This document shows positions 1-36,511 of a DNA stretch of 36,511 bases, one piece after another. The stretch is from NCBI GenBank assembly GCA_030431185.1, contig JAUIJO010000002.1, forward strand, positions 1 to 36,511. The letters run 5' to 3'. The translations under genes and the position numbers were made by a program. The notes beneath the pieces are model-generated. The model did no database searches and had not been told where the DNA came from. It worked only from the letters and a program-made list of their open reading frames with translations. Numbering within the stretch: position 1 is the stretch's first letter; each line of letters starts with the position of its first letter. The DNA comes from Gammaproteobacteria bacterium (GTDB lineage: Bacteria; Pseudomonadota; Gammaproteobacteria; Xanthomonadales; Xanthomonadaceae).

Positions 1-1
1 C

Positions 2-481
2 GTGGGCGGCGAGCGGATCGGGAGCTATGGCACCTCGAGCTACGGCTACGATGTCCGCTGCTCGCGGGAGTTCAAGGTGTTCACCAACATCAACTCGACC
101 ATCGTCGACCCCAAGCACTTCGACCCCGGCAGCTTCGTCGACGTCGAGGCCGACCAGTGCATCATCCCGCCGAACTCGTTCGCCCTGGCGCGCACGGTGG
201 AGTTCTTCCGCATCCCGCGCGACACGCTCGTGGTATGTCTGGGCAAGAGCACCTATGCGCGCTGCGGGATCATCGTCAACGTCACCCCGCTCGAGCCGGA
301 GTGGGAAGGCCACGTGACCCTGGAGTTCAGCAACACCACGCCGCTGCCGGCGCGCATCTACGCCAACGAGGGCGTGGCGCAGATGCTGTTCTTCCAGTCC
401 GACGAGGTCTGCGAGACGTCCTACAAGGACAGGGGCGGGAAGTACCAGGGCCAGACCGGCGTCACCCTGCCGCGGACCTGA
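2..481 (+). CDS. dcd: dCTP deaminase, 5'-truncated by the window edge
   Basis: ORF contains [35 protein letters not shown] and [53 protein letters not shown], typical of Dcd; the N-terminus is missing. Confidence 0.95.
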
Positions 482-566
482 AGCCGGCCAGCCGGGAACA
501 GGGAGAGGGAACTGGAGAAGTGCGGCGCATCGTGCGTTCGCCATCCCCCATCCCCGGGGCCCCGCG

Positions 567-863
567 TCACCCCCGCACGTACGTCACGAAGAAGCCCTGC
601 AGGTCGCCGTTCTCGGTGTAGCCGACCACGTCCACGACGCGGTAGCCATTGGCGTTGAACGCACGGTGGGCCTGGTTGAGTTCGGTCGCGGCGCCGTTCT
701 TGCGCGAGCCGAAATCGACGTCCACGTACAGGCTGACGGTCTGTTGGCCGCTTCGCGCGGCTTCCGCGGCGGCGCGGTCGTAGTAGCCCTGGGTGGCCGC
801 CACGGCGGGGCCGAGGGGCGCGAGGCACGTGGCGAGCAGGATGGCGAGGAGCAGGTGGCGCAT
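567..863 (-). CDS. small secreted protein of unknown function
   Basis: Begins MRHLLLAILLATCLAPLGPAVAA (signal peptide), about 98 aa; AAGGA-like RBS upstream; starts 20 bp after the pcp stop on the same strand. Confidence 0.65.
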   Translation of the reverse strand: MRHLLLAILLATCLAPLGPAVAATQGYYDRAAAEAARSGQQTVSLYVDVDFGSRKNGAATELNQAHRAFNANGYRVVDVVGYTENGDLQGFFVTYVRG

Positions 864-882
864 GGCGGGTCCTTGTCGGGAG

Positions 883-1527
883 TCAGTGGGTGGCACCCGC
901 GGCGAGGCGGATGTCGTCCCGGGTGGTCAAGGCGGCGCGCACGGCGACGCGCAGGCCCTGTTGGACGGTGTCGAGCGACAGGCTGGCGGCACCGGGGTGG
1001 GCGGCGGCCTGCTCGGGCGAGAACGGGATATGGATGAAGCCGCCACGTATGCGTCGTTTGCGGCGCAGGGCGTGCATCAAGCCGTACAGCACGTGGTTGC
1101 ACACGTAGGTGCCGGCGGTCTGGGACACCTCGGCCGGGATGCCGGCCCGCCGCAGCGCCTGCAGCATCGCCTTCAGCGGCAGGGTGCTGAAGTAGGCGTC
1201 GGGACCGCCGTCGACGATGGGCAGGTCGACGGGCTGCCGGCCCGCGTTGTCCGGGATGCGCGCATCGTCGACATTGATGCCGATGCGTTCCAGCGACAGC
1301 TGCGCCCGGCCGCCGGCCTGGCCGACGCAGACCACGAGTGACGGGGACGTTTCGCGGATCGCCGCACGCAGCTGCGGGAGCGAACGGCCGAACTCGACGG
1401 CCAGGCAGCGCGCGGCGACCCGGTGGCCGGCGATGCGAACGCCCTCGAGCGCGCGAACCGCTTCCCAGCTCGGGTTGAGGGCTTCGCCGCAGAAGGGCTC
1501 GAAGCCCGTCAGTAGCACGCGTGGCAT
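883..1527 (-). CDS. pcp: pyroglutamyl-peptidase I (pyrrolidone-carboxylate peptidase)
   Basis: [24 protein letters not shown]..., [35 protein letters not shown] (active-site Cys region). Confidence 0.93.
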
Positions 1528-1620
1528 TCCGGTTAGGGGATCGGGGGACCGTGGCATGCCTGCATTGTAGTGTGCGGCAGGAGGCGTCGGTGGCCGCGCG
1601 CCAGGGCATTCAGACGCCGA

Positions 1621-2589
1621 TCAGAACGCGAACACCAGCCAGTACATCAGCAGCAGGTTGACCAGCAGCAGCGGCAATGCGGTCGGTACCTGGGCGCGGA
1701 TGACCGCGTTGGGGTCGTCGAGCTCCAGCAACGCCGCGGGCACCAGGTTGAAGTTGGCGGCCATCGGCGTCAGGAGGGTGCCGCAGTAGCCGGTGAGCAT
1801 GCCCAGTGCGCCCAGGATGGCCGGGTTCGCGCCATGTTGGTGGATCAGCAGGGGCAGGCCGATGCCCGCCGTCATCACCGGGAACGCCGCGAAGGCATTG
1901 CCCATGATCACCGTGAACAGCACCATGCCCAGCCCGTAGGCGAGCACGCAGGCCAGCGCGTTGTCGGCGGGAATGACGGCCGAGACCAGGCTGGCGACCG
2001 CTTCGCCGACGCCGCTGGCGGCGAAGACGCCGCCGAGTGCGGCGAGCACCAGCGGCAGCATCGCCGCCCAACCCATGGTGTCCAGCAGGCGCCGGCCCTC
2101 GGCCACGGCCATGACCGGCTTCTCCCCCGTTACCCGGATCGCCGCCAGCGCCGAGACCACGCTGGCGAACGCCAGGCCGATCAGGGTGATGCTGCCTTCG
2201 CCGAACAGCCGCCCGCCCTCCCAGCGGAGCTTCTCGCCGAACAGCACCACCAGCACGGTGATCGTCGGTATCAGGAGGGCCGGGCCGAACAGGCGGTGGC
2301 CCAGTCGAGTGGCCGAGGCGCGACGTTGCGCTTCGGGCGCTTCCTCCAGGTGCTCGCGGCGCATGCGCGGCGCAAGCAGGGCGAGGGCGATGATCGCCGC
2401 CCCCGCGCACTGGGCGGGCAGCGTGTTCCCGGCCTCGTTGGCGCGCAACACCGCGTTGCCCCCCGCGATCAGGGCGGCGACCAGTGTCCAGAACGCCCCG
2501 TGCGCGAGGCGTCGCTGGCGGAAGTTGCTGGCGCCGGCATAGAGCAGGAATGCGCCCAGCAGGCCATAGAAGAGGTCAAGGCCGAGCAT
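1621..2589 (-). CDS. DUF979 family membrane protein (putative permease subunit)
   Basis: Multi-TM protein; MLGLDLFYGLLGAFLLYAGASNF..., MGNAFAAFPVMTAGIGLPLLIHQHGANPAILGALGMLTGYCGTLLTPMAANFNLVPAALLEL; pairs with DUF969 upstream. Confidence 0.85.
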   Translation of the reverse strand: MLGLDLFYGLLGAFLLYAGASNFRQRRLAHGAFWTLVAALIAGGNAVLRANEAGNTLPAQCAGAAIIALALLAPRMRREHLEEAPEAQRRASATRLGHRLFGPALLIPTITVLVVLFGEKLRWEGGRLFGEGSITLIGLAFASVVSALAAIRVTGEKPVMAVAEGRRLLDTMGWAAMLPLVLAALGGVFAASGVGEAVASLVSAVIPADNALACVLAYGLGMVLFTVIMGNAFAAFPVMTAGIGLPLLIHQHGANPAILGALGMLTGYCGTLLTPMAANFNLVPAALLELDDPNAVIRAQVPTALPLLLVNLLLMYWLVFAF

Positions 2590-3316
2590 CGGTGCTCCCG
2601 CTGTCGACCTGGGTTCCGATTCCCGTGGAGGGCACCGCCATGCGCTGCATGAGGCCGCGCGTGTACCAGCGCAGCCGGATCGAATGGATCACGAACGCGG
2701 CGATCGCCGTCGGCAGGGCCCACAAGGCGATGTGCAGGGGCTCGAGCACGATGCCTTGTTCGGCGTAGAAGCCCTGGATCAGCAACACTGCGCCGATCGC
2801 GACGAATACGTCTTCGCCGAAGAACAGGCCGACGTTGTCGGTCGCGGCATCCACGGCGAAGAGCCGCTGTTTCTCGGCGTCGGGCAAGGGACCGTGCTGC
2901 TTTTCCGCGGCGGCTTCGCTCATCGGTGCCAGCAGGGGGCGCACGGTCTGGGCGTGGCCGCCGACGTTGTGGAGCCCGAGCATGCTCAGCAGCTGGCGCA
3001 GGCCCAGATAGCCGATGAGCAGGCGGAACAGCGTCAGTCGTTGCATGCGTCCGATCCAGGCATGCACGTGCTCGCGCAGCCCGGCGCGCTCGAGCAGGCC
3101 GATCGTGGGCAAGGTCAGCACGAACAGGAGCAGCGCGCGGTTGGAGACGAAACTGGTGCCGAGCAGCGCCAGCAGCTCGGGGACCGTCTTGCCGGCGAGC
3201 AGCCCGCTGGCGAGGCCGGCGACCACCACCACGATCACCGGGTTGAAGCGAAGCACGAAGCCCACGACCACGCACAGCACGCCGAGCAGGGGCCAGTAGT
3301 TGAGGGCCTCGTTCAC
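2576..3316 (-). CDS. DUF969 family membrane protein (putative permease subunit)
   Basis: GTG start; VNEALNYWPLLGVLCVVVGFVLRFNPVIVVVVAGLASGLLAGK..., LGLHNVGGHAQTVRPLLAPM; 14-bp overlap with the DUF979 gene and 4-bp overlap with pxpA. Confidence 0.85.
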   Translation of the reverse strand: MNEALNYWPLLGVLCVVVGFVLRFNPVIVVVVAGLASGLLAGKTVPELLALLGTSFVSNRALLLFVLTLPTIGLLERAGLREHVHAWIGRMQRLTLFRLLIGYLGLRQLLSMLGLHNVGGHAQTVRPLLAPMSEAAAEKQHGPLPDAEKQRLFAVDAATDNVGLFFGEDVFVAIGAVLLIQGFYAEQGIVLEPLHIALWALPTAIAAFVIHSIRLRWYTRGLMQRMAVPSTGIGTQVDSGSTDARP

Positions 3317-4098
3317 CGCGCGTCCGCCAAGGCCTGGATGCGGACCCCGTCCGCTTCCAGCGCCTCTCGCAGCGCGCGGGCGAAGCCCGCGGCATCGTCG
3401 CGGTCGCCATGCAGGCACAGCGTGTCGGCCTGCAGGCGCAGCGTGCCACCGTCGGCGAGCGCGAGCCCGTCGCCCCGGGCCAGTGCACGCGCCTGGGCCA
3501 CCGCCGCGTCGATCGTCTCCAGCACCGCGCCATCGCTGCCGCGCGGCAGCAGACGTCCGTCCGGACCGTAGCCGCGTTCGGCGAACACCTCGTGCGCGAC
3601 CCGGAGGCCGCTGGCGATGCCGGCGTCGGTCAAGGCCGACCCCGACAGCCCGTACAGGACCAGCGAGGGATCGAACTCCACCACGGCGGTCGCGATCGCG
3701 TCGGCGATGGCCGGGTCGCGGGCGGCCATGTTGTACAGGGCGCCATGGGGCTTGGCGTGCGCCAGTCGCATGCCTTCCCCGTCGGCGATGCGCGCCAGCC
3801 GGCGCAACTGGGCGCTGACCAGCAGCATGACCTGTCCGGGCGACACCGGGAGTTCGCGTCGGCCGAAATGCTCGCGGTCGACGAAGCCGGGGTGCGCACC
3901 GACCGCGACGCCATGCGCGCGGCACAGGCGCAACGTGGCGCGCATGGTGGCATCGTCGCCCGCATGGCCCCCGCAGGCGATGCTGGCGGAACTCAGCAGC
4001 GGGATGATCGCGGCATCGTCGCCGCAACCTTCGCCCAGGTCGCAGTTGAAGTCGATGCACGGGGCGGGCGGTGTCGGGAATCGGGCGGCCATGGTCAT
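3313..4098 (-). CDS. pxpA: 5-oxoprolinase subunit A (LamB/YcsF family)
   Basis: IDFNCDLGEGCGDDAAIIPLLSSASIACGGHAGDD..., GAHPGFVDREHFGRRELPVSP..., KPHGALYNMAARDPAIADAIA. Confidence 0.95.
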   Translation of the reverse strand: MTMAARFPTPPAPCIDFNCDLGEGCGDDAAIIPLLSSASIACGGHAGDDATMRATLRLCRAHGVAVGAHPGFVDREHFGRRELPVSPGQVMLLVSAQLRRLARIADGEGMRLAHAKPHGALYNMAARDPAIADAIATAVVEFDPSLVLYGLSGSALTDAGIASGLRVAHEVFAERGYGPDGRLLPRGSDGAVLETIDAAVAQARALARGDGLALADGGTLRLQADTLCLHGDRDDAAGFARALREALEADGVRIQALADAR

Positions 4099-4111
4099 CG
4101 GGCAGGGTAAA

Positions 4112-5110
4112 TCAAATCAGGTCCGCGGGCGTGCCGGGGGCGAGTCGGGCATCGAGTCCGCGCATCAACCGGTACCACTGCGCGCGCCGGTGCGCCCACA
4201 GTCGCCGGGACTCCAACGCATCGATCGCGCGCCATGCCACCGCTTGACCGGGCGCCAGTTGCGCGAGTCGCGGCAGGTCCACCGCCGCGACGTGGCCCAG
4301 CCGCGGGTAGCCACCGGTGACCTGGGCGTCGGCCAGCAGCACGATCGGTTGGCCATCGGGCGGCAACTGGATGGTGCCGGGAGCAACGGCCGCGGATACC
4401 TCGTCGACGCGCGTGCAGGCCAGCGAGTCGCCCTTCAGGCGCAGCCCCTGCCGGTCGCTGCGTGGATCGAGTCGCCAGTGCCGCTGTGCCAGCGAGGTCG
4501 CCTGGCTGTGTCCCGAGGGGACATAACGGATGCAGGGCTCGGCCGGCAGCGGGTCGTCGAACTCGGTCCACCACGTCGGCTGGGCCGGGCGTTGGACCGG
4601 ATGCCATCCGCCGGGTCCGAGCGGGAGCCGGTCGCCGGCCTGCAGGCGACGGCCGTCGAGTCCCCCGAAGCTCCCGCGCAGGTCGGTGCTGCGACTGCCC
4701 ATCACGAGGGGTACGTCGATGCCGCCCGACAGCGCGAGCCAGGCCCGCACGCCCATGCGCGGGCGACCCACGCGCAGTGTTCCAGGCGGCAGGTCGACCG
4801 GGCGCCCGTGGCCGATCGGGCAGGCGCGCCCATCGTCAGTCTCGAAGACGGCGTCGACCAGGGCGCCGCACAAGGCCACGCGGACGGGCGCGGCGAAACG
4901 CAGGGACGGGCCGGACAAGGTGAATTCCAGCACGGCGTCGTCGGGGCGGTTGCCGACCAGCCGGTTGGCGAGGGCCGCGGCGTCGCCATCGAGCGCGCCC
5001 GCGCAGGCCACTCCCAGATGGCGCCAGCCGACGCGTCCGGCGTCCTGCACCGTGGTCAGCGGACCGGCGGCCACCACCTCGATCGCCGGAGGTTGCCCGC
5101 GCGCGCTCAT
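4112..5110 (-). CDS. pxpC: 5-oxoprolinase subunit C (biotin-dependent carboxyltransferase/KipA family)
   Basis: IEVVAAGPLTTVQDAGRVGWRHLGVACAGALDGDAAALANRLVGN..., QLPPDGQPIVLLADAQVTGGYPRLGHV. Confidence 0.93.
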   Translation of the reverse strand: MSARGQPPAIEVVAAGPLTTVQDAGRVGWRHLGVACAGALDGDAAALANRLVGNRPDDAVLEFTLSGPSLRFAAPVRVALCGALVDAVFETDDGRACPIGHGRPVDLPPGTLRVGRPRMGVRAWLALSGGIDVPLVMGSRSTDLRGSFGGLDGRRLQAGDRLPLGPGGWHPVQRPAQPTWWTEFDDPLPAEPCIRYVPSGHSQATSLAQRHWRLDPRSDRQGLRLKGDSLACTRVDEVSAAVAPGTIQLPPDGQPIVLLADAQVTGGYPRLGHVAAVDLPRLAQLAPGQAVAWRAIDALESRRLWAHRRAQWYRLMRGLDARLAPGTPADLI

Positions 5111-5811
5111 GAGGGCTGTTCCTTCAGTCGGTCGAAGGCTCCGGGATCGATCGCGCGGAAGCGTACGCGGTCGCCGGGCTGGAGCAGCGCCGGCGCATCG
5201 CGGGTGGGATCGAACAGCGTCAGCGGGGTGCGCCCCAGGATGCGCCAGCCACCCGGGCTCGAGCGCGGGTAGATGCCGGTCTGGGCGCCGCCGATCGCGA
5301 CCGAACCGGCGGGCACGTGCGTTCGCGGCGTCGCCAGCCGGGGCAGCGCCAGCGCAGGGTCCAGGCCGGCGAGGTAAGGGAACCCGGGGGCGAAGCCGAT
5401 CATGGCCACGGTGTAGTCGCCCGAGGCATGGCGCCGGGCCAGCGCATCGGCCTCCATGCCGAGTGAGCCGGCCGCGTCCTCCAGGTCCGGGCCCCATTCG
5501 CCGCCATACACCACGGGGATCTCCACGAGGCGGCTGCCGGCATCATCCGCGGCGCGGTCCGTCCGGGCCGCGAGTTGTGCCTCGAGCCAGGCCCGCACGC
5601 GCGTCGGCTCCGTGCGCCGGGGATCCAGGAACACGCCCACGCTCGTGTACGCCGGGACGATGTCGACCACGCCCGGAGGGCGGTCGTCGCGCAGGCCCCG
5701 CACGAGCTCATGGACGCGCCGCAAGGTCCCCGGGTCGATGGCCTCGCCGAGCCGGACCAGCCAGGCGTCGTCGGCGAGGGTTTCGATGCGGGGTGTGTCC
5801 CGGGACGTCAC
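5107..5811 (-). CDS. pxpB: 5-oxoprolinase subunit B (KipI family)
   Basis: IPVVYGGEWGPDLEDAAGSLGMEADALARRHASGDYTVAMIGFAPGFPYLAGLDPALALPRLATPRTHVPAGSVAIGGAQTGIYPRSSPGGWRILGRT; ATGA overlap with pxpC. Confidence 0.94.
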   Translation of the reverse strand: MTSRDTPRIETLADDAWLVRLGEAIDPGTLRRVHELVRGLRDDRPPGVVDIVPAYTSVGVFLDPRRTEPTRVRAWLEAQLAARTDRAADDAGSRLVEIPVVYGGEWGPDLEDAAGSLGMEADALARRHASGDYTVAMIGFAPGFPYLAGLDPALALPRLATPRTHVPAGSVAIGGAQTGIYPRSSPGGWRILGRTPLTLFDPTRDAPALLQPGDRVRFRAIDPGAFDRLKEQPS

Positions 5812-6227
5812 GCGTCGAGGGCGTCGCGCAGTGCATTGATCCGTTGCACCAGCGCTTCGGGCGAATAGGGACTGGCGCTCGCCGTGCCCCAGACCGGGCG
5901 GGGCCAGGCGATGTCGTTGCGGAAGCGGGCGATCACGTGCACGTGCAGCTGCTCGACCATGTTGCCCAGCGCCGCCACGTTCAGTTTGTCGGGCTTGAAC
6001 AGCGCCTGCAGCACGCGACTGCCCACGTTGATCTCGCGGGTCAGGACGGCCCGGTCGGACGCCCGCAGGTCGGTCAGTTCCCGTGCACCGGGGATGCGGG
6101 GCACCAGGATCAGCCAGGGATGGTGGGCATCGTCCATCAACCGCAGTTCGCTCAGCCCCAGGTGGGCGACGGGATGGGTGTCCTCGGCCAGTCGGGGATC
6201 GAGCTGCCAGTCTCCCTGCGTGTTCAT
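5808..6227 (-). CDS. HIT-family protein
   Basis: LAEDTHPVAHLGLSELRLMDDAHHPWLILVPR..., NMVEQLHVHVIARF (HxHxH-like histidine-triad region). Confidence 0.85.
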   Translation of the reverse strand: MNTQGDWQLDPRLAEDTHPVAHLGLSELRLMDDAHHPWLILVPRIPGARELTDLRASDRAVLTREINVGSRVLQALFKPDKLNVAALGNMVEQLHVHVIARFRNDIAWPRPVWGTASASPYSPEALVQRINALRDALDA

Positions 6228-6904
6228 TTCAGTGCGTCCTCGAAGAAGTCGAGCGTGCGCGCCCAGGCCTGGGCCGCCGCATCGGGGGCATGGTCGGCCC
6301 GGCGATCGCAATTGAAGCCGTGGCCGGCGTCGTAGACATGCACGACCGCCCCCGGGTGCGCGTCCCGGTGGCGCTGGACCGCCTCGGGCGGGAGGCTGGC
6401 GTCGTGTTCGCCGAAGTGGAACATCATCGGCGCGCGCAGCGGCTCGTCCAGGAAGGACAGCGTGCGCGTACCGTAGTAGCTCACCGCGGGCAGGCCGAGG
6501 CGGGTGTTGGCCAGGTACGCGATGCTGCCGCCCCAGCAGAAGCCGACGGTCCCGGTGCGCAGGCCTTCCGCCTGCAGCAGGTCCGCGGCGGCGCGGGCGC
6601 CCTCGACGGCGGTATCGTTGCCCAACGCGGCGACATGCGCGCGCCCCTGGGCGATGCCGGCATCGTCGTAGTCCAGCTCCACCCCGCGTTCGACCGGGTC
6701 GAACAGCGCCGGGGCGAGGGCGCTGTAGCCGGCGTCCGCGAAGCGGCGGGTCACGTCGCGGACATGGCCGTTGACGCCGAAGATCTCCTGCAGCACGACG
6801 ATGCCTCCGCGTGGAATGCCGGCGGGATCCTCGCGCCAGGCGCGGATGGGGCCCTGCGCGGTGTCCAGGTCGATCCAGTGGCCCATGGGGGAACCTCCAT
6901 TCAA
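6224..6904 (-). CDS. dienelactone hydrolase family protein
   Basis: IVVLQEIFGVNGHVRDVTRRFADAGYSALAPALFD..., GTVGFCWGGSIAYLA (nucleophile Cys elbow), YDAGHGFNCD; overlaps the HIT gene by 4 bp. Confidence 0.92.
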   Translation of the reverse strand: MNGGSPMGHWIDLDTAQGPIRAWREDPAGIPRGGIVVLQEIFGVNGHVRDVTRRFADAGYSALAPALFDPVERGVELDYDDAGIAQGRAHVAALGNDTAVEGARAAADLLQAEGLRTGTVGFCWGGSIAYLANTRLGLPAVSYYGTRTLSFLDEPLRAPMMFHFGEHDASLPPEAVQRHRDAHPGAVVHVYDAGHGFNCDRRADHAPDAAAQAWARTLDFFEDALK

Positions 6905-6971
6905 TGCGGGGAAACGGCGGATGCATTCAGCGCGGAGCAGGGCAGCGCTCGGCCCATGGTAGCGCCAGCGC

Positions 6972-6977
6972 TATAAT
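6972..6977 (+). promoter_or_regulatory. putative -10 element of rimO promoter (TATAAT)
   Basis: Exact TATAAT 55 bp upstream of the rimO ATG in a GC-rich background; no convincing -35. Confidence 0.4.
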
Positions 6978-7031
6978 TCCCGCCCCGACGCGGCACCGTT
7001 CCGGCCCGCGCACCCGACCGTACCCGTATTC

Positions 7032-8402
7032 ATGTCCCTGCAGAACAGCAAGTCCGCCAATCCCAAGGTCGGCTTCGTCAGCCTTGGCTGCCCGAAGGCC
7101 CTGGTCGATTCCGAGCGCATCCTCACCCAGCTGAAGGTCGAGGGTTACGACCTCGTGCCCAGCTACGACGATGCCGACGTGGTGGTGGTCAACACCTGCG
7201 GCTTCATCGATTCGGCGGTGGCGGAGTCGCTCGATGCGATCGGCGAGGCCATGGCCGAGAACGGCAAGGTGATCGTCACCGGTTGCCTGGGCAAGCGCGA
7301 GGAGATCATCCGCGAGGCGCATCCCGGCGTGCTCTCCATCAGCGGCCCGCAGGACTACGCCAGCGTGATGGGTGCGGTGCACAGCGCGCTCCCGCCGCGC
7401 CACGATCCCTTCGTCGACCTGGTCCCGCGCCGCGCCGCGGACGCCGCCAGCGACATCGGCGTCAAGTTGACGCCCAAGCACTACGCGTACCTGAAGATCT
7501 CCGAGGGCTGCAACCACCGCTGCAGCTTCTGCATCATCCCGTCGATGCGTGGCGACCTCGTGAGCCGACCGGTCGACCAGGTGCTGCGCGAGGCCGAGAA
7601 GCTGGCCATGGGCGGCGTCAAGGAACTGCTGGTGATCTCGCAGGACACCTCCGCCTACGGCGTCGACCTCAGGTACGCCGAGCGCGAGTGGCGCGGCAAG
7701 GCCTACCAGACCCGCATGAAGGCGCTCTGCGAAGGCCTGTCGGAGCTGGGCCTGTGGACGCGGCTGCATTACGTGTATCCGTATCCGCACGTGGACGACA
7801 TCATCCCCTTGATGGCCGAGGGCAAGCTGCTGCCCTACCTCGACATCCCCTTCCAGCACGCCAGTCCGCGCGTGCTGAAGCTGATGAAGCGCCCGGGCGC
7901 GGTCGACAAGACCCTGGAGCGGATCCAGCGCTGGCGCGCCATCTGCCCGGACATCACCATCCGCAGCACCTTCATCGTCGGCTTCCCCGGCGAGACCGAC
8001 GCCGAGTTCGAGTCCCTGCTCGATTTCCTCGAAGAGGCGCAGCTCGACCGCGTGGGGGCGTTCGCGTACTCCCCGGTGGAGGGCGCGAAGGCCAATGAGC
8101 TGCCCGATCCGGTGCCGGAGGAGGTCAAGCAGGAGCGCCTGGCGCGCTTCATGGAACTGCAGGCGGACATCTCCACCGCGAAGCTCGAATCCAAGGTCGG
8201 CACCACCCAGCGCTGCCTGGTCGACGCGCTCGACGGCGACCTCGCGATCGCACGCTCGATGGCCGATGCGCCGGAGATCGACGGCCTGGTGCAGATCCAG
8301 AACGGGTTCGAGGCCGGGCTGCGTCCGGGCGAGTTCGTCGATGTCGCCATCATGGGCAGCGACGAGCACGACCTGTACGGCGAGGTCGCGTTCGAGGACT
8401 GA
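7032..8402 (+). CDS. rimO: ribosomal protein S12 methylthiotransferase
   Basis: [50 protein letters not shown]..., [25 protein letters not shown] (radical SAM CxxxCxxC), C-terminal TRAM region. Confidence 0.97.
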
Positions 8403-8497
8403 GCGGGACGCTTGGCCTCGGGGACGGGGCGGGTCCGGGGTCACGGATCGGACGCGCGGCTTTCGCCGCCGTCGCCGGTTCGTGGTACACAGCCCGG

Positions 8498-11400
8498 ATG
8501 CCTCATGTTCCGGTCCGGGCGCCGAGGGTGCGCCGCGTCGCCATTCCATGCCTGCTGCTGGGCCTCGTGGCCACGCTGGCCACGGTCGCGTGGGCCCAGG
8601 AGGTGCCCGCCGACGCAACGACCTCCAGTACGGCGCCCCCCGATTCCGGTTTCCTGCTGCTGGGAGAACAGCGGCCATTCCAGGCCGAGGTGATCACGGA
8701 GCTGGTCCAGGATCGCGTGGGATTCCTATGGATCGGCACGCGCGAGGGCTTGTTCCAGTACGACGGCCAGCGGTTCCGCAAGTTCCAGCACGATGCGGGC
8801 GACGCCGACTCGATCTCCAGCAACGCCATCCGCGGCATGCTCGAGGACACGCGCGGCCGGCTCTGGGTGAACACGATATCCGGTGGCCTCAACCTGCTCG
8901 ACCGCGCCGGGTGGACCTTCCGCCATTTCAACCATGGTACCCAGCCCGGTGGCCTCAGCCACGACGGCGTGTTCGCATTGGCCGAAGCCGAGGACGGCAG
9001 GCTGTGGGTGGGCACCCAGTCCGGCCTCGACCTGTTGGATCCCGCCACGGGTCTCGCGGAACCCAGGGCGCTGCGCGGCAAGGGGGGCGAGTTCATCATG
9101 ACCCTGTTGCGCGACGCCGAGGGCCGCTTGTGGGTGGGCACGCTCGGCCAGGGACTGTTCCGCGCGACGGACGCGGGCGGATTCGAGGCGGTGCCCCTGG
9201 GCGAAGCAGGGGACACCGGACCCGCCGACATTTTCGGGCTGATGCAGGATGCCGGCGGCGTACTGTGGGTCGGTGCGCGCGACGGCCTCTACCGTGTGGC
9301 GCCCGGCCAGGCGCGCATGGCCGCCGCCGACCTGCTCCCCGTCGAGACTGGCGAGGAACTCGTCAATGTCACCACGCTCGTGCCGGACACGGACGGTGCG
9401 ATCTGGATCGGGACTTTCGGTACCGGGCTTTACCGGCTCGACCCGGCCACGTCCCGGATCGAAGCGGTAGGGCTGGGCCGAGCGGGCGCGGGTGCCCAGC
9501 ACGTGGACCAGGGGGCGATGCTGGTCGACCGCCAGGGCGGGCTGCTGGTCGGTACGTTCGGCGCTGGCCTGTTGCGGCGCCCGGCGCCCGTGCTGGACAT
9601 CCAGTCCTACCGGGCGGGCCAGGGCGAGGCCATGGGCCTCCGCGGTGAAGACGTCTACGCCGTGCTGGCCGATGGCGGGGACATGCGGTTCGGCAGCTTC
9701 GGCGGTGGCGTGCAGCGGTTGGTAGGCGCGACGGGAGAGGTGCAGTGGCTGGACGCCCCGGAAGCGGACGGCCGCCGCCTGGATGGCGTCGTCGCGCTGG
9801 CGCGTTCGCGCGACGGCAGCCTCTGGGTGGGGACCTCCGCGGGCCTGTACCGGCGACGGCCGGACGGTGGAACCACCACCTTCACCGCGCCTCCGGGCTC
9901 GCCGGGCGAGGCCAACCCCGGCTACGTCTACGCAATGCTCGAGGACCACGCCGGGCGCCTCTGGGTGGGCAGCGGCGGTTCCGGCCTCTACCGCTTCCGG
10001 CCCGGCGAGGAGGACTTCCTGATCTACCGGCCGGAGCCGGGGAACCCGCGCGCCCTGTCCGACGACTTCGTTTCGGCACTGATGGAGGACCGCCGCGGCC
10101 GCCTCTGGGTGGGGACGCGTTCGGGTGGGCTGAACCTGTGCACGGTGGCCGGCGACGCGCTGGACTGTGAACAACTGCCGCCGGGGCAGGGCGCCGGTGC
10201 GCCCAGCCACCACCATGTCGCCGACCTGCTGGAAGCACCGGACGGCGCGGTGTGGATCGGCACCGGGGGCGGCGGGCTCAACCGCGTCGACCTCGACGCG
10301 GACGGTCGCATCATCGGCGCCCGGATCTGGACGCGTGCCGACGGCCTGGTCGACGACAACGTGATGGCCCTGGCCCACGCGCCCGATGGCGCCCTCTGGA
10401 TCACCACGCGCGTGGGCTTGTCGCGGCTCGACCCGGACGGCCATTTCGACAACTACACCGTCGCCGATGGCCTGCCCACCTCGGTTTTCAATGCCAAGGC
10501 GGCCGATTGGCTGGACGGACGCCTCTACCTGGGCGGCACCCGCGGCGTGGTGTCCATCGACCCCGCGCGCTGGCAACGCCCCGGCCCGCCGCCGCCCACG
10601 GTGTTCACCTCGATCGAGGGCCTGGAGCGCGCGACGCCGTTGCCGGCACCTCCCTGGCAACTCGAATCGCTTCGGGTGGCATGGCGTCAGCCGTTTTCGC
10701 TGGGCTTCTCGGTGCTGTCCTTCGACGGGGGAGAGGCCGAGTACGAGTACCGCCTCGACGATGGCGAACCGTGGACGCCACTGGGCAACCGCAACCAGTT
10801 GACGCTGCATTCGCTTTCGCCGGGTCGTTACCGGGTCGGCATCCGCGGCAGGCACGCCGGTACCGGATGGACCGCCTCGGCGCCCTTGTCGATCGACATC
10901 GTCCCGCCCTGGTGGCGCAATGCCTGGCTGCAGGCAGCGGCGATCGTGCTTGCCTTCGCCCTGGTGTTGCTGGGGGCCGTCTGGCGGGTACGCGCCCTGC
11001 AGGCCCGCAATGCCGAGCTGCAGGCGCTGGAGCGGCAGAAGGACGTGGCCCTGCAAGCGTCGCGCGACAGCCAGGAACGCCTCGAGTCGGCGTTCGCGCG
11101 CCTGCGCCGACTGACCATGCAGCTGGAGGCGGCGAAGGAAGAGGAGCGCAAGCATATCGCGCGCGAGCTTCATGACGAGTTCGGCCAGGCGCTCACCGCC
11201 GCCAAGATCAACCTCCGCCTCGCGCTTGCGAATTCCGGCGCGGAGGCTGCCGAAGCGCGCATCGACGATACGCTGCACGTCATCGAGCGGCTGATCGTGC
11301 AGGTGCGCGCGCTGTCGCTGGACCTGCGTCCGCCCCTGCTGGACGAGCTGGGCCTGGTCCCGGCGTTGGAAGGCTACCTGGACGCGGTGGCGCAGCGCAG

Positions 11401-11779
11401 CGGAATGGCCATCGAACGCGACATCGACGTCGGCCTGCCGGCCATCGACGCCGAACGGGCCATCGCGGTGTTCCGGGTGGTCCAGGAAGCCCTGACCAAC
11501 GCGCTCCGCCACGCGGAAGCGGCCCACGTCCGGGTCGTGTTGAAGCACGAAGACGGTGCCATCGGCATCGAAGTGGCCGACGACGGGCGCGGGTTCGACG
11601 CCGAGGGGGCGATGGAAGGACGCGCGCACGGCTTCGGCCTGTTCGGCATGGGGGAGCGCATCAAGGATCTCGGCGGGCGCTTCGCACTCAATTCCCGCCC
11701 GGGGCGCGGTACCGTGATCCTTGCGACCGTCCCGCTGGCGAACGCGGCCCGACCCGGCCTGGAGGCAACAAGGACATGA
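8498..11779 (+). CDS. sensor histidine kinase with periplasmic two-component-regulator propeller repeats, Y_Y_Y domain and HisKA_3/HATPase core
   Basis: Signal peptide; many repeats of the form GxLWVGTxxGLxR; Y_Y_Y-like YEYRLDDGEPWTPLGNRNQLTLHSLSPGRYRVGIRGRH; TM segment AWLQAAAIVLAFALVLLGAVW; HisKA_3 box EEERKHIARELHDEFGQALTAAKINLRLAL; ATPase DDGRGFD...HGFGLFGMGERIKDLGG. Confidence 0.93.
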   Translation: MPHVPVRAPRVRRVAIPCLLLGLVATLATVAWAQEVPADATTSSTAPPDSGFLLLGEQRPFQAEVITELVQDRVGFLWIGTREGLFQYDGQRFRKFQHDAGDADSISSNAIRGMLEDTRGRLWVNTISGGLNLLDRAGWTFRHFNHGTQPGGLSHDGVFALAEAEDGRLWVGTQSGLDLLDPATGLAEPRALRGKGGEFIMTLLRDAEGRLWVGTLGQGLFRATDAGGFEAVPLGEAGDTGPADIFGLMQDAGGVLWVGARDGLYRVAPGQARMAAADLLPVETGEELVNVTTLVPDTDGAIWIGTFGTGLYRLDPATSRIEAVGLGRAGAGAQHVDQGAMLVDRQGGLLVGTFGAGLLRRPAPVLDIQSYRAGQGEAMGLRGEDVYAVLADGGDMRFGSFGGGVQRLVGATGEVQWLDAPEADGRRLDGVVALARSRDGSLWVGTSAGLYRRRPDGGTTTFTAPPGSPGEANPGYVYAMLEDHAGRLWVGSGGSGLYRFRPGEEDFLIYRPEPGNPRALSDDFVSALMEDRRGRLWVGTRSGGLNLCTVAGDALDCEQLPPGQGAGAPSHHHVADLLEAPDGAVWIGTGGGGLNRVDLDADGRIIGARIWTRADGLVDDNVMALAHAPDGALWITTRVGLSRLDPDGHFDNYTVADGLPTSVFNAKAADWLDGRLYLGGTRGVVSIDPARWQRPGPPPPTVFTSIEGLERATPLPAPPWQLESLRVAWRQPFSLGFSVLSFDGGEAEYEYRLDDGEPWTPLGNRNQLTLHSLSPGRYRVGIRGRHAGTGWTASAPLSIDIVPPWWRNAWLQAAAIVLAFALVLLGAVWRVRALQARNAELQALERQKDVALQASRDSQERLESAFARLRRLTMQLEAAKEEERKHIARELHDEFGQALTAAKINLRLALANSGAEAAEARIDDTLHVIERLIVQVRALSLDLRPPLLDELGLVPALEGYLDAVAQRSGMAIERDIDVGLPAIDAERAIAVFRVVQEALTNALRHAEAAHVRVVLKHEDGAIGIEVADDGRGFDAEGAMEGRAHGFGLFGMGERIKDLGGRFALNSRPGRGTVILATVPLANAARPGLEATRT

Positions 11780-12435
11780 ACATGCGCATCGTGATGGCCG
11801 ACGACCACCAGCTGGTGCGGGCGGGCCTCAGGTCCCTGCTCGAATCCTTCGGCGATGTCAGCGTCCTGGCCGAGTGCGGGGACGGCCACGAAGCCCTTGC
11901 GTTGACCGATCGCCACCAGCCCGACGTACTGCTGCTCGACATCAGCTTGCCGGGCCTCAACGGCCTGGAGGTCGCCGCGCGCGTGCCCAAGGCCAGTCCC
12001 CATACACGCGTGCTGGTGCTGTCCATGCACGCGGGCGCCGAGTACGTGGCCCAGGCCCTGCGCGCGGGCGTGGCCGGTTACCTGATCAAGGATTCGGCGG
12101 TCGACGAGTTGCGCGTCGCGCTCGATTCGATCCGGGCCGGCCGCCCCTACCTGAGCCCGGCGATCTCGCAGACCGTCCTGCATGGCTTCCTGCGCACGGG
12201 CGAAGGTCCTCCCGAGGCCGCGCAACTCGAGGTGCTGACGCCGCGCCAGCGCGAGATCCTGCAACTGGTGGCCGAAGGCCATGGCACGCGCGACATCGCC
12301 ACCCGGCTGGGGCTGAGCGTCAAGACGGTGGAAAGTCACCGGAGCCAGATCATGGACCGGCTGGACATCCATGACGTGCCGGGCCTCGTGCGCTTCGCGA
12401 TCCGCGTCGGCCTGGTCTCCGTCGATTCGCGTTGA
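11776..12435 (+). CDS. NarL/LuxR-family response regulator
   Basis: MRIVMADDHQLVRAGL...PDVLLLDISLPGLNGLEV...VLSMHAG...GYLIKDSA; C-terminal LTPRQREILQLVAEGHGTRDIATRLGLSVKTVESHRSQIMDRLDIHD; ATGA overlap with the kinase gene. Confidence 0.95.
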   Translation: MNMRIVMADDHQLVRAGLRSLLESFGDVSVLAECGDGHEALALTDRHQPDVLLLDISLPGLNGLEVAARVPKASPHTRVLVLSMHAGAEYVAQALRAGVAGYLIKDSAVDELRVALDSIRAGRPYLSPAISQTVLHGFLRTGEGPPEAAQLEVLTPRQREILQLVAEGHGTRDIATRLGLSVKTVESHRSQIMDRLDIHDVPGLVRFAIRVGLVSVDSR

Positions 12436-12491
12436 TCCCCTGGCGGGGAGTGACCGCCGTCACCGAAGGAGGGTGGACTCGCGCATGTGGG

Positions 12492-12529
12492 TAGGGGAAT
12501 GCCCTAGCCGGGCCTCGGGCGTCTCCCGA
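12492..12529 (+). promoter_or_regulatory. candidate operator pair A: TAGGGGAATGCCCTA (12492-12506) and TCGGGCGTCTCCCGA (12515-12529)
   Basis: Two 15-bp 7-1-7 inverted repeats, each with one mismatch, centres 23 bp apart, upstream of the 12618 gene. The same arrangement occurs at 15875-15912. Confidence 0.6.
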
Positions 12530-12553
12530 TTCTGCATGCGCGTCGCCCGGGGA

Positions 12554-12559
12554 TAGGGT
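12554..12559 (+). promoter_or_regulatory. candidate -10 hexamer (TAGGGT) of the secreted-protein operon
   Basis: Starts 32 bp after the centre of the proximal palindrome, the same offset as TATCGT at 15937-15942. Confidence 0.35.
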
Positions 12560-12617
12560 GGAACCGTCGTTACAGGGGGCGGCATCCACCACCATCCATC
12601 TCCGGGGGAGAACCCAA

Positions 12618-13253
12618 ATGAGATCCTTGTTCGTCCTGCGTCGAGCGGCCGTCATGGCCATGTTCGCGCTGTCCCTTGGCCTGTTGGCCACCACCGCGCA
12701 GGCCACCAAGCTGCGCAAGCAAAACCTCACCGAACTCATCGCTGGCTCGGAGAGCATCGTGTCCGGGACGGTCAAGTCCGTCAGCGATGGCATCGACGCG
12801 AAAGGCGTGCCCTACACCGAGGTCACCCTCTCGATCGGGCGCTCGCCCAAGGGCGCGATCGAGGCCGGAAAGGAGTACACGTTCCGCCAGTTCGGGCTGC
12901 TCGAACCGCGCACCTTTCCCAATGGCCACCAGTTGCTGGCGCGCGCCCCGGAGGGCTTCCCCACCTGGCACGAAGGCGAGTACGTGGTCGCCTTCCTCAA
13001 CCGTCCCGCGTCGCGCACGGGCCTGCAGACCACGGTCGGCCTCGCCCAGGGCAAGCTCGTCCAGGTCAATGACCGCCTCGCGAACGACTTCGGCAACGAC
13101 GGCCTGTTCGACGGCGTGCAGGTCAGCGCCGGCCTCCTGTCGGCCGACGAGAACGCGCTGATCAATGGCAGCCCCGTGGATACCGCGGTGTTCCTCGGCC
13201 TGATCGACCGTATCGTCGAGCAGCAGTGGATCGAAAAGGGGGAGATGAAGTGA
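12618..13253 (+). CDS. secreted protein of unknown function, partner of the downstream metalloprotease
   Basis: Signal peptide AAVMAMFALSLGLLATTAQA; LTELIAGSESIVSGTVKSVSDGIDAKGVPYTEVTLSIGRSPKG..., WHEGEYVVAFL; gggggag RBS; stop codon overlaps the next start (TGATG). Confidence 0.82.
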   Translation: MRSLFVLRRAAVMAMFALSLGLLATTAQATKLRKQNLTELIAGSESIVSGTVKSVSDGIDAKGVPYTEVTLSIGRSPKGAIEAGKEYTFRQFGLLEPRTFPNGHQLLARAPEGFPTWHEGEYVVAFLNRPASRTGLQTTVGLAQGKLVQVNDRLANDFGNDGLFDGVQVSAGLLSADENALINGSPVDTAVFLGLIDRIVEQQWIEKGEMK

Positions 13254-15712
13254 TGACGACCGCACGCACGCGCAGCACGCGCCTCTTCCTCACCCTGGGC
13301 CTCATCCTTTCCGCCGGCGCGACGCAGGCCGCTGGACCGCTCTATCTGTCCTCCGATTCCGGCGAGCTGAAGCCGCTGGCCTGGGACATGAGCGACGGCC
13401 CGATCCCGGTATACACCGACGGCGGTGAGGCCTTCACCTTCGATTTCGACGGCGTCACGCCCTTTATCACCATCGAGCGCGCGAACGAGATCACCGCCTT
13501 CGCGTTCGAGCAGTGGAGCCAGGTGCCGACCTCGACGTTCGAGGCCGCGATCGCCGGCACCATCGAGTCGCAGATCGGCATCGCCGACATCACCGGCGCC
13601 AACGCCGACGCGGTCTACAGCGTCGAGAACGGCCGCGGCTTCTGGGTGCTCTACGACACCGACGGGAGCATCCTGCAGGACTACTTCGGCGTCAGCCGCG
13701 ACTCGGTCCTCGGCATCGCCTTCCCCGAGTGGTCGGACGGCAATGGCCACATCACCGAGGCGACCGCGGTCATGAACGGCTGGGGCGTGCACGTCGACGA
13801 CCCGCAGGGCAACGCCTTCGCAGGTGTGTTCAGCCACGAGTTCGGGCACGCGATCAACCTGTCCCACTCGCAGGTCAACGGCCCGATGGCCTACCAGAGC
13901 TACACGTACGCGCCCAAGTATCCAGGCGTGAAGGGCTGCGTCGCTCCATACCACCGCTACGACTACCCGGCGTCGATCGCGGAAGCCAATCCGATCGACG
14001 TGACCAGTCTGGAGACGATGTTCCCCTTCATCGATTCCCGCGCCGGCGGCGGCGTGGCGCAGTCGACCGTCGACATGCCCGACGACATCGCCGGCATCTC
14101 CAACCTGTATCCCAGCGCGACCTATGCCAGCACCACCGGCTCGATCTCGGGCGTCCTCCGGCTCAAGGATGGCATGACCGAGTACAGCGGCATCAACGTG
14201 ATCGCCCGCAACGTCGACGATCCGCTCTTCGACGCGGTGTCCGCGATGACCGGCGACCAGACCCAGGGCGAACTGGGGCCCGATGGTCGCTTCACGATCC
14301 ACAACCTGACGCCGGGCCAGCGTTACGTCGTGTACATCGAGCCGATCAGCTCGGGCGGCTATCCGACCACGCCCCAGGCGCTGGTCTCGGAGGGCGAGTA
14401 CTGGAATGTGTCCGAGGGCAGCGACCCGGCGACGGACGCGGGCTGCGACGCCACCCCGATTCTGGCCGAGGCCGGTGTCACCACGAATGCCGACATCACC
14501 TTCAACGGGTACGCCAAGGGCGTGCAGTTCACGCCGATCGTCCAGGCGCACCTGCTCGAGGTCTCCAAGAGCGGCAAGCGCGCGTCGGGCATGGTCGGTG
14601 ACGTCGGTTTCGTCTGGGACCGCACCAAGGGCTTCCAGTTGCTGCCCGAGGGCGTGGGGGCCAGCAACGGCGCGCTCGACCGCAATGGTGGGCAGATGCT
14701 CGGGAGCGCGGACGTCAATGGCAACGGCATCAACGAGCCGGTGATCGTGTCGCTGGCGTCGGGCCGTTTGCAGCCCTTGGGCGACCTTAACGGCAACACC
14801 TGCGGTGGTAGCAATTCGGGTGGCGTCAACGCCGCGACGGGCTGGTCGCTGGACGATGCGGCCCGCACCATGGTCGGTACCGGTTATGTCGACCGGAATG
14901 GCAACGGCAGCTGCAACCAGTCCTACCAGAACGAGATCGTCCCGGTGGTCTGGGATGCCAAGGGCGGCATGCGCGAGCTGCATACCTGGTTCGATTCCCT
15001 GCCGCAGTGGACGCGCGCGACCGGCATCTCCGGCAACGGCCGCGTCGTCGTCGGCAGCGCCGGCGCGCAGGACGCACTCGCCTGGATCGACGAGGGGCAG
15101 ATGATCAACCTCGGCGACATCACCGGGGCCCGCGACCTCTATGCGGTGAACTACGACGGTACCCGCGTGCCGATGTCCACTGAGCAGGGCGTGCTGCTCT
15201 GGAACGCCATGAAGGGCACGGGTGCGGAGGCCTTCACCAACATCGGCGGCCTGCGCTATTGCCGCGATGTGCCCATGGTCCAGTTGGGTCGCGACCTCTG
15301 TGCACTGTATGGCGAGGACGTCGTCAACGAGGCGCTGGGCGCGCCCATCCTGTCGATCTCCAGTACCACAGACAAGGGCGACATCGTCCTGGGTCGCGCC
15401 GGCTCGCTGTTCACGGGCTTCGTCGGCGCGATCTGGATCGAGCACGTGGGTTGGATGACCATGGTCGACTTCCTGCACAAGCAGGGCGTCGTCGAGGCCA
15501 CCGACATCCCGTATGACAACCCGATCGGCATCAGCGCATCGGGCAGCGAGATCGTGGGTGGCCTGGCCGGTGCGACGATGTCCTGGCTGATCGAGGCCGA
15601 CCAGGTCTATGTCTGCCAGGACGGCCAGTCGGTCCTGACCGGTTTCCCCAACGGACTTCAGGCCAAGGTCCAGGCGGGTGCAAGGTTCGGTCGCTGCGAG
15701 TTCCTCGACTGA
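13253..15712 (+). CDS. secreted metzincin-like zinc metalloprotease with beta-sandwich and HAF-like repeat C-terminus
   Basis: Signal peptide; HEFGHAINLSH (HExxHxxxxxH); possible Met-turn DVTSLETMFPFIDS; carboxypeptidase-regulatory-like segment SISGVLRLKDGMTEYSGINVIARN...GRFTIHNLTPGQRYVVYIEP; repeated GxSxxGxxVVGSAGAQDALAWxxG type segments. Confidence 0.83.
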   Translation: MTTARTRSTRLFLTLGLILSAGATQAAGPLYLSSDSGELKPLAWDMSDGPIPVYTDGGEAFTFDFDGVTPFITIERANEITAFAFEQWSQVPTSTFEAAIAGTIESQIGIADITGANADAVYSVENGRGFWVLYDTDGSILQDYFGVSRDSVLGIAFPEWSDGNGHITEATAVMNGWGVHVDDPQGNAFAGVFSHEFGHAINLSHSQVNGPMAYQSYTYAPKYPGVKGCVAPYHRYDYPASIAEANPIDVTSLETMFPFIDSRAGGGVAQSTVDMPDDIAGISNLYPSATYASTTGSISGVLRLKDGMTEYSGINVIARNVDDPLFDAVSAMTGDQTQGELGPDGRFTIHNLTPGQRYVVYIEPISSGGYPTTPQALVSEGEYWNVSEGSDPATDAGCDATPILAEAGVTTNADITFNGYAKGVQFTPIVQAHLLEVSKSGKRASGMVGDVGFVWDRTKGFQLLPEGVGASNGALDRNGGQMLGSADVNGNGINEPVIVSLASGRLQPLGDLNGNTCGGSNSGGVNAATGWSLDDAARTMVGTGYVDRNGNGSCNQSYQNEIVPVVWDAKGGMRELHTWFDSLPQWTRATGISGNGRVVVGSAGAQDALAWIDEGQMINLGDITGARDLYAVNYDGTRVPMSTEQGVLLWNAMKGTGAEAFTNIGGLRYCRDVPMVQLGRDLCALYGEDVVNEALGAPILSISSTTDKGDIVLGRAGSLFTGFVGAIWIEHVGWMTMVDFLHKQGVVEATDIPYDNPIGISASGSEIVGGLAGATMSWLIEADQVYVCQDGQSVLTGFPNGLQAKVQAGARFGRCEFLD

Positions 15713-15874
15713 ACCCACTGCCAGTGCGCGTGACGTTGGAGGGGCGGGTCTTCGGACCTGCCCCTCTGCCCATTCCGGATGGATGCTGTCCGCCCGGGAC
15801 CGACGCGGGCATTGGGGCAGCGGCGTGCCAGCCAGGCCTTGGGGGTGGCGGTCGACCCTGAACCCCCGGTGTCA

Positions 15875-15912
15875 TAGGGGAATCCCCTAGAGGCGTATCG
15901 GGGAATCCCTGA
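15875..15912 (+). promoter_or_regulatory. candidate operator pair B: TAGGGGAATCCCCTA (15875-15889) and TCGGGGAATCCCTGA (15898-15912)
   Basis: First is a perfect 7-1-7 palindrome, second has one mismatch; centres 23 bp apart, exactly as in pair A. Confidence 0.65.
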
Positions 15913-15936
15913 TGCCGTACGCCGGCCGCAGGCGCG

Positions 15937-15942
15937 TATCGT
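15937..15942 (+). promoter_or_regulatory. candidate -10 hexamer (TATCGT) of the putative sRNA promoter
   Basis: Begins 32 bp after the centre of the proximal palindrome, as in copy A. Confidence 0.35.
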
Positions 15943-15948
15943 GCAACA

Positions 15949-16076
15949 CACAGCGCGCGGAACGGTTCGGCGCGGCGGGTGACCCGAAGAACCCGCCGCC
16001 CCTGCATGGCACCTCTTTGGTGGAACGCGGTTTCCGGCGCGCTCGAAAGGCGGGGGTTTCCCCGCCTTTCTTGTGT
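15949..16076 (+). ncRNA. putative structured small RNA of about 128 nt ending at an intrinsic terminator
   Basis: Lies between candidate promoter B and the terminator. Long-range stem AGCGCGCGGAA (15952-15962)/TTCCGGCGCGCT (16032-16043, one bulged G); 9-bp hairpin GCGGCGGGT(15972-15980)/ACCCGCCGC(15991-15999); hairpin CACC-TCTTT-GGTG (16010-16022); no credible ORF inside. Confidence 0.55.
16045..16076 (+). terminator. intrinsic terminator
   Basis: Perfect 11-bp stem GAAAGGCGGGG (16045-16055)/CCCCGCCTTTC (16060-16070), 4-nt loop GTTT, followed by TTGTGT. Confidence 0.8.
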
Positions 16077-16108
16077 CTGCAGGCCGGACCCCGTCCCGGG
16101 GTTTCCGG

Positions 16109-16612
16109 TCAGCCGTCGTAGGCCACGTCCACGATCGTGAAGCGCGTCGGCCCGGCAGGCAGCTCGGCCACGAATCCGTCGTCGACACGCTTCTTCAGCA
16201 TGGCCCGCGCAAGCGGCGAATCGATGCTGATCCAGCCCCTTGGCGCATCGGTCTCGTCGGGCCCCACGATGCGGTAGGCCTTGCACTCGCCGGTATCCAC
16301 GCGCTCGACCTCCACCCGTGCGCCGAAGAACACCGCCCCTGGATCGGACGGCAGGCCGTCGACGACCTTCAGCGCGGGCACGCGCTTGCTGAGGTATCGC
16401 ACGCGCCGGTCGATCTCGCCGAGCTGTTTCTTGCGATAGGTGTATTCGGCATTCTCGGACCGGTCGCCTTCCGCGGCGGCGGCGGCCAGCGCCTGCACCA
16501 CTTCCGGGCGTTTGACGCGCCACAATTCGTCGAGCTCGCGCTTCAGGCGATCATGGCCGCCGCGGGTGATCAGCGGCGTGCTCTTCTCGGGTGGCGGACG
16601 CCAGCGGCCCAT
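16109..16612 (-). CDS. greB: transcription elongation factor GreB
   Basis: [65 protein letters not shown]... and [38 protein letters not shown]. Confidence 0.95.
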
Positions 16613-16623
16613 GGTGCGAGGCC

Positions 16624-17127
16624 TCAGTCCAGGTCGGCGGTGCGGACCAGGCCCTGGCCGGTTTCGCTCGCGACCGGCTGGCCCTCGCTGTCGAGCAGGG
16701 CGAGCGACTGCGGTGGCTGCCACTGGAACAGGCGGTCCTGGGCATCCTTGGCATTCGGGTCGAGCCGCAGGAGGCTGCCTTCCACGCTCCAGCTGCCGTC
16801 CAGCTCGAAGCGCGTGCCGGCTTCGTCCGCGTAATGTTCGGCGAGGTCGAAGCTTCCGTCGGGGCGGAGTTCAAGCACCGTGTCGATGCCGGGGCAGCTG
16901 GCGCAGGGCAGGACGCCCTCGAAGCGACCGGCCAGGGCCTTGGTGTCGACATCGGAGGCGGGGGTTGCGTCCGCGGGCGTCACCTCGTGCAGGACCGCGG
17001 TCGCCGGGCTGGCCTCATCGGCGGGGGACGGGGATTCGGCGCCTGTAGTGTCCGCGCCTTGCCGGCAGGCGGACAGGGCCAGGCAGAGCACGGCGAGGGC
17101 GGGCAGGGTACGGTGCGAGAGGGACAT
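16624..17127 (-). CDS. NlpE-like (copper resistance/envelope stress) lipoprotein
   Basis: Lipobox [63 protein letters not shown] matches the NlpE N-terminal domain. Confidence 0.85.
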
Positions 17128-17157
17128 CTGTCGGACTCCGGTTGCGAATGCGGGGGG

Positions 17158-18684
17158 TCAGCGCTTGCGACCGAACAGGCCGCCCAGCAGGCCGCGGACG
17201 ATCTGCTGGCCGATGCGGTTGCCGACCGTCCGCGCGGTCTGCTTGCCCATCGTCTCGAGCATGCCCTGGCGGCGCTTGGTGCCGAACACCGCGTCCTTGA
17301 CCGCCTGGCCAAAGCCGCCGTCCTCGGCGTCGTCCTGTTCGCGGGTGCGGGCGGGCGGCGCATCCACTTCGCGGGCGGCGGATTCGGCCTTCGCGGCGAG
17401 CATCTCCGCCGCCGATTCGCGGTCGATCCTGGTGTCGTACTTCATGCCGACGGGGCTGGTGGCCCGGACCGCGGCGCGCTCGGCGTCGGTGATCGCGCCC
17501 ATCCGGCAGCGCGGCGGCGCCACGAGCGTGTGCTCCACCGGCATCGGGATGCCGCGGTCCTGCAGGGTCGACACCAGCGCTTCGCCGGTGCCGAGGCGGG
17601 CGATCGCCTCGGACACGTCGAGGGCCGGATTGGCGACGAAGGTCTCCGCCGCGGTACGGACGGCTTTCTGGTCGCGGGGCGTGTAGGCGCGCAGGGCATG
17701 CTGGAAACGGTTGCCGAGCTGGCCGAGGATCTCGTCGGGGACGTCGTCGGGGAACTGGGAGCAGAAGTACACGCCCACGCCCTTGGAGCGGATGATCCGC
17801 ACCACCTGCTCGACCCGCTGGCGCAGGGCCGCCGGGGCGTCGTCGAACAACAGGTGGGCTTCGTCGAACACGAACACCAGCCGCGGCTTGTCCAGGTCGC
17901 CGACCTCGGGGAGCTGCTCGAACAGCTCCGACAGCAGCCACAGCAGGAAGCTGGAATACAGGCGCGGCTTCATGACCAGCGTGTCGGCCGCCAGCAGGTT
18001 GATCACGCCCCGGCCGTCGGGGGTCGTGCGCATCAGGTCGGCCAGGTCCAGCGCCGGCTCGCCGAAGAACATGTTCGCGCCTTCGCCCTCCAGCCGCAGC
18101 AGGGCGCGCTGGATCGCACCGATCGAAGGGGTGGTGACCAGGCCGTACTTCGTCGAGATGTCCTTGCGCTCGGCGGCGACGAGGTTGAGGAGGGCGCGCA
18201 GGTCGTCCAGGTCGAGCAGCAGCAGGCCGCGGTCGTCGGCGAGGCGGAAGAGGATCTCGAGGATCCCCGACTGGGTGTCGTTGAGTTCCAGGATGCGGGC
18301 CAGCAGGGTGGGACCCATTTCGCTGACGGTCGTGCGCACCGGGTGGCCCCGCTTGCCGAACAGGTCCCAGAACACCGTGGGACTGCCTTCGCTGGCGTAC
18401 CCGTCGATGCCGATCCGCTCGATCCGGGCCTGCAGTTTGTCGTTCATCGTCCCGGCGACGGCGAGGCCGGCGATGTCGCCCTTCACGTCGGCCATGAACA
18501 CCGGCACGCCGATCCGCGAGAAACCCTCGGCGAGCACCATCAGGGTCACCGACTTGCCGGTGCCGGTGGCCCCGGCCACCAGTCCATGCCGGTTGCCGAG
18601 GTGGGGTTGCAGCACCACGTGGCCGCCGCTCGCGGCCAGCGCGTCGGGCGTGGTGATCGCCTTGCCGATGAGGATGGGATCCAT
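17158..18684 (-). CDS. HerA-like helicase/ATPase, DUF853 family
   Basis: HGLVAGATGTGKSVTLMVLAEGFSRIGVPVFMADVKGDIAGL (Walker A), LVFVFDEAHLLFDDAP (Walker B), GVGVYFCSQFPDDVPDEILGQLGNRFQHALRAYTPRDQKA. Confidence 0.93.
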   Translation of the reverse strand: MDPILIGKAITTPDALAASGGHVVLQPHLGNRHGLVAGATGTGKSVTLMVLAEGFSRIGVPVFMADVKGDIAGLAVAGTMNDKLQARIERIGIDGYASEGSPTVFWDLFGKRGHPVRTTVSEMGPTLLARILELNDTQSGILEILFRLADDRGLLLLDLDDLRALLNLVAAERKDISTKYGLVTTPSIGAIQRALLRLEGEGANMFFGEPALDLADLMRTTPDGRGVINLLAADTLVMKPRLYSSFLLWLLSELFEQLPEVGDLDKPRLVFVFDEAHLLFDDAPAALRQRVEQVVRIIRSKGVGVYFCSQFPDDVPDEILGQLGNRFQHALRAYTPRDQKAVRTAAETFVANPALDVSEAIARLGTGEALVSTLQDRGIPMPVEHTLVAPPRCRMGAITDAERAAVRATSPVGMKYDTRIDRESAAEMLAAKAESAAREVDAPPARTREQDDAEDGGFGQAVKDAVFGTKRRQGMLETMGKQTARTVGNRIGQQIVRGLLGGLFGRKR

Positions 18685-18838
18685 GTGCCGCTCCATTCAG
18701 GTCGCTTCGATTCTAGAGGCAAGCCGCGTCGCGACGAAGCGCCCGCGTCCCGGCCGCGGCGTTCATTTCCGTGATGGAGGTCTTGCCGGTTGTGGCCCGG
18801 GCCGCGCAGGCGATACCCTGCGACATCACAATTTCTTC

Positions 18839-20395
18839 ATGTTGCTGTCCATGTCTGTATTTGATCGTGTATCGCCCCTGGCGATGGGGCTGGCGTTGTC
18901 GCTGGCCGTGTACTTCCTTGCGCCTGCCGACGCGCTGGCCCTCTCGCGCAAGGACCAGGCCGCGGTCGACGCGCTCAACGCGCGCATGGCCGCGGCGGAG
19001 GCGCGCTACCGGGACGGCCTGGTGAAGACGGCGAACGCCGACCCCGAGGGTCCGCGGATCGGCGATGCGGCGCTGGAGGACATGGAAGACGTGCTCGCCA
19101 GCTGCGTGAAACAGCGCGGCTGCTCGGCGACCACCTTGCTGGCCACCTACAAGCGCCTGCTCAAGGGGAAGCTCGACGCCGCCGACCCGTTCGCCGACGC
19201 CGTGGATCCGTCCGACGTGGACCCCGACCACCTGGACGTCGCCGAGGGCGGGTCCGATCCGCTTGCCGCCGACGTGCCCGAGGCCGCGCGCGCGGCGGCG
19301 CTGCTCAACGACCGTCGCCACCGCTTCGACGAGATGGTCAAGTACAACCCCGCCGTGCAGGCCGGCATCCGCCGCTGGTTGACCGACATGCGGCCCTCGC
19401 TGATGAACAGCTACGAGAATTACCAGTACCTGCGCGAGGAAATGTGGCCGCAGTACGAGCGCGCCGGCCTGCCGGAGGCGTTGCTGTTCGGGATCATGGC
19501 CAAGGAATCGAACGGCAAGGTGCACGCCGTCTCGCGCGCGGGCGCGGCCGGGCCGCTGCAGTTCATGCCGGCGACCGGGCAACGCTTCGGACTCGGCAAC
19601 GACGGCAGCGGCTTCGACACCCGCTACGACCCCTATGCGGCCTCCCGGGCCAGCGTGGCCTACCTCGAGGAGCGGATGCGCGAACTCAATCGCAGCATCG
19701 AGATGGCGCTGGCGGCCTACAACGGCGGCGAAGGCCGGGCCCGGCGCGTGCACCGCGAACACCTGGGCAAGGACTTCTGGGATGAATCGGTCTACAACGA
19801 ATTCCCCGCCGAGACCCGCGACTACGTGCCCATGGTCATCGCCGCGGCCTGGCTGTTCCTGCATCCCAAGCAGTACGGCATCGAATTCCCCAAGGTGGAC
19901 GCGCGCGCGGCGACGCTGGTGCTGGAGCAGCCCAGCTCGATCTACGAGCTGACCATCTGCCTGGGCAGCGGGGGCACCCGCGATGGCTACATGCGCGCGC
20001 TGCGCAACCTCAACCCGCGGTACCAGGCCGACTCCCTGTTACCGACCGGAACCCGACTGGATGCCACCACGCGCATCGTCGGGCTCTACAACCGATGGTG
20101 CACGCGCGGCGCCCGCGCCGAACTGGCGCGGACGCTGGTGCTGAGCGACCCGGACGCGGCCATCGTGCGCGCCCGGCCGGTCGCGCCATCCACGCCCGCA
20201 TCGGCATCGGCATCGGCATCGGTGAGCGCCGCCGCGTCCCGCCATTACCGGGTCAAGCGGGGCGAGACCCTGACGTCGATCGCGCGCAAGTTCCAGTGCG
20301 GCACCGGGCAGCTGGCGCGCACCAACAACATTTCCGCGCCGCGCTACACGATCCGTCCCGGGCAGAAGCTGAGCCTGGAGGGTTGCCAGAACTGA
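18839..20395 (+). CDS. membrane-bound lytic murein transglycosylase (MltD-like SLT domain) with C-terminal LysM
   Basis: PEALLFGIMAKESNGKVHAVSRAGAAGPLQFMPATGQRFGL..., ALAAYNGGEGRARRVHREH; LysM HYRVKRGETLTSIARKFQCGTGQLARTNNISAPRYTIRPGQKLSL. Start could also be ATG 18851. Confidence 0.92.
   Translation: MLLSMSVFDRVSPLAMGLALSLAVYFLAPADALALSRKDQAAVDALNARMAAAEARYRDGLVKTANADPEGPRIGDAALEDMEDVLASCVKQRGCSATTLLATYKRLLKGKLDAADPFADAVDPSDVDPDHLDVAEGGSDPLAADVPEAARAAALLNDRRHRFDEMVKYNPAVQAGIRRWLTDMRPSLMNSYENYQYLREEMWPQYERAGLPEALLFGIMAKESNGKVHAVSRAGAAGPLQFMPATGQRFGLGNDGSGFDTRYDPYAASRASVAYLEERMRELNRSIEMALAAYNGGEGRARRVHREHLGKDFWDESVYNEFPAETRDYVPMVIAAAWLFLHPKQYGIEFPKVDARAATLVLEQPSSIYELTICLGSGGTRDGYMRALRNLNPRYQADSLLPTGTRLDATTRIVGLYNRWCTRGARAELARTLVLSDPDAAIVRARPVAPSTPASASASASVSAAASRHYRVKRGETLTSIARKFQCGTGQLARTNNISAPRYTIRPGQKLSLEGCQN
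20198..20221 (+). repeat. in-frame tandem hexamer (GCATCG)x4
   Basis: Direct reading: gcatcg gcatcg gcatcg gcatcg, encoding an Ala-Ser repeat linker between SLT and LysM domains. Confidence 0.9.
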
Positions 20396-20435
20396 GGCCG
20401 TCCGATGGCGCCCCGGGGCGGCGGCCGTCCGGTCG

Positions 20436-21290
20436 TCAAGCGCCCTGGGCGCGCGTCGCCAGGCGCTGTCCCAGCCGGACCGCACTCTCGGCCCGGAGGC
20501 CGGGGGCGAGTTCCGCCACGCCGGGCGGCAGCAGGACGATCACGGTCGAGCCGTAGTTGAAACGGGCCATCTCCTCGAAGCGTTCGAGGCGGATGGCCTC
20601 GCCGCGGTAGTCCTTGCGGCTGACGCGGTCGCCATAGGCCGGGATCTCTTCGCCGCTCCAGACGGTCTCGACGCCGGACACCAGCAAGGCCCCGACCATC
20701 ACCGAGGCCATCGGGCCGAAATCCGTGTCGAACAGGCAGGCCAGGCGTTCGTTGCGGGCGAACAGGCGAGGCACGCGGCGCACGGCGTCGGGCCCGACGC
20801 TGAAAAGGCGCCCGGGGACATGGACGGTTTCGCGCAGCGTGCCGGTCCACGGCATGTGGACCCGGTGGTAGTCCCGCGGCGACAGGTACACGGTGGCGAA
20901 AACGCCGCCATGGAAGGGGGCCGCCAGGGCGGCGTCGCCCAGCAGCTCGGCGGCGGTGAACGATTGTCCCTTGGCCTGGAATATCCGTCCGTCGCCCTCG
21001 ATGGCGCCACACTGGCTGATGCGGCCGTCGGCCGGCATCAGGAAGGCACGGGGGTCCGGGTCGGCGACGCGCGCCCCGGGCTTCAGCGCACGGGTGAAGA
21101 AGCTGTTGAAGGTCGCGTAGGCGGTCGGGTCCGGTTGCGCCGCCTCCGACAGGTCGACGCCGAACTTCCGCGTGACCGTGTCGATCAGCCATTGCTTGGT
21201 GCGCGGGTTGTCGGAATACGCGAGCGAGCGCGCCATCGACGACAGCAACCGGTGGGGGAGGACATGGGTCAGGGTGGTGACGAGGCTCAT
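20436..21290 (-). CDS. psd: phosphatidylserine decarboxylase proenzyme
   Basis: [37 protein letters not shown]..., [19 protein letters not shown]-terminal [14 protein letters not shown] cleavage region. Confidence 0.95.
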
Positions 21291-21940
21291 GGCGCGGACG
21301 CCACGGTCAGGGCCTGCAGGTCGGCGGCGATCTTCATGGGTTCCAGCGGCGGGCGGACCAGGCCTGCCATGCGCCCCTGCGGGTCGAGCACGGCGATGGT
21401 CGCGCTGTGGTTGATCGTGTACTGGTCGGCGGGGTAGCCCTCCGGCGGCGGCGCCTTGGAGAACACCATGCTCAGTGAGGTCGCGAAGGCTTCCACCTCC
21501 GGCAGGCGGCCGGTCGCGGCCAGTGTGTCCTCGTGGAAGGCGTGCGCGTACTGGCCGATCAGCTCCGGCGTGTCGCGTTCGGGGTCGACGGACAGGAACA
21601 GCACGCGGGGACGGGTCGCCGCGGGGATCGCCTCCCAGGCGTTCTGGGCGCGGGCCAGCTCGGCCAGGGTGGTGGGGCAGATGTCGGGGCAGTGGGTGAA
21701 GCCCAGGAACACCAGGGTCCAGTGGCCCCGCAGCTCCGCGGGCTCGAGCGGGGTGCCGTCGGACTGCTCGAGTTCGAAGGCGGGCAGGTCGCGCGCGGGT
21801 TCGAACAACCGCACCGCCTGCAGCCCTGGGGCTTCGTCCGGGCCGGTCGACGGGCCGAAGTGGTGGGTGGAGGCCCACAGGCCCAGTCCGGCCGCGAGCA
21901 CGGCGACGGCGACGATATAAGCAGTTGTACGGTTGAACAT
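21287..21940 (-). CDS. SCO1/SenC family copper chaperone-like protein
   Basis: [26 protein letters not shown] (CxxxC), [23 protein letters not shown]-terminal TM anchor; 4-bp overlap with psd. Confidence 0.94.
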
Positions 21941-21997
21941 GAGCGTTCCGAATGAGGCGCGGAAGCATCATACCGGCCACGCGCGTCCGGCGACGGC

Positions 21998-22003
21998 TAT
22001 AAT
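21998..22003 (+). promoter_or_regulatory. putative -10 element of prmB promoter (TATAAT)
   Basis: Exact TATAAT in ggctataatcgcc, 35 bp upstream of the prmB ATG; -35 not obvious. Confidence 0.4.
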
Positions 22004-22037
22004 CGCCGGTCATCCCCCGACCCGCCGTGAACATGCC

Positions 22038-22976
22038 ATGAGCGCTGCCCCGCTGACCGCCGACTTCGAACAGGTCACGATCGTCGACCTGATCCGTCAT
22101 GGCGGGAGCCTGTTCGCCGATGCGGGGCTGACCTTCGGGCACAGCTACGACAACGCGCTCGACGAGGCGACGCAGCTGGTCCTGCACGCGCTGCGCATGC
22201 CGCACGACCTGAGCCCGGTCTACGGACAATCGCGGGTCACCACGCAGGAGAAGGCGCGGGTCCTGGCGTTGTTCGAGCGCCGCATCCGCGAGCGCGTGCC
22301 CGCGGCCTACCTGACCGGCGAGGCCTGGTTCGCGGGCCTGAGCTTCAAGTCCGACCCCCGCGCCCTGGTGCCGCGCTCGCCGATCGCCGAACTGATCGAG
22401 TCGGGCTTCGAACCCTGGCTGGGCGGGCGCGAGGTCAACCGCGTGCTCGACCTGTGCACGGGCTCGGGGTGCATCGCCATCGCCACCGGCCACCACCACC
22501 CCAACTGGGAGGTGCACGGGATCGACATCAGCGACGACGCGCTGGCGCTGGCCGCGGAGAACAAGGCGCGCCTGCATGCCGACAACGTCGAATTCCTGAA
22601 GTCGGACCTGTTCGCCGCGCTCGAGGGCGAGGTCTACGACCTGATCGTCACCAATCCGCCCTACGTCACCAACGACGAGACCGACGCGCTGCCGGAGGAG
22701 TATGCCCACGAGCCCGAGCTCGGCCTGCGCGCCGGCGACGACGGCCTGGACCTGGCGCTGCGGATCATGCGCGACGCCCCCGACCAACTCGGCGAGCACG
22801 GCCTGCTGGTGTGCGAGGTCGGCGAGGCCGAGCACGCGCTGGTCGCGCTGCTGCCGGAACTGCCGATGGCATGGGTCGAGTTCAAGGTCGGCCAGATGGG
22901 CATCTTCGTGGTCGAGCGGCAGGACCTGGTCGAGCACCACGACCGGATCCGCGAGCTGGCCGACGCGCGCGGCTGA
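22038..22976 (+). CDS. prmB: 50S ribosomal protein L3 N(5)-glutamine methyltransferase
   Basis: [43 protein letters not shown]..., [14 protein letters not shown] (NPPY motif); PrmB-type N-terminus; followed by aroC. Confidence 0.95.
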
Positions 22977-22987
22977 CGGCCCCCGAC

Positions 22988-24106
22988 ATGTCCGACAACA
23001 GCTTCGGCCGCCTGCTGCGCGTCACCACCTTCGGCGAAAGCCATGGGCCGGCGATCGGCTGCGTGGTCGATGGCTGTCCGCCCGGGATCGCCCTGGCGGC
23101 CGATGACTTCCGCCGCGACCTGGACCGCCGCGCGACCGGCAAGACCCGGCATACCTCGGCGCGACGCGAGGCCGACGAGATCGAGATCCTCTCCGGCGTC
23201 TACGAGGGCGTGACCACCGGCACGCCGATCGGCCTGCTGATCCGCAACACCGACGCGCGCAGCCGCGACTACGGCAGCATCGCCGAGCAGTTCCGCCCCG
23301 GCCACGCCGACTACACGTACTGGCAGAAGTACGGCATCCGCGATCCCCGCGGGGGCGGGCGCTCGTCCGCGCGCGAGACCACGATGCGGGTCGCGGCGGG
23401 CGTGATCGCCAGGAAGTGGCTGGCCGAGCGCCATGGCGTGCATGTGCAGGGTTTCCTGTCGCAGCTGGGGGGCATCCATCCCGGCGAAATCGACCTGGGC
23501 GTGGTCGAAGGCAATGCCTTCTTCTGGCCCGATGCGGAACAGCTGCCCGAACTCGAGGCCTACATGGACGCGCTGCGCAAGTCCGGCGATTCGGTCGGTG
23601 CGCGGGTGGACGTGGTCGCCCGCGGCGTGCCGGCGGGCTGGGGCGAGCCGGTCTACGGCAAGCTCGACGGCGAGCTTGCCGCGGCCCTGATGAGCATCAA
23701 CGCGGTGAAGGGCGTCGAGGTGGGCGACGGCTTCGAGTCGGTGGCCCAGAAGGGCAGCGAGCACCGCGACCGGATGACGCCGGGCGGCTTCCTGTCCAAC
23801 CATGCCGGCGGCGTGCTGGGCGGCATCAGCACCGGCCAGGACCTGCGCTGCTCGGTCGCGTTCAAGCCGACCTCCAGCCTGCGGCTGCCGGTCGACGGCG
23901 TCGACGTCCACGGCGATGTCGTCGAAGTGGTGACCACGGGGCGCCACGATCCCTGCGTGGGCATCCGGGCCATACCGATCTGCGAGGCCATGGTCGCCCT
24001 GGTGCTGATGGACCAGGCGCTGCGCCACCGCGCGCAGTGCGGCGACGTGGCCCCGGTCTCGCCGCGCATCCCGGGACATGCCGGCGGGGCGGACAAGAAA
24101 CGATAG
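22988..24106 (+). CDS. aroC: chorismate synthase
   Basis: [34 protein letters not shown]..., [43 protein letters not shown]. Confidence 0.98.
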
Positions 24107-24265
24107 CGGCCAGCCGACAGGCGCCTCCGCCCCCGGGCCCGGAGGCCTGCCGTTCCGGTTGCGCCGCATCGAGACGACGGCCCGGACGTCCCTCCCATCG
24201 GCAGGGCGGCCCGCGCGGCGCGCGGCCAGCCTGCCCACCCGAAACGAATCCAAGGAACATCAGTC

Positions 24266-25282
24266 ATGAGCAAGAAGGTAAACGTCGCGGTCGTCGGAGC
24301 CACCGGAGCCGTGGGCGAGACGATGCTGGCCATCCTCGCCAAGCGGCGCTTCCCCGTCGGCGAGCTGTACCTGCTGGCCAGCGAGCGCTCCGCCGGCGAG
24401 AGCATCGACTACCGTGGCGAGGAATACATCGTCCAGAACCTGGCCACGTTCGACCCCAGCGGCGTCGACATCGCGCTGTTCTCCGCGGGCGGTGGCGTGT
24501 CGAAGGAGTACGCGCCGAAGTTCGCCGCCGCCGGCGCGGTGGTGATCGACAACTCCTCCGCGTTCCGCTACGACGACGACGTGCCGCTGGTGGTCAGCGA
24601 GGTCAATCCGGGGGAGGTCGCCAACCGCCCGCGCGGCATCATCGCCAACCCCAACTGTTCCACCATGCAGATGCTGGTCGCGCTGGCGCCGCTCCACCGC
24701 GAGTCGAGGATCGAGCGCATCAACGTCGCCACCTACCAGTCGGTGTCCGGCGGTGGCCGCTCGGCGATGGAGGAACTGGGTCGCCAGACCGGCGCCCTGT
24801 TGAACTTCCAGGACGTCAAGCCCGAGCGCTTCCCCGTGCAGATCGCCTTCAACCTGATCCCGCACATCGACGACTTCCAGGACAACGGTTTCACCAAGGA
24901 AGAGATGAAGCTGGTCTGGGAGACGCGCAAGATCCTCGGCGACGAGGGCATCCTGGTGAACCCGACCGCCGTGCGGGTGCCGGTGTTCTACGGCCATTCC
25001 GAGGCGGTGGCGATCGAGACCGAGCGCCGGATCACCCCCGAGCGCGCGCGCGAACTGCTGCGTGCCGCGCCCGGCGTCGAAGTGGTCGACGAGCGCAAGG
25101 CGGGCGGCTATCCCACCCCGGTCACGCATGCCTCGGGCAATGATGCGGTATACGTGGGCCGCATCCGCGAGGACCTCTCGCACCCGCGCGGGCTGAACCT
25201 GTGGATCGTGTCGGACAACATCCGCAAGGGCGCCGCGCTCAACGCGGTGCAGCTGGCCGAACTGGTCGTTGCCGAAGGCTGA
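24266..25282 (+). CDS. asd: aspartate-semialdehyde dehydrogenase
   Basis: VNVAVVGATGAVGETMLAILAKRRFPVGELYLLASERSAGESI..., GIIANPNCSTMQMLVALAPLH, TYQSVSGGGRSAMEEL. Confidence 0.98.
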   Translation: MSKKVNVAVVGATGAVGETMLAILAKRRFPVGELYLLASERSAGESIDYRGEEYIVQNLATFDPSGVDIALFSAGGGVSKEYAPKFAAAGAVVIDNSSAFRYDDDVPLVVSEVNPGEVANRPRGIIANPNCSTMQMLVALAPLHRESRIERINVATYQSVSGGGRSAMEELGRQTGALLNFQDVKPERFPVQIAFNLIPHIDDFQDNGFTKEEMKLVWETRKILGDEGILVNPTAVRVPVFYGHSEAVAIETERRITPERARELLRAAPGVEVVDERKAGGYPTPVTHASGNDAVYVGRIREDLSHPRGLNLWIVSDNIRKGAALNAVQLAELVVAEG

Positions 25283-25354
25283 GGCCGGGGGCTCGCATTG
25301 CATGGCAAGGGCGGCGGCGGCTAGAGTCGCCGCCAGGGGAACGAGGAAACCGGA

Positions 25355-27316
25355 TTGATCGTGAAGTCATTCATGCGATATGCACTCGCACTGCTCCTGG
25401 TGATCGCCAGCGGCCAGGCCGCGGCATTGGGCCTGGGGCAGATCGTCGTGCATTCCCGGCTCGACCAGCCCCTGCTGGCCGAGATCCCGATCATTTCCAG
25501 CGATCCCAGCGAGCTGGAGCAGCTCCAGGCGCGCCTGGCGTCGCCCGAGACCTTCGCCCGGGTCGGCCTCGAACCGCCCCGCGGCGTGGTCTCGGACCTG
25601 CGCTTCATGGTCGCGCTGGACAATGCCGGCAATCCGGTCATCCGGATCACCAGCAGCCAGCCGGTCAACGAGGCGATGCTGACCTTCCTGGTCGAAGTCG
25701 ACTGGGGCCAGGGCCGGCTCGTCCGTGAGTACTCCGCACTGCTGGATGCGCCGCGCACCGTGTCGGCGCCGGTCCAGCCGGCCATCGATGCGCCGGTGGT
25801 GGCCCAGCCGAACCTGATCGAGCGCGCGCCCGAACCCCTGCCGGTCGATCCGGCCGCGCCGGACATCGCGACCGACACCACGACGCCGCCCGGCGACACG
25901 TCCGCGGGCGAGGCCGTCGACGACGGCATCGCGCCGACCGCGGCGCCGCCGGCGCCTGCACGACCTGCGCGTCCGGTGAGCCAGATCCAGGGCGACAGCT
26001 ACCGGGTCGCGGGCGGCGACACCCTGTCCGGGATCGCGAGTCGCATCCGCGGCGTGCGCGGCCTGAGCATGAACCAGACCATGGTGGCGCTGTTGCGGGC
26101 CAACCCGGATGCGTTCATCGACGGGAACATCCATCGCGTCAAGGCCGGCGTGGTATTGCAGGTGCCCGGCGTCGACGAGGTGTTCTCCATCGGGGCGGCC
26201 GAGGCCAACGCGGTGGTCCGCGAACAGACGCGCCAGTGGCGCCAGGGACGCACCGCCGTGCCCCAGCCGGCGGTGGCCGATGGCGTCGCGGGTCCCACGC
26301 CGGCCGACGGCTCGGCACCCACCCAGGCGTCCCCGGGCGCCGTCGCCGACGCGCGGCTCGAGATCGTACCGGCGGGCGCCGCCGACAACGCCCAGGCGGG
26401 CAACCAGTCCGGTGCCAGTGCCGGAGGCGAGGGCGACATGCTTCGACAGGAAATGCAGGCACGCGAAACGCTCGCGGCGAGGGATGCCGAGCTGGCCGAG
26501 ATGAAGGCGCGGCTGACCGAGCTGGAGACGCTGCAGAAGCAGCAACAGCAATTGATCGAGATGAAGGACAGCGAGCTCGCCGCCGCCCAGCAGCAGCTGG
26601 CCGTGAAGGCGCAAGCCGCGGAGGCCTCGCAGGGGTCGGTGCTGCCCTGGCTGGTGGGCGGCGCCGGCATGCTGGTGCTGGGACTGCTCATCGGCTTCGC
26701 CATGCGTCGCCGACCCGCCAGGAGCGTGTTCCGGGCACCGGATGCGTCCTCGCCCCGATCCTCGCTGGCCGATGCCTTCCCGGGCGCGGCAAGCCTCGCG
26801 GCCTCGCCCTCGCAAGCCGAAGCCGAGGGGGTCGATGAGGTGGACGGCATCGATGACGACGAAGACCTGGACCTCGCCGTGGCAACCGCAGACGGTCCTG
26901 GACGTCACGCCCCTGTCGAAATGTTCGACCCGGATGGCGTGGACGAAGAACCCGTCCCGGAGGCAACGGACGAGGACGACGCACTGGATGACGAGGCGCC
27001 TGGACCGGTCGTGGCCGCCACCCCCGCGATCCGGGGCGAGGCCGGCCAGGACGGCGCACCCGCATGGGCGTCGTCCGTCGCCGCGACGCCATCGCCGGCC
27101 TGGCACACCGGCGACGAGGGCACCGCCGGCGCTCGTGTCGAGGAGGTCGAACCGGCACCCGGCGCGGGTGGCGGCAACGAACGGCTGGAGCTCGCCCGCG
27201 CCTACATGGCGCTCGGCGACCACGACAGCGCACGGCAACTCCTGGGCGAAGTGCGACTGCACGGCGACCTCGCGGCGCGCCAGCAGGCCATGCAGATGCT
27301 CCGCGAACTCGAATGA
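25355..27316 (+). CDS. FimV-like pilus assembly/polarity protein (LysM, TM, FimV C-terminal domain)
   Basis: N-terminal ALGLGQIVVHSRLDQPLLAEIPIISSDPSELEQLQARLASPETFARVGL; LysM YRVAGGDTLSGIASRIRG; TM VLPWLVGGAGMLVLGLLIGFAM; acidic linker; C-terminal LELARAYMALGDHDSARQLLGEVRLHGD. Confidence 0.93.
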   Translation: MIVKSFMRYALALLLVIASGQAAALGLGQIVVHSRLDQPLLAEIPIISSDPSELEQLQARLASPETFARVGLEPPRGVVSDLRFMVALDNAGNPVIRITSSQPVNEAMLTFLVEVDWGQGRLVREYSALLDAPRTVSAPVQPAIDAPVVAQPNLIERAPEPLPVDPAAPDIATDTTTPPGDTSAGEAVDDGIAPTAAPPAPARPARPVSQIQGDSYRVAGGDTLSGIASRIRGVRGLSMNQTMVALLRANPDAFIDGNIHRVKAGVVLQVPGVDEVFSIGAAEANAVVREQTRQWRQGRTAVPQPAVADGVAGPTPADGSAPTQASPGAVADARLEIVPAGAADNAQAGNQSGASAGGEGDMLRQEMQARETLAARDAELAEMKARLTELETLQKQQQQLIEMKDSELAAAQQQLAVKAQAAEASQGSVLPWLVGGAGMLVLGLLIGFAMRRRPARSVFRAPDASSPRSSLADAFPGAASLAASPSQAEAEGVDEVDGIDDDEDLDLAVATADGPGRHAPVEMFDPDGVDEEPVPEATDEDDALDDEAPGPVVAATPAIRGEAGQDGAPAWASSVAATPSPAWHTGDEGTAGARVEEVEPAPGAGGGNERLELARAYMALGDHDSARQLLGEVRLHGDLAARQQAMQMLRELE

Positions 27317-27337
27317 CCCGAGGGATGGAGGGCGGGT

Positions 27338-28186
27338 GTGAATGAGACCCACCAGGCCCCCCCGGGCACCCAGCGCCTGGCGATGGCGGTCGAGTACGAC
27401 GGCAGCGCGTTCTCCGGCTGGCAACGGCTGACACGCCCGGGGGAGGAGGGACGCCGCCCGGAAGCCACCCTCCAGGAGGCCGTCGAGGGCGCGCTTTCCT
27501 TCGTTGCCGGCCAACCCATCGCGACCGTGTGCGCGGGACGGACCGACGCGGGCGTGCATGCGCGCGCGCAGGTCATCCATTTCGACAGCCCGGTCACGCG
27601 CGACCCGCGCGGCTGGGTGCTGGGCACCACCACGCGCCTGCCGCCCCCGGTCTGCATCCGCTGGTGCGTGCCGGTCGCCCGTGATTTCCACGCGAGGTTC
27701 TCGGCGCGCGCGCGCCGCTATCGCTATCGCCTCCTCAACCGGCCGGTGCGCCCGGCACTGATGCGCGATTACCTGGGCTGGGAACGCGCGTCCCTGGACG
27801 CCGCCGCGATGCAACGGGCCGCGCAGGCCCTGTTGGGCGAACAGGATTTCTCCGCGTTCCGGACCGTCCACTGCCAGGCCCCGCATGCACGGCGGAACAT
27901 GCACGAAATCAGTGTCCGCCGCGACGGCGACGTGATCGACTTCGAACTGCAGGCCAATGCGTTCCTGCACCACCAGGTGCGCAACATCGTCGGCAGCCTG
28001 CTGGTCGTCGGCCGCGGCGAGAAGCCGGAGAGCTGGATGGCCGAGCTCCTCGCCGGGCTCGACCGCACCGTCGCCGGGCCCACCGCGCCGCCGGGTGGCC
28101 TGATGTTCCTCAACCCCCTCTATCCTGCCGGGTGGGGCCTGCCCGCCGAGGTCAGCCTGCCGCTCGCGCCCGGGGAGGGAGGTTGA
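27338..28186 (+). CDS. truA: tRNA pseudouridine(38-40) synthase
   Basis: GTG start; [69 protein letters not shown]. Confidence 0.97.
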
Positions 28187-28187
28187 C

Positions 28188-28850
28188 GTGGAACGCGCGC
28201 ACGTCCGCACCCGCATCAAGTTCTGCGGCCTGACACGGCCCGGCGACGTCCGCCTCGCCTGCGAACTGGGCGTCGACGCCGTGGGCTTCGTCTTCGCGCA
28301 GCGCAGTCGCCGGCGCGTCGCGCCCGAGCATGCGCGGTTGCTGCGGCGGGCCGTATCCCCGATGGTGAGCGCGGTCGCGCTCTTCATGGACACGCCCGCC
28401 GTCGAAGTGCGGCAGGTCATGCGGGTCCTGCGGCCCGAGCTGCTCCAGTTCCATGGGAGCGAGGACGATGCCTGGTGTCGCCAGTTCGGCGTGCCGTATC
28501 TCAAGGCGATCCCGATGGGGGGCGCCGATCCCTCGAACCTCACCGAAGACGCCCTGTTCGGCGCGTACCCGGGTGCGAGCGGTTTCCTGCTCGACAGCCA
28601 CGCCCAGGGCCAGGCGGGAGGCAGCGGCCATGCCTTCGACTGGGCCGCCATCCCGGCCGCGCTCTCGCGTCCGGCGATGCTGGCCGGCGGTCTCGGCCCC
28701 GACAATGTCCACGACGCCATCCTGAGGGTCGCGCCGTGGGGCGTGGACGTCTCCTCGGGCATCGAGAGCGCGCCGGGATTGAAGGACGGTGAACGCATGC
28801 GGCGTTTCGTCGAAGAGGTCCGTCGCGCCGACATGTCCGCGCGGGGCTGA
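28188..28850 (+). CDS. trpF: phosphoribosylanthranilate isomerase
   Basis: GTG start; [36 protein letters not shown]..., [57 protein letters not shown]. Confidence 0.97.
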
Positions 28851-28969
28851 GGCCCGGGACGGGGCCGCACTGGCATCGGCAGCAGGCCCCAAGCCCGTTA
28901 CACTGTGGGATTACGTCGCATTGGCAACACGACGCCCGGACGCGACGGCCTGAATGGACCCCAGATCCC

Positions 28970-30183
<1,214 letters not shown>

Positions 30184-30187
<4 letters not shown>

Positions 30188-30993
30188 GCCGCATCGACGC
30201 GCGGTTCGCCGCCCTGAAAGCCGCTCGCCGCAAGGCCCTGGTGCCCTTCCTGACCGCCGGCGACCCGTCGCTGGAGGCCACCGTGCCGGTGATGCATGCA
30301 CTGGTGGCGGCGGGCGCCGACGTGATCGAGCTGGGCGTGCCGTTTTCCGATCCCATGGCCGACGGCCCGACCATCCAGCGCAGCTCCGAGCGCGCCATCG
30401 CCCGTGGCGCGGGTCTGTCGTGGGTGCTCGAGGCGGTACGCGGTTTCCGCGAGCGCGATGCCGACACCCCGGTGGTATTGATGGGCTACCTGAACCCGAT
30501 CGAGATCCGCGGTGCGGAGCCGTTCGCACGCGCCGCGACCGACGCGGGGGTCGACGGCGTGTTGCTGGTCGACCTGCCGCCGGAGGAGGCCGCGGACTTC
30601 CGTGCCGGTTTCGACGCGCACGGACTCCAACTGATCCTGCTGGCCTCGCCGACGACCCCGGGAGCGCGGATCGACCAGCTCTGCGCCGAGGGGCAGGGCT
30701 ACCTCTACTACGTCAGCTACGCGGGCGTCACCGGCGCCGACCGGCTGGATGCCGGGGCCGCCAACGACCGCCTGCACAGCATCATGGCCGGCAGCCGCGT
30801 GCCGGTGGTGGCGGGTTTCGGGATCAAGGACGCCGCCAGCGCCGCCGCCATGGCCCGCGAGGCGGACGGCGTGGTGGTCGGCAGCGCCCTGGTGTCGGCC
30901 CTGGACGGTGCGTCCACGCCCGGCGAGGCGGCGGAGCGGGCCGCTGCCTTCCTGGCTCCGCTGCGCACGGCCCTGGATACCGTGACAGGCTGA
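30184..30993 (+). CDS. trpA: tryptophan synthase alpha subunit
   Basis: GTG start overlapping the trpB stop (GTGA); [81 protein letters not shown]. Confidence 0.97.
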
Positions 30994-31085
30994 CCAGGCG
31001 CCTGCGCTAAACTGCCGGCCCCGCTTCCAGGCGGGCCGGCACCCATGCCAAGGCCGGCCCACCGCAACACAGGAACACCCAACGC

Positions 31086-31973
31086 ATGTCGTGGCTCAAG
31101 AAACTCATGCCCTCCGGCATCCGCACCGAAACCGGCAGCGCCAAGCGGCGCAGCGTCCCCGAAGGGCTGTGGGAGAAGTGCGACCAGTGCGGCGCGGTCC
31201 TGTACCGCCCGGAGCTGGAGGAGAACCTGGAGGTCTGCCCCAAGTGCGACCACCACATGGCGATCCGCGCGCGCGCGCGCCTGGCCGCCCTGTTCGATGC
31301 CGGCAGTACCTCCGAGATCGCCGCCGAGCTCGGGCCGACCGACGTCCTCAAGTTCAAGGACCAGAAGAAGTATTCCGACCGCATCAAGTCGGCCCAGCGC
31401 TCCACCGGCGAGCGCGACGCGATGGTGGCCTTGCAGGGCCTGCTCAAGCAGCGCCCGCTGGTGGCGTGCGCGATGGACTTCGCCTACATGGGCGGCTCGA
31501 TGGGCTCGGTGGTGGGCGAACGCTTCGCGCGTGCCGCGGAAGCGGCGCTGGAACAGGGCTGTCCGTTCGTGTGCTTCTCCGCCACCGGCGGCGCGCGCAT
31601 GCAGGAGAGCCTGTTCTCGCTGATGCAGATGGCCAAGACCTCCGCGGCGCTGGCGCGCCTGCGTGCGAAGGGACTGCCGTTCATCTCCGTCCTCACCCAC
31701 CCGACCTTCGGCGGCGTATCGGCGTCCTTCGCGATGCTGGGCGACATCAACATCGCCGAACCCAAGGCCCTGATCGGCTTCGCCGGGCCCCGGGTGATCG
31801 AGCAGACCGTGCGCGAGACGCTGCCCGAGGGGTTCCAGCGCTCGGAGTTCCTGCTGGAGCATGGCGCGATCGACCAGATCTGCGATCGCCGCGAGATGCG
31901 CGACCGGCTGGCCGACCTGCTGGCCCTGATGATGCGGCAACCGGCGCCTCAAGCCGACGTCGACGCCGCCTGA
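31086..31973 (+). CDS. accD: acetyl-CoA carboxylase carboxyltransferase subunit beta
   Basis: Zinc finger [71 protein letters not shown]. Confidence 0.98.
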
Positions 31974-32040
31974 ATGCCTGGCCGTTCCGCGTCGCGCTTG
32001 CCGTGACGTGGGGCAGCCCCAGTAAAGGACTGATTGGAAC

Positions 32041-33390
32041 ATGAGTCGCAAGTATTTTGGTACCGACGGCATCCGCGGTCGCGTCGGACAAGGCGTCATC
32101 TCGGCCGATTTCGTGCTCCGCCTGGGCAATGCCTATGGCCATGCGCTCAGGCAGGGCAACGGCTCCCGCAAGCCCCTGGTGGTGATCGGCAAGGACACGC
32201 GCATCTCGAACTACATGTTCGAGGCCGCGCTCGAGGCCGGGCTGGTGGCGGCCGGCGTCGACGTGCAGCTCATGGGCCCCATGCCGACCCCGGCGGTGGC
32301 CCACCTGACCCGTTCGCTGCGCGCCGACGGCGGCATCGTCATCTCCGCCTCGCACAACCCGCACTACGACAACGGCATCAAGTTCTTCTCCGCCGACGGC
32401 GAGAAGCTCGACGATGCCACCGAGCTGGCGATCGAAGCCGCCCTGGACACCCCGTTCCACACGGTGGAGTCGGACCAGCTGGGCAAGGCGGTGCGTACGC
32501 GCGGCGCGGTGGCGCGCTACGTCGAAGCCTGCAAGAACTCGGTCCCGCGGGGCTTCGACCTCAAGGGCATGCGCATCGTCATGGACTGCGCCAATGGCGC
32601 CACCTACGAGATCGGTCCGCTGGTGTTCCGCGAGCTCGGTGCCCGCGTCGACGCGATCGGGGTGGAGCCCAACGGCACCAACATCAACGACGGCGTCGGT
32701 TCCACCCACCCCGAGGCGCTGGCCGAACAGGTCCGCGCGCGCGGTGCCGACATCGGCATCGCCTTCGACGGCGATGGCGACCGCGTCCTGCTCGTCGATG
32801 AGTCCGGCACCGTCCGCGACGGCGACGACCTGCTGTTCCTGCTGGCCACCGACTGGCGCCAGAGCGGACGCCTGCAGGGGCCCGTCGTCGGCACCCTGAT
32901 GACCAACTTCGGGCTCGAGCAGGCCTTCGAACAGCGCGGCATCGGCTTCGTGCGCGCCAAGGTCGGCGACCGCTACGTGCACCAGCAGTTGATGGCGCAT
33001 GGCGGCGTGCTCGGCGGCGAGACGTCCGGCCACCTGCTGTGCCTGGACCGGGTCAGCACCGGCGACGGCATCGTCAGCGCCCTGCAGGCCCTGGAGGTCC
33101 TCAAGCGCCGCGGCGTGCGCCTGGGCGTGGCCCTGGATGGCCTGCGCAAGGTGCCGCAGAAGACCGTGAACGTCCGGTACGATGCCGGCAAGGCGCAGCC
33201 CGTCGAGGCCGCGTCGGTCAAGGCCGCGCTGGCCGAGGCGCAGGCCGCGGTGGCCGGCCATGGCCGGGCCTTCCTGCGGCCTTCGGGCACCGAACCGGTG
33301 GTGCGGGTGACGGTCGAGGCCGACTCGCTGGAGTTGATGCAGGCCACGCTCGACACCCTGGCCACCGCGGTGCGCGCGGCGGCCTCCTGA
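32041..33390 (+). CDS. glmM: phosphoglucosamine mutase
   Basis: [80 protein letters not shown]. Confidence 0.97.
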
Positions 33391-33430
33391 TCCCCGCCCG
33401 GCGCCGCCGCGCCGGCGACCCACGTCCAAG

Positions 33431-34396
33431 ATGAATACGATGAGCCAGGCGCAGATCCCCACCCTCGACATCCGCAGGTTCACCCAGCCGGTCAGTGCCG
33501 CCGACCGCGCCGCGTTCGTGTCCGAGCTCGGCCGGGCCTACGAGGCCTGGGGCTTCGCCGGCATCCGCGGGCATGGCATCGGCGATGCCCGCATCGACGC
33601 GGCGTACGACGTTTTCCAGCGCTTCTTCGACCTGCCCGAGCCGGTCAAGATGAAGTACCACCTGCCCGGGACCGGCGGGGCGCGCGGTTACACGCCCTTC
33701 GGCGTCGAGACCGCCAAGGACTCCAGGCACCACGACCTCAAGGAGTTCTGGCACGTCGGCCGGGAGATCCCGCGCGACTCGCGCTACGCCGAGCACATGC
33801 CGCCCAATCTCTGGCCCGGCGAGGTCGCCGGCTTCCGCGAGCACGCCTATGGCCTCTACGAGGCGCTGGATGCGCTGGGCAGCTCGGTCCTCTCGGCCCT
33901 GGCCCTGCACATCGGCCTCCCGGAGGACTGGTTCCGGGACAAGACCGACCAGGGCAACTCGATCCTGCGGCCCATCCACTATCCCCCGATCACCAGCGAC
34001 GACATCCCCAACGTGCGCGCCGGCGCCCACGAGGACATCAACCTGATCACGCTGCTGGTCGGCGCCAGCGCCGCCGGCCTGGAAGTGCGTTCGCGGCAGG
34101 GCGAATGGGTGCCGTTCACCGCCGACGCGGACACCATCGTCGTCAATATCGGCGACATGCTGCAGCGGCTGACCAACCACGTCTATCCGTCCACGACGCA
34201 CCGCGTGGTCAACCCCCGGGGCGAGGCGGCGCGCAAGCCCCGCTATTCGACGCCTTTCTTCCTGCATCCCAACCCGGACTTCCTGATCGATGTCCTCCCG
34301 GGCTGCGTGAGCGCCGACAACCCCCCTCGCTACGACGCGCCGATCACCGCCCAGGCCTATCTGGACGAGCGCCTGCGCGAGATCAAGCTGAAGTAG
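33431..34396 (+). CDS. 2-oxoglutarate/Fe(II)-dependent oxygenase (isopenicillin N synthase-like family)
   Basis: IPTLDIRRFTQPVSAADRAAFVSELGRAYEAWGFAGIRGHGI..., RAGAHEDINLITLLVGASAAGLEVRSRQGEWVPF, VNIGDMLQRLTNHVYPSTTHRVVNP. Confidence 0.92.
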   Translation: MNTMSQAQIPTLDIRRFTQPVSAADRAAFVSELGRAYEAWGFAGIRGHGIGDARIDAAYDVFQRFFDLPEPVKMKYHLPGTGGARGYTPFGVETAKDSRHHDLKEFWHVGREIPRDSRYAEHMPPNLWPGEVAGFREHAYGLYEALDALGSSVLSALALHIGLPEDWFRDKTDQGNSILRPIHYPPITSDDIPNVRAGAHEDINLITLLVGASAAGLEVRSRQGEWVPFTADADTIVVNIGDMLQRLTNHVYPSTTHRVVNPRGEAARKPRYSTPFFLHPNPDFLIDVLPGCVSADNPPRYDAPITAQAYLDERLREIKLK

Positions 34397-34964
34397 AGGG
34401 CGGATCGCCGGCGCGGGCGGCCAACGCGACGCCGGCGTCCCGCAGCGCCTGGCGCCAGGCCTCGCGCTTGGCATCGACCGCCTGCGAGGCGTTCGCGGGA
34501 CTGGTGGAGGGCAGGCGAAGCAGCCGGTGGCCGTCGCCTGCGCGTCGCGGCAACACCAGCCGTCGGTAGCTGGCCTCGGCCTTCGCGCCATTGAACAGCA
34601 CGCTGCCGATGCCGGGGTGGGCGTCGAAGAAGGCGTCGAAATCGTTCGCCGCGGCCGTGTCGTCGCGGATCGCGCTGTCCAGGCTGCCCTCGCGCTCGCA
34701 CTGCGCCAGTACGTCCCAGACCGCCACGCCGGCGTCGGCCAGCCGACGGGCCCGCAGCGCATAGGGCAGCGACGGCGGGAAGCCCAGGCAGTCGGCCATG
34801 AAGGGCCAGAACAGGTTGCGGGGATGGGCGTAGTAGGCGCCCGCGGCCAGCGAGGCCGCGCCGGGCATGGAGCCCAGCACGAGGACCCGCGGCGCCTTGC
34901 CCACGAGGGGCGGGAAGCCGTGCAGGGTCGGGCCGGTGGCGGGCGGAGTCCTGGAAGCGGGCAT
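34383..34964 (-). CDS. DNA-deoxyinosine (hypoxanthine) glycosylase / uracil-DNA glycosylase superfamily protein
   Basis: GFPPLVGKAPRVLVLGSMPGAASLAAGAYYAHPRNLFWPFMADCLGF..., GVAVWDVLAQCEREGSLDSAI, LFNGAKAEASYRR, LPSTSPANAS. Confidence 0.85.
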   Translation of the reverse strand: MPASRTPPATGPTLHGFPPLVGKAPRVLVLGSMPGAASLAAGAYYAHPRNLFWPFMADCLGFPPSLPYALRARRLADAGVAVWDVLAQCEREGSLDSAIRDDTAAANDFDAFFDAHPGIGSVLFNGAKAEASYRRLVLPRRAGDGHRLLRLPSTSPANASQAVDAKREAWRQALRDAGVALAARAGDPPSTSA

Positions 34965-35004
34965 GCCCGTGCGATTGTAGCCATCCTTTTCCGGCCCGCT
35001 GCGG

Positions 35005-35010
35005 TAGAAT
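35005..35010 (+). promoter_or_regulatory. putative -10 element upstream of tpiA (TAGAAT)
   Basis: TAGAAT in gcggtagaatgccgcgc, 48 bp upstream of the tpiA ATG. Confidence 0.35.
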
Positions 35011-35057
35011 GCCGCGCCCCGGGTCGAGCCGGGCGTCGTCCCACCTCAGGAGTCCCC

Positions 35058-35819
35058 ATGCGTCGCAGGATCGTTGCAGGAAACTGGAAGCTTCACGGCG
35101 ACCGCAAGTTCGCCTGCGACCTGCTCGACAAAGTGGTCGCCGCGGACGTGCCGGCGGGCGTCGAGCGCCTGGTCCTGCCCCCGTTGCCGATCCTGGGCGA
35201 CCTGGTCGAGCGGTACGGCGAGCGCGGCCTGGCCTTCGGCGCGCAGGATGTCAGCGCCTACCAGTCCGGGGCCTATACCGGCGAGGTGTCCGCGGCGATG
35301 CTGCTCGACGTGGGCGCCCGTTACGGCCTGGTGGGGCATTCAGAGCGTCGCCAGTACCATGGCGAGACCAGCGAGTGGGTCGCGCGCAAGTTCATGGCGG
35401 CCCGCGAGGCGGGGCTGACCCCCATCCTGTGCATCGGCGAGAGCCTGTCCGAGCGTGAACGCGGGCAGACCGAGTGGCGACTCGAAGAACAGCTCGGCCC
35501 GGTCATCGAACTGGGTGGGGTGGAAGCCTTCGATGGCGCCATCGTGGCCTACGAGCCCGTCTGGGCGATCGGGACGGGCAAGACGGCCAGCCCCGGGCAG
35601 GCCCAGCAGGTCCACGCATTCATCCGTAGCGAAATCGCCGCGCGCGATGCTAGAATTGCGGGCTCGCTTCCGATTCTTTACGGCGGAAGCGTGAAGGCCG
35701 GCAACGCGGCCGAGCTGTTCGCGCAGCCGGACGTGGATGGCGGCCTGATCGGAGGCGCCTCCCTGGTGGCCGCCGATTTCAACGCCATCGCTTCGGCGGC
35801 GGCGCCCGGAAACGAATGA
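35058..35819 (+). CDS. tpiA: triosephosphate isomerase
   Basis: RRIVAGNWKLHGDRKFACDLL, YGLVGHSERRQYHGET, AYEPVWAIGTGKTASP, ILYGGSVKAGNAAELFAQPDVDGGLIGGASL. Confidence 0.98.
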   Translation: MRRRIVAGNWKLHGDRKFACDLLDKVVAADVPAGVERLVLPPLPILGDLVERYGERGLAFGAQDVSAYQSGAYTGEVSAAMLLDVGARYGLVGHSERRQYHGETSEWVARKFMAAREAGLTPILCIGESLSERERGQTEWRLEEQLGPVIELGGVEAFDGAIVAYEPVWAIGTGKTASPGQAQQVHAFIRSEIAARDARIAGSLPILYGGSVKAGNAAELFAQPDVDGGLIGGASLVAADFNAIASAAAPGNE

Positions 35820-35832
35820 GAGTCCATTTCTG

Positions 35833-36282
35833 ATGCTGTTGATCCTCAACGTCATCTTCGTATTGGTCGCGATCGCCATGATCGCGCTGATCCTGATGCA
35901 GCGCGGCGCGGGTGCCCAGGCCGGTTCCGGCTTCGGTGGCGGCGCGTCCGCGACGGTGTTCGGTGCGCGCGGCTCGTCGAGCTTCCTCACCAAGGCCACC
36001 AAGTGGCTGGCCGTGGTGTTCTTCGTGATCACCTTCTACATGGCCTGGGAGGCCACCCATGGCGCGAGGCTGGCGGATGTCGCCGCCAACGACCTGGGTG
36101 TGATGGCCGAGGTGCCGCCCGCAGCGCAGGGCGCCCCCGCGGAGTCCGTGCCGGCCGCTCCGGGCGCCAGCGCGACGCCCGCGGTCCCCGCGGCGGCGTC
36201 CAACGCGACGCCCGCCGTGCCCGAGGCTTCGGCCGAACCGCCGGCGGAGGCGCCCGCGACGGCGCCGGCCGAGGGCGGCTGA
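35833..36282 (+). CDS. secG: preprotein translocase subunit SecG
   Basis: LLILNVIFVLVAIAMIALILMQRGAGAQAGSGFGGGASATVFGARGSSSFLTKATKWLAVVFFVITF; Ala/Pro-rich C-terminal tail. Confidence 0.95.
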   Translation: MLLILNVIFVLVAIAMIALILMQRGAGAQAGSGFGGGASATVFGARGSSSFLTKATKWLAVVFFVITFYMAWEATHGARLADVAANDLGVMAEVPPAAQGAPAESVPAAPGASATPAVPAAASNATPAVPEASAEPPAEAPATAPAEGG

Positions 36283-36409
36283 AGCGGTACGCGTCGGGTT
36301 CAAGTCGGAAAAGTTTGAAGCGTTCGGCAGGGAAGACGGACGGCGATCAGTCATAATCGCAAGGGGATCCGGTCGTCACGCACGGCTCCCGTGTCATGGA
36401 GACAGTCAT

Positions 36410-36494
36410 GCCCAGGTGGCGGAATTGGTAGACGCACTACCTTGAGGTGGTAGCGACTTAGGTCGTGGGGGTTCGAGTCCCCCCTTGGGCACCA
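36410..36494 (+). tRNA. tRNA-Leu (anticodon GAG at 36444-36446)
   Basis: GCCCAGG...CTTGGGC acceptor stem, CTACC-TTGAGGT-GGTAG anticodon arm, class II variable arm, GGGGG-TTCGAGT-CCCCC T arm, encoded CCA; secG-tRNA-Leu order. Confidence 0.96.
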
Positions 36495-36511
36495 TTCATT
36501 CGGGATCTCCG

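Follow-up and report, generated by a model that had tools for sequence, protein, structure and literature searches.

The question raised by this locus is what is controlled by a pair of palindromes (copy B) that lies behind a protease operon and shares its layout with a second pair (copy A) in front of that operon. The 36,511 nucleotides analyzed (the window) belong to a draft genome of 2.96 Mb in 355 contigs, and the genus relatives of this genome include Lysobacter (now Marilutibacter) aestuarii, spongiae, and penaei. The gene order in the window is rimO, kinase, regulator, copy A, P1, M10-like protease, copy B, a predicted RNA, and the convergent greB (Table 1). No protein gene starts on the forward strand downstream of copy B, where the next gene is greB. 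We consider it likely that copy B is an activator-dependent promoter of a small RNA, driven by the adjacent kinase and regulator and belonging to one regulon with the protease operon behind copy A.

Table 1. Features of the locus, with positions in the window
Feature	Position	Strand	Description
Sensor histidine kinase	8498..11779	+	Pfam: Reg_prop propeller, HisKA_3, and HATPase domains
NarL/LuxR-type response regulator	11776..12435	+	Pfam Response_reg and GerE; proposed binder of both operator pairs
Operator A1	12492..12506	+	TAGGGGAATGCCCTA, 6/7 arm pairs
Operator A2	12515..12529	+	TCGGGCGTCTCCCGA, 6/7 arm pairs
-10-like hexamer, copy A	12554..12559	+	TAGGGT, 32 bp past second centre
P1	12618..13253	+	Unknown family; first gene after copy A; hydrophobic N-terminus ending ..ATTAQA
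M10-like (matrixin) metalloprotease	13253..15712	+	Pfam PF00413, 30.9 bits versus cut-off of 24
Operator B1	15875..15889	+	TAGGGGAATCCCCTA, 7/7 arm pairs, centre 15882, about -67
Operator B2	15898..15912	+	TCGGGGAATCCCTGA, 6/7 arm pairs, centre 15905, about -44
-10-like hexamer, copy B	15937..15942	+	TATCGT, 32 bp past B2 centre
Predicted small structured RNA	about 15949..16072	+	About 125 nt; start placed from the -10, end from the terminator
Intrinsic terminator	16045..16070	+	GAAAGGCGGGG-GTTT-CCCCGCCTTTC then TTGTGT; 11-bp GC-rich stem
greB	16109..16723	-	Convergent; Pfam; adjoins the small RNA in all four species (tblastn)

The initial annotation had described twin palindromes in copy B, a spacing of 23 bp between their centres, and a -10-like hexamer farther on, whose distance from centre 2 matches that of copy A. 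Direct reading of the sequence confirmed each of these points, and the A1-A2 spacing is likewise 23 bp. Among the 7-1-7 twins of this spacing in the window, copy B scores best. When the window was simulated 200 times with a Markov model, 7 of the simulations contained an equally good twin, which gives some room to the explanation that the palindromes arose by chance in intergenic DNA of an ordinary kind; palindromy by itself is modest evidence and not conclusive. The comparison between species was decisive where the palindrome statistics were insufficient. The B1 sequence is unchanged in L. aestuarii and L. spongiae, B2 carries a single substitution in each of them, and A1 has counterparts in L. 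aestuarii and in genomes G065, G101, and G130. Between species, copy B differs at 0 to 1 of its 30 operator bases and at 9 to 12 of the 32 adjacent spacer and promoter bases (Fisher P values of 0.001 to 0.006); between L. spongiae and L. aestuarii, 0 of 30 operator bases and 9 of 32 adjacent bases had changed (P = 0.002). The sequences that flank copy A show no relation to those that flank copy B. The confinement of substitutions to the spacers and the unrelated flanks support the earlier proposal of retained function over recent duplication. Chance, which is refuted by the conservation of both the sites and the RNA across species, retains next to no probability, and on this comparative evidence the paired palindromes are a real conserved switch.

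Motif scans gave a matching picture. Within its own genome, the twin pattern at 0 to 1 mismatch occurred at copies A and B only. In seven genomes of the genus, the first-site motif TAGGGGAATNCCCTA (at most 1 mismatch) was found only at A and B promoters, and its reversed control pattern had 0 matches. The consensus twin matched 10 times in 397 family genomes and its reversed control 0 times; this count is not an independent test, since the consensus was drawn from approximately the first seven of the 10 sites, and the informative part of the scan is the zero for the control together with the lack of stray matches. Eight of the 10 matches were A- or B-type promoters: four of copy A (window species, L. 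aestuarii, G065, and G101), the promoter of a second P1'/M10' pair in G101, and three of copy B, each from a different species. The remaining matches were one other promoter in two close genomes (G023 and G120). When offsets of +20 to +44 past the second centre were examined in 9 promoters, TA...T was present in 8 of them at +31 or +32 and nowhere else in this range; its base rate per position is 0.0009. At the distance expected of a -35, copy B has no such hexamer, the best match being 2 of 6 bases. A -10 at a fixed place and no -35 together suggest the geometry of a promoter whose activator occupies sites at about -44 and -67.

The most obvious candidate for this activator is encoded next to copy A. 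The regulator contains both a receiver domain and a GerE helix-turn-helix, as do members of the NarL/LuxR-type class. Besides L. aestuarii, three other genera have full-length homologues of the kinase. Four genera (that of the window, with L. aestuarii, and those of G065, G101, and G130) keep the genes for the kinase, the regulator, P1, and M10 together, with copy A lying between the regulator and P1 each time. Where copy A is present, the regulator is 84 to 96% identical to that of the window, with a nearly invariant recognition helix, and the kinase is 52 to 85% identical. As far as sequence comparison can do so, this ties the motif to the adjacent regulator, which we therefore propose as its binder. 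P1, which had no Pfam or NCBIfam match, is probably exported, judging from its N-terminus, and the M10-like protease is probably secreted. In four other genomes, an M10-like protein 67 to 92% identical to it lies downstream of P1. Its zinc motif, HEFGHAINLSH (window positions 13835-13867), retains the three His and the Glu of HExxHxxGxxH and has Asn in place of Gly, and its Pfam score is just above the cut-off.

We then considered what is transcribed from copy B. The initial annotation had pointed to a non-coding transcript, and this was supported by a conserved RNA with compensatory changes, its own predicted and conserved terminator, and no credible reading frame. The predicted fold of 126 bases from the expected start was much better than those of shuffles (z score of -3.7); without the terminator the z score became -2.25, which is only mildly better than shuffles. 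In the four-species alignment, compensatory changes that kept pairing were found at 4 pairs, a limited covariation given that only four sequences carry the RNA. The terminator is kept in all four species, its closing pair having changed from GC to AU in L. penaei. A covariance model that had been trained on three of the species matched the fourth, L. penaei, between rimO and greB with 75.6 bits (E value of 8e-10). In the 397 genomes, this model found nothing beyond the four species at an E value of 0.001 or less, and in other genera it gave only weak matches (E values of 0.03 to 1), far below the four true members. A pattern scan of the genome contigs found the RNA in L. penaei, L. aestuarii, and L. 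spongiae only, plus two near-identical matches that were rejected as chance, their surroundings looking protein coding. Rfam gave no match at gathering or relaxed thresholds and no family above its cut-off, and the small RNA looks previously undescribed.

The transcript might instead encode a small protein, for example from the ATG at 16006 (MAPLWW...), given that this ATG is at the same place in all four species and that its frame is open to the terminator. However, it is preceded by no Shine-Dalgarno sequence, the substitutions between species alter residues (L/R, W/R, and N/D), L. penaei has an additional base that puts the frame out of register a few codons in, and the open stretch passes through the terminator stem. 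The reading frames are thus not conserved, and we rejected this explanation as very unlikely. For the non-coding RNA, action in trans on mRNAs is our working proposal. Base pairing of the RNA with the P1, M10, kinase, regulator, and greB leaders was no better than with shuffles. Sites complementary to its conserved loop (TCTTCGGGTC) were rarer than those of the reversed control, and those that were shared fell in long conserved stretches and not at clear gene starts.

The co-occurrence of the RNA and operators with the regulator is mixed across species. All three are found together in the genomes of the window species and L. aestuarii. In the latter, the contig with the kinase operon and the contig with the RNA overlap exactly over 76 bases at their ends, so the order is probably rimO, kinase operon, mgtC-like gene, RNA, greB. 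The order in L. spongiae is rimO, mgtC-like gene, RNA, greB, and the kinase operon is absent: none of the genes for the kinase, the regulator, P1, and M10 was found in this species, and the copy B operators are nonetheless kept. In L. penaei the order is rimO, RNA, greB, with neither the operator nor the kinase operon, which suggests that the RNA does not need the adjacent regulator everywhere. Upstream of its RNA, L. penaei (L023) has retained the outer flank GGTGTCAT as well as a -10 (TATCAT); the operator stretch is approximately 23 bp shorter and contains no such palindrome. Because the RNA is present in species without the switch or the sensor, it outlives the switch. These species form a natural series, from all parts, to the operator without the sensor, to the RNA without either, from which it could be learned how an RNA gene gains or loses sensor control.

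The retention of the operators in L. spongiae is the main point against a simple one-regulator reading. It would follow either from recent loss of the operon or from another protein using the sites. On the second of these possibilities, the copy B promoter is bound, alone or additionally, by a different regulator of the same DNA preference, while the adjacent regulator mainly serves copy A. The unchanged L. spongiae operators in a genome without the adjacent regulator are what this explanation accounts for, but no other LuxR-type response regulator detected in that species shares the recognition helix, the retention would also be explained if the operon had been lost cleanly, and perhaps recently, from its place between rimO and the mgtC-like gene, and the motif otherwise occurs only where the adjacent regulator does, plus in one unrelated lineage. 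We regard a different regulator as unlikely, though worth keeping in mind. A further explanation is that the operators chiefly control the opposite strand, with the RNA being incidental. In L. aestuarii and L. spongiae, the twin lies approximately 90 bp upstream of a divergent mgtC/DUF4010-like gene. This gene is absent from this place in the window, where the operators, the -10, and the RNA are all kept, and the fixed -10 is on the RNA side, leaving control of the opposite strand only a slim chance.

The reading that we prefer, activation of the copy B promoter by the adjacent regulator, would proceed as follows. The Reg_prop kinase would phosphorylate the LuxR/NarL-type regulator, and two dimers of the regulator would bind the copy B palindromes, which are centred at about -67 and -44 with the -10 at a fixed distance, as expected of the activator sites of a small RNA activated by a two-component system. 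Since the promoter has no usable -35, RNA polymerase would be recruited by the adjoining dimer (class II geometry) and would start from TATCGT at approximately 15949. The transcript is predicted to fold into a closed multibranched structure and to stop at the terminator, with its exact ends set by these predictions. The same regulator would drive the P1/M10 protease operon from copy A, so that the kinase signal, the secreted protease, and the small RNA would form one local regulon, with the RNA perhaps acting in trans.

Small RNAs that are controlled by sensors are a known kind. GacS/GacA is a two-component system of the same regulator class that activates the intergenic structured RNAs rsmX/Y/Z. 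The operator described here differs from the GacA box, and, unlike rsmX/Y/Z, the RNA has no GGA motifs in its conserved hairpin loops. The prediction leaves GACCCGAAGA-like and UCUUU/UCGUC loops unpaired and places GGA in stems, so a role as a CsrA/RsmA-sequestering RNA was not supported. The Rfam model for PrrB/RsmZ reached only 17.1 bits, on the opposite strand, versus a cut-off of 44. Another such RNA is PaiI of Pseudomonas aeruginosa, a NarL-controlled small RNA of 126 nt (PMC8139620), which similarly has a site for a NarL/LuxR-type regulator in the promoter of an RNA of approximately 125 nt; for the window RNA, binding by the regulator is a prediction. The two differ in that the sites here are 7-1-7 GGGGA-type twins and not the NarL heptamer, in their sensors and RNAs, and in the position of the RNA gene beside the sensor operon. 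In the same bacterial order, sX13 of Xanthomonas is a regulatory small RNA (PMC3771888), and the window RNA matches no Rfam family, the sequence relation between the two having been compared via Rfam only. Other Reg_prop/HisKA_3 kinases with LuxR-type regulators have the same domain makeup as the window pair, but the latter is coupled to the P1/M10-like pair, to which Marilutibacter adds an RNA gene. No known equivalog was found in NCBIfam, the best being MctR with 176.8 of 300 bits, and no paper on the operator sequence was found among those searched. Both the RNA and its wiring look new. On balance we lean toward a new small regulatory RNA family in part of Marilutibacter (Lysobacteraceae), wired by a propeller-sensor kinase to the twin-operator switch of a protease, to which it would add a posttranscriptional arm, and evolutionarily independent of that switch, because it is still found where the switch or the sensor has been lost. 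An undescribed two-component system would thereby gain a concrete regulon of two promoters, a predicted DNA motif, and a promoter geometry, and a family absent from Rfam would be added.

Several further observations were made on the operators and the operon. The consensus-twin match in G023 (L080) and G120 (L081), which has one mismatch, lies between a LuxR-type regulator gene of a flagellar cluster, whose product is approximately 41% identical, and an rpoN-like gene; it has no -10 at the usual distance and is probably unrelated. In G101, a second P1'/M10'-like pair follows the first (L017, G101:C2, reverse strand, approximately 2.3 to 2.5 kb from the low end), with an M10 part approximately 40% identical and the twin operator TAAGGGATTCCCCGA-N8-CCGGGTACTGCCCGA. 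The leader of the P1 mRNA just past the predicted start (12566-12620), ACAGGGGGCGRCA..., is unusually conserved across genera (also L016, L017, L018, and L019). This conservation appears to exceed the needs of a plain untranslated leader, and an RNA element is possible there. After the M10 gene, a stem-loop at 15739-15766, GAGGGGCGGGTC-TTCG-GACCTGCCCCTC, is present without a T run; its counterpart in L. aestuarii carries one, and the stem-loop is therefore probably the terminator of the protease operon.

Follow-up and report, generated by a model that had tools for sequence, protein, structure and literature searches.

The segment at positions 15949-16076 on the forward strand of the window, the whole 36,511-nucleotide stretch of DNA that was analysed, is very probably a real sRNA gene. 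Judged from its sequence, fold and neighbourhood, it appears to be an independent, highly structured, non-coding sRNA, predicted to be transcribed from a start placed by the -10 hexamer to an end placed by the terminator. We consider it likely that one explanation accounts for the RNA as a whole, namely that it is a trans-acting, base-pairing sRNA that would be activated by a NarL-family regulator and co-regulated with a metalloprotease. The RNA itself is new, and the type of device, a two-component-activated sRNA, is well known. The analysis provides a concrete regulon (operator, spacing and -10) for an uncharacterised pair of beta-propeller kinase and NarL-type response regulator in the Lysobacter-Xanthomonas family, and it predicts that metalloprotease production is coupled to an sRNA. 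As a young, clade-limited RNA under an older class of promoter, it is also a useful case for the study of sRNA origins.

Structure and conservation of the RNA

The first-pass annotation had described a long stem that encloses two hairpins, and the minimum free energy (MFE) fold reproduces this nested structure. The basal stem runs from 15952 to about 16043 and encloses a 9-bp hairpin (15972-15999; arms 15972-15980 and 15991-15999) and a CACC-UCUUU-GGUG hairpin (16010-16022). The 10-nt loop of the 9-bp hairpin, GACCCGAAGA, is fully accessible and is a candidate seed, as is the accessible linker CTGCATGGC (16002-16010). The whole segment folds at -72.4 kcal/mol (z = -3.78), and none of 200 dinucleotide shuffles is equally stable. 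Without the terminator (15949-16044) the score is more modest (z = -2.50, with 3 of 200 shuffles as stable), so that part of the stability comes from the terminator on a GC-rich background. The three other orthologues described below fold with z scores of -4.20, -4.31 and -3.46. When each of the four sequences is folded on its own, all form the basal stem, the hairpin with the accessible loop and the terminator, and the inner part differs in one genome, G094.

The intrinsic terminator proposed for the 3' end stood in part. The perfect 11-bp hairpin (16045-16070) is present and is kept in all four orthologues, but its tail, TTGTGT, is only marginally T-rich, and 0.7 terminator-like sites would be expected by chance in the 1.2-kb region. 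No Hfq-type U-tail is obvious at the 3' end of the RNA. An Rfam search of the segment returned no family at or above the gathering threshold.

Within the genus, the genome of the window (G000) was compared with six others by DNA and covariance searches, and the RNA is conserved in four of the seven (G000, G020, G120 and G094) at 80-82% identity; these four are the Lysobacter aestuarii/penaei group. Across 397 genomes sampled from the family, a covariance search yielded these four orthologues alone as convincing matches (138-160 bits). Other matches scored at most 36 bits, and those inspected looked terminator-driven. Among 80 named greB loci, the RNA was found only in L. aestuarii and L. penaei.

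Compensatory changes in the proposed stems, which the first-pass annotation had put forward as a check, are present in the orthologues. Three pairs of the long stem are altered on both sides (C-G to U-A once, A-U to G-C twice), as is one further pair in the terminator, for a total of four pairs. Paired cells make up 96.8% in the alignment versus 43-59% in controls in which the partner was slid out of register. Since the alignment has four sequences, of which two are close, the covariation lends modest support to the structure. Eight of the ten columns of the loop GACCCGAAGA are invariant, as are all eight of the linker columns covered by TGCATGGC and UGCAUGGC (TGCATGGC is identical in 4/4 sequences), and the whole body is invariant at 61 of 94.

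A promoter layout shared with a protease cassette

On the forward strand upstream of the RNA, Pfam identifies a sensor histidine kinase (8498-11779) with a beta-propeller (Reg_prop) sensor part, HisKA_3 and HATPase_c, and a NarL/FixJ-family response regulator (RR; 11776-12435) whose closest PDB chain is NarL and which is the putative activator of both promoters discussed here. The protease operon follows, beginning with a gene for a 211-aa protein of unknown family (12618-13253, with an ATG preceded by the Shine-Dalgarno sequence GGGGGAG) and continuing with an M10 (matrixin-type) metalloprotease gene (13226-15712; PF00413). A longer GTG open reading frame from 12558 overlaps the -10 of the protease promoter, and the ATG at 12618 is likely the true start.

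The predicted sRNA promoter contains two palindromes. Operator 1, a perfect 7-1-7 palindrome (TAGGGGA-A-TCCCCTA, 15875-15889), is centred at about -67 and is identical in G020 and G120; operator 2, a near-perfect palindrome (TCGGGGA-A-TCCCTGA, 15898-15912), lies 23 bp downstream and is centred at about -44. The -10 hexamer TATCGT (15937-15942, forward strand) is 32 bp from the centre of operator 2, equal to the distance to TAGGGT (12554-12559) in the protease promoter, where an operator TAGGGGA-A-TGCCCTA (12492-12506) is followed by a second palindrome, TCGGGCGTCTCCCGA (12515-12529). The sRNA promoter has no match to the sigma-70 consensus, as would be anticipated if it depends on an activator. 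Searching the literature for the operator sequence gave no relevant result.

With at most one mismatch allowed, the operator pattern occurs at two sites only in G000 (the sRNA promoter and position 12492 of the protease promoter) and likewise only in these two promoters in G120. When a matrix is built from three distinct protease-promoter sites and no others, it scores the sRNA operators at 23.0 and 19.3, and two held-out RR-adjacent protease promoters at 17.2 and 17.8, against a background maximum of 13.4 in 644 kb of other DNA. The cassette of kinase, RR, operator, p231 and M10 genes recurs in four further genera with RRs that are 74-87% identical, and the operator is always in the gap between RR and p231. 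Counting the window and five other genomes, the operator layout before an M10-protease operon beside a NarL-type RR spans five genera in all, and the aligned promoters share a palindrome, a gap of 22-23 bp, a weaker palindrome-like site and 31-33 bp to TAnnGT. Protease paralogues without an adjacent RR (L173, L174) do not have the operator site. An extra operator-like site before a phosphatase-like gene in G073, another of the genomes, has no second palindrome and was set aside.

The proposal that the RNA is controlled by a regulator is borne out to the extent that its operators and their spacing match those of the promoter next to the NarL-type RR. From these matching sites, we have fair confidence that this RR would be the regulator of the sRNA, and we judge it quite probable that the adjacent two-component system controls the sRNA in the genome of the window.

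Locus history and competing explanations

In all four orthologues the 3' neighbour of the RNA is the convergent greB (16109-16723 on the reverse strand of the window, with a likely real start near 16612, ATGGGCCGCTGG). In the window the 5' neighbour is the protease operon; in G020 and G120 it is a divergent gene that reads as apparently DUF4010/MgtC-like, and in G094 it is rimO. This rearrangement of the 5' neighbours beside a constant greB indicates that the RNA is its own transcription unit. The gene order in G120, assembled from two contigs (C128 and C33), suggests an older arrangement of rimO, kinase, RR, protease operon, DUF4010, sRNA and greB, from which DUF4010 would have been lost in the window, the cassette in G020, and both in G094. 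In G020 (L028, 4428-6027) rimO and the DUF4010-like gene have no kinase-RR-protease cassette between them, and the downstream sRNA operators are intact.

The first-pass annotation had itself raised the concern that the interval might be only the 3'UTR of the protease gene, either processed from the protease mRNA or made by read-through. In the window the RNA does lie on the same strand, about 240 bp 3' of the protease stop codon. However, both the RNA and the promoter in front of it persist where the protease gene is absent or the 5' neighbour points away, that is, beside a divergent gene in G020 and G120 or rimO in G094; an RNA kept beside a divergent gene needs a promoter of its own, and such a promoter, with a -10 and operators at fixed spacing, is predicted there. 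In addition, a terminator-like hairpin (15739-15766) that belongs to the protease gene itself follows directly on its stop codon, and we consider a 3'UTR origin very unlikely. We hold a coding function to be just as improbable. The conserved AUG at 16006 in UGCAUGGC could in principle begin a small protein or mark a dual-function RNA, and 4/4 orthologues do keep this AUG together with the first codons (MAP..), but the AUG has no Shine-Dalgarno sequence in the RNA, the frame is shifted in G094, and the observed changes are explained by pairing. The earlier claim that the segment contains no credible open reading frame also held in every orthologue, as in none of the four does a reading frame close ahead of the terminator.

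A more substantial question is which protein binds the operators. The co-occurrence of operator and RR holds for the cassette-bearing genomes and for G094, which has neither the protease gene nor a close RR orthologue and has also lost the operators, yet keeps the RNA and a TATCAT -10; it does not hold for G020, where RR and protease are absent (the best RR relative is 33% identical) and both operators match those of G120 exactly, even though the 8-bp spacer differs at 4/8 positions. The cassette may have been lost from G020 recently, or another regulator may bind the site. Each genome has many NarL-like paralogues, and the operators of a real sRNA could be bound mainly by one of these or by some other regulator, with the adjacent RR playing a secondary role or none. 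We regard this as unlikely, as the site adjoins the RR gene in every cassette-bearing genome examined and has been lost in G094 along with the cassette. The retention of the RNA in G094 without cassette or operators also implies that the RNA can do without control by the two-component system, and that it has value outside the regulon.

A further explanation is that the protease operon once had a second copy in tandem, of which the segment is what is left: a decayed promoter and a remnant of the 5' end, perhaps still transcribed but functionless. In G073 the p231-M10 pair is duplicated; the second pair lies immediately 3' of the first and is preceded by a separate operator promoter, which is the most sRNA-like of the protease promoters (76% over 38 bp, spacer 7/8). 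A functionless remnant is nevertheless quite improbable, because the structure and the accessible segments persist in four species, compensatory changes included, even after loss of the operators. We tentatively raise, as an unlikely but possible origin of a functional sRNA, that it was born in the genus by capture of an RR-dependent promoter, when a tandem protease-operon copy decayed and its promoter then drove a new structured RNA. If so, this added a post-transcriptional arm to the two-component system. The tandem p231-M10 duplication is located at L170 (6296-12587) in G073.

Proposed function and related systems

Returning to the RR-activated, base-pairing sRNA that we favour, we propose that the beta-propeller histidine kinase would phosphorylate the NarL-type RR, whose dimers would bind both tandem palindromes, spaced by 23 bp, with the promoter-proximal one adjoining the -35 region. 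The bound RR would activate an sRNA promoter that has no good -35, and the same RR would drive the M10 protease operon through its identically laid-out promoter. The RNA, ending at its own terminator, would then pair in trans through the loop GACCCGAAGA and the linker UGCAUGGC, repressing or retuning mRNAs at the time when the protease is made. The cheapest segments to open are 8-mers within the GACCCGAAGA apical loop, at 0.05 kcal/mol, and CUGCAUGG, at 0.84; segments that are both accessible and well conserved are the pattern expected of a base-pairing sRNA, and on this pattern we somewhat favour a trans-acting role. Pairing of the RNA against the 5' regions of the protease operon, kinase, RR, rimO, greB, NlpE-like and M10 genes, scored without a shuffle control, gave nothing notable.

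Enterics and pseudomonads have known examples of NarL/FixJ-family regulators that control sRNAs: RprA is activated by RcsB, and RsmY and RsmZ are activated by GacA. RcsB belongs to the FixJ/NarL family (PMC5829831). The arrangement in the window resembles these systems in having a NarL/FixJ-type regulator and, ahead of a short, structured, intergenic RNA, a palindromic site, but it differs in that the RNA has no sequence relation to them or Rfam match and its partner operon encodes a protease. A role as an Rsm/Csr-type sponge was rejected: GGA motifs are few (2-3 per orthologue), lie mostly in stems, are in some cases not conserved, and are not conserved in loops. A literature search for Lysobacter found no NarL/FixJ-family regulator with an sRNA output.

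The closest promoter architecture is that of BvgA at Bordetella Pfha, where head-to-head dimers bind an inverted heptad (primary site TAAGAAATTTCCTA), with centres 22 bp apart and the nearest site abutting the -35 (PMC7250471). Here, likewise, 7-1-7 palindromes lie 23 bp apart with the nearer one centred at about -44; however, the half-site is TCCCCTA, there is one extra central base, only two sites are recognisable, and the kinase has another architecture. At the level of the RNA, the same bacterial order contains sX13 of Xanthomonas, a strongly structured, Hfq-independent sRNA at the polA locus with exposed C-run loops, its three stem-loops having 4C/5C loops (PMC3771888). The window RNA likewise has an exposed loop, GACCCGAAGA, but identity with sX13 was rejected, as the RNA lies beside greB, has a long enclosing stem with a single CCC loop, and shows no sequence match.

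Two complementarities to the protease operon were also considered and rejected. The CCGAAGA of the loop has a complement in the UUCG loop of the hairpin that follows the protease gene, probably by chance, since UUCG loops are common; a T-tract follows this hairpin in G120 (L147) and is absent in the window. The GCCGCCCCUG/CAGGGGGCGGC match, which involves the protease leader, is missing from G120, and genomes that do not have the RNA also conserve the leader motif. This motif, UCGYUACAGGGGGCGRC (12566-12590; L169, L170, L171), begins 7 nt after the -10, is conserved across genera and may be a regulatory or stability element of the 5' end.
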